NCBI RefSeq assembly: GCF_001693515.2
Contig: NZ_CP042968.1
Coordinates: 5,084,001-5,148,000, forward strand
DNA: 64,000 nt
Reading direction: 5' to 3'
Source: Bradyrhizobium paxllaeri
Lineage (GTDB): Bacteria > Pseudomonadota > Alphaproteobacteria > Rhizobiales > Xanthobacteraceae
In this document: in pieces, positions 1-64,000 of the stretch
How positions within the stretch are numbered: position 1 is the stretch's first letter
Layout of the letters: the number at the start of each line of letters is the position of its first letter
The notes under the pieces: generated by a model
What the model saw: only the letters and a program-made list of their open reading frames with translations
Told to the model about the DNA's origin: nothing
The model's database searches: none
Position numbers and translations under genes: made by a program

Positions 1-669
1 GTGGTGGAGATCAAAAAGTCTGAATTTGCAGAAAAGGTGAAGGGCTTTTATGGCGATGAAATCGGGGATATCGCCGCGAAATCACAGCAATACTCGCTTC
101 CCGTATCCTCGAAAGCCGCACGCACAGCACAAGTTGCCTATGACCACGGCACGAAATCTGGTTCGAAAGACGCACGCTATTTCAGCTATCAATTAGGCAA
201 CAAGAGTGTAGGACTCCTGCGAACGGAAGGCGGAGCTTGCATGAGTAATGTGTTCAAAGATGAAGAGGCACGCGCGCGCTGGCGGGAACAGTTTCCCGAA
301 CGGACCGAACTCACATCCACTGTAGATTTTCGGGTTACTCATCCTCTCGTGGAGAACGCAGGCGATATTCTTTTGGAACATCAGCTTCGGCTCGACGGCG
401 AACGGCCTTTGCTCCTCTCTCATGCTGTCAACGACGACGCGAAAGCCCGTGCACGGGCGTTGGGTTTTGTTGAGGTGAGTGACTCGATGATGGTGCTTGA
501 CCCTACCAAGCACCCTAACAAGTGGACGAAGAATGATGATGGTGAATGGCAGCGGAAAAACAAGCCTCCATTGTATCTTAAAGCTACTGACACTAGCGGC
601 AGTGATACCGGAGGGGCCCAGCTTGCTCCAAATACCACGCCAGATTGGGACGACGATGACTTCATGTAG
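1..669 (+). CDS. nopP: NopP-family type III effector, 5' end outside the window
   Basis: The frame is already open at base 1, and its first residues align with about residue 74 of the full-length copy at 23854-24717, so the N-terminal secretion region lies upstream of the window. NopP proteins are rhizobial type III effectors delivered into plant cells. Blocks shared with the other two copies include RYFSYQLGN, GLLRTEGG, THPLVENAGDILLE, QLRLDGERPLL and KNKPPLYLK. The C-terminus is acidic and ends DDDFM, like EDDFM in the third copy. The ENAGDILLE to LGF stretch is loosely GNAT-like, which is inference only. Family assignment is from memory of NopP sequences. Confidence 0.7.
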   Translation: MVEIKKSEFAEKVKGFYGDEIGDIAAKSQQYSLPVSSKAARTAQVAYDHGTKSGSKDARYFSYQLGNKSVGLLRTEGGACMSNVFKDEEARARWREQFPERTELTSTVDFRVTHPLVENAGDILLEHQLRLDGERPLLLSHAVNDDAKARARALGFVEVSDSMMVLDPTKHPNKWTKNDDGEWQRKNKPPLYLKATDTSGSDTGGAQLAPNTTPDWDDDDFM

Positions 670-972
670 ACTGGTCCGAAGAAGATAGATGACGCGAAGC
701 GAGACCGGATTGCCAGTGGGTCACAATACCCGTTTTATGTCTCGCCATGCAGCACTTCAGGTTGCTCAAGAAGAGTCATCGCGTACACGGCCCTCACCCG
801 CGCTAAGCGTTGGTTTTGCTGGTCGGACAAAAGAGCGAGCCGGCTATTCTCATCGAGAGCCGGCAAATCGAGCGGCTATGGTTCAGCTTGCGAAATCCTC
901 TCGGGGCAGCTCACCAAGGTTCCGTGAGTGCCCGCTCGCCGATGCGCCCAGTGGATGTCAGAAAGGATCTCC

Positions 973-1072
973 GAGCAGGTTCTGTGAGTTACCTTACCGA
1001 GAAGACTCACATAACGAGCGAGAGGACGATTACCCCCTGAACTATTGTACAACTGCTTGATAGGTCGCAATG
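973..1072. repeat. Copy 1 of an IS256-type end repeat
   Basis: This stretch matches 9515-9612 with few changes: GCAGGT, TCTGTGAGTT, ACCTTA, CGAGAAGACTCACAT and a following CTGAACTA block. The second copy leads into a decayed IS256-family transposase, so this is probably the left end of the same element with its coding part gone. Nothing recognisable lies between the nopP stop at 669 and this point. Confidence 0.6.
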
Positions 1073-1074
1073 GA

Positions 1075-1330
1075 CCTTGACGACCATGGCGTATTCAACG
1101 TCCGGCTCGTCCGAGCCGAGTTGAACAGGCGTTTGCACACGTCCGCCTTCACCCAATCGCGGAAACGTGTACACGCTACTCCAGTGGCCGAAAGCGCGCG
1201 GCAGATCGCGCGAAGGACGCCCGGGCGCGCGATACATGACACCGCCGCGACAAACATCCGCTGTCCTTGCCGCTCCCACCGGGATCGCTCGGTTTGCCGA
1301 GATGCAGCGTTCCATCTTCGTCAATTGGAC
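1075..1330 (-). pseudogene. IS5-family transposase fragment
   Basis: Pieces of an IS5 (IS427-like) transposase N-terminal half appear in two alternating minus-strand frames: SRDLPRAFGHWSSVY, then RFRDWVKADVCKRLFN, then DEPDVEYAM and KVH. The frame changes and the missing catalytic part show it is dead. It abuts the IS256-type repeat on one side and an IS630 fragment on the other. Confidence 0.6.
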
Positions 1331-1384
1331 GTCAATCTCGTTCCATCCGAAGCTTGGATCACAACCGAGCCCCGATGAGAATCC

Positions 1385-1932
1385 TAAAATCCCAACAGGC
1401 CCTAGCGCCTGGATTTAGGACTTTCATCCACACGGCGCCGAGACGTAAAGGCCCACGAGCGTCGCTCACCTTGGCCACCAAGTGCGGATCGGTCGAGAGC
1501 TTGAACGTCTCCAGCCGGTGCGGCTGGAGTTCGAAGGCTCGCCAGATGCCTTGCGCCGTCGACACCGACAACCCGTTGACGTTCGCCATGTCGCGCGAAC
1601 TCCAATGGGTGGCGTTCTCGGGGGCATTTCTCCAGCGTCCGCACGACCACCGCGTCGATGCGAGAATCGTCAATCGTGCGCGGCGCCACGGAACGTGGCT
1701 CGTCGTGCAGCCCGGCCACGCGCCGCTTCACCAAACGATACTGCCATTTGCCTACTGTCTGCGTGTCCAGGTCCAACTCGGCCGCCACTTCCTCGTTCTG
1801 ACCGCCCTCCGCCCAGGTCAGCACGATCCGGGCTCTCAGAGCCAGCGCTAGCGCGTTCTTTCGCTGCATTGTCAGCGACTTCATTTCGGCACGCTCGTCA
1901 TCGCTTTGTATCAAGGGCGCAAGTGGCTGGAC
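1385..1932 (-). pseudogene. IS630-family transposase, frameshifted and truncated
   Basis: The minus strand encodes the helix-turn-helix part of an IS630-type transposase (RKNALALALRARIVLTWAEG, DLDTQTVGKWQYRLVKRR, GLHDEPR). The reading continues in another frame near position 1640 (THWSSRDMA, LSVSTAQGIWRAF, FKLSTDPHLV). The DDE catalytic half is absent, so the element is inactive. Confidence 0.7.
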
Positions 1933-2091
1933 CGCGATCAGACCTCCGCCCCTGTTGCCAGCGCTCTTTCGCACAGCGATACGAAGCTACGATTGCGAAC
2001 TTATGTTCGGGAGACTAGCAACCCGGCATCTTCCATGGACTTGGACCCCGGGTGATTCGGACTTTTTTGTGCATCCGGGAGAATGCACTCC

Positions 2092-2121
2092 GTCAGCTAA
2101 TTGTCAGCCAGGGCGTCTACC
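2092..2121 (+). promoter_or_regulatory. tts box upstream of candidate effector
   Basis: The site has the form GTCAGC-N5-GTCAGCC-N7-CTACC. It matches the arrangement GTCAGC-N5-GTCAGCT-N7-CTATC found upstream of the NopP genes in this window. Tts boxes are bound by TtsI, the regulator of rhizobial type III secretion. The site lies 41 bp before the chosen start at 2163, so the longer open frame beginning at 2052 contains the box and its start is unlikely. Confidence 0.75.
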
Positions 2122-2162
2122 TAGATAGGCTGCGCATGCTCACCTGTATCGGAGGTTGGAAT

Positions 2163-4430
2163 ATGACGGGGATTGGCCCATCTGGCAAATCGCACGTTGG
2201 AGCTGATGGCGCCGACAGCACGTTGAGCAGTTCGCGCTCGGACTCAAGTCTTGCCGCTGGGGAAGGCAGCCACCGGTTCAATTCCGTCGTGAAGCGGATG
2301 CGCTCTGGGCCGCAAGATAGAAGCGCGCCCGTTGCCAGCCAGCCGCGCACTTCGGGTATGGCAGTCCCATCCTCGACAGGCGACGAGATCAAGGCAACAA
2401 AGCGACAAATGGGTCGCCTGCTTGAGGAACTTGACGCTTGCCGTGAGGCGGCCAAGCAAGCGCAGAACTCGTCGAAGGAGCAAGAGCTGCTCGATCAACT
2501 CGTCGAGGCAAGCTCAAAAGTTCTGGAGTACCGCGCGAGCCTGCCCCCGCATGTAGCGCGTAGCATTCTGTCCGACGATCAGGCTCGCCGACTCCGGGAC
2601 GAGGCGCTCGATGCGGCGAACAAATGCAACACACTGGCCACCCCGACCATCTACGCCTTGGACGAGAGCAGGAAGAGTGCGGCCACCGTGCTCGACCGGA
2701 TACTCCAATCCACTGCTCCCTCCGACCAGCTGCGCCGAGCGGTTTCCAGTGTGGCGAACCGCTATTGGGCCTGCATGGAGTGGTGGGGAAAGAAGGCATT
2801 GCGCTCGGAACGGATGCAGTCGGTTTGCGAAGCCGCTGCCGCTTTACCAACTGCAACGGACGATATGCGGCAGGCCGACGAGGCCGCGCTGCGGCTGCAC
2901 ACCGGCTGGGCACTGTATACGAAGTGCATGCATCTGCAATCGCGGGTCGCTCTCGCGCAGGTCATGATTGAGCCGCAGGCGAGCGCGCTCGAACCAGCCG
3001 TGAGGAAAATCCTCATGGGTGAGAACGGGCAGGTGCGTCTGCTGGGAACCTTCGTCGATGATTTTTTCCCGGCATTCGTCTCGACGCGCGGCGCTGTTCT
3101 AAACAGCGAAGGACGCGCGCTGGACGCAGAGCACTGCGCCGTTCTGGAAGGCGTCATGGAGCGCCTTTCGGAATTTGCGTTGGCGTTGCACGACGTCGTC
3201 GGAAATCTAAGCGCTCTCGGAACAGATGCCGACCTCCCATTGGAACTGTTGGGCCAGATTGTGGAAGGTGCGTGGGTCACAGCGGATGAGGCCAAGCGCC
3301 TCTTGTCGCTGCAGCCGAGGACCCCAGCCATTATTACACCGCCGGCCGACGCTGGGGCTGCGATACCGGCCAACACTACCGGCAGGGCTGTAGTGGCCGA
3401 AGGCACAACGACGCGCAGGAAGGGCAGAGGCAAGCGCACGCCGGCCGAGGGCGCCGGGAGTTCAGCGGCCGGGAGGATGCAGCCACAGCTCGCTACGGCC
3501 GACAAGGCCACAGCGCCAGCAGCCAAAGTTCTCGTGCTCTCGGATTTAGGTACGAAGAAGCTGGTGAGCGCGGAGGAGGCGCAAACGGCGTCATCGTCGG
3601 CGGCGGCACACTTAGCTATCTGGCAGGCCCCGCCATCGATCGAGGCGCTGACGCCACTACTCAAGCGCTTGCACGAACTTTTGCAATTCGATCTGGCCGG
3701 ACAGCAAAGGGCCGTTTCGCAAGCGCGCCAGATGAAACCCGAAGACGCCGACCACGTGGTAGACACCGTGGTTGAGCGCCTACAGATGCGGGCGGCCGAG
3801 ATGCAGGCCTGCGTGGCCGCGTTGGAGGAGCCTCGTCGAAGCGGCCTACTCACGGCTGCGCAAGTGCCCCAGATGCACGACAAAATAGTCCGGCTCAACA
3901 TGATGTCGTCCCAGGCGCTGGGGCTGGCCAAGGCTGCGAAAGAGCGAAAAGCCACGACTATTATTGATTGCATGAAGACCTACGCCTTTCCGTCGCAGAA
4001 GTACCTTGAATACTTGCGGGCGGCCGAGGAGTTGGCGCCTGCGGAGGTACCGCGCCCGTTAAAGGGCGAGCCAGGGACGCTGTTTGAGTTCAAGCTCCAA
4101 CCCAAGGCGCTGAGCAATGGTGCAACGCCGAGTCCGATGTGGGTGCACATCCACACGAACCGGCCGGTACTTGTGCGGCAATTGGCGACGCTAGATGACG
4201 CCGAGTTCGCCGCTTGCCACGTCAAGTCCAATGAACAGCGCGGCTACAATCGGCAGTGGCAGAACGCTCGGGCTGCCATGGGTCACGAGAACGTCGTGGT
4301 CCACCGCGGCAAGCTTACGCCTGCGTTCTGTGAGTCCTTGTTGAGATCCACGCTATCCGCTTGCCGAGGCGGAGCACCGGTCGACGCAGGCCACTCGACA
4401 CGGGATGTAGTTAGGGGCCTCTCGCGCTAG
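2163..4430 (+). CDS. Candidate type III effector, 755 aa, unknown family
   Basis: I do not recognise the family. The start at 2163 follows CGGAGGTTGGAAT, a strong ribosome site, and lies 41 bp after a tts box, which argues for co-expression with the T3SS. The N-terminus is rich in Ser and Gly, as expected of a secretion signal. Residues about 75-130 are highly charged and helical, a possible coiled coil. An Ala/Pro/Gly/Thr-rich linker with a basic RRKGRGKR patch spans about residues 390-455. The C-terminal 130 residues look globular (LFEFKLQPKAL, MWVHIHTNRPVLVRQL, HRGKLTPAFCESLL). There are no obvious membrane segments or catalytic signature. Effector status is inferred from the promoter and composition. 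Confidence 0.6.
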   Translation: MTGIGPSGKSHVGADGADSTLSSSRSDSSLAAGEGSHRFNSVVKRMRSGPQDRSAPVASQPRTSGMAVPSSTGDEIKATKRQMGRLLEELDACREAAKQAQNSSKEQELLDQLVEASSKVLEYRASLPPHVARSILSDDQARRLRDEALDAANKCNTLATPTIYALDESRKSAATVLDRILQSTAPSDQLRRAVSSVANRYWACMEWWGKKALRSERMQSVCEAAAALPTATDDMRQADEAALRLHTGWALYTKCMHLQSRVALAQVMIEPQASALEPAVRKILMGENGQVRLLGTFVDDFFPAFVSTRGAVLNSEGRALDAEHCAVLEGVMERLSEFALALHDVVGNLSALGTDADLPLELLGQIVEGAWVTADEAKRLLSLQPRTPAIITPPADAGAAIPANTTGRAVVAEGTTTRRKGRGKRTPAEGAGSSAAGRMQPQLATADKATAPAAKVLVLSDLGTKKLVSAEEAQTASSSAAAHLAIWQAPPSIEALTPLLKRLHELLQFDLAGQQRAVSQARQMKPEDADHVVDTVVERLQMRAAEMQACVAALEEPRRSGLLTAAQVPQMHDKIVRLNMMSSQALGLAKAAKERKATTIIDCMKTYAFPSQKYLEYLRAAEELAPAEVPRPLKGEPGTLFEFKLQPKALSNGATPSPMWVHIHTNRPVLVRQLATLDDAEFAACHVKSNEQRGYNRQWQNARAAMGHENVVVHRGKLTPAFCESLLRSTLSACRGGAPVDAGHSTRDVVRGLSR

Positions 4431-4451
4431 AGTGCCTATTGACGTCCGAAA

Positions 4452-4568
4452 TCGACGCCATCGCGTCGTGATCAGGTCATGGGCCTTTAGCACCCGGTAG
4501 ACTGAAAGCCGCCGCTTCGGTTTATAGCGCTCGTACCATGCGGCAATCAGCGCACTCGTATCGATGAA
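4452..4568 (-). pseudogene. IS3-type orfB fragment
   Basis: A short minus-strand stretch reads TSALIAAWYERYKPKRR followed by LSVYRVLKAHDLIT, which resembles the N-terminal region of IS3-family orfB proteins. It is under 40 residues and has no neighbours of the same element. It lies immediately downstream of the 755-residue effector candidate. Confidence 0.45.
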
Positions 4569-4926
4569 GTAAATCTTCTTTGGCCAATTCTGGTTTATCC
4601 CGCCATGCCAAAGGCCGCCTTATCCATTACAGCAACTGTCGTAACATTCATAAACAGACCCGCGCCATCGCGCAGTGTGAAGTATCGATCGTGATGGCCC
4701 TGGAAATAAGCTGGGTAAATGTGGGACTGAGCTGACTCAGCGCGAGGTAATGATGCTTGTGGCCGCCTTTGGACGGTTCTTTCTGTGCGTAAGCTGGGCG
4801 TAGATCTTCTGGAAATCAGCGCGCTTGCTGTCATAGACGGTCTTAGTCGTGTGACCGAGCGTCAGCAGCGGCCGCAGCACGGCTTGCTGGCTATCCCCAA
4901 AGCGGTGGGCCAACGCTTCGAGCTAG
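4569..4926. other. No recognisable gene
   Basis: Only short overlapping frames occur here, with no family motif. A GAGTCAGCT at about 4730 on the minus strand lacks a good upstream half and is not a convincing tts box. Confidence 0.4.
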
Positions 4927-5511
4927 CTAAGCCGTTCGCAACATTGGCGTGAGCGGCGGCGAAGAGCCATGTTGTATCTCACCAATGACCTTGAAGCCAT
5001 GGCGTTGATAAAAGGGAATGTGCTCGGGATTCGAACTTTCGAGATACGCGGTGACGCCCTCTTCATCACATCGTTGAAGAGCGTATTTCATTAGCAATGT
5101 GCCAAGCCCTTGTCCGGCCCAGTTGGGATCGGTGGCAATGAGAGGCAGATACCAATGTGGCTCGGGCGGCTGATGTTCGGCCATTCCCCGCCGCAGGTGT
5201 GCCATATCCTCGGTAATCCCCGGGCTCAGGGATTGCGCCATGATTTCGTCCAGCGCCGCCTCATCTTGTTGCACGCCGGGAGGGAGCCACAGGGCCGCGG
5301 CGCGAACCCCTCCCGTGACGTACGCTGTGCCATGCTCGAATGCTCGTCCGCCACAGGCGTTGATGAACTGAGGCATGCTCTGAACATATCGCCTTGCGTC
5401 AGGCCAACTCCACCGCATCAACGGATCGGCGGCAAAGCCGAGCACAATTGTCCAGACGGTGCTTGCGCGATTGTTTGCATTCGTACATTTGATGTCCGAC
5501 TCCGCTAGCAT
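4927..5511 (-). CDS. GNAT-family N-acetyltransferase
   Basis: A 194-residue protein with the GNAT acetyl-CoA-binding core in its C-terminal half: LIATDPNWAGQGLGTLLMKY (motif A, Q/RxxGxG/A type), a helix, then YLESSNPEHIPFYQRHGFKV (motif B). The length is normal for a stand-alone GNAT. The substrate cannot be read from the sequence. The preceding WLPPGVQ and PHWYLP blocks are typical of a Bradyrhizobium/Actinobacteria-type GNAT subgroup, from memory. The ATG at 5511 is preceded by a weak GAGAGCTGG ribosome site. It is flanked by IS debris and may be an accessory gene. Confidence 0.8.
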   Translation of the reverse strand: MLAESDIKCTNANNRASTVWTIVLGFAADPLMRWSWPDARRYVQSMPQFINACGGRAFEHGTAYVTGGVRAAALWLPPGVQQDEAALDEIMAQSLSPGITEDMAHLRRGMAEHQPPEPHWYLPLIATDPNWAGQGLGTLLMKYALQRCDEEGVTAYLESSNPEHIPFYQRHGFKVIGEIQHGSSPPLTPMLRTA

Positions 5512-6658
5512 ATGTGATTTCCAGCTCTCAATCTAGGCGTCAGAGTTACAAGTGTGCAGGACAATGGCTCTGAACGAAAGAAGGATACACGACACAGGCT
5601 TTCGTCGGATGCATCGGGCGTCCAGGTTAGCAAACGTCGCACGTTGAGATCGCAGATGACCAACGATCTTTCACACGATCTTATAACCTATCATCTCGTC
5701 TGCCATTGAGCTGTTCTGGTAGGGTCCGACATTCAAAACACGTGCCAATAACGAAAGCCGCATATCTATTGCCCTCAGTCGGATGGTGCCGTTGTTCGAA
5801 GCGAACGGCGCGCCTCATCTTCTCGCGCCAAGCAACCTCGGCAAACTCTCCAGGAGCCCGCGATGCCGACCCCATGATCTACGTCGTAACATTCATCCAA
5901 TGGATGAAGTCGACGTATTAACTTACCGGATTTGCTCTTCGTCTCTGAACTTTCGGAGTGCGTCGAGAAAGAAATAAAAAGGAATCGATAAAGTTGTGTC
6001 ATTCTAGATGCGGCCAATGCGTGCGTGGCCCAGAATTGTCTCCGGTCGGCCGCTGGGGTGAGTGTGATAGATCTGGGCCTGAAGTTGAGATTTGCGTCGA
6101 CGGCGCCGAAAGGAAACTCGTCTCGATATTTGTCGTTAAATGGACGGGTGTCCTTGAAGCATCAACACTGATACACTTTCGTCCATCATGCTCCTGAATG
6201 GCCTTGACGCACATTTCGTAGTGCTAACGCTCGATCGCCTCCAAGTGCGGGTGAAGCGCAGCTCTCGAAGCCCGGGATGCATCGCGGGTCTTGTACGAAA
6301 TCCCCCTGCCCGAATTCTAACGGGTCATGGAAGGCGAGTTCCGCGACGACAGCCCAGACGCTTGCCCCGCGAATGCACGTGTTGAACCAGTTGGCGCAAA
6401 GAAGAGTTTTGAGAGCTCGTAATTCAAGGAATTGCGAGAGCGTTATTCGTCGCTTCATATTTACAACAAATGTGCGCAAGAACTACGAGATGCACACTTA
6501 GCTCAGCTATAGAGCGTCACTCACCAAGGTGGAGGCCACCCGTTAGAATCACGTCGGATGCGCCACACTTTGATTGGTCCCGAAACAACGGGCACTCGCC
6601 TACCAAACCGATGCGATTTGAAAACTCTGACGCCGTGCAGACGAGGTGTAATTTTCGA
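5512..6658. other. Intergenic, no gene recognised
   Basis: About 1.1 kb with only short frames on both strands and no motif, repeat or promoter I can name. It probably consists of decayed accessory DNA between the divergently placed GNAT and PLP-enzyme genes. Confidence 0.4.
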
Positions 6659-7843
6659 TCAGCGTGGTCGCGCTGCACCTCGGGCATTCAACGGATTCGT
6701 CACGTCTGCGATCGAGAAGCCGGGCCGATGCCCGGCTTCTAGGAAGAATATCAACTCGGCCTCATAAGGCGTAGGATCGATGTCACGCGCCTTTAGCCAC
6801 TCCGGTTTGTAATAGGTCTGCCGATAGCGCTCGCCCGAGTCGCAGATCAGCGTCACCAGCGATCCCGCTTGGCCGGCGCTGCACATCTCCGAAGCCAGCC
6901 GGCACAGTGCCAAGAAGTTGGTGCCGGTAGAGCCGCCGACCGGCCGGCGCAGGCGACGCGACAGCACGTTCATAGCCGCGATCGTCGCAACATCCGGGAT
7001 CTTCATCATGCGGTCGACCACGGTCGGAACGAAGGATGGCTCACAGCGCGGCCGGCCGACGCCTTCGATCAGCGAGGGACGCTCGCAAGTTCGCGAGCGG
7101 TCCTGATAGCGGAAGCAGTCGAAGAAGGCGGAATGCTCTACATCGGCAATGCAGAGCTGCGTTGGAAACTGACGATAGCGCAAATAACGCCCGATGGTCG
7201 CCGAGGTGCCGCCAGTGCCGGCTCCCATCACGATCCAGTCCGGCACAGGGTGCGGCTCGCCCTTCAATTGGGTGAAGATCGACTCGACGATGTTGTTGTT
7301 GCCGCGCCAATCCGTCGCCCGCTCCGCGAAAGTGAACTGGTCCATGTAATGCCCGTTAAGATGGGTGGCGAGCGCCGATGCCTCGGAATAGAGCGCGCGG
7401 CCGTCGTCGATCAGATGGCACTTGCCGCCATAATGCTCGATCGCAGCGATCTTCTCGGCCGACGTCGTCCGCGGCATAACCGCATAGAAGGGTACGCCGA
7501 TCATCTGCGCGAAGTAGGCCTCTGACACCGCCGTGGACCCCGACGAGGCCTCGACGACTGGCGTGCCCTCGTGAATCTGTCCGTTGCAGAGCGCGTAGAG
7601 GAATAGCGAGCGAGCCAATCGGTGCTTCAGGCTGCCGGTCGGATGGGTCGACTCGTCCTTCAAATAGATGTCAATCCCGGCGAGAGCCGGCACGATCAGC
7701 CGAATTAGGTGCGTATCGGCAGTGCGGCACTGCTCGGCCTCGATTGCAGCCACAGCCTCGTCCACCCAGCCGCGCCGATAGCTCGGCAAGCTTAAGTTAT
7801 TGCGACTGAAAGACGTGCGCCCGATCGACATAGCGTCTAGCAT
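6659..7843 (-). CDS. PLP-dependent cysteine synthase family enzyme
   Basis: A fold-type II PLP enzyme of the cysteine synthase / cystathionine beta-synthase superfamily, closest in my memory to the Cds1-like (cysteine desulfhydrase) group. Visible features are YLKDESTHPTGSLKHRLA with the PLP lysine, EASSGSTAVSEAYFAQMIG (substrate loop), VMGAGTGGTSATIGRYLRY (phosphate-binding glycine loop) and a C-terminal LICDSGERY. The frame extends to 8032, but the extra residues are unlike the family. I prefer the ATG at 7843, with 7831 as an alternative. Neither has a strong ribosome site. Whether it makes or degrades cysteine cannot be decided by eye. Confidence 0.8.
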   Translation of the reverse strand: MLDAMSIGRTSFSRNNLSLPSYRRGWVDEAVAAIEAEQCRTADTHLIRLIVPALAGIDIYLKDESTHPTGSLKHRLARSLFLYALCNGQIHEGTPVVEASSGSTAVSEAYFAQMIGVPFYAVMPRTTSAEKIAAIEHYGGKCHLIDDGRALYSEASALATHLNGHYMDQFTFAERATDWRGNNNIVESIFTQLKGEPHPVPDWIVMGAGTGGTSATIGRYLRYRQFPTQLCIADVEHSAFFDCFRYQDRSRTCERPSLIEGVGRPRCEPSFVPTVVDRMMKIPDVATIAAMNVLSRRLRRPVGGSTGTNFLALCRLASEMCSAGQAGSLVTLICDSGERYRQTYYKPEWLKARDIDPTPYEAELIFFLEAGHRPGFSIADVTNPLNARGAARPR

Positions 7844-8514
7844 GAAATAATTCGCTTTGCACAGCAAGTCGTATTGCCGCGGTCGCTCTGATGCCCGACG
7901 CCCAACTTCCAAGCGGCATGGAGGGCTCCAGACTGCCACGAAGCGCTGCATCGACAGTCCGCATAGATTTCCGAGTCCGTGGAGGCACGACACGTGACGA
8001 CGCATCGCATTTTCGCTCGTCTTTCTGATCACCTGCAGTTCTTGTCAAGGGGCACACGACTCGTGTCGCCAGTCGAACGTCAGAATTCTGACGAATCGAC
8101 TTAATCGCCTCGCCTTCTTCCAATAAGTTATGCCACACCTCATTCTGGCCGGCACCAGCCGAAACGCTGCACGACTCGGATTCCTCTCGAGCATTCTGAA
8201 CCTAGCTCTAGTCGTGTTTGATGGGCGCCTCCGATTCAGGCTACCCAAAATCGGATCGTGTCGAGCGGTTAACTGATGCGATCATCGGCGGAGCCGCCGC
8301 TGGCCATCATCAAGCAGCGGTATCGGCTCGATCCCGTTCGCCGCGAGCAGTGTTCGAGCGCGTCCAGCTCTGCGTCTGACGTGAGCTTTCGAGGCATTCG
8401 ATATCCGGCGAGGAACTTCGCAGGACCAACGTCGTGGGGGCTTTTTAGCATGTGCTGCTTCGTCAAGGCGGCCGGCTCATCATGCGCTTAACGCGAACGC
8501 GTTCTTTGCGAACC
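7844..8514. other. Intergenic, no gene recognised
   Basis: Short frames only. It separates the minus-strand PLP enzyme from the plus-strand nod box. No nodD-like or nod structural gene sequence was recognised. Confidence 0.4.
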
Positions 8515-8562
8515 ATTATCGGAATCGATACCTTCCATCAAAACAATAGATTTTACTAATTT
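8515..8562 (+). promoter_or_regulatory. nod box
   Basis: The core ATCAAAACAATAGATTTTAC starting at 8537 matches the nod-box core ATCnAAACAATCRATTTTACC almost throughout. Weaker matches to the upstream ATCCAY and GATG blocks lie at the expected spacing. Nod boxes bind NodD with flavonoids and drive nod genes. The next gene on this strand is nodS, 322 bp downstream. Confidence 0.85.
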
Positions 8563-8884
8563 TGCCGCATTCCCCATAGTCAGACGCCGGCTAACTCAAC
8601 CATCAATCAGGAAAATGCGTGTGAAACGAATTGTTCGTTTAAACACAGTTGCTGGATGATGGGCTAGCACGAATGGATGATTGCCCAGCTGCGTACTGGT
8701 ATGCGCCGTACTGGATTGGGATTGACGAGGTGTGCTCATGAGGTCTGCGAAAAGCTGGACTGGAGGCTCTTCAATGGTCGGTAGTCCCCGGGAGGCGGAG
8801 CTTTCGCGTAGTTCTTCGAGGCTGTCTCGTTTGACAGCATAAGCGCGGGCACCCGATCGTGCATTCTCAGTAGGTAGGGTAATC
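8563..8884 (+). other. Long leader between nod box and nodS
   Basis: No complete gene is visible. In most rhizobia nodA or nodS begins soon after the box, so this 322-bp stretch may be the remains of deleted nod genes. I could not recognise nodA, nodB or nodC sequence in any frame. Confidence 0.35.
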
Positions 8885-9481
8885 ATGAGTTCGGACAGCA
8901 AGTATCAATCGTTAGAGCAGGAACTAGCCGCCGATGATCCGTGGAGGCTCGACGGTAATCCATTCGAACGCGAGCGTTACTCGCAAATGCTCCGGCTATC
9001 GCGCTCGCAAGGGGTGATTTCCCACGCCCTCGAGGTCGGGTGCGCGGCTGGCGCATTTACGGAAATACTAGCACCTCATTGCAAACGGCTCACAGTCATC
9101 GACGTTATGCCGCAAGCGATTGCTCGAGCTCGCCTGCGGACGAAACGGTGGTCGCACATAACCTGGATAGCTTTGGACGTTCAGCAGTTTTCGACCGTCG
9201 AGCGGTTTGATTTGATCGTACTGGCCGAAGTCCTCTACTACCTTGGAGGCGTGGCCGACATGCGTGCGACTATCCACAAGTTGGTGCAGATGCTGGCGCC
9301 AGATGGACAGCTGGTTTTTGGGTCAGCCCGAGATACCAACTGCAGACGTTGGGGCCATGCCGCTGGAGCTGAGACTTGCATCCTCATGTTGAAGGAATCG
9401 TTGGTCGAAGTCGAGCGTGTGAGTTGCCAAGGTCAGTCGGCTAACGAAGACTGCTTGATCTCCTGCTTTCGGCCGAATTGA
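8885..9481 (+). CDS. nodS: NodS, Nod factor N-methyltransferase
   Basis: NodS uses S-adenosylmethionine to methylate the free amino group of the de-N-acetylated chitin oligomer during Nod factor synthesis, in the cytoplasm. The 198-residue protein has the SAM-binding motif LEVGCAAGAFTE, followed by VIDVMPQAI and the FDLIVLAEVLYYLGG post-motif region. It begins with the characteristic LEQELAADDPWRLDGNPFER. The length is normal for the family. It follows a nod box but is alone: no nodU or nodABC accompanies it, and the next DNA is an IS256-type remnant beginning within 40 bp of the stop. The enzyme itself looks intact. Confidence 0.9.
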   Translation: MSSDSKYQSLEQELAADDPWRLDGNPFERERYSQMLRLSRSQGVISHALEVGCAAGAFTEILAPHCKRLTVIDVMPQAIARARLRTKRWSHITWIALDVQQFSTVERFDLIVLAEVLYYLGGVADMRATIHKLVQMLAPDGQLVFGSARDTNCRRWGHAAGAETCILMLKESLVEVERVSCQGQSANEDCLISCFRPN

Positions 9482-9514
9482 TGCCGGCTCATGAGGGTGT
9501 CGGAAAGAGTGTGT

Positions 9515-9612
9515 AAGCAGGTTTCTGTGAGTTTACCTTAGCGAGAAGACTCACATGACGACCGATACGACGTTTACACCTGAACTACTGGATCACTGCT
9601 TGCTAACTATGG
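9515..9612. repeat. Copy 2 of the IS256-type end repeat
   Basis: Homologous to 973-1072. Here the block continues into recognisable transposase sequence, which identifies the repeat as the leading end of an IS256-family element. Confidence 0.6.
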
Positions 9613-9860
9613 AACGCCTAAAGGCCTCACAGGTGCGGACGGGCTTTTCAAATAGCTAAAGAAGACGCTGATTGAGGCGCCTGGTGCGGAGCTGGCCGAT
9701 CACCTTGGCTATGAGAAGGGGGACCCGGTCCGGCAACGGCAACGGGAAATCGGCCAAGAGCAAGAAGATGTCGTCATGTTCAGCGCTCCACGTTCAAACC
9801 TTATTCCGGCTGATAAGTCGCCCGGGCGTCAGTCATGCAGGTCCTTCCGGACCAAGTAAG
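9555..9860 (+). pseudogene. IS256-family transposase remnant
   Basis: After an ATG at 9555 the reading gives a family-like N-terminus, then, in shifted frames, GADGLFK-stop-LKKTLIE and GAELADHLGYEKGDP, a signature of IS256-family mutator transposases. An internal stop and frame changes follow, and the DDE domain is absent. It lies directly behind nodS and probably marks a deletion end of the nod cluster. Confidence 0.65.
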
Positions 9861-10929
9861 GTGCCATGCAAGCAGCAGTACTTCAACTACCTTTTCTTAT
9901 AGGCTTACTCCGGTTGGTCCTAATGCCCTTGAGCCGATTCATTCGCGAGAAACGACGCAAAATTGATCCAGTTTTCTAGCCGAGGGGGCGGCGACGTCCA
10001 GGTGGAAGGCGTCTTGTCATAATTCACCGCCAAGAGCTTCAGCGCACGGGCATTGCCAAGATCAACTCACTGAGGCGTGGCGGTCGCCGCTGCCGCGCAG
10101 CTGTGCCGAGGGGCCTCGGCCATCGCCTGCTTGCTACCCGCAATGCCGCAAAACATGCCCCTGCCACGCCGCTCGATCTCCGCATACTTGTTCCGCACGC
10201 GCCTCGGGAATGGGAAAGTCGATATATCGCAGCTGTTGGCCATCGAGCGGCACGCCCTGCCCTGAGCATGAGCCGCCAGTCTTGGCGAAATGAGCCGCGC
10301 GCTTCTTTGCCTTTCACCTGCGTCATCTTGTGCGGGATCGAGCCGTCGGGCAATCGCAGCAAGCTCTTGCTCAACTTGATCCCGGTCAGCACGAAGGCAG
10401 CCGCGCGACAGATCGTCCGGTTGGCACCCACGGGCGAACGAGATCACACACTCAGATGTGCGGTTAATGCTCTTTTTTCATCCGCAGTGCGTCGAGAGGG
10501 CGCGGGTTCCTGCTACTGCGCGGCTACGTTTCCAAGAACACCAGCCAGTTCAACTCGACAAATACATTCCATGGCATATCGCGTACCAGCCCTTGGATGT
10601 GGCTTTTATTCAAAATGTCATCGCGCCTTCGAGCCGCCTCGTGGATAAAGAGGCCGAGCGCAAGGAATGAATTGTTGACCGTCTTGCTGTAATGCAGCGC
10701 GTGATCAGCGCGTCCGCATCCATCTTCGCGATCGGCGCGACGCGGATTTCTTTATCGTGTCCTATGGTCAGCCACTGAGTTCGTCGCGCACGGTTCTAGA
10801 CTCCGGCTCGGGAGTAACGGCAGTGCCATCAACCCACAATGCCCCGTCGCGCTGGCGCCAACGCTCCGATTTCACTTCCGCTTTGTGCCATAATGGATAT
10901 TGCCGCCGTTGTGCTGGCTCGACTCGGTC
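9861..10929. other. Degenerate DNA before the group II intron
   Basis: Two overlapping minus-strand frames at 10039-10447 share a coding-like stretch but match no family I can name. Nothing else is recognised. Confidence 0.3.
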
Positions 10930-12260
10930 GAGAATGACGAGTCGCCCGGAGGGCTTTCACCTCCGGGCGCTCCCAGAACCGTACGTGAACCTCTCGATTC
11001 ATACGGCTCCCGATGTTCGGCCGTTGCCGTGGGCCAATGGGCAAAGAGTGCTGGATTCGCGCGGCGCAGCCGATCGAACCAGTCCCTCGCGCCCTTGGTC
11101 CAGTGGACCATCCGCTTGTATTTGCGGCGAGCCCATCGAATGACATAGGCATCGATCCTTTTCAGGGTTGGACGCAATTGCGTCGGATAGAAGTGGCTGT
11201 AGTAGTTGATCCAGCCCCGGATGCACGGGTTGTACATCGCGGCCAGATCGCTGAGGGACTTGTCGCTGCGGTGATGAAGCGGCCCAGTGCCGAATTCCCG
11301 GCTGATGCGCGTCAATGCCTTTGGGCTGGCAGCAGGCAGAAAGCTGTGTGCGAAGATGCGCCTATCCGGCTTGACCCACATCGTCTTTCGGGCTCGGAAC
11401 TGGTAGCCTAGAAAATCGAAGTGGATGTCCGGGTGGTCGCCGCGCCGGTTCACATCCTTGCAGTAGACGATCCTCGTCTTCTCAGGATGGAGAACCAGCT
11501 TGCAGGCCGCAAAGCGGTCGGCAATCGCACGCCAGAGGGCCCGTGCGTCCTCCTCGGTTCTGCAGTGACAGATCACGTCGTCCGCATAGCGCTCGAAGGG
11601 GATGTGCGGGAACTCCCGCGCCATCCATTTGTCGAGCGCGTAGTGCAGGAACAGGTTCGCCAGCAGCGGCGAGATCACCCCGCCCTGTGGCGTTCCCGCC
11701 TGTCGCGGTACGACCCTGCTATCCTCCATCTGCACGGACGCCTTCAGCCAGCGCTCGATGTAAAGCAGCACCCAAGCACAGTCCGTATGTTTGCGGACCG
11801 CCTTGAGCAGAAGCTCCCAGTCGATGCTATCGAAGAAGCCCTTGATGTCGAGATCGAGCACCCAGTCGTAGCGCCAGCAGCGCTCGCGGGCTTTCGCCAC
11901 GGCATCAATCGCAGATTTGCCGGGCCGATAGCCAAAGGAGTCCGGATGAAACACCGGCTCCAAGATCGGCTCGAGATACCGGCGAGCGACTTCCTGAGCA
12001 ACGCGGTCGGCGACCGTTGGAATGCCCAACGGCCTGATGCCGCCACTTGCCTTCGGAATCTCGACGCGCCGCACCGGCGGGGGGAAGTAGCTCCCTGAGG
12101 ACATTCGGTTCCAGAGCTTGTAGAGGTTGCCCGACAGGTTGGCCTCGAAGTCTTCGATCGATTGTCCGTCTACGCCAGCCGCCCCCTGGTTGGCCTTCAC
12201 ACGCTTGAAGGCTTCCCAGACTTCCCGCTTGGGGATCAGAAACGGCTTTGCCTCGTCCAT
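10872..12260 (-). CDS. ltrA: Group II intron reverse transcriptase/maturase
   Basis: The protein copies and helps splice its host intron. The order is: N-terminal RT region (AFKRVKANQGAAGVDGQSIE), RT blocks including RPLGIPTVADRVAQEV, DLDIKGFFDSIDW, GTPQGGVISPLLANLFLHY and the catalytic FERYADDVI, then the maturase X domain (WINYYSHFYPTQLRPTLKRI). The RT active site (YADD) is intact. The frame does not stop inside domain IV. It runs through the domain V and VI sequences and ends about 70 bp beyond the probable intron end. The last 45 or so residues are therefore likely not native, which suggests loss of the usual stop. Confidence 0.85.
   Translation of the reverse strand: MDEAKPFLIPKREVWEAFKRVKANQGAAGVDGQSIEDFEANLSGNLYKLWNRMSSGSYFPPPVRRVEIPKASGGIRPLGIPTVADRVAQEVARRYLEPILEPVFHPDSFGYRPGKSAIDAVAKARERCWRYDWVLDLDIKGFFDSIDWELLLKAVRKHTDCAWVLLYIERWLKASVQMEDSRVVPRQAGTPQGGVISPLLANLFLHYALDKWMAREFPHIPFERYADDVICHCRTEEDARALWRAIADRFAACKLVLHPEKTRIVYCKDVNRRGDHPDIHFDFLGYQFRARKTMWVKPDRRIFAHSFLPAASPKALTRISREFGTGPLHHRSDKSLSDLAAMYNPCIRGWINYYSHFYPTQLRPTLKRIDAYVIRWARRKYKRMVHWTKGARDWFDRLRRANPALFAHWPTATAEHREPYESRGSRTVLGAPGGESPPGDSSFSTESSQHNGGNIHYGTKRK
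10943..10969 (-). ncRNA. Group II intron domain VI hairpin
   Basis: On the minus strand CGCCCGGAGG pairs perfectly with CCTCCGGGCG around a TGAAAGC loop, directly after domain V. The intron probably ends in AC at about 10941. As I pair the stem, no bulged branch-point adenosine is visible. Confidence 0.55.
10976..11009 (-). ncRNA. Group II intron domain V
   Basis: The minus strand reads GAGCCGTATGAATCGAGAGG then TTCACGTACGGTTC. This is the classic 34-nt domain V catalytic hairpin, with the GAGCCGTATG / CGTACGGTTC stem and a GAGA-like tetraloop. It carries the AGC-type catalytic triad region of bacterial group II introns. Confidence 0.8.
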
Positions 12261-12650
12261 GGGTTCGTCCTGTCACCAGTTGGCCCATGGCCAAGGCTGA
12301 ACAACGCAGCCCCTTGGCTCCAGCCCCATTACAGGACCTTCACTGCTACTACGGGCTGCTCCGTCCCTGCCCTGCGTGTCGGTACTCTCGCCCTCGCGAT
12401 TGGCGCCGCTTGTGGCTTGTCCCTTCACGCCGCCCATTGAAGGCTGGCGGCGTGACGCAGTGCAGGTTCTCACGTTCCATACGAAAGCCTGGTCGAGCTT
12501 CGCGCCGCCTACATGCCGGATGCCGCCCGGGCCGTATCAGGCATCCCCCAGGCTGATCCCGGGGGAAGGGTCATCCCCCGGTTTTGACATCGCCTAATCC
12601 GCTTTCGACACTTCATGGACGGTTTGCTTGCGCTCGCCTCTCTCGACCTT

Positions 12651-13086
12651 GCCGTCTGGACTTCCTGCCCAGACTTGACTGCAACGCTCACCACCACGAC
12701 TTTTGGCCGCGGCAGCTTGCAGTGGCTTGGGATCAGCACCTGATTGCCGAACCCGAAGGGCCCTCCTTCATCTCTCGTACAGTTGCGCGTCGCCGTTTGG
12801 ACCGGCTACGCTCGTGACACACGACCCAAGGCGGACGCCTCAACTGCGCGATACGACTTCCATTGCGCCCTGGAGCAACTGAATCGCACCTCGAAGTTAT
12901 CTGCTGGCGGCGCGTTTCTCGCGCAAACACGGCGGCCGATGCCATTGAGCGTTCGTCTGTCCAGTGCGGGCATAAAGCCCACCAAAACGGCTCGCCAAGC
13001 GCGACGTTTTCGCGTAGTCCATACACCTTACAAACACATTCACGCGCTTTTCGCAGACGCTGTAAACCGCACAGGCTAAGAAAAAT
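12651..13086. other. Intergenic upstream of carbonic anhydrase
   Basis: May contain the 5' end of the group II intron. No gene is recognised on either strand. Confidence 0.3.
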
Positions 13087-13824
13087 ATGTGTGAAAACTG
13101 CTCTTCGAATCTACCTCACCTGCTCTCGCCGTCTCGGCGTTCCCTAATGTTGTTCGCTGCTTCGGCTGTTGGCGTGCTGCTTGGCGACAGGATTGCTGAC
13201 GCCAAGGAGGCGAAAGCACCACCCAAGCCCGACAACGTGCTCTCGCCGGACGCTTCACTGAAGCGACTCATGGAAGGCAATGCACGCTATGTCCAGGGCG
13301 CGTCGCGGTGCCACGGTTTTAAGCACGAACGCGAAGTCTTGATCGGTGGGCAAAATCCACATGCCGCGATCCTGAGCTGTGCCGATTCGCGTATTGCGCC
13401 CGAATTTGCATTCGACAGTGGACTTGGCGATCTGTTCGTCTGCCGCGTTGCAGGCAATTTCGCCAACGATGACACGGTCGCGAGCATGGAATATGCCGCT
13501 GCGGTACTAAATACGCCGCTGATCCTGGTGCTCGGCCACGACCGCTGCGGCGCCGTCGATGCTACGATCCAGTCGATGAAAGACGACAAGCCGCCGCCGG
13601 GGCACATCCCGTCCCTCATCGCCGCACTTGCACCCGCGGTCAAGGCGTCATTGCAGCAAAGCGGGGATGCACTCGCCAACGCGATCCGGCAAAATGTGGT
13701 GGACAACGTCAATAAGCTGAAATCGGCAACCCCGATTCTGAACGCGGCAGTTGAGCAGAATAAGCTGAAGGTCGTCGGCGCTCTTTATCGGCTCGACACC
13801 GGCAGCGTCGAGCTGCTGAGCTGA
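13087..13824 (+). CDS. Beta-class carbonic anhydrase, exported
   Basis: Interconverts CO2 and bicarbonate using zinc. Metal ligands are visible as Cys98 in ILSCADSRIAPE and His151 and Cys154 in LGHDRCGAVDA, and Asp100/Arg102 form the usual active-site dyad. The N-terminus has SRRSLMLFAASAVGVLL, a twin-arginine-like motif followed by a hydrophobic segment, so a Tat-exported periplasmic enzyme is likely. At 245 residues it is normal for signal-bearing beta enzymes. It stands alone between the group II intron and IS5 debris, with no partner gene. Confidence 0.88.
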   Translation: MCENCSSNLPHLLSPSRRSLMLFAASAVGVLLGDRIADAKEAKAPPKPDNVLSPDASLKRLMEGNARYVQGASRCHGFKHEREVLIGGQNPHAAILSCADSRIAPEFAFDSGLGDLFVCRVAGNFANDDTVASMEYAAAVLNTPLILVLGHDRCGAVDATIQSMKDDKPPPGHIPSLIAALAPAVKASLQQSGDALANAIRQNVVDNVNKLKSATPILNAAVEQNKLKVVGALYRLDTGSVELLS

Positions 13825-13939
13825 CACTTCCAGCAATGGGCCGTTTCTCGCGCGGCCGCGGGCGACCTCAACCCTGCGATGCGGCGCGCGAGAGCGAGCA
13901 GAAGATTTTTGGCTCTCCGTAGTCCTAAACACGTTTCGG

Positions 13940-14445
13940 GGCCGGAAAGCCTCGGTTGCGGACATTGGCAGCGATCTTTGAAGCGCTCGCCGGCTGCGGC
14001 AAGAACGGCGTTACTTTGTCCATCGATTCCACCTCGATCAAAGCGCATCGCTCAGCCAGCGGCGGAAAAGGGGGAGCATGAACAAGCGATCGGCCACTCG
14101 CGCGGTGGCCGGACCACCACGCGCTGAGCGACCTTGATTGCAACTTTGCGCATTTCATCTCACTCCAGGCCAAGACGCCGATATTGCCGCAGGGCCGGTC
14201 CTTTTGGACGATGGCGATGGCTTTCGCGCCGAAATCGTCAGTCGCGGCGCGAAGCCTGTCATTCCAAACAAATCCAACAGGGTGCCCCTCCACAGCTTCA
14301 GCAAACGCACTACAAAAGCCGCAATGTTATCGAGCGCTGTTTCTGCCGGCTCAAGGACTTCAGGCGAGTCGCAACTCGCTATGACAAACTTGCCAGAAAC
14401 TTCTTGGCTGCCGTCCACCTCGCCGCCATTGCCGCCTATTGAGTC
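13940..14445 (+). pseudogene. IS5-family transposase, multiply frameshifted
   Basis: Fragments in all three plus frames: FEALAGCGKNGVTLSIDSTS and IKAHRSASGGKGGA, then AFHLTPGQDADIAAG, and finally NVIERCFCRLKDFRRVATRY DKLARNF up to a stop near 14442. The order is that of IS5 (IS427-type) transposases, and at least two frame changes make it non-functional. Confidence 0.75.
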
Positions 14446-14479
14446 AATTGAGTCTGAACGCTAACTTTCGATAAAGCTC

Positions 14480-15000
14480 TTTGCCTTCCTGACCCCCGTC
14501 ACCCTGCTGGCAATTGCCAAGCGTGCTCAACCCAGCGCATCCGTAGCTCTTGCACCCAGCGATGCGCCCACGTCAGCCCAGGCGTCGTGGCTTCAAAGCG
14601 CCATTCCGCGCCCCGGAGAAAACATTGTAGGAGAAGTCTCGGCCGGTGTGTGGGAGGACAGAACCCACCGACACAGCAAGACCCGGCGTGCTATTGCCCA
14701 CGCGCAGTGCTGTACCCATAGGGCCTTAATCACTAGGTTAAATCCGCACTCCCACGTCGTACAGCGGGTATTTTCCTTGATGGATGAACAGGGGAATAGC
14801 GGCGCTATCACTGCTTGGATCAGGCACCTGGAACGCCATATACGCGAAGCTGTTGCCACCTGTTATCGTGTTCGCGCTCTCCGCAGGCGGGCAATCTCCT
14901 CATTATTTGAGCAAGCGTGACGTTAAAGTTTGACTGCCGCCACGATAACGAAAAGCTGCCGAAAGCCAGGACGACCGCACCTGAAAGGTGCCAGGATGGC
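14480..15000 (-). pseudogene. Remnant of a conserved hypothetical membrane-anchored protein
   Basis: Read on the minus strand, a possible hydrophobic anchor plus FNVTLAQI is followed, after a frame change, by GGNSFAYMAFQVPD and IPLFIHQGKYPLYDVGVRI, a stop, then LRVGNSTPGLAVSVG, RDFSYNVFSGARNG and WRFEATTPG. This order recalls a family of hypothetical proteins with a short membrane anchor that I associate with Bradyrhizobium, from memory. Stops and frame shifts show decay. The IS481 copy begins 50 bp upstream. Confidence 0.5.
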
Positions 15001-15044
15001 GGGAGCAAATTGCCATAGAAATCGCCCGATTGTCATGCGGCCCC

Positions 15045-16010
15045 CTAGGTGTTTAGTCCCGGCATTTGCTGGAGCGGATTGAGTTTGAATCGTTCTGGCT
15101 GGGAAGTCCAGCATTTGCAGATGTATTCGTAAGGTGTGAGGCCCTTCAGGGTTTTCAGCCGCCGAGCGTAGTTGTAGGCGTTTATGAAGTCGGCAAGGTG
15201 AGCTTCGAGCTGATCGTGCCGATCGTAATAGTAGCGTTGGACGGTCGCTTCCTTGATCGTGCGGTTCATGCGCTCGACATGGCCATTGGTCCAGGGATGT
15301 TTGATCTTGGTCAGCCGATGTTCGATCCCGTTCTCTTGGCAGCGCATATCGAACATATGCGTCACGTATCTCGCCGTCGGGCCGTCCGCATAGCGCGGCG
15401 GGAAGGTGAACTGGATCCCATTGTCGGTGAGAACCGTGTGGATCTTGTAGGGGACTGCCGCGATCAGGGCTTCGAGGAACGCCGCGGCGGAGGTCCTTCC
15501 CGTCTTCTTGACCAGTTGCACGAAGGCGAACTTGCTGGTGCGATCGATGGCGACGTAGAGGTAGAGCTTGCCTTCAGCGGTCTGGAGCTCGGCAATGTCG
15601 ATGTGGAAATAGCCGATCGGATAAGCCTTGAACTTTTTCTTCGAAGGCTTGCCACCTTCGACCTCCGGCAACCGGCTGATGCCGTGGCGCTGGAGGCAAC
15701 GATGCAGGGATGATCGCGTCAGATGCGGGATGGTTGGCTGCAGCGCATAGAGGCAATCGTCGAGTGGCAGCAGCGTATGTCGCCGGAAAGCGACGATGAT
15801 CGCCTCCTCCTCGATGGAAAGGACAGTCGACTTGGCTTCCTTGGGGCCTGTCGAACGATCGGCGACGGTCTCGCGCTGCTTCCACTTCGCAACAGTCTTC
15901 TGGTTGATCCCGTAGCGCTTGGCGAGTGCTCTCAGGCTCTCTTGACTATTCTGTATTGCTCGACGGACTGCCTCCGTCGTGGTGGCGCAGCCGTGTAAAA
16001 CTTGTCCCAT
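15045..16010 (-). CDS. IS481-family transposase
   Basis: A 321-residue DDE transposase. It has an N-terminal helix-turn-helix (SLRALAKRYGINQKTVAKWK) and an rve/integrase core with YFHIDIAEL (first Asp), VLTDNGIQFT (second Asp) and NGHVERMNRTIKE (Glu), ending in a typical LKGLTPYEY tail. The catalytic residues are all present, so it may be active. The stop codon TAG lies just beyond the terminal repeat in the flanking CTAG target, so the last codons are supplied by host DNA. Confidence 0.88.
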   Translation of the reverse strand: MGQVLHGCATTTEAVRRAIQNSQESLRALAKRYGINQKTVAKWKQRETVADRSTGPKEAKSTVLSIEEEAIIVAFRRHTLLPLDDCLYALQPTIPHLTRSSLHRCLQRHGISRLPEVEGGKPSKKKFKAYPIGYFHIDIAELQTAEGKLYLYVAIDRTSKFAFVQLVKKTGRTSAAAFLEALIAAVPYKIHTVLTDNGIQFTFPPRYADGPTARYVTHMFDMRCQENGIEHRLTKIKHPWTNGHVERMNRTIKEATVQRYYYDRHDQLEAHLADFINAYNYARRLKTLKGLTPYEYICKCWTSQPERFKLNPLQQMPGLNT

Positions 16011-16066
16011 AGCGCATCCTTCGAATCGTGCGATAAGAATGCACCATCAAAGCTTGGGACTAAACA
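15050..16066 (-). mobile_element. IS481-family insertion sequence
   Basis: The ends carry the perfect inverted repeat TGTTTAGTCCC (15050-15060 and 16056-16066), with weaker pairing further in (TTTG, TGG). The left flank is CCTAGG, which fits the NCTAGN target known for some IS481 elements. The same bases are not found at the right flank (GCGGTT), so one side has changed since insertion. Confidence 0.75.
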
Positions 16067-16246
16067 GCGGTTGCCTTCCTTCACCAGCAGTTTCGTCTCA
16101 CGCTGTCCCCCAGCGTCCGAGCTATCGGCCTTCGCGACAACGATTCGCAAGCGGCCTTTGCAAAAACGAATCGTAGGGATTCAAAGACAGCCCTCGTCTT
16201 CGCGTGAAGGTCCCGTTGCAAATTGATTTGGGACAGGGCTGCGACC
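16067..16246. other. Short intergenic, nothing recognised
   Basis: Separates the IS481 copy from the recombinase fragment. No promoter or gene was identified. Confidence 0.4.
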
Positions 16247-16573
16247 ATGGCTGAGGGCAAGTTCATCTCCTACCTACGCGTTTCCACGGATAAGCAGGGC
16301 AGGAGCGGCTTGGGCATAGAGGCCCAGCGCGAGGCGATGGTGCGTTATCTCAACGGCGGCCAGTGGGCCCTTTCGGCCGAGTACGTGGAAACCGAGAGCG
16401 GCAGGCGCTCCGACCGCCCCAAGCTCGCGGCGGCCCTCTTACATGCCAAGGCAATCGGTTCGAAGCTGGTCTTTGCGAAGCTTGACCGGCTCACCCGCAA
16501 GGTGGACCTGCTTCGGTCGCTGGTGGCAACAGTGGAGCGAACTGGGTATTCTGCAGCGACACTCGTCAGCTGA
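16247..16573 (+). pseudogene. Serine recombinase, N-terminal fragment
   Basis: The first 108 residues of a resolvase/invertase-type catalytic domain: FISYLRVSTDKQGRSGLGIE contains the nucleophilic serine, followed by ESGRRSDRPKLAAAL and LVFAKLDRLTRKVD. The family continues with more catalytic domain and a DNA-binding domain, both missing. The break lies at the tts box of nopM, which overlaps its last codons. Confidence 0.8.
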
Positions 16574-16594
16574 TCGACAGGTAGGCCTGCTAAG
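16565..16594 (+). promoter_or_regulatory. Candidate tts box of nopM
   Basis: GTCAGC-N5-GACAGGT-N7-CTAAG. It fits the spacing of the other tts boxes here, with two mismatches in the second half-site. It is 229 bp upstream of the chosen nopM start, farther than the 41-72 bp seen elsewhere in the window. Confidence 0.6.
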
Positions 16595-16823
16595 GGCAGA
16601 ACGCTTCCATGTTGACGACTTATCTGGTCAACGATTGGCAGAAGCTCGCAGCAGTATCGATCCATTTGCCGCGGTTGGGCTCGTGTAAGCCTGTACCGGC
16701 TCGAGTCGGACGGGAGCCGCAGCGCACGTGCACCGGCTGTCGAATGATCATTGCGCTGCGCAACCACCTGCTTCGCGAGCTTGAGAAGCGGGGGGTATTC
16801 TTGTTCTGACAATGGAGAAATTG

Positions 16824-18566
16824 ATGAACACGGGACAGGCACAGTGGAGTGCAGGTTCTTCCTCGGCCCCTTCTGAAGAGGGGGAGCAGGAAAGTTATTT
16901 CAGCGGCTTCAGCCGAGCCATGGCGGATTGGGTCGAAACCCTGACAGGGTATCGGACCCCAGCCTCCGCGCGCGCGCAGATCCTGGACAATTGGGTTGCC
17001 GAAGAGGGGCAGGGCGAAGCCGAGAATCGGCGACAGGGGCGCACACGAATCAGGGATTCGGACGACGCAGACTCGCACTCGCTGGATTTGTCGTCCCTCT
17101 CGCTGACCGCTTTGCCCGCCGCCCTGCCGCCAAGATTGCTGGAACTGCGCGCTAGGCACAACGAGCTAAGCAGCCTACCAGCTACGTTCCCACCCGGTCT
17201 CCAGCATCTTCTCATTAGCCATAACCGCTTGACCAGTTTGCCGGACGCTCTTCCAGCGACCCTCTCGCGGCTGGAGCTCGCCGACAACAGCTTGACCAGT
17301 CTGCCGGCCAACCTTCCGGCTGGGCTTGAGATCCTAAACGCAAACGACAACCGACTAACTAGCCTGCCGGACCCTCTCCCGAGCGGGCTCACCTCGCTCG
17401 CGGTTAGTGGCAATCAGCTGACCGACCTCCCTGAGTCACTCCCATCGTGGCTCATTGAACTCGATGTCAGCAGCAATCAATTGGCCAACCTCCCCGACCC
17501 TCTTCCGAGCACGCTGCAATCGCTCAATCTTATCGGTAACCGGCTGACCAGCCTGCCTGAGGGTCTTGTTGAGGCTCTTGTACCGCATCTTAGTCCCTAC
17601 TACCCGCATCTGGAGAGCCTCGAGTTCGGGGATAACCCGCTGCCGGACGACGTCCTCGCTCGTCTGGCAGCGGCTGAAGCGCCACCGCAGCTTGCGCAGC
17701 AATCCCTGCATGAGGCTGCCGCACACTGGCTCGCAGATGATCCGGCGACGCTGGCCGAGTGGCAGCACTTTGCGGATGAGCCCGGCGCCCAGAATTACGC
17801 ACAGTTCCTGGAGAGGCTACGAGGCACCGTGAACTACGGCAATGACGCGTTTCGGCAGGCAGTGGCTGATGATCTGCGGCAGGCGGCGGCCAATCCGAGA
17901 TTGCGCGAGCAGTTTTTCACACAGGCTTCCGAGGCCAACGCGAGCTGCGAGGATCGTGTTACTTTGCACTGGAACGGTATGCAGAGCGCGCGCCTCAACG
18001 CTGACGTCGAGAACGGGCTATATGACGATCGGCTTGGCGAACTGATCCAGCGCGGCCGTGTCGCGTTCCGCTTGGAGGCGCTGGACGAGATCGCGCGCGA
18101 CAGGGTCAACTCGCTCCTCAGCGGCAATCCGAACGTAGACGACGTCGAAGTCTACCTGGCCTATCAACATCGGCTGCGCGAGCCTCTGGAGCTCAGTCAC
18201 GTCGCCCCTGACATGCGCTTCCTGGCGGTCTCTCACGTAAGCGAGGATGATGCAACGGAGGCGCTGCACCTGGTCCGGGAGCGGGAAGCAAGCCAGTTCA
18301 CCGACTACGTGGCAAGCTGGCAACCCTGGGAGACGGTGCTGAGGCGCATCGCTCCGGACGAATATGCAGCGATGCAAGACCGGCTCGTCGAAGCTATGGG
18401 CGAGGAGTTTCAAAGCCGCCTCGATCAGCGGCTGGCCGAGCATGGTCTGCTAGGCGATGCGGATGCCGAGCGGGTACTCGGAGCCCAAGTCCGAAACCAA
18501 ATCGCTGGCGAGATCAAACGCGAGGTCATGCACCGGCTGCTCGCAGACCGTGGCCTCGAACAATGA
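16824..18566 (+). CDS. nopM: NopM-type LRR/NEL E3 ubiquitin ligase effector
   Basis: A 580-residue type III effector that would ubiquitinate plant proteins. After an N-terminal secretion region come about eight or nine 20-residue leucine-rich repeats (pattern LPxxLPxxLxxLxxxxNxLTS, about residues 86-255), then a C-terminal NEL (IpaH-type) ligase domain. The catalytic cysteine is Cys375 in ASCEDRVTLHWNG, the conserved CxDR motif. I chose the ATG at 16824 because GGAGAA lies at good distance. The ATG at 16812 is the alternative. Length and order match NopM. It follows a recombinase stump and a tts box, and is followed by debris. Confidence 0.9.
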   Translation: MNTGQAQWSAGSSSAPSEEGEQESYFSGFSRAMADWVETLTGYRTPASARAQILDNWVAEEGQGEAENRRQGRTRIRDSDDADSHSLDLSSLSLTALPAALPPRLLELRARHNELSSLPATFPPGLQHLLISHNRLTSLPDALPATLSRLELADNSLTSLPANLPAGLEILNANDNRLTSLPDPLPSGLTSLAVSGNQLTDLPESLPSWLIELDVSSNQLANLPDPLPSTLQSLNLIGNRLTSLPEGLVEALVPHLSPYYPHLESLEFGDNPLPDDVLARLAAAEAPPQLAQQSLHEAAAHWLADDPATLAEWQHFADEPGAQNYAQFLERLRGTVNYGNDAFRQAVADDLRQAAANPRLREQFFTQASEANASCEDRVTLHWNGMQSARLNADVENGLYDDRLGELIQRGRVAFRLEALDEIARDRVNSLLSGNPNVDDVEVYLAYQHRLREPLELSHVAPDMRFLAVSHVSEDDATEALHLVREREASQFTDYVASWQPWETVLRRIAPDEYAAMQDRLVEAMGEEFQSRLDQRLAEHGLLGDADAERVLGAQVRNQIAGEIKREVMHRLLADRGLEQ

Positions 18567-18928
18567 GACTTCCCAAGACTCCCGCAGGGATATTTTTCAT
18601 TGCTCTGTGGCGCTACCTAAAGATCGAACGTGCAATTGATATCATCTTCGAACTGCCGCTGACGATTGCCGCTTGGCGCTCGACTTTCGTCAGCGGATCA
18701 AACAACGCTGGCCGGGCCATAGAGAGCCTTCGGCCCGCTCAAGAGCGATGGGCAGGAGTCGAGTGAGCAGAAATGGTGATCGAAGGGCACGCGGCGGGAG
18801 CAATAAACGCGGCTCAAGAGACTCGCAGCATTAGGCTCGCAGGCTTGGGACGGTCCAGTTGTGGACTGCCGAGTTTTGCTCGTGACGCGAGGTGGCCAGG
18901 CCTGAGCAAGGGAGTTGCTGTTCGACGT

Positions 18929-18949
18929 GGGCTCGCAGCAAGCGAGCCC
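18929..18949. repeat. Perfect 8-bp stem-loop
   Basis: GGGCTCGC, a 5-base AGCAA loop and GCGAGCCC. No T-run follows, so it is not a standard Rho-independent terminator, though it could end the nopM message 360 bp downstream of the gene. The interval 18567-18928 holds nothing recognisable. Confidence 0.4.
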
Positions 18950-18959
18950 GCTTCCCGCC

Positions 18960-19099
18960 GAACGACCGGCTAGTCGCGCTTACTCGAGGCCCAGGCCTCG
19001 ATCAGTGATCGCTCGACAGAAGCTTCTTAACCTTGGGCTGCGCTAGCACCACCGGCAGAACTTTGCCGCGATGTCGCCCTCCAGCAGCCGGTCGGTCAT
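18960..19099 (-). pseudogene. IS5-superfamily transposase fragment
   Basis: The minus strand reads MTDRLLEGDIAAKF, then, after a stop and a frame change, VKKLLSSDH and SLIEAWAS. These match the block (DRLLEGEIAAKFL, VKRLLSSDHFSVDGTLIEAWAS) that I remember from IS5-type transposases. Only this core is left. Confidence 0.6.
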
Positions 19100-19772
19100 T
19101 GAACGGCCCCACTCTCGAAGATTGTCATCCCCTTATGCGGTTGGGCGCAGAAAAACATCACTCTCATAGCTTGCCGGCCGATGGTGGTGGTGTAATTCAC
19201 GCCCTGAAGGATGAGGTTTGTCCCCGGTTGAGACGCGCCTGGCAGCACGTTTTGCAAGTCCCTCCTTAAGGTCTTCCGGCACCCACTGTGCGCCGTGCTG
19301 CCACTCCAGGGGACGATATAAAGATATACTCGGCAGCGGACCCGGGTCGTAAGAGGATTGATCTGCCCGGCCGGAGGTATATGCCTCGAAGTTTATCGCA
19401 GAATCGCGGGTCGACTGACTGACACTTTGGGCTGGCAAATAGGCCGGCTGCGGCGCCCACGGGGAACGACTCGTTGTACTCCATCGTCGATTGGCGACTG
19501 CGTCAGCGCCCGCGAGGCAACCACACGCTAGATCATTGCCGTATGCCGGATTGATCTTGATGGTACTCAGTGTTGAGGCACACTGCGATGAGTATACTCT
19601 CTGCTTTGAGAGGCGCTGTCCTCGTCAGGCGCGCCTTATTGATGCAGTGCAACGACATCTGCCGGTCCAGAGGACCGAACCCGTTTCCCCGTTCTTGCAA
19701 GTTGAAACTATAACAGGAGCGCATCTCATGTGGCGCGGTCTGCTGTTTTCAGGCGGTCGACTACTGCGGGTC
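19100..19772. other. Degenerate region, no firm gene
   Basis: A 101-codon minus-strand frame (19133-19438) with SYDPGPLPSISLYRPLEWQH has coding-like composition, but I cannot place it. It may be a decayed effector or IS gene. Nothing else stands out. Confidence 0.25.
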
Positions 19773-20090
19773 CTACTCGATCGTATCTCCTGAGGCCGCG
19801 GGTCGCGTTTGTGTGCGCCACCCAACCACTTCTTGGTGCGGTCCGACATGCTTCTCATTTTTCGCTCGAAAGCGATCTGGTCCAGCTTCCACAATAGACG
19901 TTGCGATTTGCACCGACCGAGCCCGCCGCATCAGATGAAGCAAAAGCAGTACGCCACCAAAAAGGCTCGTCATTATAACGGTCGTCATCAAAAGGCACGC
20001 CACACAGCACAATGCGGCTACATCCAAGACCGATCGCAACCAGAACGGCACCCAATCCACACGTGCCGTGTCCTCCGTAGAGCCAGACAT
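19773..20090 (-). CDS. Small membrane protein behind a tts box
   Basis: A 105-residue protein of unknown function. The ATG at 20090 is 72 bp downstream of a tts box on the same strand, so expression with the T3SS is likely. The longer open frame to 20405 runs through the box and is not used. Residues about 17-50 are strongly hydrophobic (WLRSVLDVAALCCVACLLMT, then IMTSLFGGVLLLLHLM), giving one or two membrane spans. A basic RRARSV and a polar C-terminal tail follow. It could be a secreted effector that inserts in host membranes or an inner-membrane accessory protein. The sequence does not decide. Confidence 0.55.
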   Translation of the reverse strand: MSGSTEDTARVDWVPFWLRSVLDVAALCCVACLLMTTVIMTSLFGGVLLLLHLMRRARSVQIATSIVEAGPDRFRAKNEKHVGPHQEVVGWRTQTRPAASGDTIE

Positions 20091-20162
20091 GCTCGCTATA
20101 ACTCGCTGCTCTTCTCGATGCGTGATAAGGTTATCATTCAGCGCCGATTGACGGATCGGCAC

Positions 20163-20192
20163 CCTAAGGGTGCGAGCTGACGTCAAGCTGAC
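20163..20192 (-). promoter_or_regulatory. tts box
   Basis: Minus-strand GTCAGC-N5-GTCAGCT-N7-TTAGG. Both half-sites are perfect and the last block is partly conserved. It points at the small membrane protein gene starting at 20090. Confidence 0.75.
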
Positions 20193-20401
20193 GAGTTTCC
20201 CGCCGGCAACGATATCGTTTCGCGTGAGTTCCGGGCATTGCTGATCAGCCGAAGAGATCTGGAAAATTTCCCCAACAAACCCCAACAAACCTCTTAGATG
20301 TCTTGAAGAGAGTTTTCCCTGCATTGCAGTCGTCGTTCGTACTGAATACGTGCGGCGGCGCCCCATGTTGGAGGCGCCGATTCGTTGTAGTAAAACGGCT
20401 T

Positions 20402-20821
20402 TCACGATAGCCCGCCAATCTGTGCAAGCAATCTCGCCGTTTCAGAGGGTCCAAGCCCGACGACGCCTACGAAGCTAGCCGGTGGCACGGGAATGTCCTG
20501 ACGAGTCGGCTTCCAGAGATGCAGACAGTACCGGCTGTTATTTACGTATTGCGAATGAGGCGGATGCAGTTGCATCACGCACTCCTCTTCATCCCAAAAC
20601 AGGTCTTTGACGAAGCACATCTCCTCCCAGTTCGGACAACGTCGCGGCGTGGAGACGGAGACATGCTCCCACCCTGGGCGAACAAGTCCGACTATCCTGA
20701 GTCTGCACCCACAAGGGCCCTGAACAAAGAAAAGGCCGCAAGGACCTGATCCCGGCGCGCTGGCGAATTGGCCATGTCGTACGCGGCCGGCCTCGAGTTT
20801 TTCTAGAACTTGTGCTCTCAC
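20402..20821 (-). CDS. Hypothetical protein, DUF7694-like
   Basis: A 139-residue protein containing WEHVSVSTPRRCPNWEEMCF, VKDLFWDEEECVMQLHPPHS and YCLHLWKPTRQDIPVPP. I recall these blocks from a widely distributed, phage- and island-associated family of unknown function (DUF7694). No signal peptide or membrane span. It lies upstream of the tts-linked small membrane protein on the same strand, but the tts box sits between them, so they are probably separate units. Confidence 0.6.
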   Translation of the reverse strand: MRAQVLEKLEAGRVRHGQFASAPGSGPCGLFFVQGPCGCRLRIVGLVRPGWEHVSVSTPRRCPNWEEMCFVKDLFWDEEECVMQLHPPHSQYVNNSRYCLHLWKPTRQDIPVPPASFVGVVGLGPSETARLLAQIGGLS

Positions 20822-22225
20822 GTCCCCTGCTTTGCCTCGCTGATGAATTTGGTTTCGAGCAAACCGCTGAACAAACCGCAGATGCAGATCATTTCTCTTC
20901 TTCCGCTTCCAATGTCGGCAAACACATGCAAGCGGACGCTCGGCTTTCGTCGAGCCGGTAAAGCATCTCCCCGTGAGGCCAGGATAAACTTTCAGCCATC
21001 TCCGTCACCTTTATTGAGAAACCGCGTACGTTTCCGTACGGATAAGGTCGAGTTTGGTTTCAGCAACAGATCTTTCCTTTTTTAGCTCACCACATCCCCG
21101 GTTCCTTTCGAAGCTTGCCGCAAACCCACGGCTGCGGCTCGCCTCGCGAGGCTAGGAACCCTTGACGACGGCAAACGCGCCGTCGGAAGCAGTTGCTCTT
21201 CCAGTATTGTCACGGCGGGCAGATGGAATGAGCCCCGTTGAACGCCTGGCTCACAAGGCGACCGTTTCGGAGCTTGATCCCGCCGTCGAATTCAGGAACT
21301 CTTTCGATGCTGGCCTTCTCGTTTGGAATGGGCAGGCACCCCCGCGCAGCAGAATGCGACCATCGGATGATCAGAAGGCCGAATTTTTCGAGACGGCCTT
21401 CTCTCTCTTTGCACAGCGCAGCCCCGCGAACCTGGTGAACGGTTCGGCAAGTGGCCGGACGAGCCACAGGCTCCCCCAAGCCTCAGTCGGAAATCGCTCG
21501 TGATCCAAGCGCTAAACAGCTGATGAAGGGATTAACGAGCAGCGGCGCCAATGCACAGGCGGTAGGCTGTAACATGTCGGCAATTGACCCCCCGCTTGCG
21601 TCGGATGGTCATCCTGGCAAGCACTAAGATCAGCAACGACGGCAAGACATTTCGCTATCCATGAAGATGAGGTCCGGATGAGGCGCGGCAAGCGGAGCTC
21701 CGAGCAGCGCCCCCTCTTCGGCTCGACGACGAAAGTCTCCAGACAATTGGCGGTATCGATCAACGAACAGCGCGATCTGGTTTGCATCACGCGCGGGTGT
21801 TTTTCATCGATATAGACCAGGCTGATTCATCCCTTGCTCCTTCCGTAGCGCGCCAGGTTAATTGAAGCCGCAGATCGCATAGGCGGCAGCGACACTAGGC
21901 TTGACCCGTTGCTGGTCACGAGGAGCACACCTCAATTAACCGTCCAGCGAAGCGCCCCGCAAGACTCGCACAACGCATCGATGAAGCGTCCATATCCCAG
22001 AGAGTTTCCAATGACGCAAAAAGCACTCAGAGCAGCTGACTAGGGGTTCCAAAGAAGCTGCTCTGCCAGCAAACTCGGGAACCGCTGCCGCTTCCAATTT
22101 ATCCGCTCGCGCGCCGCATGGGGCCCGCGCGTGGCGGGCGCTCCCGTTGGTGCGCCCCTTCCCGGTGCATGCCGCTAGGAGAAGTCGGCCACTTTGAGGC
22201 CAAGCCGCACCCGTCAGGACGTCTG
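20822..22225. other. 1.4 kb without a recognised gene
   Basis: Frames at 21162-21503 (+) and 21512-21790 (-) are the longest, and neither shows a family motif. A GTCAGC at about 22037 on the minus strand lacks a second half-site. Probably decayed DNA. Confidence 0.35.
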
Positions 22226-23101
22226 CTAGCCAGTCCCCGGGCCTAAATTGAGCTGTTCGAAGTACCAAGAAGGATCGTCCCCCGACGAATCCGTTTCGAT
22301 GTATTCTTCACCCGAATATTCCTCGACACTTCCTTCGTTTTCGTCATCACTACTCTCAGCTTTGGAGAGATATAGCTGAGGTTTGTCCACCCGCTGCCAT
22401 TTTCCCTGCTCGTTCAGCGTCCACTTGTCGGGATGCTGCCTAGGGTCAAGCACATATTCGTTGTCATCTTCCTTGTCTCCCACGTAAACAAAGCCCATTT
22501 GCTCTAGACGGGGCTGCACCTCATCGGTGGCAGGACGCGACATGACCAATGCCCGCTTGCCGTCAAGCCGAAGTTGATGTTCCAGCAGAACATCGCCTGC
22601 GTTCTCAACGAGCGGATGAGTAACCCGGAGACCGACAACGGACGAGACATGTTTTCGCCCAGGAAAGTTCCGCTCCCACGCCTCCCCTCCCATGCGACGT
22701 CGACCTTCGGTTTTTAGAAGCCCGACACTCTTGTCACCCAATTGGTAGCTGAAATATTGCGCCTCGTCCGAATCCTCTACGGTGGATGCGGCTCTGGCGA
22801 CCATCGCTGTTTGCCTAGCCTTGTTGGAAACGAAATCCGAGTATTCTAGCGGATTATCGGCTATGTGCTTGATGTCGTCACCGTAAAACTTTCTCAGTTC
22901 TTCCTTGAATGACTTCCTGTTGATCTCATCGATGGGAGGTTCGGAAACGAGTGAGTACGACCGTGTCGCCCCCGAGGACGGACCAGGCGCCGCGTCGGCA
23001 AGCGTTTCCGTAAACCTTCGGCCATCTGGTAATGGCTCCGATTCATCGGCCTGGCTCGCGCTTGGAAATCGACTGGAAGAACCAGTGATTCTGCTATCCA
23101 T
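22226..23101 (-). CDS. nopP: NopP-family type III effector (paralogue 2)
   Basis: A 291-residue effector. The start at 23101 begins MDSRITGSSSRFPSASQ, parallel to MHSRISGSSNIQYAPLGEG of the copy at 23854, and lies 62 bp after a tts box. The in-frame extension to 23203 spans the box and is rejected. The core has KSFKEELRKFYGDDIKHIA, QYFSYQLGDKSVGLLKTEG, LRVTHPLVENAGDVLLEHQL and QRVDKPQLYLSKA. The C-terminus is acidic (SSDDENEGSVEEYSGEEY) and ends in GPGTG, unlike the DDFM endings of the other two, so its tail has diverged. Confidence 0.8.
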   Translation of the reverse strand: MDSRITGSSSRFPSASQADESEPLPDGRRFTETLADAAPGPSSGATRSYSLVSEPPIDEINRKSFKEELRKFYGDDIKHIADNPLEYSDFVSNKARQTAMVARAASTVEDSDEAQYFSYQLGDKSVGLLKTEGRRRMGGEAWERNFPGRKHVSSVVGLRVTHPLVENAGDVLLEHQLRLDGKRALVMSRPATDEVQPRLEQMGFVYVGDKEDDNEYVLDPRQHPDKWTLNEQGKWQRVDKPQLYLSKAESSDDENEGSVEEYSGEEYIETDSSGDDPSWYFEQLNLGPGTG

Positions 23102-23163
23102 GTGGTTCGCTCTCCCTATCGCAAAAATGCACCCAACTGGCCTACTTGAAGACCTGTAGACAT

Positions 23164-23193
23164 GATAGGCGCGCGAGCTGACAATAAGCTGAC
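23164..23193 (-). promoter_or_regulatory. tts box of nopP paralogue 2
   Basis: Minus-strand GTCAGC-N5-GTCAGCT-N7-CTATC, the best match in the window. It lies 62 bp from the ATG. Confidence 0.85.
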
Positions 23194-23756
23194 GCACAGA
23201 CACGGTGCATCATCCTAGGGGTGCTCACATTTTTGCATGGCGAGGGGCGGCGGGCTTTTACAGTAACGCTTGCTGCCATTCGCGGGAGATTCTAGCCGCC
23301 TACGTGGCGATTTCTGCATGGCTCCAGGAGTTGTAGGCGCGGCGCGTCCAGATCCCTTCGTGATCGGCGACTATCCGACTGCTCTTGCGGCGAGGTTGCC
23401 GGGCGCTTGGACCAAGGCGGCGCTCGTCTTGCCGATCGCGTCGAGCTGATCCAAGCCTCGCCCGGCCGGCGCCATCACCGGTATTGTATGTTGCGACAAA
23501 CGCGACCAAACAGCGGAACCGTACACGGGCGAAGCAGGATGCGGCAAATGAGTATGTTGACGCAACTGACGTCGGGTCACTCGAGGGGACACAGCCGTCT
23601 CTCCTGCGAACAGAGATCAGTGCTGATCAACTCTTCATCGTATGCACTGTGTCAATAATTGGCTTTCTCTTGTACGCCATCATGCGCGCGAGCGCTCCTT
23701 CTACCGAGCAGATCCTTCCGTAACCGGGCCTGCAGACGAGTGACGCCGACGCCTGC
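23194..23756. other. Region between divergent nopP genes
   Basis: A plus-strand frame ending at 23720 has a C-terminal hydrophobic segment (LFIVCTVSIIGFLLYAIM) preceded by a polar stretch. It could be a small membrane protein, but no good start or ribosome site is visible. Confidence 0.25.
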
Positions 23757-23786
23757 GTCAGCCTGCCGTCAGCTTGGCTGACTATC
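23757..23786 (+). promoter_or_regulatory. tts box of nopP paralogue 3
   Basis: GTCAGC-N5-GTCAGCT-N7-CTATC, 67 bp before the ATG at 23854. Confidence 0.85.
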
Positions 23787-23853
23787 AAGCCCGCAGGTTC
23801 TGGCCAGCCTGAACTCAGTGCGAAACACTAATCCGATAAGAGCGCGGAACGCC

Positions 23854-24717
23854 ATGCATAGCCGAATCAGCGGCTCGTCCAATATTCAATACGCTCCCCT
23901 TGGCGAGGGTGACGAAACGAGGCCGTCAGCAAGTAGCGCCGAGAAAACTGATGCGGACAGCCAAAGCCTCGCGGACATGTTCGCACAGATGTACTTTGCC
24001 GCACCGGATTCTAACGATGGCTCATCTTCGGCCGAAGCGCCGTTATATGCCCTCCTTCCCAGACCTCCAGTTGTGAAGATCGACAAGCCTTTATTTAGGA
24101 GAGAAGCGAAGCGCTTTTATGACGATGAAATCAAGCACATAGCCGCTAATCCACAAGAGTACTCGGATTTCATATCCGAAAAAGCCAAGCGCACCGCTCA
24201 GGTCGCCGAGAAATACGGTTGCACTAAAGATACCGAGCACGCGCGATATTTTAGCTATCAATTAGGAAAGCAGAGTGCCGGGCTTCTAAGAACGGAAGGC
24301 GGATTCAGCATGACTGAGTTCGAAGGCGAAAAGTGGCGCGAACTGTTTCCTGAGCGAACCGAAATCACATCCGTTGTAGATCTTCAACTTACTCACCCGC
24401 TTGTCGAGAACGCAGGTGATATTCTGTTGGAGTATCAACTTCGACTCGACGGCGAACGACCGCTGCTCAATTGGCGTGCTGCCAATCAAGAGTCAAAAGC
24501 CCGTGCAGCGACGATGGGATTCGTCGCGGTTGACGAGAACAATATGGTACTTGATCCCACCCAGTACCCCGACATTTGGATAAAGAACACTGCCGGTGAA
24601 TGGCAGCGCAAAAACAAACCTCCACTATATCTCTCCAAAGCTGCGCGCGGTGAGAACAGTAATATCGAGAGCGCAGCAAGTCCCGCCACGTACTCGTACG
24701 AGGATGACTTTATGTAG
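23854..24717 (+). CDS. nopP: NopP type III effector (paralogue 3, full length)
   Basis: A 287-residue effector. It starts MHSRISGSSNIQYAPLGEG, which I recall as a NopP N-terminus, and ends YSYEDDFM. The conserved body includes FRREAKRFYDDEIKHIAANP, RYFSYQLGKQSAGLLRTEGG, LTHPLVENAGDILLEYQLRL and KNKPPLYLSKA. NopP is secreted by the T3SS and acts in legume cells, and in several systems it determines cultivar compatibility. The open frame begins at 23818, but the ATG at 23854 fits the paralogues. It is divergent from paralogue 2. Confidence 0.88.
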   Translation: MHSRISGSSNIQYAPLGEGDETRPSASSAEKTDADSQSLADMFAQMYFAAPDSNDGSSSAEAPLYALLPRPPVVKIDKPLFRREAKRFYDDEIKHIAANPQEYSDFISEKAKRTAQVAEKYGCTKDTEHARYFSYQLGKQSAGLLRTEGGFSMTEFEGEKWRELFPERTEITSVVDLQLTHPLVENAGDILLEYQLRLDGERPLLNWRAANQESKARAATMGFVAVDENNMVLDPTQYPDIWIKNTAGEWQRKNKPPLYLSKAARGENSNIESAASPATYSYEDDFM

Positions 24718-25252
24718 ATCGAATGGGATCTTTTAGAGTCGCGACGGAGACGACCGGATCTGACCGCGTCTTGCTTCCTATGCAGCGATCCTCTTCAGGC
24801 TGGATCACATGTGTGGACGGCTCCCGTGGCACAAGAGCCTTCGTTGGCGACTATCAATCGTCTCGGCTGGTTCTTGGACGCTTAGCGCAATTCGGCGCTC
24901 AGCTCGTCGGGACGCCTTAAGCTTGGCCCAATCGCCGTAGGCATCAAATCGATTTTGCCGGCGGATTGCTTGGGAGGCCGACTTACGCCCAAAGCTTTGC
25001 TGTCGCAGAAAGTTGTTGAAGCTTTCGGTCTGCTTCTGGCGAGCACACTTACTCACGCCGGTGTCGTTGGTCCCGAACTTTGCTGACCAGGAGGAACTGG
25101 CTTCGTTACGACACCGACTTTGCAGATGTAGCACAGTGATCATCGGACGTGGTGAGATATTCTGTGAGCATTGGCCTATTGCGCCGGGCGGTTGGGCCTC
25201 TGATTTGGGTGTGAAGATTCGGCGGCCACTTCGACTAAGCATGGAGAAGAAG
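24718..25252. other. Intergenic, possible decayed gene
   Basis: A minus-strand frame at 24805-25242 contains NNFLRQQSFGRKSASQAIRR and QNRFDAYGDWAKLKASRRAE, coding-like but not recognised. No tts box was found. Confidence 0.25.
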
Positions 25253-25660
25253 ATGTTTCAACGATTGCTAAAGGCGCTCAGCGGTGTCTATTTCAAGGCC
25301 CGATCGACTAGTCGTGATGCCGAAACTGATCGTGCCCGTGCTACGTCCATTTTGCGTTCGATAGAGAACGCGCTGCAAGATGCGATGGCAGAGCAAGCTG
25401 ACCTAAAATCGAGTGTCGATGAAGCGTTAGCGCGGTCGGCAGTAACGTTGGGCAATGATTCCGACGAATATCTTACGCGCGATCCGGAAGACAACCATTA
25501 TCAGAATTTGCTTGGCAGTGAAATAGCGGAAGGGGAACGGCGGTTGAACGAGCTAGAAGTCACTATCAGGCATATCCTGTTTTTGAAAACCGCGCTCGTC
25601 ACGCGATTTCCGGACCTCGGCTTCGGAGACAACACTCCTCATGCGAAAGATATCGGATGA
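25253..25660 (+). CDS. Hypothetical small helical protein
   Basis: A 135-residue protein with an unusually good ribosome site (GGAGAAGAAG directly before the ATG). It begins MFQRLLKALSGVYFKARS and is otherwise charged and heptad-like (SILRSIENALQDAMAEQADL, EIAEGERRLNELEVTIRHIL), suggesting a coiled coil. No membrane span or known domain. Its place next to NopP makes a T3SS-related role possible, but there is no tts box upstream. Confidence 0.5.
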   Translation: MFQRLLKALSGVYFKARSTSRDAETDRARATSILRSIENALQDAMAEQADLKSSVDEALARSAVTLGNDSDEYLTRDPEDNHYQNLLGSEIAEGERRLNELEVTIRHILFLKTALVTRFPDLGFGDNTPHAKDIG

Positions 25661-25829
25661 GAGTGGCTTAACAGGAACGTGGCCAATCCCTAGATTGGCG
25701 CGTTCCCCCTGATCGCTTGAGGTTTCATCGGGACCGGCGGAGGCTCGCTGATAAAGGGTGAGCCCACCGCAGGCGAACCGAGGCTAGTTGGCGCCGCAGT
25801 GCGCAGGAGAGCTAACCACATAGGCGCGC

Positions 25830-26147
25830 TCGACTGTGCCGCCGGTGAGTTTCTCGGTACCTCAATGGCATTCGGGGCGCCTGTGGAACAGGGGTCGAAG
25901 GCCCAGCGATCGCACAACCCGTTGGTCAGACAGGCCGTAGATGGTTGAGCAGCAGCAGTCCGATCAGGGAGCGGCTTGCGATGTCCGCCCGGCCTCGTTA
26001 AGTAGAGCGGCGCGACCTCGCCATCAATCCAGTCCCAGTCGATCTTGCCTCGAGCTGCACCAACTCGCGCTTCAGGTTGATGATCTGATCCAGCCCGGCT
26101 CGAACCACATCGCCCTCCCCAGTCGTCTTTGGCTTATTCGGTTGCAT
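25830..26147 (-). pseudogene. IS5-type transposase N-terminal fragment
   Basis: The minus strand from 26147 reads MQPNKPKTTGEGDVVRAGLD, QIINLKRELVQLEARS, a broken SRSLIGLLLLNHL, and VCDRWAFDPCSTGAPNAIEV in another frame. This is the N-terminal block of transposases that start RPKKHKTTDDGDLFRARLD (IS5/IS1182 type). Several frame changes make it dead. Confidence 0.65.
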
Positions 26148-26289
26148 CGCCCTTCCCCTGCATCACGGAATCACGCGTCGATTCGAGAATCTGCTCAATA
26201 AAATTAGGAGCTCCCGAGGCTGCGAGTTGCAAAAGTTTGCAATTCCGCCTTCGCCAGAAAATGGAATCTCCGATCACGTCTTTAGGGAT

Positions 26290-26436
26290 TCTTCACGAGC
26301 GACTAAGAAGTTTGCGCGGATAGCTTCACGTGCACGTTTCCGCTCTCTTGGTGAGCTGTTTTGGGCCATAGGCCAAGATAGTTTCGGCGACCCACCGGAT
26401 GTAGTTTGGGGGCGCGCTCTTCGTGAATTGAATTAG
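26290..26436 (+). pseudogene. Possible IS630-type transposase tail
   Basis: KKFARIASRARFRSLGELFW followed by AIGQ resembles the last helix region of IS630-family transposases (FAKLK...R...AIG). The match is short and could be chance. Confidence 0.25.
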
Positions 26437-27348
26437 CGGCACGTAATTAACCACTATCGAGAGCATGCTCTACCCGGTGGACTGGTTGCGATACCAACGA
26501 GTCCCATATCTCGAGTTCGCACTTGCCCCTTGAACGATCAGCCGTGCTGCAGATGCGTCCCAACTGCTCACTTTGGTGAGGGAAATACTTTCAGCGCCCC
26601 CCAATGCGAAGCATTGTTGCTGCCTTGGCCGGCGTCATTTGCCCTCCATCTTGTCGTCCCGATCGTGTTCGGTTACGGACGTTGATGTGGAGAATCCGAC
26701 TACTACCGCTAAATCATTCCACAGATTCTGCTTCGCGCGCGCGTTTTCCTTCTTCAAGGGACGCGCAGAGAGTACTTCGGCGTGTGGCACGCCGATTGCT
26801 GAGATGAGGATTGCCGCAATTAAAGAGCGGCGCGCTGGTCGCCGAGCTAGGAATTCACAATGAGACTCGTTCGATTGATCTTGATCAATGTGGCGTTGAC
26901 GCTAGTCGTAACTGTACGACCGGCAGACATTGATGTGGCCGTAGCCCGCTAACTTAACCCCACCGACCAAGGAAATAGTCTTGAGCATCAAGCGGACGGC
27001 TGCTCACGAAGCAGCTGTGAGCTTGGGGCGCGAATGGACAATGCTAGAACCAGATCACGCAACGTGCGCAGCCGTTGAGGAGCAGCGCCGACCGCGAAGC
27101 AACGCTGGGTTCATCGATCTCCAAAAGGCCTGAGGCTCACGTGATCATTGACACTATGATTAGGTGCTCGAAGGGCCAGACCTAGACCGCATGCTGGCTG
27201 GCATCTGGCAGTCGAGGAGGCTGACGATCAGCCTCACCAGCTCACGACCGTGATGCTGTCTGCATCGGGATCGCGACGTTTGCTTGACTTGGTGATCTTC
27301 GATTTGCCGGTGCCTAGTCGACTAACGCAGCGCAAGCATGGGATACGA
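26437..27348. other. Debris, with a repeat copy at 26520-26549
   Basis: Contains CACTTGCCCC and GATCAGCCGTGCTG, shared with 46495-46525. An ATG at 26860 opens a 30-codon frame with a signal-like start (MRLVRLILINVALTLVVTVR) that ends quickly, possibly the head of a truncated gene. A TTGATCTTGATCAA inside it looks like an FNR/FixK site but falls within the codons. Confidence 0.35.
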
Positions 27349-27525
27349 ATGACGCACTGGAGCAAACCAAAACCGCGCGTGATTGAAGGCGGCAAGGCCG
27401 ATCGCGCATTACACGCTGATACTTCGCAGCCGCGGATAGTGTGGAACCCCTGGCCGCTTGCGGCGCTCCTCCTCAACGCGCTCCTGTGGGCCGGTATCTG
27501 CTGGCTCATCTACGCGTTCTTATGA
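27349..27525 (+). CDS. Small single-span membrane protein
   Basis: A 58-residue protein starting MTHWSKPKPRVIEGGKADRA and ending in one hydrophobic segment (PLAALLLNALLWAGICWLIY AFL). The polar-then-hydrophobic layout suggests a C-terminal anchor with the N-terminus cytoplasmic. No known family. The in-frame upstream extension to 27250 is less likely. Confidence 0.45.
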   Translation: MTHWSKPKPRVIEGGKADRALHADTSQPRIVWNPWPLAALLLNALLWAGICWLIYAFL

Positions 27526-27744
27526 GCGAGACGGTGTGCCAACGCAGCCGAATGCGGCGCCACAAGGATGGACACCTTGGCAAGCGCAAACTTGCATCCA
27601 CACCTGTGGTCATCGACTGACCTTTCTCAGCGGCTCGCGGTCTCCAGAATATTGGAGGCACGTACGTACGCACGCCGGGTGGATTAGCCAACTTATCGGT
27701 CACCAACGCAAGACGCCGCAATACGCTTCGCCATTGCGCCCCAC
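27526..27744. other. Border between debris and gibberellin operon
   Basis: No gene was recognised. The GC-rich operon sequence gives way to lower-GC island DNA at about 27740. Confidence 0.35.
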
Positions 27745-27953
27745 GGACCCGAGGCGCGCAAGTCGATCTGCGTCAGGTCCAACTTGGGCAATGCGCAGTG
27801 TTCGAACCGCATGTACTCCCAGCCGGCGGCGACCGTGGCCGGCGCCGTTCGCCGATCCAGCACGAGATCCAGATGGTCGTCCTTGCGCCGGCTCAGGGCG
27901 GTGTCGTTCCCGCTCGCTCCATCCGTCGCATCGGGCGACGGCGTTGCGTCGGA
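27745..27953 (-). pseudogene. idi: Type 2 isopentenyl diphosphate isomerase, N-terminal remnant
   Basis: Directly after the KS gene the minus strand reads [20 protein letters not shown], then [19 protein letters not shown] and TQIDLRASG. These match the start of type 2 (FMN-dependent) IPP isomerases (RKDDHL...F..HNALPELDLDEID). A stop at 27954-27956 separates it from any normal start, and homology ends after about 65 residues. A full idi gene follows KS in some bacterial gibberellin operons, so this is the stump of that gene. Confidence 0.7.
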
Positions 27954-27996
27954 TCAGACCGACGGCAGCGCGCGCACGCCGCCGCCTCCCGCGCGT

Positions 27997-30442
<2,446 letters not shown>

Positions 30443-30446
<4 letters not shown>

Positions 30447-30760
30447 GTCGGATGTTCCTTCTGCAGACGCTTGACGAGAGCCAGGATCGGGCAGACCCCG
30501 CGCACGTCGCCGCAGGCAGTTGCGGCCCGGCGCATGGGCAGCGCCGGATGGCCGCTTGCTCCGGCGCGGCGACGCGCCCCGATGCTGCGCCGGTTCGCTG
30601 CATGGGTCTCCGCGCAGCGCGCCGCGTGCGCCGCGGCCGTGCTGGGCAACCGCTGCGATCGGCGCCGCGGACTCGGACAGAGTGCAGCATGCACCGCTGC
30701 CGCCTGCCGATCGCAGCGGCACAGGGGCGATTCCATGCGGACGGGCGCGCTCACGCGCAT
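30443..30760 (-). CDS. Small open frame between GGPS and CPS, uncertain
   Basis: A 105-codon frame that begins inside the last codons of GGPS (10-bp overlap) and whose stop overlaps the CPS start as GTGA. That is the coupling style of this operon and the reason to list it. The encoded protein is Arg/Ala-rich with six or more cysteines and a CGDVRGVCPILALVKRLQ end. That tail loosely recalls MerR-type C-termini (C...CPIL), but nothing else supports this. It may be spacer DNA in a GC-rich region or the remains of a gene. Confidence 0.3.
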
Positions 30761-31758
30761 GGCACGTGCTTGAACAGATAGGCGTTGGCCCGCTGCAGCA
30801 TCTGCGCCAACCTTTCCGCACGCGGCCCCAGCGGGGCGATGGCCTCCCCGGCGTCGCGCAACAGATCCGGCGCGAACTGGCGCGCTGCCTGCAGCCCCAT
30901 GATTGACACACAGGTCGGCTTCTGCGCCGCCGCGTCCTTGCCGGGGGTCTTGCCCAGCGTCGCGATATCCGCTGTCGCGTCGAGAATGTCGTCGACCACC
31001 TGTAACGCTAGGCCGAAACAGGCGCTGTAGCGATCGAGCGCACAGTATAGCGCAGCGTGCGCGGCATCCTCCGCGATGGCGCATAGCGCGCCCATGCGAA
31101 CGGACGCGCGCACTAGCGCTCCGGTCTTCATCCGGTGCATCGCCAGGATCCTGTCCAGCTCGACGTGCTTTCCAACCAGCGACAGATCCATGGCCTGCCC
31201 GCCTGCGGCACCCTCGGCGGATACCGCCTGCGCCAGTTCGCGCACGAGCGCGATACGGTTGTCGCCCGGCGCATCCAGGCTCGCCAGGGTCAGGAAGGCG
31301 TGCGCCTGCAGCGCATCGCCGACCAGGATCGCAGTGGCTTCGCCGAACTTGACGTGCACGGTCGGAAGCCCGCGGCGAAGCACGTCGTCGTCCATCGCGG
31401 GCAGGTCATCGTGGACCAGGGTACAGGCATGCATCATCTCGATGGCGGCGCTGACGTCGTCGAGCATGTGCGCCGGCGTGTCGGCCAGCGCCCCGGCAGC
31501 CAGACAGAGCAAGGCACGGGTGCGCTTCCCGCCATGCAAGGTGGCGTAGCGCATCGCCGCCATCAGCTCGGTCTCACCGTCGTCTTCACCGCAGAGAAGA
31601 CGCGTCAGCGCCTGTTCGACCCGCTTTGCGCCGTCCTGCATCCAGATCTCCGGCAGCAGCCAGCCGGATGCGCCGCGCGCCTGCGCGCCCAATCCACCGA
31701 GCGCGGAAACGCCAGTTCGCTCGCCGTGTAGTGTGCAACCGGTCTGCATGTTGTTCAT
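30751..31758 (-). CDS. ggps: Geranylgeranyl diphosphate synthase
   Basis: An all-trans prenyltransferase supplying GGPP for CPS. Of 335 residues, the first aspartate-rich motif is in LVHDDLPAMDDD (from Asp117) and the second in LQVVDDILDATAD, with GGKRTRALL and KTGALVRAS as further conserved blocks. It appears full length, unlike the shortened copies reported in some rhizobial gibberellin operons. It starts 145 bp after CYP117, a wider gap than elsewhere in the operon, so its translation is not coupled to the P450. Confidence 0.92.
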   Translation of the reverse strand: MNNMQTGCTLHGERTGVSALGGLGAQARGASGWLLPEIWMQDGAKRVEQALTRLLCGEDDGETELMAAMRYATLHGGKRTRALLCLAAGALADTPAHMLDDVSAAIEMMHACTLVHDDLPAMDDDVLRRGLPTVHVKFGEATAILVGDALQAHAFLTLASLDAPGDNRIALVRELAQAVSAEGAAGGQAMDLSLVGKHVELDRILAMHRMKTGALVRASVRMGALCAIAEDAAHAALYCALDRYSACFGLALQVVDDILDATADIATLGKTPGKDAAAQKPTCVSIMGLQAARQFAPDLLRDAGEAIAPLGPRAERLAQMLQRANAYLFKHVPCA

Positions 31759-31903
31759 GTCATTGTACCTGCCAGGAGACGGCCACGGCGAGCGGCGAGC
31801 CGCCGCGGTGTTGCCGGCCTCGCACCGAGCGCGCGCGCCAAGTGCAGCAATGCCGCGCGTCGCCGGCGCCGCTGCCTCACCACACGGGGCATGCGATGCC
31901 AGC

Positions 31904-33247
31904 TCATGAGAATCCGATGCGGATAGTCATGGACGGATGTGCGGTCGGGTAATAGCGCCGGCCTTTTTCGACGCCGCTCAGCAACCGCGGCCGCACCCCG
32001 GCCTCGTGCATGGTCAGCGCCAAGGCGATACAGAACTGCACCAGTTCCAGCCACGCCAGGTGGTAGCCCATGCAGACGTGTGGGCCGGTACCGAACTGCA
32101 GCATGTCCACCGGCCGGATCGGCTCGGTGCGTTGCAGCCACCGCGCCAGCCGAAACTGATCAGGCGCCTCGTGCAGCAGCGCCGAGGTCGAGAAATGCAG
32201 CAGCGGGATGCACAGATCGGTGCCCGTAGGAATGCGCCGTTGGCCGAGTCGCAATTCACGCAGTGCGCGACGCACTAGGAGCGGCGTCGCCGGATGCACG
32301 CGCAGCGTCTCGCGGAACAGCGCCTCGGCGACCGGACACTGCGCCAGGTCCGCGTGCCGGGTCGGCACCGCGCCTACGCGTTGCGCCTCCTCGACCAGGG
32401 CGTCCCACAGCCCAGGCTGCCGCGCTAGCTCGATCACCATCCAGGCCATCGTCGAGGCGGTGGTGTCGTGACCACCAAGCAGCAGCAAGCGGATATTGGC
32501 GACCAGGACGTCATCGGAAAGCGCATCGTCGCTGCGATCGAAGGCGCTCACCATGTCGTTGATCAACCCGGTGCGCGAGGCATGTTCGCGCGCGGCGCGG
32601 ACGAACTCGCGCAACCGCGCATCGATCCAGTCGCGGGCGGCGCGGCCGCGCCGCAAGGGCAGTCCGGGCAGGTCGACCGGGGGCGCGACGATCAACTGCA
32701 GCAGTTGCCGGTACTTGCGATGCCATCCCGGCAGGTCCTGCGCGGGGATTCCCATGAGGCTGAAGATGAGCTTGAGCATCAGATCGCCGGTTTCGCGCAG
32801 GATGGTGACGTCGCCCCGGTCGCGCCACCTCTGCACGCGCGCCCGGATGACGGGCGCGAACAGCTCGCCGATGCCGGCCTGAGTCAGCCCCTTGGGCAGA
32901 AGCGCCGCCTGGATCGCATCGCGCGCCTGCCGGTGCGCGATGCCGTCCTGGGCGACCAACGTTCCGCCAAACAATTCGGGCGCGATGTCTTCGATCAACG
33001 CCGAGGACACGTCCTTGTGCCGGAGCAGTGCGAGAGCATCCGGATCCAGACTGGTCATCAGGTGTCCGGCAGGGCCGAAATCCAGCCAGAAGTGGCTGCC
33101 CAGCGTCCGTTCCGCGCGCCGCAGCAGGCGCGGCAGGTCGCAGGTGACGGCGGGAAGATGCCCGACCAAGGGAAAAGCGCCGGGCACGACCGGGATGTCG
33201 TGCCGCAGCCGATGCCGACGGTTCAGCGGGTTGAGCAGCATGTCCAT
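31904..33247 (-). CDS. cyp117: CYP117, ent-kaurene oxidase P450
   Basis: In bacterial gibberellin synthesis CYP117 oxidises ent-kaurene stepwise to ent-kaurenoic acid and on to the 7-hydroxy acid. The 447-residue soluble P450 has the oxygen-activation helix LLLGGHDTTAST, the ExxR pair EALFRETLR and the heme-binding loop FGTGPHVCMGYHLA with its cysteine. The ATG at 33247 overlaps the SDR stop (TGATG). The frame runs open upstream to 33484, but the operon overlap and the [14 protein letters not shown] start support 33247. Confidence 0.93.
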   Translation of the reverse strand: MDMLLNPLNRRHRLRHDIPVVPGAFPLVGHLPAVTCDLPRLLRRAERTLGSHFWLDFGPAGHLMTSLDPDALALLRHKDVSSALIEDIAPELFGGTLVAQDGIAHRQARDAIQAALLPKGLTQAGIGELFAPVIRARVQRWRDRGDVTILRETGDLMLKLIFSLMGIPAQDLPGWHRKYRQLLQLIVAPPVDLPGLPLRRGRAARDWIDARLREFVRAAREHASRTGLINDMVSAFDRSDDALSDDVLVANIRLLLLGGHDTTASTMAWMVIELARQPGLWDALVEEAQRVGAVPTRHADLAQCPVAEALFRETLRVHPATPLLVRRALRELRLGQRRIPTGTDLCIPLLHFSTSALLHEAPDQFRLARWLQRTEPIRPVDMLQFGTGPHVCMGYHLAWLELVQFCIALALTMHEAGVRPRLLSGVEKGRRYYPTAHPSMTIRIGFS

Positions 33248-34092
33248 CAGCAGCGCGGCGCCGCGTCCCCTTCGGCGGTCGCGCCGGCAGGCCGCGCGGC
33301 GCGGCTGTTGCCACCGTCGGCGTATGTCGGCACATGCGCCAGCATGCCGCCGTCGATGCACACGACCTGGCCGGTGATGAACGCAGCATCGTCGGAGAGC
33401 AGGAACGCCACCAGCGCGGCCACGTCGTCGGGGCGGCCGACGCGCGGCAGGAGCTGGTGTCGGCGCAGATGCCGTTGCATGCACGCGTCCAGTTTGGCGA
33501 GGAGACGCTCGGTCATGATGAGACCGGGCGCAACCGCATTGCAGCGGATCTGCGCATGACCGTACTGGGTGGCGAGCGAGGCCGACAGCATGTTCATCGC
33601 CGCCTTCGACGCGGCGTAGGATGTCAGCGCGGTGTCACCGCTGAGCCCCTGGCACGACGACATGTTGACGATCGCGCCACCGCCTCGGGCGATCATCCGT
33701 GGGATGGCCTGCCGGCAGCAGAGCAGCGTGCCGCGCAGATTGGTCGCCATGGTCTGATCCCAGACCGCAAGGTCCAGGTCGAGGATCGCGCGGTCGCGCG
33801 GGGTCAGATGCATGGCGCTCGCGTTGTTCACCAGCAGGTCGACCCCACAGAAGTGCCGCTCCGCCGTTTCGAACAGCGCTACCACCGCCTGCGCATCGGC
33901 GATGTCCATGGCCAGGGCCAGCGCGTGGCCCGCTTCGGCCGCGATCTGCGCGGTGCAGGCGATGGCCGCCGAGCCATCAATGTCGGCCACCACCACTCTG
34001 CCGCCCTCCCGCGCGATGGCGAGGGCGCATGCCTTGCCGATGCCGGCGCCGGCGCCGGTCACCACAGCCACTTTGCCTTCAAACCGTCCCAT
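33247..34092 (-). CDS. sdr: Gibberellin-operon short-chain dehydrogenase
   Basis: Oxidises GA12-aldehyde to GA12 in the bacterial pathway. The 281-residue classical SDR has the Rossmann motif [12 protein letters not shown], an acidic residue at VVVADID for NAD preference, the LLVNNAS block, and the catalytic Ser (NMSSCQG) and YAASK. The ATG at 34092 follows AGGAGGACACG, a near-perfect ribosome site, and lies inside the end of the ferredoxin gene (14-bp overlap). Confidence 0.92.
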
Positions 34093-34381
34093 CGTGTCCT
34101 CCTGGATTGCGTCTTTCGCGGCATGCCGCTCGGCCTCCGGCGGAGAACGCAAGATTGGCGCTGGCGTGCTCGTCATCCCCAGCGTCGCTTTCGATGACCC
34201 GAATGGCGGCGACCGGGCACTGGCTGGCCGCGAGCCGCACGGCGGCGTGCAGCGCCTGCGGGACCGTCGCCACACACACTTCGGCCACGCCGTCCGGTTC
34301 GCGCTGGCGAAAGGTGCCCGGCAGCGTCAGCACGCACTGCCCCGTGGTGCTGCACAGATCCTGGTCGACCACGACGCGCAT
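34079..34381 (-). CDS. fd: Ferredoxin of the gibberellin operon
   Basis: A 100-residue single-cluster ferredoxin that passes electrons to the operon P450s, especially CYP114. Cysteines fit a [3Fe-4S]-type pattern: [12 protein letters not shown] and later ASQCPVAAI. The ATG at 34381 comes one base after the CYP114 stop. The extra C-terminal residues after AIRVIESD are not part of the usual fold and overlap the SDR start. Confidence 0.9.
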
Positions 34382-34382
34382 C

Positions 34383-35675
34383 TCAGCCTCCCCCTCGCGC
34401 ATGCAGCCGCACCGGCAGCGCGCGGAACGTCCTAAGGAACGCGGAGGGCTCCCGGGTCGGCTGCTCGGCCAACGCTAGCGCGGGGAAGCGCGCCTGGATC
34501 CGCGGCAGGCTCTCGGCCAACTGCACCCGGGCCAGTTGCGCACCGAGGCAGAAGTGGATGCCGTGGCCGAAGCTCAGCATGATCTTCCCGTCGGTCGACA
34601 TGCCAGGACTGGTGCCGTAGAACCGCGCGGGATCGAAGCGGTCGGGATCAGCGAAGGCGTCCGGGTCGCGATTGCCGGCCGCGATCAGCACGCGCACGTC
34701 CGCATTCTTCGGAATCACCACGCCGCCCAGTTCGATGTCGCGCTGGGCGATACGCGGAATGGAGCTGAACATGGCGGGCGCGTCGCAGCGCAGGACTTCT
34801 TCGACGAATGCCTTTACCCCCACGGCGTCTGCCTGCAGCCAATGCCGCTGTTCGGGATACGCCAGCATGGCCAGGACCGCATGGTCGATGGTCGCAGCAG
34901 TTGTGGCGAAGCCGCCCAGCAGCATGCCCCACAGCATGCTGATCAACTCCGCATCCGACAGCGTGTCGGCATCGTCGTCGTGTGCGCCGACCAGCATCGA
35001 CACGATATCGTGGCGGGGATCGGTGCGCTTGCGCTGTATGAGGTCGCCGAAGTAGGCCTGCACCCTGGCGCTGGCCACGTCCGCCGCGGCGAGCTGGCAA
35101 TCGCTGGCGTGCGGGCTCAGGCCTTCCGCAATGGCGCCGATGCCGGCGGCGAGCCCGAACATGTCGTCCTGGGGCAGGCCGAACAGTTCGGCAAAGACCA
35201 GCATGGGCAGGGCCAGCGCGAATTCCCGATGCAGGTCGACCGCCTCCCCACGCTCTAGCGCGGGCGCCATGCCGTCCAGGCGCGCTGCGACGATGCGCGC
35301 GATGCTCGGCCGCAGATTGTCGATCTGGAGCAAGGTGAAATCGCGCGAGATCAGCCGGCGCAGACGCGTATGCGTCGGTGGTTCCTTCATCGCTAGCGTG
35401 GACGCCAGCAGCTTGAGCGACAGGCTGGTCGCCGCACGCGGGAAATAGCGCGCCAGTTCGCCTGGCGCCGGTCCCCGAAACGCATCGCCCGTAGCCGTGA
35501 GCGCCCAGTAGATGTCGGCGTGGCGGCTCAACAGAAAGAGGCCCGACGCCGCGCGATGCACCGGATCGTGCTCGCGCAACCACCGCATGAACGGATACGG
35601 GTCGTGGATGCACGCTGGCGATGCCAGTTCCGCGAAGGCGTCGCGGCATGCTGCAGTGGTTTCTCGCACGTCCAT
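34383..35675 (-). CDS. cyp114: CYP114, ring-contracting P450
   Basis: With the adjacent ferredoxin, CYP114 carries out the B-ring contraction of ent-7-hydroxykaurenoic acid to GA12-aldehyde. Of 430 residues, the I-helix reads [15 protein letters not shown] (Phe-Ala in place of the usual Gly-x-[DE]), ExxR is FVEEVLR and the heme loop is [14 protein letters not shown]. The altered I-helix acid residue fits an unusual reaction, which is inference. It starts 93 bp after CYP112. Confidence 0.93.
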
Positions 35676-35768
35676 CTTGGTTACCTGTTGGCTGGCTGAT
35701 CTGACCGGCGCGCGCCAGGCGCCGGCAAATTGCGGAGAAGAATCGCGATCCTCGGCGGCGTCCGCGCA

Positions 35769-36971
35769 TCACCAGAGCACCGGGACCTCCTCGAACCCGC
35801 CGGTAATGATCGCCTTGCGCAACTTCAGTTCTTCGGGCGCCACGGCCAGGCGCAGCGCGGGAAAGCGCTGGAAGATCGAACCGAACACCACCTTGAGTTC
35901 CAGCCTGGCCAGCGCCGAGCCGATGCAGTGATGCGGCCCGTAGGAGAACGCCAGGTGCTCCTTTTCTTCGCGTCCGATGTCGAAGATTTCCGGGTCGTCG
36001 AAATGGCGCGGATCGAACGATGTCGCCGGCAGGCCGACCAGCACCTTACTCTCCGCGGGAACATGCACGCCCGCGATCGTCACGTCGGTTCTCGGATAGC
36101 GCATGATGCCGTCCCAGCCCGCGCCAGGCGGGTACATGCGCAGGATTTCCTCCACCGCCTTGTCCACCAGGGATGGATCGCCGACCAGGCGTTCGCGCTG
36201 TTGCGGATGGCGGAACATAGCCAGCAGGCCGAATTCAATCTGCGCGACGGTGCTCTCGTGCCCCGCCACCAGCATGCCCGCCGCTAGGCCGATCGCCTCT
36301 TCCTCGGTCGCCTTGCCCTGGTCGACCGCCGCGAGCAGATCCGTCAGCAGGTTGTCGCCCGGATCCTGGCGCTTGTCCCGCATCTTGCCGCGAATGTAGG
36401 CGCGCAGTTCTTTCCAGGCCAGGTGCGACGCGCTGCGCGGGCCGCTTTCATGCTGATGCGTCATCACCTCGTCAGACAGCCCGGCGAAAAAGGCGTGATC
36501 CTCGTAGAGCACCCCCATCAGCGCGCTGATGACCATGGCCGGAAGCGGAAAGGAGAGGTGGCGCCGCAGGTCGGCGGGCTGGGGCTGGGCCGCCAGTGTC
36601 TCGAATAACTGCGCGGCGATCGCCTCGACCTGCTGCACGAGCAGCTTCACCCTGCGGTTGCTTAAGGCCGGCGCCACTATGGTGCGTAACCGGGCATGCT
36701 CGCCCCCCTCGTGCGAGACCAGCCACCCGGGCGAACCGAGAATCACCGAATCCGGGGTGAATGCGGCCGGCGGCATTCCCGCGGGCCGGAACGCCACGTC
36801 GGACAGCACCGCCTTGGCCTCATCGTAGCCTGTCACCCACCAGCCTTCGTGCCCGGATGGGAAGCGCACGCGGTGGATCGGACCGTCGGCGCGTAGCGCC
36901 AACATATCGGGCAAGGGGTCGATGTGATCGACGCGCCACATCGGCAGCGTCGGCAAAGGTTGTTCGGACAT
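35769..36971 (-). CDS. cyp112: CYP112, gibberellin 20-oxidase P450
   Basis: Oxidises C-20 of GA12 to give GA9. The 400-residue P450 has the I-helix AGMLVAGHESTVAQIE, ExxR in AVEEILRMY and the heme loop FSYGPHHCIGSALA. I chose the ATG at 36971 (MSEQPLPTLPMW) preceded by an AGAGAG ribosome site, rather than the open frame to 37037. It is the first intact gene of the operon, and the promoter must lie upstream at about 37000-37380. CYP115, which adds the 3-hydroxyl to make GA4, is not present. Confidence 0.93.
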   Translation of the reverse strand: MSEQPLPTLPMWRVDHIDPLPDMLALRADGPIHRVRFPSGHEGWWVTGYDEAKAVLSDVAFRPAGMPPAAFTPDSVILGSPGWLVSHEGGEHARLRTIVAPALSNRRVKLLVQQVEAIAAQLFETLAAQPQPADLRRHLSFPLPAMVISALMGVLYEDHAFFAGLSDEVMTHQHESGPRSASHLAWKELRAYIRGKMRDKRQDPGDNLLTDLLAAVDQGKATEEEAIGLAAGMLVAGHESTVAQIEFGLLAMFRHPQQRERLVGDPSLVDKAVEEILRMYPPGAGWDGIMRYPRTDVTIAGVHVPAESKVLVGLPATSFDPRHFDDPEIFDIGREEKEHLAFSYGPHHCIGSALARLELKVVFGSIFQRFPALRLAVAPEELKLRKAIITGGFEEVPVLW

Positions 36972-36982
36972 GGTGGCACTCT

Positions 36983-37030
36983 CTAAGCGACGCAAGGGCG
37001 GAAGGTGACCGGCAGGTGCTGCGGGCAGCG
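36983..37030 (-). pseudogene. Possible CYP115 C-terminal scar
   Basis: Just before CYP112 the minus strand reads QHLPVTFRPCVA-stop, resembling the final strand of a P450 (LPVTFRP). Other rhizobia keep only a 3' fragment of cyp115 at this place. The piece is about 13 codons, so the call is tentative. Confidence 0.35.
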
Positions 37031-38606
37031 GCTTCACTTGCGCTTGCGTTCACTTCTGTTCGTCGACGATGATCGGCGGGGAAGGCAGCCAGACCCTAGG
37101 GCCTCAATTTGGCTTTTGCCATCTACCGAATCTTGTAGTAGCCCCCTAAGCTCAAGGCGGAAAAATGCATGCTTGGCCTTGAAATAGCATCGCGATGACG
37201 ACCAAGAGCGAACGCAAAGCTCACGCGCCTGTACGTTGGAGGCGCCAGCTCCGGCATTTCTCTATCGCCGTACACTGGGCGCGTTAATCGCCCCTTCTTC
37301 ACACAGTCGAAATCCTCCCTCGAACGCGTTGGTGTTGGCGCCGAGGCGCACGTTGCGCGGCAGTCAGCGAGCAGCGCTAGATCATGTCATGACCACGCGT
37401 TGCCATTCCTTCCTGCCGGCACGCTTGAGCGCAGCGTTCTCGGCCGTTGTATCGGTCGTCGCACAAGCGGCTGCATCCGACTTAACACCGGTGAATGCGG
37501 TCGAGCGTCGATCTCCTATGCTGCAACAGCACCGGCCCAACGCACACTGCCGGGTATAAGGTGCGTGGGGCCGGTTGGGGATGGCGCGGCACTTGGTCGT
37601 CCAACCCAGACAAACCCGTGCAAATGAAATGCCACACGAAATAGTGCCGATGATCGGCGTCGATTCGCCGGCGTCGGGCGCACGGATTTTCAATTGCGGC
37701 AGGACGCGCCTACCTATGGGCCATTTCCTCCTTAGACTAGTGGCTGGACGATCGCCGGATTTCGAAGTAGGCGAGACTTCGTTGCGCAGTGTGGCCAGAG
37801 GGGCGTGGGCATCCGAACGGATTAGATATACTGCGTCACAAATCATGACGACGCATGACCTTCCATTTCGATTGCGCAGCAGGAACATCTACGTAACCTC
37901 TAAGCAAATGAGCTCGCGACGCACCGCCGCATGCTAGCGAGCGAGTGCGTATGTCACGCACCGTTTTCAGCGGGAGCGCCGCGGGTCAGCTAGTCATTCA
38001 TTGCATGAGCGGGGTGGCCCCGGAGTCGCGCCAAGCGCGGGGGCAAGCAATCAACGCTGCCGTTGCGCCATTGACATTCCGCCAACCTTGTTTCGATAGA
38101 CCGAGGTCAACTTCCTTGAACTATCAAGTATTTTGCTCGTTCTCCCACTGGATCAGTTTCGCCTCCCGTCCATTCCGGACCATTTCTTCGGGCGGCAGCG
38201 GCCCCCTGACGGGCGACCACACAAAATGCGCAGCAAGAACGCCCGTCGTTTGAAGGCTCGTTCGAAGCTGTTCCGCTCACGTGTATATGAGAGTCCTAAC
38301 CTGCACTCTCTCGCTCATATCGGCCACCTTTGCATTTACGCACTATTGCGATTCCTGTTTCGACACTGCCCCCCTGGACAAAACAGTGCACAGGATGTCG
38401 CAAATGGTGACGCCACTTCGAAAAACCTTACGTACGAGCTTGTGAGGTTGGATTAGCCTTCGCAACAACTTGCAAGCGGTTGCAACACGTGTAGTTGTTG
38501 CGAAGCGCACATGCTCGATGTCCGGAATCCGCCAAGCTGTTTGCGGACGCGACATCGGAGTTGCCGCATGCGTGGCGTGCGGTGTTGCTGTGAAGGAGAA
38601 GAGCGT
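37031..38606. other. 1.5 kb without a firm gene
   Basis: Should include the gibberellin operon promoter (minus strand), but I found no clear -24/-12, FixK or NifA site. A plus frame at 37389-37559 has a signal-like N-terminus (LPARLSAAFSAVVSVVAQAAA) and is only 56 codons. The rest holds nothing recognisable. Confidence 0.35.
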
Positions 38607-39056
38607 ATGAAGTTTAATCGCAGATGCCTGTCGATCCTGCTTTCGTTGCTTTCGGCTGCGAGCGTGAGCACGATCGCCAAGGCCGATGAGCCCTCGCCGA
38701 AATACGTCGAGGTGCTCAGTGCCCTGCAGGCCGGCAAGAATGTGAAGCTCATATTGGACCTAAGCCGCTGTACCACGCTCGATGGCGGCAAGCCCGGACC
38801 AGCGACGCAGGCCGGGCTGCTTATTAGTGCGTTCAGGGTGACCGCCCAGAACGGCATCAGCTTTGCCAATGCGCATCAAACCGTGGATAGCTCGGGACAG
38901 CCAGTGACGGAATACATTCGCCACAGCCTCAGCCGCGAAGGCAAGCTTACGGTGCGGGCCTCCAAGCTGATCGTCGGGGCGACCGAAGTAGTGAATCAGG
39001 GCGAATTCGTGTGCGAACTGCCGGACGGCGCAAAGTTCGTTTCTTCTCTCCACTGA
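38607..39056 (+). CDS. virK: VirK-family protein
   Basis: A 149-residue exported protein of the VirK family (named after the Agrobacterium vir regulon gene, function unknown). The start follows AAGGAGAAG at ideal distance. The signal peptide is MKFNRRCLSILLSLLSAASV STIAKA. The mature part has YVEVLSALQAGKNVKLILDL SRC, ISAFRVT and VTEYIRHSLSREGKLTVRAS, all typical of the family as I remember it. No vir box was searched successfully. Its neighbours are IS debris and the gibberellin operon. Confidence 0.8.
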   Translation: MKFNRRCLSILLSLLSAASVSTIAKADEPSPKYVEVLSALQAGKNVKLILDLSRCTTLDGGKPGPATQAGLLISAFRVTAQNGISFANAHQTVDSSGQPVTEYIRHSLSREGKLTVRASKLIVGATEVVNQGEFVCELPDGAKFVSSLH

Positions 39057-39431
39057 CCTTTCGAGTGCAGCTTTATCGAGCCATAACACCGTAACCGAAA
39101 TCGTGACGGCGGCCAGGTCATTTCTGGCCGTCTTTTCGTAGCCGGTGGCCGCGCGGCGAAGTTACTTACCGTTTACTGAAGCAGCATTTGAATGAGGTGG
39201 TGCTGACCTACCAGACTGTTGAAGAACTCGGCCGCGTTCGCAAGGGACGCCTGATGGTCGCTATCGTGTACGAAGAACTGGCCGACCGGCTGCCCGTGAT
39301 GCCGATCATAGCCGATCCGCGACCGCGTGCGGGGTCATTCTCGTCGTCCCGTTACCATCAGAATTCCGAGCAGGCCGCCTCCTCTCGCGAACCGTAGCGG
39401 AAGTCGACAAGGCGCTCCAGCGCACCGAAGG
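39057..39431. other. Intergenic, weak coding signal
   Basis: GVILVVPLPSEFRAG and LLSRTVAEVDKALQRTEGYG can be read in one plus frame from about 39330, suggesting the tail of a lost gene. The family is not recognised. Confidence 0.3.
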
Positions 39432-39791
39432 CTATGGCGATTTCAGCATCGGACTTATGCTTGAAGGTGAGATTCGCCTCTCAGAATAAGATGGAGGAAG
39501 CGCTGCCCAGCTATCCGTTTCGATGATGCGCCAACGGTCAGGGGTCTGTGCGAAGCCCGGTCTTGACCATCGCCGCCCGCGCAGTCGCGCCAGATTGTAG
39601 ACGGTGGTAGCGAAGGTAAAAGCGCTCGCGATGTGATTACGGAGAAAACTGAGCGTTTCTTGCCCTGCGACCGTATTGACTTGGCCGAATGCGTCCTCGC
39701 CGCCGTTGCGGATGCGCTGCTGACGGCATATCCGCCGTGCCGGCTCGTTCGCCATCCATTGCGGAACTCCGGCCGCTAGTGTTCTCTCCAA
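39432..39791 (-). pseudogene. IS5-type transposase C-terminal fragment
   Basis: RIRNGGEDAFGQVNTVAGQE and HIASAFTFATTVYNLARL match the end of IS5-family transposases (EEAFGWIKTVAG...FTFAAAAYNLVRL). The N-terminal two thirds are absent. Confidence 0.6.
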
Positions 39792-40530
39792 TACGCGGCA
39801 GGTGCTAATGAAATCTTCTGCATCCTGGCTTTGACCGCGCCGAGCGTAATCGCTCGGCGGCTAGGATCGGCATCGTCCCGCCCATTGCCGGATAGATGCG
39901 GCGATCTGGCCGATTTGCTCGGCCGAATGCCGGCGCGAATTCCGTTTCGTGCGGCCGTACTCGCCTAAAAGGGCCATGTTTCTACAGCCGGCTTACTCGC
40001 CGGTGCGTGCATGTAGCCCCTGTAAGTTCGTTTATGGGCGGGGAAAGCCCTTTTTTTAGGAGCAAGCATAACCCGCCGTCAAATCTGGGCGAATCGGGGG
40101 TCCGGCGTACTCTCCCGGGCGCCTCCCCGTCGCTAGGCCGCAACGACGAAACCTCGCGAATCAACGTCGGCGTGATTTCAAGACCAACCTTCTGCGCGCG
40201 TCCTCAAAAAGTGATGCACGGCATCCATGCCTTGTGTCGGTGCTCGTCGCCGACTCCTGCAAAGGCGCACATTGAGTACGTCATGGGAAAGCTCTTCGAA
40301 AAAGGCGGCTTCCCGCTGCGCAACGTTCTGTCGGCAACTAGCGGCGGCGATTGTCAGCCTTGGAACCAATGTCAGCAACTTGACGCCACACACACTTACG
40401 AGGTGCCGTCAAAAACCTGCAATTCAATTCGGCACGCCGCTTGCTTCGTTCGCGGCATCTCACAACCGCGGTGCGGTGATCTTCAGGGGCGGACTCGGCG
40501 CGCGGTTTTCAATCGAGGACCTTGAACAGA
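39792..40530. other. Upstream region of the DUF885 gene
   Basis: No gene. Two GTCAGC sequences (about 40355 and 40373) are 12 bases apart rather than 5 and are not a tts box. Confidence 0.35.
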
Positions 40531-42315
40531 ATGAACAAGCCTACCATGCCTCAGTCGGTTACGGCCACACCGCAAACCGAGGCGCTCGGTGTTTTCTTCG
40601 AACAGGCCTTCGAACGGCAAATCCGACGGAGCCCGATGAGAGAGGCCGCCTTGCTGCGGCGCAAAGATCGCCAGCATCTATGGGACGAGATCGACGAACC
40701 AGCACGGGACCAAGCGGTTCGCGAGACTCGGCAGGACCTTGATCGACTGCGCGCGGACTTCGATCCGCAGACGTTGCCGGCCGCGGCCAAGCTGAGCTAT
40801 CGGCTGTTCGAGAGCAACTGCGTGACATCGCTAGAAGCGGACGAATTCCGGCATTACAACTACCCGCTAAACCAAATGGGTGGCTGGCAATCGTCCATTC
40901 CGGCCTTTCTGCTCAACCATCATCCAATCGACGCTGTCGAAGATGCGGAGGCCTACATCTCTCGCCTCGAGGGCATCCGCAGGTTGGTCGCACAAATCAT
41001 TGATGGTGTCGAGTTGCGTTCTCGCAACGGTATTTCCGCTCCCAGGTTTGTTTACGACAAGGTCATCCGGGAATGTCGCAATCTTCTGAGCGGCGTGCCC
41101 TTTCATGCTTCAGGAAAGGACTCGACGTGGCTTGCGGACTTCCGCATCAAGCTCGAGGCGCTGCCAATATCTTACGCGAAGAAGCCCAAGCTTATTGAAG
41201 CAGCCATCCAAGCGATGATCAGGTTCGTCCAGCCGGCTTACGTCGATTTGATTACGGCGGCGGGCCGACTCGAGGCCTCGTCCAGCACCGACGATGGCGC
41301 TTGGAAGCACCCCAACGGACTTGAGTTCTACGCGCAGGCGCTCAGGCACATAACCACGACGGAGCTGTCGGCCGCCCAAATCCACGAGTGCGGACGAGAG
41401 GAGGTCGGCCGGATCCACGGAGAGATGGAAAAGATAAAGAACTCGCTTGGCTTTGGCGGCGACCTCGCCGCCTTTTTTAAGCACATCAAGACAAACCCCA
41501 AGTTTGTCTATCCCGACACCGAGGAGGGACGGAGCACCTACCTCAGCGAAACGTCCCGCATTTTGGATGCGATGTACCGCAAGCTCGGCGATTCTTTTGG
41601 CAGGCTTCCCAAGGCTCCTTTGGTTGTCAGGCGCGTCGAGCCCTTCCGTGAGAACTCTGGGGCCCTCGCCTTCTATCAGCGAATGACGGCTGACGGCAGC
41701 CAGCCCGGCGTCTACTATGTTAACCTGTCCAGAATGGAGATTCTGAAGACGTTCCAGCTCGAAGCTCTCGCCTACCACGAGGGCGTGCCGGGTCATCACA
41801 TGCAGATTGCGATTGCGAGAGAACTGACCGGAGTTCCCGCCTTCCAGAAGTTCGGCTCGTACACCGCCTATGCGGAAGGGTGGGCGTTATATGCTGAGTC
41901 GCTCGCCAAGGACATGGGTGCGTATCGCGATCCGATGTCCGATTTCGGGCGGCTTGCGGCGGAGCTGTGGCGCGCCGCGCGGCTTGTGGTGGATACCGGC
42001 ATCCACGCTAGTCGCTGGACGCGCGAACAAGCGATCGACTACCTAAGCAAGGTAACGCCGAACCCCTTGTCCGAAATCATAAGTGAGGTGGAACGCTATG
42101 TCGTCTTACCGGGCCAGGCTACTGCGTACAAGGTGGGCATGCAGCAACTGCTCGCGTTGAGGAGCAAGGCAAGCTCTCAGCTGGGCCGGGCATTCGACGC
42201 GCGCGAGTTCCACGACATCGTCCTCGGCAGCGGTGCACTTCCCTTCGGACTCCTCAGCGAGCTCGTCGATCGCTGGATCGCAAGCAAAGGCCCCGGCGCA
42301 ACTCCTCGCGGCTAA
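40531..42315 (+). CDS. DUF885 family, probable zinc metallopeptidase
   Basis: A 594-residue protein of the DUF885 family. The conserved core is ALAYHEGVPGHHMQIAIARE with a metal-binding HExxxxHH-type motif starting at His416, followed by YAEGWALYAESLAKDMG (second metal/acid region) and RAARLVVDTGIHASRWT. No signal peptide is seen, so a cytoplasmic enzyme is likely. The substrate is unknown, and members are often annotated as carboxypeptidase-like. The ATG at 40531 fits MNKPTMPQS. A TTG at 40522 is the alternative. Confidence 0.82.
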   Translation: MNKPTMPQSVTATPQTEALGVFFEQAFERQIRRSPMREAALLRRKDRQHLWDEIDEPARDQAVRETRQDLDRLRADFDPQTLPAAAKLSYRLFESNCVTSLEADEFRHYNYPLNQMGGWQSSIPAFLLNHHPIDAVEDAEAYISRLEGIRRLVAQIIDGVELRSRNGISAPRFVYDKVIRECRNLLSGVPFHASGKDSTWLADFRIKLEALPISYAKKPKLIEAAIQAMIRFVQPAYVDLITAAGRLEASSSTDDGAWKHPNGLEFYAQALRHITTTELSAAQIHECGREEVGRIHGEMEKIKNSLGFGGDLAAFFKHIKTNPKFVYPDTEEGRSTYLSETSRILDAMYRKLGDSFGRLPKAPLVVRRVEPFRENSGALAFYQRMTADGSQPGVYYVNLSRMEILKTFQLEALAYHEGVPGHHMQIAIARELTGVPAFQKFGSYTAYAEGWALYAESLAKDMGAYRDPMSDFGRLAAELWRAARLVVDTGIHASRWTREQAIDYLSKVTPNPLSEIISEVERYVVLPGQATAYKVGMQQLLALRSKASSQLGRAFDAREFHDIVLGSGALPFGLLSELVDRWIASKGPGATPRG

Positions 42316-42607
42316 CGTGCGATGCGCAGATCGAAGGCGAGACGATCTGATCCTGCTTCTGTCGCGTCATTTCGGCTGGACGCGAAACGAGGAGCCATGT
42401 TCCGGGTGCGATTATGTGCCGACGGCCCGAATGATTTTCGTCGCCGACGATCGAGCGAGCCGCCCGAAGGTGAAATGGTTGGAAGGTTCGATCTCCTGCC
42501 CCAGACATCTGAAAGAGGAACTGTCCACCTGTAACTGGCCGCGGCCGAGGAAGCCGCGCATTTTTGCTTGGTTGGGCCGCTAGCGAGACGACGTGGCCTG
42601 CGCCAAA

Positions 42608-42621
42608 TTGATCCAGGTCAA
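42608..42621. promoter_or_regulatory. Perfect FNR/FixK-type palindrome
   Basis: TTGATCCAGGTCAA matches TTGA-N6-TCAA exactly. It sits across the end of the EamA transporter gene, with no gene starting nearby on either strand, so its function is doubtful. It may be a remnant of a moved promoter. The interval 42316-42607 holds no recognised gene. Confidence 0.4.
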
Positions 42622-43526
42622 TCGTGCGGTTTGCAACGCAGGGCCAAGGGCATTCCAAGCGCCGACACGAGAACAGTGGCAGCACCTAGCCACTGTTTTG
42701 CAGTCAGGGTTTCCTGAAGAAAAACAGATGCGAGGATAGACGTAAACATCGGGACTAGCGGCAGCAACAGCGCGGCCGCGGTCGCGCTCATGCGTTCCAG
42801 CGCAATGCCGTAGAGAAGAAATGGAATTGACATGAGCAGCAATCCTGATGCGACCACCAAAATAACATCAGTGATAGTTGGCGTGAGCATCGGCAATGGA
42901 CGAACACCAATCCATACACATGCCACTGCTGCGAACGCGACGATTTGGCTTACTGTCGTAAGCCGCAGCGCATCGATCCGATCCGACATCAACCGGACTG
43001 TGATGCTGTAGAGCGAGGCAAATAGAACACCGCCGAGGACGAGGCCGACTCCCAGTCCGCGCGTTGCGTAGGGATCGGGTTCGGAGGTCCAGCTCAGCAA
43101 ACTAACTCCGGAAAAGGCCAACAAGCAGAGCAAGCCGACGCCCCGGTTGGGGGTCTCGCCAAGAATCAACCACGCGAGGAGTATGATCATTGGCGTTTCA
43201 ACTGCGAACAGGATCGCTTCCACAGACGCCGGCAGCATCGTCAGGCCGAAGGTCGACAAACCAGACGCAAGCGCCGGCTGCAGGAGGCCCGGAAGGCCAG
43301 CACGCCAATCGCTCAAGCGAGGCGGCGCGCCTGACCAGATGGATAGTACGGTCAGGCTTGCAGCGCTCACAGCCAACTGCCCTGTTAGTAGCGAGAGCGG
43401 CTCGATACAGCAGAGGGCGGCCTTGGACAGGACGTTTCCGATACTCCAGCTGACCATCGCAAGGGTTCCGCAAAGAAGCGGTACGAAAAGGCTAGGCTGG
43501 TTCAACGGATGGCTTTTCGTTTGCAT
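42618..43526 (-). CDS. EamA/DMT-family inner-membrane transporter
   Basis: A drug/metabolite transporter of about 302 residues with ten predicted membrane segments in two EamA repeats. Examples are LCGTLAMVSWSIGNVLSKAA near the start, ILFAVETPMIILLAWLILGE at the end of repeat one, and ALLLPLVPMFTSILASVFLQ ETL at the end of repeat two. Each repeat shows the E-T/P-hinge seen in the family. The substrate is unknown, and export of a small metabolite is typical. The ATG at 43526 is chosen over a GTG at 43541. Confidence 0.82.
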   Translation of the reverse strand: MQTKSHPLNQPSLFVPLLCGTLAMVSWSIGNVLSKAALCCIEPLSLLTGQLAVSAASLTVLSIWSGAPPRLSDWRAGLPGLLQPALASGLSTFGLTMLPASVEAILFAVETPMIILLAWLILGETPNRGVGLLCLLAFSGVSLLSWTSEPDPYATRGLGVGLVLGGVLFASLYSITVRLMSDRIDALRLTTVSQIVAFAAVACVWIGVRPLPMLTPTITDVILVVASGLLLMSIPFLLYGIALERMSATAAALLLPLVPMFTSILASVFLQETLTAKQWLGAATVLVSALGMPLALRCKPHD

Positions 43527-43832
43527 CAGACCGTATGACACCCAGGTTCGTGCAATAGGTCAGCAGCCGCGGATGCCTCCATGGTTAGAGGAAACGTCGC
43601 AATCAGCCTTCTCCAGAGATAGCGATCAAGATTCTGGATGGTACCGGATCTGCGAGATAAAGAACCAGGGTGCTAACTTTAGGCATCGCTTGTTCAATAG
43701 TGAGGTTGATCACGCGCCCGATGAACGAATGCTAACGGCCGAGTAATCCAAATCGGCCCGCATGCGTGTGACGCATCGAGCTAGCCGCTCCTAGAGAGCT
43801 ACTCAGGATTTTATCGAAAATCCGGCCAAGCA

Positions 43833-44063
43833 TCAGGGACTGCGATCGGGTCCTGCGTCGCAATCCTTTTTGAGCGTCGGCCACTCCTCTGCGTGCCGGG
43901 CTAGCTTCTCATATTCCTCGGCGATCTTAAGGAGCCTATCTCTGGACTTGCCTTCAGCGAACGACACCGCTTTGGTCCGCGTCGCTTCCGCACGGCTTCG
44001 CCAGAATTTTGGATCGTAGAACGGATCTTTGGGTTTCATGTACATGAGATGCACTTCGTACAT
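43833..44063 (-). CDS. Conserved small hypothetical protein
   Basis: About 76 residues: MYMKPKDPFYDPKFWRSRAE, ATRTKAVSFAEGKSRDRLLK and IAEEYEKLARHAEEW. This highly charged helical protein resembles small proteins I recall as common in Bradyrhizobium, with no known function. Start codons at 44063, 44045 and 44039 are possible. No partner gene. Confidence 0.6.
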   Translation of the reverse strand: MYEVHLMYMKPKDPFYDPKFWRSRAEATRTKAVSFAEGKSRDRLLKIAEEYEKLARHAEEWPTLKKDCDAGPDRSP

Positions 44064-44344
44064 GAAGAGAATGCGACACCAGGCCTCCGTATCATTACGT
44101 AGTGCCTTCCCCCGCAAAATTCGCAAATTCGAATCCAATCTATATCTCGGAGGGAGTGAAGCCGGGAGCGCGATTGGCTTGCGCTAGCTGCGGAAGTCAC
44201 CCGGCCCAGCCGTCAACTCAATTTGCATCGATGACGGCTGTCCTGATGACCGGTGCGCCTCCGGCCTCTGCTGAGCGCAGGTCGAGCCAAGCTCAATGAG
44301 GATTTCTGAGTGCGCGCCCCAACTGTCGGCGACAGACCGGCGGG

Positions 44345-44358
44345 TTGAGCTAGAACAA
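44345..44358 (+). promoter_or_regulatory. FixK-like site upstream of hemN
   Basis: TTGAGCTAGAACAA, one mismatch from TTGA-N6-TCAA, centred about 60 bp before hemN. Anaerobic coproporphyrinogen oxidases are commonly controlled by FNR/FixK in this genus. The same extended sequence occurs at 63448. Confidence 0.4.
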
Positions 44359-44413
44359 AGTCCTTCCGCCCCGGGTCCGCTACATGATCCGGCGGGGTGA
44401 AGGAGAAATGCAG

Positions 44414-45766
44414 ATGCGATCGGATCTGGCGCAACCCTATGGGCAGGACAGGCTGCCGCGCTACACCAGTTACCCCACGGCTCCGCACTTCTCGCCGGCC
44501 ATCGGCGAGGAGGACTACCGCCGCTGGCTGAAGTCGATATCGCTCCAGCAGCCGGCGTCGATGTACCTGCACGTGCCCTTCTGCCGGTCGATGTGCTGGT
44601 ACTGCGGCTGTCACACCTCGGTCACCAAGCGCGAGGACCCGATCGCAAACTATGCAGCGGGCCTGCGCACCGAAGCGGGGCTCGTAGCCGAAACGATCGG
44701 CCAGCGACTGCCGATCTCCCATATTCACTTCGGCGGCGGGACGCCGACAATCATGTCGCCCGAGATGTTCGCGGACCTCGTCGGCGCGCTGCGGTATGCA
44801 TATTTCGTTCTGCCCGATGCGGAGATCGCGGTCGAAATCGATCCGCGCACGCTGACTGAACAGATGACGAAGGCGCTCGGCTATTGCGGCGTCAACCGCG
44901 CGAGCCTGGGAGTCCAGAGCTTCGATCCCGCCGTGCAGCGCGCCATCAATCGCATGCAGAGCTTCGAGCAAACCGCAGCGTCGGTCGCGCGCCTGCGCCA
45001 TCTTGGTATCAAGCGAATCAATTTCGACCTGCTCTATGGCCTACCTCTTCAGACAGTGGATTCATGTCTCGATACCGTCGCCAAATGCGTCGAACTCCGC
45101 CCGGATCGCTTTTCGGTGTTCGGCTACGCGCATGTCCCCTCGTTCAAGAGGCATCAACGCAAGATCGCTGAAGATGCCCTTCCCGGCAGCATCAAGCGCC
45201 ACCTGCAGTCCGAAACAATAGCGGAGGCTCTGCTGGACGCCGGCTACGTCCGCATCGGCCTCGACCATTTCGCTCTTCCCGACGACAATCTGGCCATCGC
45301 GCGGCAGGACGGCCGGCTGAAGCGCAATTTCCAGGGCTACACCGACGATTCCGCCGACACGCTGATTGGCCTCGGTGCCAGTGCGATCGGCCGCATGCCG
45401 CAAGGCTTCATTCAGAACATCGTCCCGACGCGCGACTATCTCGCGCGCATCGCCGAAGGACGGCCTGCGATCGCCAAGGGCTATCGCTTCACCGCGGAAG
45501 ATCGTTTCCGTGCCGACATCATCGAGCGGATCATGTGCGATCTTGCCGTCGATCTGTCCCGGATATCCAAGGTACACGGCCGTGACCTCAAGTCCGCCAT
45601 CGTCGATCGATCACGAATCGAACGCCTCATCGTCGACGGGGCAGTGACCATGATCGACGATCGGCTTTCAATCAGCGAGGGCGCGGAATTCCTGGTTCGC
45701 AGCGTCGCATCAGCATTCGATGCGCATCTTGCCAGCTCCGCTGCGACGCACAGCCGGGCGGTCTGA
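44414..45766 (+). CDS. hemN: Oxygen-independent coproporphyrinogen III oxidase HemN
   Basis: A radical-SAM enzyme that decarboxylates coproporphyrinogen III to protoporphyrinogen IX without oxygen, needed for heme under the micro-oxic conditions of nodules. The 4Fe-4S cluster cysteines are Cys57, Cys61 and Cys64 in VPFCRSMCWYCGCHT. HFGGGTPTIMSPE, GVQSFDPAVQRAINRMQ and INFDLLYGLPLQT are typical, and the C-terminal HemN domain is complete (450 residues). The ATG at 44414 has AAGGAG at 8 bp. An ATG at 44408 is possible. It stands alone, behind a FixK-like site. Confidence 0.92.
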   Translation: MRSDLAQPYGQDRLPRYTSYPTAPHFSPAIGEEDYRRWLKSISLQQPASMYLHVPFCRSMCWYCGCHTSVTKREDPIANYAAGLRTEAGLVAETIGQRLPISHIHFGGGTPTIMSPEMFADLVGALRYAYFVLPDAEIAVEIDPRTLTEQMTKALGYCGVNRASLGVQSFDPAVQRAINRMQSFEQTAASVARLRHLGIKRINFDLLYGLPLQTVDSCLDTVAKCVELRPDRFSVFGYAHVPSFKRHQRKIAEDALPGSIKRHLQSETIAEALLDAGYVRIGLDHFALPDDNLAIARQDGRLKRNFQGYTDDSADTLIGLGASAIGRMPQGFIQNIVPTRDYLARIAEGRPAIAKGYRFTAEDRFRADIIERIMCDLAVDLSRISKVHGRDLKSAIVDRSRIERLIVDGAVTMIDDRLSISEGAEFLVRSVASAFDAHLASSAATHSRAV

Positions 45767-45859
45767 TCAAGCTCACTTTGCCGCCAGCGAGGGCGTTTGA
45801 ACAGCCTCCAGGTATCCATCGCGGGTCTGGGGGTCTTTGTGTCAAGAATCCTCAAGGCG

Positions 45860-46245
45860 ACCAGCGTCCTCATCATCCTGCGCCGTGCGGGCCGCGATGG
45901 TGAACATGCGAGCGTCGCGCACCATGCGTTCGAGCGGATAGTCGCGCGAATAGCCCCTGGCGCCGAACAGTTGCAGCGCCTGGTTGGTCACATTGTTGGC
46001 CGCCTCGGAAGCGATGATCTTCGCCTGCGTGGCGAGAAGCGGATCGGGAAAGGGATCGGCGCTGATCGCAGCCTGATGCAGCGACAACCTTGCCGCATTG
46101 AGCGCGTTCGCCATGTCTGCCAGCCTCCACTGCAATCGGCGATCGGGCGCCCGAATTGCCGCTCCTTCACGAATGTCGGCGCCTTCTCGAACGCGCCCTG
46201 CGCGAGCCCGAGCCCGACCAAGCGGGTGCGCACGTATTGAGCTGT
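45860..46245 (-). pseudogene. Acyl-CoA dehydrogenase C-terminal remnant
   Basis: Minus-strand pieces in two frames: LGLAQGAFEKAPTFVKERQF GRPIAD, then, after a frame change, MANALNAARLSLHQAA, AKIIASEAANNVTNQALQLF and GARGYSRDYPLERMVRDARM. These are the C-terminal helices of acyl-CoA dehydrogenases. The N-terminal FAD half is missing and a frameshift lies near 46130. Confidence 0.8.
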
Positions 46246-46463
46246 TTATAAACTTGGCTTTGCTTATGCCTCGCAGACACTCGGTGGCAGCCGGACCCAG
46301 CAAGATACACCCGTAGCCGCGACGATTTCCTTCGAAGGCGCGCTAGGTCAAGTTTCTTTCAGGACGAACGTGTAAAGGCGGCACATCTAAAGCGCCTGCA
46401 TCTCGGGAATAAAAGCTCTTCGCTTTCGAACTGCTACCGCTACGCGCAGTTTACGCTGACAAG

Positions 46464-46490
46464 GATCGAAAACCTGTTCAATTTTCGATC
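46464..46490. repeat. Perfect 9-bp inverted repeat
   Basis: GATCGAAAA, a 9-base spacer and TTTTCGATC. It adjoins the dispersed repeat at 46495 and may be the tip of a small mobile element. No gene is seen between 46246 and 46463. Confidence 0.5.
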
Positions 46491-46494
46491 GCTC

Positions 46495-46525
46495 CACTTG
46501 CCCGCTTAAGGGATCAGCCGTGCTG
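46495..46525. repeat. Dispersed repeat, copy 2 (see 26520)
   Basis: CACTTGCCCG plus GATCAGCCGTGCTG, nearly the same as 26520-26549. No coding function is apparent. Confidence 0.45.
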
Positions 46526-46672
46526 GACCTGGCGCTCACGTGCACGGCCCCGCTCGGGCTAGATGGGAATGGAACTGAGATTTGCCAGTGCAAGGCCTCT
46601 CACCCTATTCGCGCCAGATGGCACTTGGGCCTGCGAGTTTTAGATATATCCACACGAGTAGTCCTGGCGAGG

Positions 46673-46712
46673 GCTTGAATCGCACGTAGCGTTAGATTGT
46701 ACGGTCTTAAAA
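46673..46712. repeat. Dispersed repeat, copy 1 (see 59438)
   Basis: CTTGAATCGCACGTAGCGTT then ATTGTACGGTCT. The same stretch with four or five changes is at 59438-59477. It may be an element end or a shared promoter segment. Confidence 0.45.
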
Positions 46713-47323
46713 AGCAGGTGGCGTCCCTGTGGCCATTTCAACGCTTCCAACCAAGTGATGAGAATTGCTAATGTCCCACACTCGTGAGCTCACGTCGCAA
46801 AATCACGATGCTCGAGCACTCACCCGAAAGCAAAGTGGTCCATCAGCCGCATCGCAAACCTACCACGTTGCACCCGGAATAGGATGAGAGTCTGGCGCGA
46901 TCTGCGCAGCATGTGGGTGATAGCCACGGCTGTTACAGACCGCTCCTGGTTCTCTCTCCCCGACCAGATGCAGCTTCGGCGGCATTTGGAGGTAGCTCAA
47001 TCCACAATGCTTGCGAGGTATATCTTACCGGTATCGAAACTTCTTTCGTCTACCCGGGTCGCAATCGTTGTTTCGCCCGGCGTTGGCGGCTCTGGCTCAT
47101 CGGCGACCGGCGGCTTGTTAGGCGCCTCCATGCGCTCGGAAGTTACGGTATCTACGAATAGGACGACCGAAGCACCGCTGCGATAGGTGTGCAGATACGC
47201 GAGTGCGCTTCCGCGGCCGTCAATGCTTTGAATGGTCCCGCCCTGTTTCGCGGTAGACAGGTCACGCTGCGCTTCGCGCAGAAAGGACAATACCGCAGGT
47301 TGTCTCAACATAAAGAGGATATC
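46713..47323. other. Possible decayed small gene, minus strand
   Basis: A minus-strand frame (46997-47371) reads LSFLREAQRDLSTAKQGGTI, SALAYLHTYRSGASVVLFVD and ERSFDTGKIYLASIVD. Its composition is coding-like but the family is not recognised, and its start overlaps the next plus-strand gene. Confidence 0.3.
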
Positions 47324-47632
47324 GTGAATCAAAAGCTGCGAACGTATCGGTCTTGGTTTTTCAAAGTACACCGCTGTGCAGCATCACTTGCCGTTGCTGC
47401 TGTGACTACCACGGTTCTATGCGCCGAACAGGCGGGTGCGCGAGATCGGCTGGCGACACCGGAGGAACGAGAGGCTTGCACACCGGACGTGTTTCGCCTT
47501 TGTAGCAGCCACATACCTGATGCAGGAGCCATCACTTCCTGTCTCAGAGCCAAGTTCGGAAACCTGAGTGACCAATGTCGCTACGTGATATCGTTTCGAG
47601 ACTCTGCCAAGCGAAAGGAAAGCTCGAAATGA
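47324..47632 (+). CDS. Small exported cysteine-rich protein
   Basis: A 102-residue protein starting at a GTG with AGAGGA upstream. The signal segment is CAASLAVAAVTTTVLCAEQA GA. The mature part has four regularly placed cysteines (EREACTPDVFRLCSSHIPDA, ITSCLRAKFGNLSDQCR), a pattern I recall from many short alphaproteobacterial periplasmic proteins (ACxPDVxRLC...CLRxxxxxLSxxCR). Function unknown. Confidence 0.65.
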   Translation: MNQKLRTYRSWFFKVHRCAASLAVAAVTTTVLCAEQAGARDRLATPEEREACTPDVFRLCSSHIPDAGAITSCLRAKFGNLSDQCRYVISFRDSAKRKESSK

Positions 47633-47813
47633 GCCGGCGCCGATAGCCCGCCGGCTTCGATTGCCCACGTTCGAGACCAGCCCCTGGGGCTGAATTCCAG
47701 GATGGCAACGCCGAATGGGGACAGATGAAAGGGCGCGGGCAATTGAGGCTGCACCAACCGCTTGCGAATGACGGAATTCTTGGCGCTGGACACTTACTTG
47801 GACGAACAGGCGA
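47633..47813. other. Upstream region of the carboxylase operon
   Basis: No gene or promoter was recognised. Confidence 0.35.
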
Positions 47814-49289
47814 ATGCGTGAAATACCTTTCCAAACCGTTCTGATCGCCAACAGAGGCGAGATTGCCGTACGAATCATCAAAACCTTGCGAGGGCTGGGG
47901 CTTCGCTCTGCAATTGTCTACCACGATGAGGATGCGGGGACGCCGGCTGTTGCCATGGCTGACACGGCGATTGCGATCAGCGGTCGCACTCCGATTGCCG
48001 CCTATCTCGATATCCCGCAAATCATCGCTGCTGCCCACAAGGCGAGCGCCGCCGCCCTTCATCCGGGCTATGGGTTTCTCTCCGAGAATGCTGAGTTCGC
48101 CAGGGCCGTGACAAAGGCAGGCATTGCTTTCATCGGGCCAGCTCCGGAAAGCATCGAACTGATGGGCGACAAAATCAGGGCTCGCAACTTCGTTCAGCGG
48201 AGCGGTTTTCCGGTTGCACCTTCCGCGATCGAAGAAGATGATCCAGCGACATTCACATTCAGGGCTCGAACTGTTGGCGTTCCTTTGCTGGTGAAGCCAT
48301 CGGCTGGAGGTGGCGGCAAGGGCATGCGGATCGTGCGCGACCTCGCTAACTTGGAGGACGCGATTGCGCAGGCGCGCAGTGAGGCGCAGAGATACTTCGG
48401 TGATGGCCGGCTTTACATCGAACGATACGTCGAAAACCCGCGGCACATCGAAGTCCAGGTGCTCGGCGACTCCTTCGGAAACGTGGTCCATCTCTTCGAG
48501 CGAGAGTGCTCGGTCCAGCGCCGATTCCAGAAAGTCATCGAGGAGGCGCCGTCCCCCGCACTATCGGGAGAGTTGCAGAGGCGGATCTGCGAAGCTGCCG
48601 CGGGCATCGCGCGTGCCGCCAAATACCAGAACGCAGGCACTGTCGAATTCATCTACGACGGCGGAGAGTTCTATTTTCTCGAGATGAATACGCGTCTGCA
48701 AGTTGAGCATAGTGTGACAGAGATGATCACCGGCATCGATCTTGTTGCGCAACAGATCTATGTCGCCGCCGGCCGCGAACTTGGATTTTCGCAGTCTGAT
48801 ATTGTCTCGAAAGGACACGCGATCGAGGCTAGACTGTATGCGGAAGCCCCGGAACGCGGGTATATTCCGACGACTGGCAAGGTACTTGTTCTTGAGTATC
48901 CGGACGGCGACGGCATACGGATCGACAGTGGCATCGTGCAAGGCCAGCAGATCACGACAGCGTTCGATCCCATGCTTGCAAAGATCATCGTGCATTCGCC
49001 CACGCGCATGGAGGCTGCGCTGAAGGCCGATCGCGCGATGCGCGAGCTGGTGCTTCTCGGCTGCGAGACAAACGCAAGCTTTCTTACACGCATCCTCCGC
49101 GACAAGGCATTTCTGAGCGGACACGTCCATACGGGATATCTTGAGGAAAATCCGCATATTGCATCGGGCGAACCCGCGTCCGACTTATCTGACTTCCTCG
49201 CCACAGCCGCCCTCCTGACGAGACCTGTCCGCGAATCTGCAGATGCCGTGCCCGAGCTTCACGCAGCGCTGGGGAGCTGGAGAAACTGA
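47814..49289 (+). CDS. Biotin carboxylase subunit of an acyl-CoA carboxylase
   Basis: An ATP-grasp enzyme that carboxylates biotin on the carrier protein encoded next. The order is: N-terminal TVLIANRGEIAVRIIKTLRG, LHPGYGFLSENAEFA, the ATP-binding VKPSAGGGGKGMRIV loop, HIEVQVLGDSFGNVVHLFER ECS, catalytic EMNTRLQVEHSVTEMITG, and the C-terminal domain. At 491 residues it lacks the fused biotin domain of methylcrotonyl- or propionyl-CoA carboxylase alpha chains, resembling AccC instead. First gene of a three-gene operon. Confidence 0.92.
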   Translation: MREIPFQTVLIANRGEIAVRIIKTLRGLGLRSAIVYHDEDAGTPAVAMADTAIAISGRTPIAAYLDIPQIIAAAHKASAAALHPGYGFLSENAEFARAVTKAGIAFIGPAPESIELMGDKIRARNFVQRSGFPVAPSAIEEDDPATFTFRARTVGVPLLVKPSAGGGGKGMRIVRDLANLEDAIAQARSEAQRYFGDGRLYIERYVENPRHIEVQVLGDSFGNVVHLFERECSVQRRFQKVIEEAPSPALSGELQRRICEAAAGIARAAKYQNAGTVEFIYDGGEFYFLEMNTRLQVEHSVTEMITGIDLVAQQIYVAAGRELGFSQSDIVSKGHAIEARLYAEAPERGYIPTTGKVLVLEYPDGDGIRIDSGIVQGQQITTAFDPMLAKIIVHSPTRMEAALKADRAMRELVLLGCETNASFLTRILRDKAFLSGHVHTGYLEENPHIASGEPASDLSDFLATAALLTRPVRESADAVPELHAALGSWRN

Positions 49290-49290
49290 C

Positions 49291-49794
49291 GTGAACCACT
49301 TTTTTGAAGTTGATGGCGTAACTTATCAGCTATCGCTTTCACGTTGCCAACATGGCTATCGGCTTTGCTTGAGCAATGAAGTGATTGCTCCAATCGCGTT
49401 CTCCCAGCAAAGCGAAGGCCGCGGCGTTCTTACCATCGCAGGCGAAAGCGAACCGGTTAGATTCGCCATCGATGGCGACGTTATTCACGTGCGTATGCGC
49501 GACCGGACGCGCATTCTGCACTACCGCGACCCATTGAGAACGCTCGCTTGCGCGAACAATAAGCCACATCATCTGATGGCGCGCGCGCCGATGCCTGGCC
49601 TGGTCGTTACCACCAGCGTTTCGCCTGGCCAAGCCGTTTCCGCAGGCACGCCGCTGATGAAAATCGAGAGCATGAAGTTGGAAACTATCATACGCTCTCC
49701 ACGAGACGGGGTGATCGACCGGATTCACTTCAACGAAGGCGAAAGCTTCGAGCAAGACGCAGTGCTGGTTACGCTCTCCGAGGAAGGGCGCTGA
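49291..49794 (+). CDS. Biotin carboxyl carrier protein
   Basis: A 167-residue carrier that starts with GTG one base after the carboxylase stop. The C-terminal biotinyl domain has APMPGLVVTTSVSPGQAVSA and the biotinylation motif IESMKLETII with Lys129. The N-terminal half (VDGVTYQLSLSRC, VRFAIDGDVIHV) resembles the BT/linker region that is normally fused to the carboxylase chain in MCC/PCC-type enzymes. That suggests this gene arose by splitting such a chain. Confidence 0.88.
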   Translation: MNHFFEVDGVTYQLSLSRCQHGYRLCLSNEVIAPIAFSQQSEGRGVLTIAGESEPVRFAIDGDVIHVRMRDRTRILHYRDPLRTLACANNKPHHLMARAPMPGLVVTTSVSPGQAVSAGTPLMKIESMKLETIIRSPRDGVIDRIHFNEGESFEQDAVLVTLSEEGR

Positions 49795-49795
49795 G

Positions 49796-51403
49796 ATGCA
49801 GCGGATCGCTTCTGAAGTGGATGTCCAATCCCAAGAATTTCGCCTCAACCAACTCCATAACAGACGACTCGCGGCCGAATTGAAGGAACGACAACGTACC
49901 GTCCGCTATAATCGCGCTGAACGGGAACTTGAGCGCCTGCGCCGGCAGAACAAACTGTTTGTACGGGATCGGATCGAGGCTTTGCTCGATCCAGAAACAC
50001 CGTTCCTCGAGCTTTCGACTCTAGCCGCTAACAAGGCTTACGACGGCGATGTGCCCGGCGCAGCGCAGGTCGTCGGCATCGGCATCGTAGCGGGTCACGA
50101 AGTCATTGTTCACGCCGATGACGCCAGCGTGAAGGGCGGCGCATGGTATCCGCTGTCTGTCAAGAAGATCGTGCGGGCCTTAGACATCGCGATCGAGAAC
50201 CGTTTGCCTGTTGTTCATCTGTGCGACTGTGCTGGTGGATTTCTGCCTTTGCAGGCGGAGTTCTTCGCGGATCGATACTACGCCGGGCGAATCTTCCGCA
50301 ATCAGTCCATTCTCTCGAAGATGGCAGTGCCGCAAGTCGCCATCGCAATGGGTCATTGCACCGCAGGAGGGGCGTATGTCCCCGCGCTTAGCGACTACAA
50401 CATCATCGTGGAGGGAACGGGCGCGATTTTTCTAGGGGGCCCCCCGGTCGTGAAAGCGGCCACGGGCGAAACGGTATCCGCCGAAGAGCTTGGCGGCGCT
50501 CATATGCATACCAGCGTGTCTGGAACGAGTGACTATCTCGCAAACTCCGAGATGCACGCGATTGCCATCGCGCGGGACATTGTCGCTGGCTTCAATCCTG
50601 CTACGAAAGCCTCGATCAATAGAGTCGCTCCGGAGCCGCCCGCTTACGATGCGTCTGAGTTGTACGGTATTCTTCCCAGGGATCCTCGAGTGCAGTTCGA
50701 CATGCGGGAGATTATCGCCCGTCTGGTCGACGGCAGCCGATTCCACGAATACCGGCCTCGCTATGGCGAGTCTTTGGTGTGCGGCTTCGCCCGCCTTTAT
50801 GGATATCAGATCGGGCTTATTGCAAACAACGGCGCACTGTTCAGCGATAGCGCGCTGAAGGGCGCTCACTTCATCCAATTGTGCGACAAGAATCGAACGC
50901 CTCTGCTGTTTCTGCAGAATATCACGGGTTTCATGGTCGGCCGCGAATACGAACGGCGTGGCATCACCAAGGATGGCGCCAAGCTTATCATGGCCGTCTC
51001 TGGAGCGTCGGTGCCTAAATTCACGGTTATTTGCAACCGCTCCCACGGAGCGGGGACATTCGCTATGGCGGGACGAGCTTACGATTCACGCTTTATGTTC
51101 TCCTGGCCGCAGTCTCAGATCTCAGCGATGGGTGCAGAGCAAGCGGCAGGCGTGCTTACGCATGTCAAGGCAAGACAATTGGCCCGGGCGGGTGGACGCT
51201 TATCGGAGCAAGAGTTGGCGGCCATCCGAGAGCCTATCGTCGAAGAGTATCGGGAACGATCGAGCGCCTACTATGCAACTTCCGAAATCTGGGACGACGG
51301 CATTCTTGATCCCGTCGACACCAGAAGCGCGCTCGCAATCGTCCTGAGCGCTTCGCTCAATACTCCCATCGAGGCGCCACGTTACGGCGTCTTCAGAATG
51401 TAG
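49796..51403 (+). CDS. Acyl-CoA carboxylase carboxyltransferase subunit (MCC/GCC-like)
   Basis: A 535-residue carboxyltransferase that moves CO2 from biotin to an acyl-CoA. The length and the blocks KLFVRDRIEALLDPETPFLE, ARVVG-type loop, GHCTAGGAYVPALSDYNIIV, FLGGPPVVKAATGETVSAEE and ELGGAHMHTSVSGTSDYLA place it with methylcrotonyl/geranyl-CoA carboxylase beta subunits. The second half has NNGALFSDSALKGAHFIQLC and QNITGFMVGREYERRGI. The stop of the carrier gene is one base before its ATG. The natural substrate is unknown. Confidence 0.9.
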   Translation: MQRIASEVDVQSQEFRLNQLHNRRLAAELKERQRTVRYNRAERELERLRRQNKLFVRDRIEALLDPETPFLELSTLAANKAYDGDVPGAAQVVGIGIVAGHEVIVHADDASVKGGAWYPLSVKKIVRALDIAIENRLPVVHLCDCAGGFLPLQAEFFADRYYAGRIFRNQSILSKMAVPQVAIAMGHCTAGGAYVPALSDYNIIVEGTGAIFLGGPPVVKAATGETVSAEELGGAHMHTSVSGTSDYLANSEMHAIAIARDIVAGFNPATKASINRVAPEPPAYDASELYGILPRDPRVQFDMREIIARLVDGSRFHEYRPRYGESLVCGFARLYGYQIGLIANNGALFSDSALKGAHFIQLCDKNRTPLLFLQNITGFMVGREYERRGITKDGAKLIMAVSGASVPKFTVICNRSHGAGTFAMAGRAYDSRFMFSWPQSQISAMGAEQAAGVLTHVKARQLARAGGRLSEQELAAIREPIVEEYRERSSAYYATSEIWDDGILDPVDTRSALAIVLSASLNTPIEAPRYGVFRM

Positions 51404-51914
51404 CGATCGGATCAGGCGCAAAGCGAGAAGGCGTTGATCATGCCGATTCTTCGATTTGACTGGCTTCCAAATCGGCGGCTGGGTCTACCTCCACGCGAAA
51501 GGCAGATAAGTAAAACGCATCACCTTCGCCGCGGCCTTCCGTCGATGAAAACTGGATCTGAACTATATGTGCTCCAGTGTCGAAACTTTCGAAGCAGCTA
51601 GAGGAGAGCGAATTCGAACCCGCTCCGGTGGCGACCACTGAGACGCTGATGCATCAGCGAAGTTTGACGCAAGCACGGGCGACCGGCCTCGAAACGGTTC
51701 TGTGCTAGCACGACGTCATCACACGAATGGGATTTCGTGAGCTTCCGAGCCGATATGTTCTTGAGCGAAAGCCGATTCGCCGTGTCAAGCACGCAGCTTG
51801 CGCCTACCGCCTTTGGGTCCGGACTAGCTTTCGCCTCTCAAAGGATCAACTCCCGCGACCTAAGCGCCCGAAGCGGCGCTCTCGTCGCCCCGAACGGACC
51901 GAGGAGCACACCTA
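51404..51914. other. Intergenic after the carboxylase operon
   Basis: Short frames only. A 66-codon minus frame (51438-51638) has no known motif. Confidence 0.35.
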
Positions 51915-52457
51915 GTGGACAAGTCCAACAAACAATCAACATTTGAAGAACATTCCGATCAAAGACAGGCGGTAAAAGACTGGAAATGGCATCACGGCCT
52001 GAACCACGAAGATGCGCAGCGCGTCCCTCGCAAGGTCCAAGTTCGGAGATTTGTAAGAGAGGCTGCCCTCGATTCAGTCCCGATTGCGCTTCGCGCTCTG
52101 ATATTGATCAACTGTGGAGCTGGGCTTGCAGTCATGTCATCTCTCGAAGGCGTAGCAACCAGAGCCACAATCGATCTGAGCCTTATCGGCTCCCTCTCTT
52201 CAGCAGCGATGTACTTCGCGTTGGGGGCTGCGCTCGCTTTCCTTGCAATGTTCGCCGGCGCCGCTGCTGAAATCGCGGTTTCGAGGCTCAGGACTTGTGA
52301 GCCACAACGGATCCAAGAGGCGCGCCGCTTGCGCGCTGCGAACGCCGCGCGCATTTGCCACGTCTGTTCGTTTGTTTTCGCGCTGGCCTCGCTAGCTTTG
52401 TTCGCTTCTGGAATGGCCGAGGCGAGCTCCACACTCCCGATGCTTCTGCAGAGGTAA
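51915..52457 (+). CDS. Hypothetical inner-membrane protein
   Basis: A 180-residue protein with a GTG start. The N-terminal 55 residues are polar (EEHSDQRQAVKDWKWHHGLN). Three hydrophobic segments follow: IALRALILINCGAGLAVMSS, AMYFALGAALAFLAMFAGAA and CHVCSFVFALASLALFASGM. Similar three-span proteins of unknown role are, from memory, frequent in rhizobia. No operon partner is apparent. Confidence 0.6.
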   Translation: MDKSNKQSTFEEHSDQRQAVKDWKWHHGLNHEDAQRVPRKVQVRRFVREAALDSVPIALRALILINCGAGLAVMSSLEGVATRATIDLSLIGSLSSAAMYFALGAALAFLAMFAGAAAEIAVSRLRTCEPQRIQEARRLRAANAARICHVCSFVFALASLALFASGMAEASSTLPMLLQR

Positions 52458-52523
52458 GCTGCCCAACCGCCTTTGGATTTGACTAGAACCGAGCTCGCTG
52501 AGAACTGCCAGGAGCCCTTGCCC

Positions 52524-52772
52524 ATGCAGTGCCCGAAATGCAACTCCGATGACTGGTGCGAAATCGCGTCACATGATCCCTGGAGCGGTCGACCGATGAT
52601 CGCCTGCAATGTCTGCGGCGAATATACTGTGCACAAGCCGGCCGAGCGCGAGGAGGCGTACGCGGTCATTGCCGGCGCCCTGACTGGCGAGCACCAACAC
52701 GACGCGCCGGCTGATGCGGGCAAGATCCTGGATGCCCTGGAGAATGCTGGTCTAACGATCACGCGCAGCTGA
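52524..52772 (+). CDS. Small zinc-ribbon-like protein
   Basis: An 82-residue protein starting MQCPKCNSDDWCEIASHDPW and continuing IACNVCGEYTVHKPAEREEA. The two CxxC pairs (CPKC and CNVC) form a likely zinc ribbon. The remainder is helical. An AGGAG lies upstream at slightly long spacing. Function unknown, possibly nucleic-acid or protein binding. Confidence 0.55.
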   Translation: MQCPKCNSDDWCEIASHDPWSGRPMIACNVCGEYTVHKPAEREEAYAVIAGALTGEHQHDAPADAGKILDALENAGLTITRS

Positions 52773-53514
52773 AAGCGAATAAAAAACTGACCCGCCCATG
52801 AACAGCGGTGCGTGGTTGTAATGCGAGGCTTCACGCCGCTATCACCGATCTGAAGCGGCAGGTGGATCGAGATCCATAAGCTAAAGAACTTCCAGACGCT
52901 GCCTAGCGCCTGCTATGAGTTCTCAACTTCGCGGCTGTCTGTGCCGAATCTTTGTCGTGAACAGCCGGTAAGCGATCGCGATCATCTGTGGACGCTCCTG
53001 ATGACGATTGCGCCCTCGTCTCGAGCCCATCTGGCACGACAATGCTAGGTGCCGTGACGATCTCGACTGGGCCCTACGGCTGTTGCCGGCGATAGTCGTC
53101 CAGCCATTTTAGCCAGCCCAAGGCAGGATGAGTTCTGAGTCTGTCCTGAAGGTTTGATTGGGCGTCGATCCCGATCGGTTCGATAACCAGCATGAATGTC
53201 GGAAACACCATGATTTGCGAGGGGACGGCAGCACTCGTGGCCGCCTCGGGCGGGCCCGCTCCTCGGCCGCCAAGATTTCTCAGTCGTCCTTGTCGGCCTG
53301 AAAACACCCGACGACCCGTTCCAATGTGAGTAACTAACCTTTCGAAGTGGTTTCTCAGACGCTTGTGTCCCCGTCACTCTGGAACGCGCGAGATTGCATA
53401 TTGGGACGGCATAATTGGTTCAGCCAAGCCACTAAAAGGGATTGAACCTGACGCTGCGTTAGGTTGTAGGAATGAATTATGACCAAACCTACGCCACGCA
53501 AGCCATGGGCACCG
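52773..53514. other. Intergenic, nothing firm
   Basis: A minus frame at 53074-53307 (VFPTFMLVIEPIGIDAQSNL near its middle) is coding-like but unplaced. No promoter was identified. Confidence 0.3.
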
Positions 53515-53759
53515 GTGACCCGCCAGCCGAGGGACTGAAGGGCGGCGACGCCAATGCCAATGCAGTGGCGCTGAAAAGCGTGCTCGACGGCACGCCAAGC
53601 CCATATCGCGGTATCGCGCTTCTCAATGCGGCCGCGGCATTGATCGTGGCCGGCCGTGCCAAAACCTTGAAGGAAGGCGTCGCACTAGGGCAGAAATCGC
53701 TTGGTAGCGGTGCCGCGGCGGCGCGGTTGAAACAACTAATCGCAGTATCCAACGCCTAA
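53515..53759 (+). pseudogene. trpD: trpD C-terminal stump
   Basis: Encodes the last 80 or so residues of anthranilate phosphoribosyltransferase: [39 protein letters not shown] and [10 protein letters not shown]. The catalytic N-terminal three quarters, including the GGxGD PRPP loop, are absent. The codons upstream (from 53472) are unrelated. It is directly followed by trpC, as in the normal trp operon, so the piece came in with trpC. Confidence 0.85.
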
Positions 53760-53775
53760 CAGCCGAGCCTAACCG

Positions 53776-54594
53776 ATGTCCGATATCTTGACGAAGATCA
53801 AAGCCTACAAACGCGGAGAGATCGCAGCCGCCAAGCGCGCCTTGCCACTTTCAGAGGTCGAAACGCTCGCACGGCAGGCCTCGCCGCCGCGGGGTTTTCT
53901 CGCCGCCATCTGCAACAAGCACGCAGCAGATGAATATGCGCTGATCGCCGAGATCAAAAAGGCCTCTCCCACCAAGGGCCTTATCCGGAGCGACTTCGAT
54001 CTGCCCTCGCTAGCCAGGGCCTATGAAGGGGGCGGCGCTGCCTGTCTGTCGGTACTGACGGAAACGCACCTCTTCCAGGGGCACCCTGATTCCACGGTCG
54101 CGGCGCGCGCGGCATCATATCTTCCGGTGCTGCGCAAGGACTTCTTGCTTGACACCTATCAGGTGGCCGAAGCGCGCGCTCAGGGAGCCGACTGCATTCT
54201 GATCATCATGGCGGCGCTTGAAGACGAAGCCGCTCGTGAGATTGAGGCTGCGGCAATGTCTCATGGTATGGATGTGCTGATCGAGATCAACGACGTCGAG
54301 GAGATCGATCGGGCGCTTAAACTCCGCTCGCCGATGATCGGCATCAACAACCGCAACCTGCGCACCTTCGAGACCGCTCTTACGATCAGCGAGGCGCTGG
54401 CGCCGCTCCTACCCAAGAATCGCGTGATCGTCGGCGAAAGCGGTATCCGCTCGCAGGGCGATGTTCTACGTCTTTCGCGGCTTGGCATTTCGACCTTCCT
54501 GGTCGGAGAAAGTCTGATGCGGCAGGCTGATGTGAGGGCGGCGACCCGCGCGCTGCTCTCACGCGAGGCGGCGGCTTCAACCGGAGCGCAGTAA
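53776..54594 (+). CDS. trpC: Indole-3-glycerol phosphate synthase
   Basis: Converts carboxyphenylamino-deoxyribulose phosphate to indole-3-glycerol phosphate in tryptophan synthesis. The 272-residue (beta/alpha)8 enzyme has the family motifs [48 protein letters not shown] and IVGESGI, with catalytic Lys and Glu residues in place. It appears intact. No other complete trp gene accompanies it and the usual downstream moaC is missing, so it is a relocated copy. It starts 16 bp after the trpD stump. Confidence 0.93.
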
Positions 54595-54596
54595 TG

Positions 54597-54827
54597 CGCG
54601 ACAAAACCTCCCAGCCAAGCTGGCTTCGGTCCGAATACTGCTCGGGGTCGCGCGTTTCGAGGACGGCTATTCAGCATTCAGAAGGTCCGCAGAACTCTCA
54701 CGTCAGCCAAGAGCCCGTAATCTCCCCTGCTTTGAGTAGGCCGATAAGTGCAGCCGGTGATGGAGAGTCGAAATGCACCGTTTGAACGAAATAGCGGTGC
54801 CCTAGCCCGGGGATTAATGGCAGAATC
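54597..54827. other. Intergenic after trpC
   Basis: No gene or terminator was recognised. Confidence 0.35.
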
Positions 54828-55082
54828 ATGGAAAGTCTTAAAATCGAGGTGGAGATTCGTCAGATGAGCGCGGTCTATGCTCGGAGCAGCGCACTTTTCG
54901 GGCGGCAGCATGCGTACGGCGTCAATGCTGCCGAGCTGATCGAGGTCAAGGCGGCGGCCGACATATCGAGCGCCGCTCAGATCGCCAGAGCCGGTGCGAA
55001 GCGCCCCACGGAGATCATCGAAGAGATAGGCGGCTCGGTGAATCGCGCTTCGCGCTGGAGCGCCAAAAGAGGCCAACAATGA
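54828..55082 (+). CDS. Small hypothetical protein, first of a coupled set
   Basis: An 84-residue protein (MESLKIEVEIRQMSAVYARS) with a helical middle (NAAELIEVKAAADISSAAQI) and a basic end (NRASRWSAKRGQQ). Its stop overlaps the next start as ATGA. I do not recognise the family. A loose resemblance to short phasin-like helices is too weak to use. Confidence 0.45.
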   Translation: MESLKIEVEIRQMSAVYARSSALFGRQHAYGVNAAELIEVKAAADISSAAQIARAGAKRPTEIIEEIGGSVNRASRWSAKRGQQ

Positions 55083-55318
55083 TATCTTGGCAGACAGACA
55101 CGGTACTCGGATCGATCGCGCTGATCGAACTCATGTTTCGTAAGCTTCGTGAAGTGATCGATACAGACGCCTCGATCCCGCCTGAGCTGCGGCTTTCGTT
55201 GCACGCCACGCTGGATGAGCGTCTTATCTCCGGGAAAAAGCGCCTTCTCGACAGTATCGGCAGGCAAAATGGCGCGTGGGCAATGCCCATGTCACCACCG
55301 AGGAATAATTTGCAGTGA
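55079..55318 (+). CDS. Small hypothetical protein, second of a coupled set
   Basis: A 79-residue helical protein (LGSIALIELMFRKLREVIDT, ELRLSLHATLDERLISGKKR). It overlaps the preceding gene by ATGA and the following frame by GTGA, so the three were translated as a unit. Family unknown. Confidence 0.45.
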   Translation: MISWQTDTVLGSIALIELMFRKLREVIDTDASIPPELRLSLHATLDERLISGKKRLLDSIGRQNGAWAMPMSPPRNNLQ

Positions 55319-56101
55319 ATGATGCCCCGCGCGGACAGATCACGGACGGCCGGCCCTTCGGACGTACCGGCATCCTGCCCGTCGCTCTTCCCGGCCTACG
55401 ACACGAGGAAGTGGAACGTACTCGATCTGACGCGGAGGCGCGACGAGCAGCATCGCCAGATCAGTCAGATTACAGGTGCCACCAAGCGCGAACAGCGCGG
55501 AGGCAACTTCAACGGTTGCGAACCTACGCAATCTCCGCATGCCTCAAAGCTTCGAAGTCAAACGCCACTCTGGAGCTGGACTATGGGCTGGCAATCGCCT
55601 CCCCCGATAAGCGAAATTCAGCCATCGAGGCGATCAAGTTTCGCCAAGCCGTGCGAAATCTGGCGAGCGGCGTGTCCATTGTAGCGACCGGAACGGTCGA
55701 CGGACGGCGCGGCTTAACTGTCAGCTCTATTACCTCGATCTGCATGGAGCCTCCCTGCCTGCTGGTCGGCATTAACAGTTGCGAAACTAACGACGCGATA
55801 CTCGCCAACGGCACTCTTGGTGTGAGTCTTCTTGGCGGCAGTAAGCAGGACCTCGCACCGCGTTTGCCCGCCGGCACGGCGCAAACGGCGCCGACCGTTT
55901 CCCACAGCGGCATGGGGTCAAGGCGTCCTTAACGTACCGGTTCTGCAAAGCGCAGTTTGTGTGCTCGAATGCGTCTTGCATCATTACCAAGTCGTCGGCA
56001 CCCCTGGGATCTTTGTCGGCCGGATTGTCGCAACGCGATCAGCTCAAGGCAATCCACTCATCAACTTCCGTGGGGAGTTTCGAACGCTACTGTACGGCTG
56101 A
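55315..56101 (+). pseudogene. Flavin reductase family gene, frameshifted
   Basis: The middle of the frame encodes a flavin reductase (HpaC-like) N-terminal region: FRQAVRNLASGVSIVATG, LTVSSITSICMEPPCLLVGI and TLGVSLLGGSKQDLA. After a frame change near 55860, the C-terminal part follows: LQSAVCVLECVLHHYQVVGT PGIFVGRIV and GNPLINFRGEFRTLLYG. Such proteins supply FMNH2 to two-component monooxygenases. Here the break would give a truncated protein. The first 90 codons do not match the family. Confidence 0.75.
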
Positions 56102-56156
56102 GGGCGTGTTTTCACCGCAAGCTCGCTATTCGTAACGAAACTCTACGGCTAGGCTT

Positions 56157-56543
56157 ATGTTGAAAGCCACGATGAAGGATCCGATTTATGATCACAGAAT
56201 GCTCGCCGGTGGGGGAAGTGCAACTGGCGGAGCCCTTCGATTTTGCGGCTTCAAGCTCGTCTTGAAGGGCACGCATGCCGCTAAGCCTTCAGACTTGAAT
56301 GGGATCACGCTCGTTGACCAGGACAATGCGCTGGTGCCTGTTGATTTAGTACCTATCCTGCCTGGCCGCCCCAAGGACAACGCAACTTGGGAAGCAGCCT
56401 ACGCCAAGATGGTCGCAAGCGCGCGCGAGCGCGGCTGGATTGACGCTAAAGCAAATGCGATTCGCGCACATATCGAAAGACGGCTCTCATCAGAAAACTC
56501 CCAGGCAGCTCGCATCCTGAGTTCGTGCCCAGCATGCACGTGA
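56157..56543 (+). CDS. Hypothetical protein
   Basis: A 128-residue frame with coding-like composition (DPIYDHRMLAGGGSATGGAL, ALVPVDLVPILPGRPKDN, WEAAYAKMVASARERGWID). No family was recognised. It lies between the flavin reductase remnant and the IS66 element on the same strand as the former. The interval 56544-56723 holds nothing recognisable. Confidence 0.35.
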   Translation: MLKATMKDPIYDHRMLAGGGSATGGALRFCGFKLVLKGTHAAKPSDLNGITLVDQDNALVPVDLVPILPGRPKDNATWEAAYAKMVASARERGWIDAKANAIRAHIERRLSSENSQAARILSSCPACT

Positions 56544-56715
56544 CACTCGTCTATCTGTCTGGATAGCAGCTCTTTTTGGCAGCTCGGCTTCTTACCCGGT
56601 GCGAACCGTAGGATGGCGGCGAAAAGATCAGCCCTGAATGGCAACTCGATGCCGATCAGCTGCGCCGCTCGAAGACGGCGCCTTCTGGGATAGCAACGCA
56701 AGCCCGGCTCGGGCC

Positions 56716-56723
56716 AGATCTTA
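56716..56723. repeat. IS66 target duplication, left
   Basis: AGATCTTA, identical to 59332-59339. Confidence 0.9.
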
Positions 56724-56785
56724 GTACCCATCCGGTGTGGGCCGCGGACGGAGCTGGCGCGAGAAGCTTAATCGGCTTGCCGTGA

Positions 56786-58435
56786 TCACGCAGCTCGAAC
56801 GGAGATTGCTGATGCCGACGTCCAATTCCAAGGCAGCAGTTCGTCCAAGCGATGAGCTGGGTAAGCTGCGATGCGGTTGAGTATGTCGGCGAGCCAGACC
56901 TGCGGATCTATGCCGTTCATTTTGGCCGTGACGATCTGGCTATACAGGGCCGCAGCGCGCCGCCCGCCGCGATCAGAGCCGCAGAACAACCAGGCCTTTC
57001 GGCCAAGTGCGATGCCTCTTAGGCCGCGCTCGGCGGCATTGTTCGAGAGACACACCCGCCCGTCCTCGAGGAACAGCGTGAAGCTCGCCCATCGCTTCAG
57101 GATGTAATTGAACGCTTTGGCCAGGTCATGTCCCCGCGACAGCTTGGCGAGCTGTTCGCGCATATAGATCTGGAGGTCCTCGACCAGAGGGCGGCTCAGC
57201 GTCTGCCGTACCTGAAGACGCTCCGTCGGGCTCTTGCCATTGATGGAGCGCTCGATCTCAAACAGCGCATCGATGCGACGCACCACCTCAATTGCGATCG
57301 GAGATAGAGGGATTTCCTTGTTGCCGGCAGCTTTGCGCCGCGCGTTCTCTTCGACGTCGGCCATGGCAAAGAAGGGACGCCGCGCATGGACCCAACACGC
57401 CGCTTCCCGGATCGGTCCAGGATGGCGTCCCGCCAGATAGAGCTGGTTATACCCATCATAGGCATCGGCCTGCAGGATGCCGGCATACCCAGCCAGATGT
57501 GCCTGGGGATGCTCCCCCCTGCGATCGCGTGAGTAATAGAACATCGCCGCCGGTGGGCCTGCGCTGCCAAACGGTCGGTCGTCCCGGACATAGACCCAGC
57601 ACCGGCCCGTGTCAGTCTTGCCTTTGGCCAGCACCGGCACGGTCGTATCATCGGCATGAAGCCGCTCGGCCGCCATCACATGTGCTTCGAGGCGGCGCAG
57701 GAGCGGATCCAGGGACGCGCAGACCGCCCCTACGGCGTCCGCCATGGTCGATAGCGCAATCGGCACGCCCTCCAGAGCGTAGCGCTCGGCTTGGCGGTTC
57801 AACGGCTGGTGCTGGCCAAACTTCTCGAACATGATCATGGCCAACAGGCTCGGTCCGGCCCATCCTCTCGCGATGGCATGGAACGGCGCCGGCGGCTGGC
57901 TGATCTTCTCGCAGTCACGGCAAGAGAACTTCTCCCGCACTGTCTCGACCACCTTCCACTGGCGCGGTACCGCCTCCAGAGTCTGCGTCACGTCCTCGCC
58001 GAGCTTGCGCAGGCGATTGCCGCCGCAGCACTCACACACAGCCGGCGGGTCGATCACCACACGCTCGCGGGGCAGATGCGCGGGGAAGGTTTGGCGCTCG
58101 GCGCGGTTGCGGACAAACTGGCGTACTGTGGTCGTCTTGGCCACGGCCCGTTCTGCCGCCAGTTCGTCTTCGGTGGCATCGGCCTCCAGCTCTTCGAGTG
58201 CCAAGGCCAACTGTTCGATCAGCCGTGCCGAACGTTCCGAACGCTGGCCGTAGATCTGATGCTTTAGCTTGGCGATCTGGAGCTTCTGGTGGGCGATCAG
58301 CGCGCTGTCTTCTGATGCCTTCGCACGGGCTACCGCAAGTTCGGCCGCAATCTCCAAACCCCTGGCACGCTCGGCCGCCAGAGCCTCCTTCAGGGCTGCA
58401 ATATCATCAGGACCAGCGTTGCGATTGGTATCCAT
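56786..58435 (-). CDS. tnpC: IS66 transposase TnpC
   Basis: A 549-residue DDE transposase. It has an N-terminal leucine-rich coiled coil (AALKEALAAERARGLEIAAE), the LKHQIYGQRSERS block, a zinc-binding CECCGGNRLRKLGEDV and CRDCEK, the catalytic core with LHADDTTVPVLAKGK, LQADAYDGYNQLY and the final N-N-A-A-E-R-G-L-R motif, then the short IS66 C-terminal domain. The ATG at 58435 is chosen (MDTNRN). The open frame to 58678 reads into tnpB. Confidence 0.93.
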   Translation of the reverse strand: MDTNRNAGPDDIAALKEALAAERARGLEIAAELAVARAKASEDSALIAHQKLQIAKLKHQIYGQRSERSARLIEQLALALEELEADATEDELAAERAVAKTTTVRQFVRNRAERQTFPAHLPRERVVIDPPAVCECCGGNRLRKLGEDVTQTLEAVPRQWKVVETVREKFSCRDCEKISQPPAPFHAIARGWAGPSLLAMIMFEKFGQHQPLNRQAERYALEGVPIALSTMADAVGAVCASLDPLLRRLEAHVMAAERLHADDTTVPVLAKGKTDTGRCWVYVRDDRPFGSAGPPAAMFYYSRDRRGEHPQAHLAGYAGILQADAYDGYNQLYLAGRHPGPIREAACWVHARRPFFAMADVEENARRKAAGNKEIPLSPIAIEVVRRIDALFEIERSINGKSPTERLQVRQTLSRPLVEDLQIYMREQLAKLSRGHDLAKAFNYILKRWASFTLFLEDGRVCLSNNAAERGLRGIALGRKAWLFCGSDRGGRRAAALYSQIVTAKMNGIDPQVWLADILNRIAAYPAHRLDELLPWNWTSASAISVRAA

Positions 58436-58505
58436 GCGATGCAGTGAATCACAGATCGGATGTGTTGTGACTCCCCAAAAGCTGAAGGGCGGTAGATTTA
58501 TTTGC

Positions 58506-58853
58506 TCAGCCCGCGCTCTGCGGCCGCCAGCTGAGCTGGGGATTTCTCCAGTCGATGCCCTCGAGCATGTAAGCCATTTGCGCCGCCGATATCGACACCG
58601 CACCATCCGACGCCGAAGGCCAGATAAACTTGCCGCGATCCAGCCGCTTGGCATAGAGCGACGTGCCCAACCCATCATGCCAAAGGATCTTGATCAGATC
58701 GCCGCGGCGGCCGCGGAAGATGTAGAGATCGCCCGCATGAGGATCGCGCTTGAGGCTCTCCTGAACCACCAGCGCAAGGCTTTGCATGCCGCGGCGCATG
58801 TCGGTGTGGCCGGTTGCGATCCAGACCCTGACGCCGCTTGGGATCGGGATCAT
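58506..58853 (-). CDS. tnpB: IS66 accessory protein TnpB
   Basis: A 115-residue protein with the family signature VWIATGHTDMRRGMQSLALV and DLYIFRGRRGDLIKILWHDG. Needed for IS66 transposition. Its ATG overlaps the tnpA stop (TAATG). tnpC follows after 70 bp. Confidence 0.93.
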   Translation of the reverse strand: MIPIPSGVRVWIATGHTDMRRGMQSLALVVQESLKRDPHAGDLYIFRGRRGDLIKILWHDGLGTSLYAKRLDRGKFIWPSASDGAVSISAAQMAYMLEGIDWRNPQLSWRPQSAG

Positions 58854-59272
58854 TACCGCCTCAGAAGTTCGAGGACCTGCCGCAGCGCTTCAAGGTCTAC
58901 GTCACGGTCAACGCAAACCCGGCAATCGCCGAGCTCGATCTCGATGATTCCTACCTTCGCGCGCTCCTTGGCTGGCGATGGCCGCGGTTGTGCTACCAAG
59001 GTCGATGCCGCAGATGGCGTCGAAGTGATCTCCACAGGAACAAGCACCGGCGTGGCATCCCCGCCCAGCCGGCCCTCACGCGCCAAACGTCGCCAAGTGA
59101 ACAGCTGGCTCGTCGACAACTCGTTGCGCCGCGCCGTCTCCGACACCAGTCGGGAACCGCCATAACTCTCAGCAACGATCCGCCGCTTCTCGTCCAACGT
59201 CCAACGGCGTCGAGCGCCCGTCGAAACAACTTCCAATCGGGAGACCTTCGAAATAGGCGTATGGTCAGTCAT
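58853..59272 (-). CDS. tnpA: IS66 accessory protein TnpA
   Basis: A 139-residue protein with an N-terminal helix-turn-helix (RRRWTLDEKRRIVAESYGGS, SETARRNELSTSQLFTWRR) and the usual variable middle. First gene of the element. Confidence 0.9.
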   Translation of the reverse strand: MTDHTPISKVSRLEVVSTGARRRWTLDEKRRIVAESYGGSRLVSETARRNELSTSQLFTWRRLAREGRLGGDATPVLVPVEITSTPSAASTLVAQPRPSPAKERAKVGIIEIELGDCRVCVDRDVDLEALRQVLELLRR

Positions 59273-59331
59273 ACGCCTATGTCTTCATCCTCCGTCCAAG
59301 CGCGCAAGGCGGCCTTCACCGGAGCGATACA

Positions 59332-59339
59332 GATCTTAT
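59332..59339. repeat. IS66 target duplication, right
   Basis: AGATCTTA, identical to 56716-56723. Confidence 0.9.
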
Positions 59340-59437
59340 GAGGAAAGAATGGCAGTGCACTTTTCAGTTTCGTATGTCGCTGCTTGCGGCAGGTTTTAGA
59401 GGTTTGAACATATTCACCCGCCGGCCGCCCAAAAACG

Positions 59438-59477
59438 ACTTGAATCGTACGTAGCGTCACATTGTACGGTCTCAAAG
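59438..59477. repeat. Dispersed repeat, copy 2 (see 46673)
   Basis: CTTGAATCGTACGTAGCGTC then ATTGTACGGTCT. Similarity to the other copy extends upstream in a looser form (GTTTTAGA, ATATTCAC). Confidence 0.45.
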
Positions 59478-59555
59478 GCGCCGGTTTCCGGCCGGGCCGC
59501 GGTCAATCAAAGAAACGTGGTTTTGTTCTGTCCGCACAGATCCCTCGGAGCTGGT

Positions 59556-59699
59556 ATGGCGACAAGATCGCGCAAACGAATAAAGGTCGATTGGGCTGCA
59601 GAAGCTAAGGAGCAGGAACGGCACATTCCGCCACCACAATCGGCGCGGCATCGCAAAAGATTGCCCGGTTCTCGGAGGGGCAATGTGAAAAGGACCTGA
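59556..59699 (+). CDS. Very small basic protein, uncertain
   Basis: A 47-residue frame (MATRSRKRIKVDWAAEAKEQ) preceded by GGAGCTGG. It is rich in Arg and Lys. No family was recognised, and it could be chance. Confidence 0.3.
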   Translation: MATRSRKRIKVDWAAEAKEQERHIPPPQSARHRKRLPGSRRGNVKRT

Positions 59700-60082
59700 C
59701 GGCTCCAGGAAGCTCTTGCTAGTCAATCACACTGAAGGCCAATGCCGGGCCATGTCGGCTTCAAAGATGGAGATGCTGGAGCCGCCTATATGTGTGGCGA
59801 GCCTGCATTGAGAATATCGCAGAAACTCTCCTCATGGTGCGCTTATCGAAATTATCGCGTGTATGCGACAGCCCCTGTCGAGCAAACTAAAGTACGTGAG
59901 CAAGAGCCTACACTTTGAGCCCTCGTGTCACATCCACCCTACCTGAGCCTCATGACATCGCCACAAGCTGCATCCTTTTTGCAGATACCTGACGCAAGGC
60001 GGCTCATCTAACACCATAAAAGTCTAATCGATACCTCACGGGACGTTGATGAGCTCTCATTGCCGCTTCGGGAGGATATACG
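59700..60082. other. Upstream region of the ligase operon
   Basis: No gene. It should contain the promoter of the 60083 operon, but no nod box, tts box or clear -24/-12 site was seen. Confidence 0.35.
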
Positions 60083-61648
60083 GTGCAAGCCAGGGAAAGC
60101 GGAAGACTGATGGTTGATCTCTGCACGCTGATTGAGCGCAACGCGGCGTTCTCTCCCGACAAGCCGGCGATCCATTTCGAGGGCGAGACCTTAAGTTACG
60201 CGAGTTTCAATCAAATGATCGAGCAGGTCGCTCGCGCCCTAAAAAGCCAGCTTGGTGTCGAGAGAGGCGATCGCGTCGCGATCCTTAGTCTTAACCGGCC
60301 TGACCATCTGGTGCTGCTCTATGCCTGCGCGCGGCTCGGCGCAATGCTCGTGCCATTGAATTGGAGGCTTGCGGTCGCTGAGCAGCTCTTCATCCTATCC
60401 GACGCTGACGCCAAGGTGCTGGTGGTCGAGCACGCCTTCGAGGCGCTCCTGCCAGCCCTGGCCGATCAACTACCGGATATCTTTGTCGTTGGCTTGGATT
60501 TTGCGCCTCTTGGCGGAAGCAGATGGGATGGCCTGCTAGACCGAGGGCACGGCGACGGTCGCAATCCGCACACGGACCTGTCCTGTCCGCTTCTGATCGT
60601 CTATACCTCGGGCACCACCGGGCGGCCGAAAGGGGCTGTGCTGAGCCAGGAGACCTTGCTGTGGAATGGGATGATGAGTCAGCACATGCATGGCATCACC
60701 TCGGCAGACCACGTCTTAACAGTGTTGCCGCTGTTCCACGTGGGTGGCCTCAACATCCAGACGACGCCAGCTTTGCATCACGGCGCGACCGTTACGATTC
60801 ACACGCGGTTTACGCCAGAGGCGACGCTCGCTGCGATCGGGCGCGACCGGCCAACGCTGACTGTCCTGGTGCCTGCCACGATTCAAGCCCTGACCGAGCA
60901 TCCCCAGTGGTCGACCACCGACCTCACCTCACTCAGAGCGATTTCCGCCGGCTCAACCATGGTGCCGCAGCACCTGATCGAACGCTTCGTCGCACGCAGC
61001 GTACCAGTGTTGCAGGTGTATGGGTCCACGGAGACGTGCCCAATTGCTGTCTATACGAGACTGGGCGGTGATCTCTCGCGTGAGGGTACGACTGGCCTGC
61101 CCGGCCTTTGCTGCGAAGTGGAAATCATCAATGATGCGGGGAACAAGCAGCCGCCAGGAACCCTGGGCGAGATCGTAGTGCGCGGGCCTAATGTCTTCTG
61201 CGAATATTGGGGCAATCAAGACGCAACGGGCGAGGCGCTGCATAATGGCTGGTATCACACGGGCGACATCGGCCGCCGCGATGCCGATGGATATTTCTGG
61301 GTGCAGGATCGCAAGAAGAATCTGATCATTTCCGGCGGAGAAAACATTTACCCGGCGGAAGTCGAGCGTGTGCTTATGGAGCATCCCGATGTCGCAGAAT
61401 GCGCTGTCATCGGTCGGCCCGATTCGCGCTGGGATGAAGTACCAGTGGCATATGTGATCAGAAGGTCAAGCGCACGGATTGAAGCAGAAGCGCTGAGCGC
61501 GCACATGCAGTCGCAGCTCGCCCGTTTCAAAGTGCCGCGCGAAATCATTTTCACGGAAGAACTGCCGAGAACGGCGCTCGGCAAGATCCAGCATTATATG
61601 CTGAAAGAACTCGATGCGCGATCAACTCGGCAAAGAGACACCAAATAA
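60083..61648 (+). CDS. Acyl-CoA ligase (adenylate-forming enzyme)
   Basis: A 521-residue ANL-superfamily enzyme that activates a carboxylic acid as its adenylate and probably joins it to CoA. Motifs are the P-loop IVYTSGTTGRPKGAV (from Tyr174), QVYGSTET, WYHTGDIGRRDADGYFWVQD RKK, ISGGENIYPAEVE (hinge) and the C-terminal lysine in LPRTALGKIQHY. The GTG at 60083 has GGGAGG at 7 bp, better than the internal ATG at 60110. The substrate cannot be read. The next frame begins inside its last codons, so it leads an operon. Confidence 0.88.
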   Translation: MQARESGRLMVDLCTLIERNAAFSPDKPAIHFEGETLSYASFNQMIEQVARALKSQLGVERGDRVAILSLNRPDHLVLLYACARLGAMLVPLNWRLAVAEQLFILSDADAKVLVVEHAFEALLPALADQLPDIFVVGLDFAPLGGSRWDGLLDRGHGDGRNPHTDLSCPLLIVYTSGTTGRPKGAVLSQETLLWNGMMSQHMHGITSADHVLTVLPLFHVGGLNIQTTPALHHGATVTIHTRFTPEATLAAIGRDRPTLTVLVPATIQALTEHPQWSTTDLTSLRAISAGSTMVPQHLIERFVARSVPVLQVYGSTETCPIAVYTRLGGDLSREGTTGLPGLCCEVEIINDAGNKQPPGTLGEIVVRGPNVFCEYWGNQDATGEALHNGWYHTGDIGRRDADGYFWVQDRKKNLIISGGENIYPAEVERVLMEHPDVAECAVIGRPDSRWDEVPVAYVIRRSSARIEAEALSAHMQSQLARFKVPREIIFTEELPRTALGKIQHYMLKELDARSTRQRDTK

Positions 61649-61817
61649 GTATCGCGGATTGGGCGCTGCCAATATTCGCCTGCTGCAGGCGGTCTTCCGT
61701 CTCAAGCTCAATGAGGTCGTTTCGATCAAAATGTTCTACATGAATGCGCTGCCGCCCGTTCACGTAGTGCGGGACTGCGCTTCCGTCCAATATGCCAAGT
61801 GCCACGGAGCTCGTTGA
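61614..61817 (+). CDS. 67-codon frame coupled to both neighbours
   Basis: It starts within the last 35 bases of the ligase gene and stops in TGATG overlap with the following ATP-grasp gene. The peptide (MRDQLGKETPNKYRGLGAAN at the start, ALPPVHVVRDCASVQYAKCH at the end) has a helical, basic middle and two cysteines near the end. No family was recognised. Possible roles are a precursor peptide for the ligase downstream, a small partner, or merely a coupling leader. The ribosome site for its own start is weak. Confidence 0.4.
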   Translation: MRDQLGKETPNKYRGLGAANIRLLQAVFRLKLNEVVSIKMFYMNALPPVHVVRDCASVQYAKCHGAR

Positions 61818-63133
61818 TGCCGCGAATCCTAATTATGAATGCCGGTACCGCCCAAATGTCCGGTGCCGATCTAACGGCACTCCAACTTTCGCTTGCGGCC
61901 AAGTCGGCTTGGCGCTCCGTATGGTTTGCGCAACCGGGCGACCTAATTGTCTCTCCGGTAGCGATCCCGACTGACCTGCTACAATATGTTGGTGCGACAT
62001 TAAGGTTCGACCCATCGACTGTCTTGGTGGTCGTGCCGGAAAACGCGCACGAGATGGGTGTCCTTAGTGATTTCACTCTACAGTCCAACATAATTGTTGA
62101 ACAGATCCGCCGCCACATTTGTGACAAAACACATTGGAAACTATATGCTTGCTACGCTACTGAAGGCGTCGCGCGCCTAGCGGCGATGCTCGGCGTAATG
62201 CAGTACGGGGACGAGTTCGCTCTGCAGCGGGGTCCTGATTTATTGAACCGCAAGAGCCACTTCCGTCAACTGGCAACAAGTACCATGCTTCCGTTGCCCA
62301 GTGGATGCATAGCAACAACTTCAGAAGAACTGTTCAGAGCGGTCAACTCGCTAAGGCTTGAAACCGGCAGCGTTATTGTAAAGTTGGACAATGGCGCCGG
62401 CGGGGTCGGAAATGTCATATTGACCGGCAAGGAGAGCGCTCCACTACCTGGGGCAAGAGAGACCCGGCGGGTCCTTTGGCCGTCGTTTGATCCTGATCAA
62501 CTTTGGTCTGAGCTGACAACCGCCTCATGTAAAATAGTGGTCGTCGAGTCATACCACGTGGCTCGTTCTCTCTTCTATCTGGAGTTTGAAATCGAGGAAA
62601 ATGGTTCCATCGCATACGTCAATAGCGGCAACATACGTCTGCGTCGAAGCGAAGATCCGTCCGAGAGAGCTCTCGTCTGGACTGGACTAGAACTTCCAAG
62701 CGACCTAAGCAATGAGCAGTACTCGACCGCTTACGAGCACGCCTATCGGTTTGTGGAGCTTGCGCGGACCTTGGGATACCGCGGAATGATCAACATAGAT
62801 GCCATTTTTTCGATCGACGGGAGGCTGCTCTTTAATGAAGCGAACGGTCGCTGGGGCGGGGGCTCGGTACTGCACAGCATTGCTGACCGGATGCTAGGAT
62901 CCGACTATTCCCATTCTCACGTGATTTCATCCGTGCGGAACGTCCGACTAAACTCCCTCCGAGAGGCGGTTGATTGTTTTGTCGATGAAGGATTGCTATT
63001 TGATAGCATACAGAAGGAAGGCGTTATTCCGCTTGCCGCCGATCAAGACGCAGGTACGGTCGAGTGCCTCGTGATCGCGCGCGATAGGCTCGTGGGCCGC
63101 AATTTCGAGCATCGATTATTGAGGATAGTCTGA
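61817..63133 (+). CDS. PreATP-grasp / PGM1-like peptide ligase
   Basis: A 438-residue protein. The N-terminal domain (RSVWFAQPGDLIVSPVAIPT, LLQYVGATLRF, STVLVVVPENAHEMG) matches my memory of the preATP-grasp domain found with PGM1, the pheganomycin peptide ligase. The ATP-grasp core follows, with VIVKLDNGAGGVGNVIL, VVVESYHVARSLFYLEFEIE and the metal-binding YRGMINIDAIFSIDGRLLFN EANGRWGGGS. ATP-grasp ligases of this type join an amino or carboxyl component through an acyl phosphate. The ATG at 61817 has ACGGAG at 7 bp. The function in this genus is unknown. Confidence 0.75.
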   Translation: MPRILIMNAGTAQMSGADLTALQLSLAAKSAWRSVWFAQPGDLIVSPVAIPTDLLQYVGATLRFDPSTVLVVVPENAHEMGVLSDFTLQSNIIVEQIRRHICDKTHWKLYACYATEGVARLAAMLGVMQYGDEFALQRGPDLLNRKSHFRQLATSTMLPLPSGCIATTSEELFRAVNSLRLETGSVIVKLDNGAGGVGNVILTGKESAPLPGARETRRVLWPSFDPDQLWSELTTASCKIVVVESYHVARSLFYLEFEIEENGSIAYVNSGNIRLRRSEDPSERALVWTGLELPSDLSNEQYSTAYEHAYRFVELARTLGYRGMINIDAIFSIDGRLLFNEANGRWGGGSVLHSIADRMLGSDYSHSHVISSVRNVRLNSLREAVDCFVDEGLLFDSIQKEGVIPLAADQDAGTVECLVIARDRLVGRNFEHRLLRIV

Positions 63134-63149
63134 TCTGGACCACTGCCCC

Positions 63150-63425
63150 ATGTCCACTATTCAAGATACTTTGTTCGGTCCATTTGCTTGTTCCAACTTG
63201 AACTACAGCCCTATTCCCAACCATCTGCTGGACCCCAAAGGCGCTTTGCGTAATGCGAGGTCAATGACGCGGGCTCCGGCGACGTTGACGGCACGCGATC
63301 GCTGGGTCAGAGCGCTAGCGTGCGCGCGAGCGTCGTCATTATTGCTCATCGTAATGCCCGGGCTTCTCCGGCAGGACGAATTTGCCCGGCATACCGAACC
63401 AGCACAATCAACGAATGTGCGATAG
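63150..63425 (+). CDS. Possible small gene after the ATP-grasp ligase
   Basis: A 91-codon frame beginning 17 bp after the ligase stop (MSTIQDTLFGPFACSNLNYS). Only the first 35 or so residues look coding, and the rest is Ala/Arg-rich. No ribosome site is seen. It could be a degraded precursor peptide or chance. Confidence 0.25.
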   Translation: MSTIQDTLFGPFACSNLNYSPIPNHLLDPKGALRNARSMTRAPATLTARDRWVRALACARASSLLLIVMPGLLRQDEFARHTEPAQSTNVR

Positions 63426-63447
63426 CCCTGAGCGACAGGGCAATGGG

Positions 63448-63461
63448 TTGAGCCAGAACAA
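63448..63461. promoter_or_regulatory. FixK-like sequence shared with hemN upstream
   Basis: TTGAGCCAGAACAA within GGGTTGAGCCAGAACAAAG. The same 19 bases with one change lie before hemN. No gene starts directly downstream, so this may be the remnant of a promoter. Confidence 0.3.
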
Positions 63462-63584
63462 AGCTGTTCCCCTATGGCCACGGGCGACGAAGAGAATCTT
63501 TGTGCGCCGCTACGGGCGCATCCAGTTAGAGCATCCGGCCCGCATCAATATACCTCATCCCGACGCCATTGCAGGCCGTGCCAT

Positions 63585-64000
63585 CTAGCTAGCCGACCGC
63601 ACGCGAGCGGCATGGTCTTCGACTATCCGGCGGTTCACACCGTCGTATTTTGAACAAAAGTAGACGAGTGACCGACGCTCCCCCGCGTGCACCTTCCTTA
63701 CCTCATGCCAGAACCTACATGTTGTGATAAGCACTGTCCCAAAGTGTGGACGAAACACCTGCCGTTTGCGGTCGGTTGGATACACGACGAACTCACCGCC
63801 CTCGAACTCTGTCGTGAGCTGAACAATTACAGAATATTCGAAGTCGGGGTCGCTCTCAGCATCTAAATGGATACCAACGAAGGACCCAGGCGGCATGCGA
63901 TGCATTTGGCATCGGCGAATCACGTACTCCGATGACGCTCCGAAGATCCTTCTGAGCGCAGAGACCCGCTCGTTTCTTTCCAGTAGTTTGATGATCTGCG
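63585..64000 (-). CDS. 2-Oxoglutarate/Fe(II) oxygenase, 5' end outside the window
   Basis: The frame stays open to the window edge. The visible part is the C-terminal double-stranded beta-helix of a prolyl-4-hydroxylase-type oxygenase: GIHLDAESDPDFEYSVIVQL (metal His and Asp as HxD), EFEGGEFVVYPTDRKRQVFR, TTCRFWHEVRKV (distal His) and GERRSLVYFCSK (Arg for 2-oxoglutarate). Such enzymes hydroxylate amino-acid side chains or small molecules. It is convergent with the ligase operon. The GTG at 63923 is internal. Codons upstream (IIKLLERNERVSALRRIF) continue the protein. Confidence 0.8.
   Translation of the reverse strand, partial: QIIKLLERNERVSALRRIFGASSEYVIRRCQMHRMPPGSFVGIHLDAESDPDFEYSVIVQLTTEFEGGEFVVYPTDRKRQVFRPHFGTVLITTCRFWHEVRKVHAGERRSLVYFCSKYDGVNRRIVEDHAARVRSAS

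Follow-up and report, generated by a model that had tools for sequence, protein, structure and literature searches.

Near the end of a 64,000-nucleotide window of the Bradyrhizobium paxllaeri genome (the whole stretch of DNA analysed) lies a group of biosynthetic genes, and the question is what they make and whether their product starts from a ribosomal peptide. In a preliminary description, an ANL ligase, a preATP-grasp ligase and a convergent 2OG/Fe(II) oxygenase were read as a possible peptide-type metabolite cluster, with one of two small open frames as a candidate peptide acceptor. All three large genes were confirmed, and the peptide-type reading with its 2OG oxygenase stood; the small frames did not hold up as acceptors, and the ANL ligase turned out not to be a core member. 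The gene set also extends past the window edge, where a gene fusing an HDO-like and a GFA domain lies just outside, on the strand of the 2OG oxygenase, followed by fixC, fixA, nifA and fixR. This fusion gene and the nif/fix neighbours change the picture drawn from the window alone. The explanation considered probable here is that the set makes a small peptide without the ribosome, by a pathway of the HDO and ATP-grasp kind, as for mangotoxin, and does so in nodules.

The central enzyme is a 438-aa ligase (61817-63133, plus strand), for which PGM1-type and carbamoyl-phosphate-like identities had been weighed; profiles and PDB matches upheld the former. It matches the preATP-grasp profile PF18604 with an E-value of 1.9e-23 (83.3 bits, cut-off 27.5), whereas its match to PGM1_C (PF18105; E 8.9e-4) reaches 19.2 bits, below the cut-off of 22.5. 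The closest solved chain is an 'ATP-grasp peptide ligase', 8ynd/8ynq (8ynd at E 3.7e-66 over residues 29-423), for which a literature search by the structure code 8ynd found no paper, and the PGM1 structure 3wvq matched at E 2e-33. A match to the BesA NCBIfam model at E 0.066 is not evidence by itself. Residues K189, D328, E341, N343 and R345 are invariant in 50/50 orthologues; we take K189 to be the catalytic lysine and D328, E341 and N343 to be the Asp/Glu/Asn metal ligands of ATP-grasp enzymes. The protein is a PGM1-type peptide ligase by sequence and is predicted to join amino acids or peptides through amide bonds. Genome-wide, no other match came up at an E-value threshold of 0.001, and a single ligase would give only a dipeptide-like product, unless a second one sits elsewhere.

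The fusion gene (C1:5148300-5149577; 2300-3577 of locus L002) lies upstream of the 2OG oxygenase gene. GFA is a zinc-type domain and HDO a haem-oxygenase-like diiron domain. The GFA part matches PF04828 with 48.2 bits (cut-off 24.3), and its seven zinc cysteines are strongly conserved: C308 and C310 in 37/37 covering rows, C328, C330, C333 and C372 in 39/39, and C375 in 38/39. The HDO-like domain has no Pfam or PDB match, the GFA domain alone being credibly matched in the PDB profile search of the fusion. Two of the 39 aligned fusion proteins do not cover the HDO-like domain; the 37 that do all carry E132, H157, E208, H239, D244 and H250, a 3-His/3-carboxylate set such as forms the ligands of HDOs (PMC13108848). 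E247 is likewise invariant, and the assignment of particular carboxylates to the metal is putative. Local hhalign against nine PF14518-type proteins placed WDE-G, H--LF, E and YF--H-D in register, a weak result (local p 0.054, with 2 of 100 column shuffles scoring equally high; global p 0.68); aligning the complete fusion with a single protein in hhalign found nothing. The AlphaFold model of the fusion has a mean pLDDT of 44.8, too poor for comparing folds. A second cluster, in two Bradyrhizobium genomes, combines a ligase and a 2OG enzyme with a separate protein homologous to the HDO-like domain (E 4e-45, with 36% of 244 aligned positions identical), which had no credible match in the PDB profile search and whose match to CADD TIGR04305 (E 0.12) is not evidence by itself. 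The invariant metal ligands and the weak profile match suggest the HDO assignment, and the seven-helix haem-oxygenase fold is an unproven prediction. If the HDO reading holds, the HDO-GFA fusion would be a new architecture for diiron oxidases.

The 2OG/Fe(II) oxygenase occupies 63585-63998 on the minus strand with its 3' part; the complete protein of 225 aa runs past the window (C1:5147585-5148262; L002:1585-2262). The part in the window matches PF13640 at E 4e-12, and the facial triad H132, D134 and H186 (HxD...H), together with R196, the 2OG-binding arginine, is present in 39/39 orthologues. The PDB search returned only 6n1f (E 4.1e-61) and chance matches, with no BesD-type chain, and an anti-phage model library gave generic 2OG models only. 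Among 398 genomes of the phylum, the oxygenase was matched in five, three of them in Bradyrhizobium.

The ANL acyl/aryl-CoA ligase (521 aa, 60083-61648, plus strand) carries PF00501 (E 1.6e-85) and PF13193 (E 9.7e-22) and scores 477.5 bits against NF004837 (cut-off 476). The nearest solved chains are 8weu and 8wev, named fatty-acyl-CoA synthase and feruloyl-CoA synthetase, both at E 1.7e-105. Its start codon is GTG, with an alternative ATG nine codons further in, near which several orthologous frames begin (L020 and L035, 511 aa). A full-size frame of at least 480 aa is found in 29/50 ligase loci and missing in the other 21 (in L007 it is 451 aa long), and the ANL ligase is therefore accessory, not core to the set.

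How well the remaining genes keep together bears on the alternative that they are neighbours without a shared function, in an island with many copies of metabolic genes, and that the ligase has a housekeeping or catabolic task. In its favour, upstream lie an island copy of trpC (a second trpC elsewhere in the genome is 73% identical), a flavin reductase and the remnant of a trpD-like gene, and the patchy ANL ligase fits this picture; trpC, trpD and an acyl-CoA carboxylase of the island were presumptively named by inspection. However, ligase, 2OG oxygenase and fusion stay together, sometimes with insertions between them, in loci whose ligase identity ranges from 68% (L046) to 91% (L005), and ligase and fusion are paired up to 97% (G415). 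In the genus survey, the ligase was found in 64/195 Bradyrhizobium genomes and the fusion in 62/195, and all 62 fusion-bearing genomes match the ligase as well, a few copies being broken. Exceptions are genome G337, with a ligase and no fusion at E 1e-60, and G454, whose only ligase match is at 43% and which lacks both nodA and, at the same threshold, a fusion. Broken ligases occur in G364 and G409, and loci L053-L056 retain only the first 26-42 ligase residues. The fusion is truncated in L020/L021 and partial in G409; stop codons inside the matched stretch were seen in 12 of the 62 fusion genomes, and some of these may precede the true start. If the HDO assignment is right, an HDO and an ATP-grasp ligase are co-located and co-inherited here. 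The ligase is rare outside Bradyrhizobium at the sensitivity of a search of 297 genomes sampled evenly across the order, in which its three matches all fell in Bradyrhizobium. Ligases with GFA or HDO partners nevertheless recur in clusters of Rhizobium, Rhodococcus, Kocuria and Paraburkholderia, which also speaks against chance neighbours, and that explanation is judged unlikely.

Another possibility is that the substrate of the ligase is a ribosomal peptide whose gene sits elsewhere in the genome or is a short frame overlooked here. PGM1 of pheganomycin, which belongs to the same preATP-grasp family by sequence, uses a small core peptide as the acceptor for its amino acid, as far as the source describes it (PMC8939145). 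KtmD of ketomemicin, alike in being described as an ATP-grasp peptide ligase, instead serves a ribosome-independent pathway in the available part of that account (PMC11943689). Compared with both systems, as far as these sources describe them, the Bradyrhizobium set lacks a precursor peptide gene and an aldolase/amidinotransferase set, and has oxidases. When 3191 small ORFs were clustered in a search for hidden precursors, 41 families occurred in at least 6 loci, and among the best 25 of these 41 the widest with a third-position excess was a short frame upstream of the ANL gene, the others being very short or confined to few loci. A 521-base query across it matches 51/54 loci, and relatives L027, L029 and L004 carry a longer open version of 75-94 codons. 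Its coding signal is mixed: 57 pairs from 34 loci give codon-position changes of 404/357/682, but 75 pairs from an overlapping set of 44 loci show no bias (516/389/416). In the window, only a frameshifted remnant exists (59742-59918, plus strand), while the ligase is intact. Its Cys/His pattern resembles GcrA, but there is no Pfam match, and so a GcrA identity is not claimed; as a pathway member it is an unproven candidate. No consistent conserved small frame was found, among the matches listed, in the leader between the promoter and the fusion gene. A ribosomal peptide from either source therefore appears improbable.

The two frames of the preliminary description fare worse. The 67-codon frame (61614-61817, plus strand) does overlap the end of the ANL gene and join the ligase start as TGATG, as described, and has no family match in Pfam or NCBIfam profiles. 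Its conservation and synonymous-site bias, named beforehand as the points on which it would stand or fall, came out against it. Assessed in 53 of 54 loci (L047 was left out), a similar uninterrupted frame is kept only in L003, with 99% identical DNA. In 12/13 close relatives, whose DNA is 79-88% identical with differences spread over all codon positions, the gaps are not multiples of three, and one-base indels occur. Against L010, differences at the three codon positions number 10/9/5, compared with 33/17/69 for the ligase. It is thus a chance open frame and, being unconserved where the ligase is kept, gives the peptide-acceptor reading no support. The 91-codon frame (63150-63425, plus strand) is likewise rejected as a chance frame: in the 12 relatives examined it aligns at 55-68% identity, the alignments are full of gaps and the changes fall evenly over the codon positions, and no convincing family was found in Pfam or NCBIfam profiles. 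A pheganomycin-type pathway, in which one of these open frames encodes a ribosomal peptide and the PGM1-homologous ligase extends it by a non-standard amino acid, is refuted because neither frame is conserved; neither shows coding selection, and the pathway can be given almost no credence.

The ribosome-independent pathway agrees better with systems that pair HDOs with ATP-grasp ligases. Such peptide clusters are an established kind, as described in the accessible part of PMC13185094, where the mangotoxin mbo cluster comprises the HDO MboA, the reductase MboB, the ATP-grasp ligases MboC and MboD and the deiminase MboE. In that account the mbo set, like the Bradyrhizobium one, has an ATP-grasp peptide ligase and an HDO(-like) protein side by side, and the ligand order E-H-E-H-D-H is shared. 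Judged against the same account, the Bradyrhizobium set differs in its single PGM1-type ligase and extra 2OG oxygenase, in an HDO-like domain that is fused to GFA and has no Pfam match, and in its place in the symbiosis region, where some members of the genus have a NifA-type promoter. The bes cluster also combines an HDO with an ATP-grasp enzyme (BesA) and 2OG enzymes (BesD/BesE), whereas the Bradyrhizobium 2OG oxygenase has no BesD-type match in the PDB search; to our knowledge a GFA fusion is not part of it. A plasmid cluster of Rhizobium leguminosarum WSM1689 shares a PGM1-like ligase (41.8%), a GFA protein (47%) and a PF13640 2OG enzyme (30%), but its GFA protein stands alone, and it has a PF10014 dioxygenase, a desaturase, an O-methyltransferase and a protein whose ATP-grasp matches are weak and fall short of the cut-off. 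A Paraburkholderia cluster contains a ligase, a PF14518 protein and 2OG dioxygenases.

Expression in symbiosis is suggested by the region upstream of the fusion gene. NifA/sigma54 promoters combine an upstream activator sequence (UAS), TGT-N10-ACA, with a -24/-12 site; such a pair, with the UAS 60-130 bases before the -24/-12 site, is found in 20/38 loci (base-shuffle mean 0.01) and is missing from the other 18. The window's own genome has a sigma54-like -24/-12 site only, with no UAS within the 1300 bases examined. The locus, where seen, often adjoins fixA/nifA, and strong nodA matches occur in 63/64 ligase genomes against 108/195 overall (Fisher p 2e-20, uncorrected for kinship). Given the NifA/sigma54-type promoter that the oxidase operon has across much of the genus, the product would form in nodules, at low oxygen.

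In the ribosome-independent pathway, the ligase would join two amino-acid-like building blocks at the expense of ATP. The HDO-like diiron domain, fused to its GFA-type metal-binding partner, and the 2OG/Fe(II) oxygenase would act oxidatively on a side chain, in either a building block or the peptide, by desaturating it, hydroxylating it or cleaving a C-C bond. The ANL ligase, which many lineages have lost, may serve, where present, to activate an acyl or aryl group or to attach one. A small antimetabolite or a peptide that acts on the host is the likeliest kind of product. In a non-systematic reading of the ORF list beside the window's copy, no gene for export or self-resistance was recognised.

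A bolder version is held only tentatively, as a rather long shot: the fusion may be a self-contained carbon-cutting oxidase. The HDO-like domain would cleave an amino-acid side chain and release formaldehyde, as BesC of the bes cluster does in the available description, and the fused GFA domain would capture it. The resulting unsaturated amino acid would be built by the PGM1-type ligase into a di- or tripeptide antimetabolite, nodule-specific under NifA, in nitrogen-fixing bacteroids. If true, this would be a nodule-specific natural product unlike rhizobitoxine, made with neither an NRPS nor a precursor peptide.

No description of this gene set was found in the rhizobial literature searched, and the set probably yields a small peptide not yet described, during symbiosis. 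The ligase is carried by about a third of the sampled Bradyrhizobium genomes, nodA-bearing in all but one case, and if it makes a peptide in nodules, that peptide would add a so far undescribed compound to the chemistry of the legume symbiosis.

Gene content was read in the 8.38 Mb single-contig genome of B. paxllaeri (G000:C1:5084001-5148000) and in 18 kb of sequence past the window end (L002). Pfam and the full reading past the window end bear out the trio named in the preliminary description: an ANL ligase (521 aa, 60083-61648), a PGM1-type preATP-grasp ligase (438 aa, 61817-63133) and a 2OG/Fe(II) oxygenase (225 aa, L002:1585-2262, minus strand), which is convergent to the ligase genes and starts past the window end. 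Upstream of the oxygenase, on the same strand, lies a frame of 425 aa (L002:2300-3577), here called the fusion; its C-terminus is a GFA domain (PF04828, 48.2 bits), and its N-terminal ~260 residues gave no match in the Pfam scan. Beyond it follow fixC, fixA, nifA and fixR, in that order, named by inspecting translations; Pfam scans of the FAD and ETF-type proteins agree with the names given. An LRR protein (L002:10563-11765; PF12799, E 1.1e-15) adjoins fixR, and a strong nodA match lies at C1:5173109, ~26 kb away from the ligase. An IS66-type insertion element, named by inspection, occupies 56786-59272 between a flavin-reductase gene and the ANL gene, and a second IS66-like set is found at L002:14280-16726. 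Within 53472-54594 lies an island trpC (named by inspection; 73% identical to the other genome copy), beside a trpD-like remnant of 95 codons (PF00591); among related loci, 46 have a trpD-like ORF and 15 a trpC-like one.

A similarity scan of a named genome collection with the ligase returned 54 loci, all from Bradyrhizobium, the nearest being that of B. lablabi (L003, 98% ligase identity). The ligase is full-length in 50 of these, and the other four hold its first 26-42 residues alone. Within the sequence covered per locus, at least 39 of the 50 have the oxygenase ORF and at least 39 the fusion ORF, which is truncated in two; fixA, nifA and fixR come next in many ligase loci. For the ANL, an ORF of 480 aa or more is present in 29/50 loci and absent from 21/50, several of which retain a short ANL remnant heading straight into the ligase. 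Bradyrhizobium sp. Ai1a-2 carries a ligase copy (79% to the window ligase) on each of two contigs, L016 and L017, so the region may be duplicated there.

An even sampling of the genus supplied 195 genomes for a survey, with a fusion threshold of E <=1e-60. The ligase was matched in 64 genomes, the fusion in 62 and a strong nodA in 108 (124 matches, 16 weak ones discarded). Every fusion genome (62/62) has a ligase match, and only G337 and G454 have the ligase without the fusion, that of G454 being only a 43% paralogue. nodA is present in 63 of the 64 ligase genomes, and a ligase match in 63 of the 108 nodA-bearing ones. Broken ligases occur in G409, where the fusion is partial, and G364. Stops fall within the matched fusion stretch in 12 of the 62 fusion genomes, including G315, where the fusion is in two pieces. 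Such copies need not all be broken: since several matches extend upstream of the likely start, where conservation is low, some stops are perhaps harmless.

The scan for promoters covered, in 38 regions, the 1300 bases that precede the fusion's conserved HPFA motif. We sought TGT-N10-ACA (NifA UAS) 60-130 bases ahead of TGG[CT][AG][CT]-N5-TTGC (sigma54 promoter), in both cases with a loosened consensus. The pair was found in 20/38 regions (opposite strand, 2/38; single-base shuffles, mean 0.01 and maximum 1), and in 13 of 23 groups when loci were collapsed at 95% ligase identity. A -24/-12-like element without the UAS occurs in 12 further regions, including the window's own genome, where the full signature is absent from the 1300 bases. 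In a wider scan, 23 pairs lay ahead of the fusion gene, 19 of them with a spacing of 78-87, and in a 17-locus alignment both elements are conspicuous against a diverged leader. On the ligase strand, a further UAS/sigma54-like pair precedes the island trpD by 2.5-3.6 kb (L024:1348, L025:779, L027:910, L030:1343, L031:3297, L032:301, L033:4012, L045:4554 and L050:776).

Ligase residues K189, D328, E341, N343 and R345 are invariant (50/50), as are H132, D134, H186 and R196 of the oxygenase (39/39). In the fusion, E132, H157, E208, H239, D244, E247 and H250 are kept in all 37 rows covering the N-terminal domain, position 136 is His in 23, Tyr in 13 and Phe in 1, and the GFA cysteines are kept with one exception. 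HDOs are described as haem-oxygenase-like diiron oxidases with a three-His/three-carboxylate site (PMC13108848), which six invariant His/carboxylate residues of this domain fit. The iron ligands of MboA, from the mangotoxin pathway, are Glu86, His89, Glu143, His172, Asp176 and His181 (PMC13185094); their order, E-H-E-H-D-H, is that of the fusion, but the first pair is spaced differently. Local hhalign of the HDO-like domain alone against nine PF14518-type proteins scored 20.7 (p 0.054), with WDE-G, H--LF, E and YF--H-D in register; 2/100 column shuffles reached 20.7, the reversed control gave 13.1, and global mode found no match to these proteins. This support is suggestive, not proof. The AlphaFold model of the fusion has a low pLDDT (44.8). 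A CT-dinucleotide run (L002:3490-3530) directly 5' of the likely fusion ATG, past the window end, varies in length among three related loci (L005, L007, L013) and could render an upstream start phase-variable.

Two small frames had been proposed as the peptide acceptor, and both proved to be non-genes. For the 67-codon frame (61614-61817, plus strand), 53 of the 54 loci were read upstream from the ligase start (L047 left out), and an uninterrupted similar version occurs only in the 98% strain, L003; 12 of 13 close relatives have gaps not divisible by three, and changes fall over all codon positions. The ANL, ligase, oxygenase and fusion genes show a third-position excess in both relatives compared (ligase 33/17/69 and 30/15/83, fusion 35/16/73 and 58/37/79, at positions 1/2/3). 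The 67-codon frame is thus rejected as not conserved, with frame-breaking gaps and no coding pattern, and the 91-codon frame (63150-63425, plus strand) likewise fails the conservation and coding comparison. A short frame upstream of the ANL gene (59517-59918) is conserved and open in relatives and frameshifted in the window; it has no Pfam match, and its Cys/His pattern is reminiscent of GcrA.

In the PGM1 reaction, a small core peptide receives a non-proteinogenic amino acid (PMC8939145), and the ketomemicin cluster, with its ATP-grasp ligase KtmD, is ribosome- and NRPS-independent (PMC11943689). Because no precursor gene lies nearby, a ketomemicin-like, ribosome-independent mode is likelier here than the core-peptide mode.

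Clusters of HDO and ATP-grasp genes are a recognised kind, with at least 25 reported in the mangotoxin paper (PMC13185094). A second version within the genus, in G480 and G454 (L083, L084), comprises a desaturase, a 43% PGM1-like ligase, a stand-alone HDO-like homologue, a PF13640 2OG, an O-methyltransferase-like protein and, lastly, a protein without a Pfam match that looks like a second ATP-grasp. The homologue shares the ligand residues and is 36% identical to the fusion domain across 244 positions (E 4e-45). Similarity searches, rather than an unbiased survey, supplied the plasmid clusters, and of 19 plasmid records that matched the ligase only 5 were examined. A PGM1-like ligase accompanies a PF10014 2OG, desaturase, GFA and PF13640 2OG in Rhizobium leguminosarum WSM1689; a PF10014 2OG and GFA on a Kocuria plasmid; GFA and an annotated 2OG-Fe dioxygenase on a Rhodococcus plasmid; and a PF14518 protein, an annotated 2OG-Fe dioxygenase, a beta-hydroxylase-type protein and an MFS transporter in Paraburkholderia. 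The combination of PGM1-like ligase and iron oxygenases, often with GFA, thus recurs across two phyla. One of the five examined plasmid records, Gr 12/7, has neither HDO nor 2OG annotated beside its ligase. Rhizobial search terms in the open full-text literature returned no paper whose title concerns the gene set; with subscription papers and supplements outside that search, this is weak evidence that it is undescribed.

In the proposed pathway, the ligase would join amino-acid-like partners through an amide bond, oxidation would fall to the HDO-like domain and the 2OG oxygenase, and the ANL would be optional. Within the genus, the gene set is characteristic of symbiotic members, and its product would be made in nodules.
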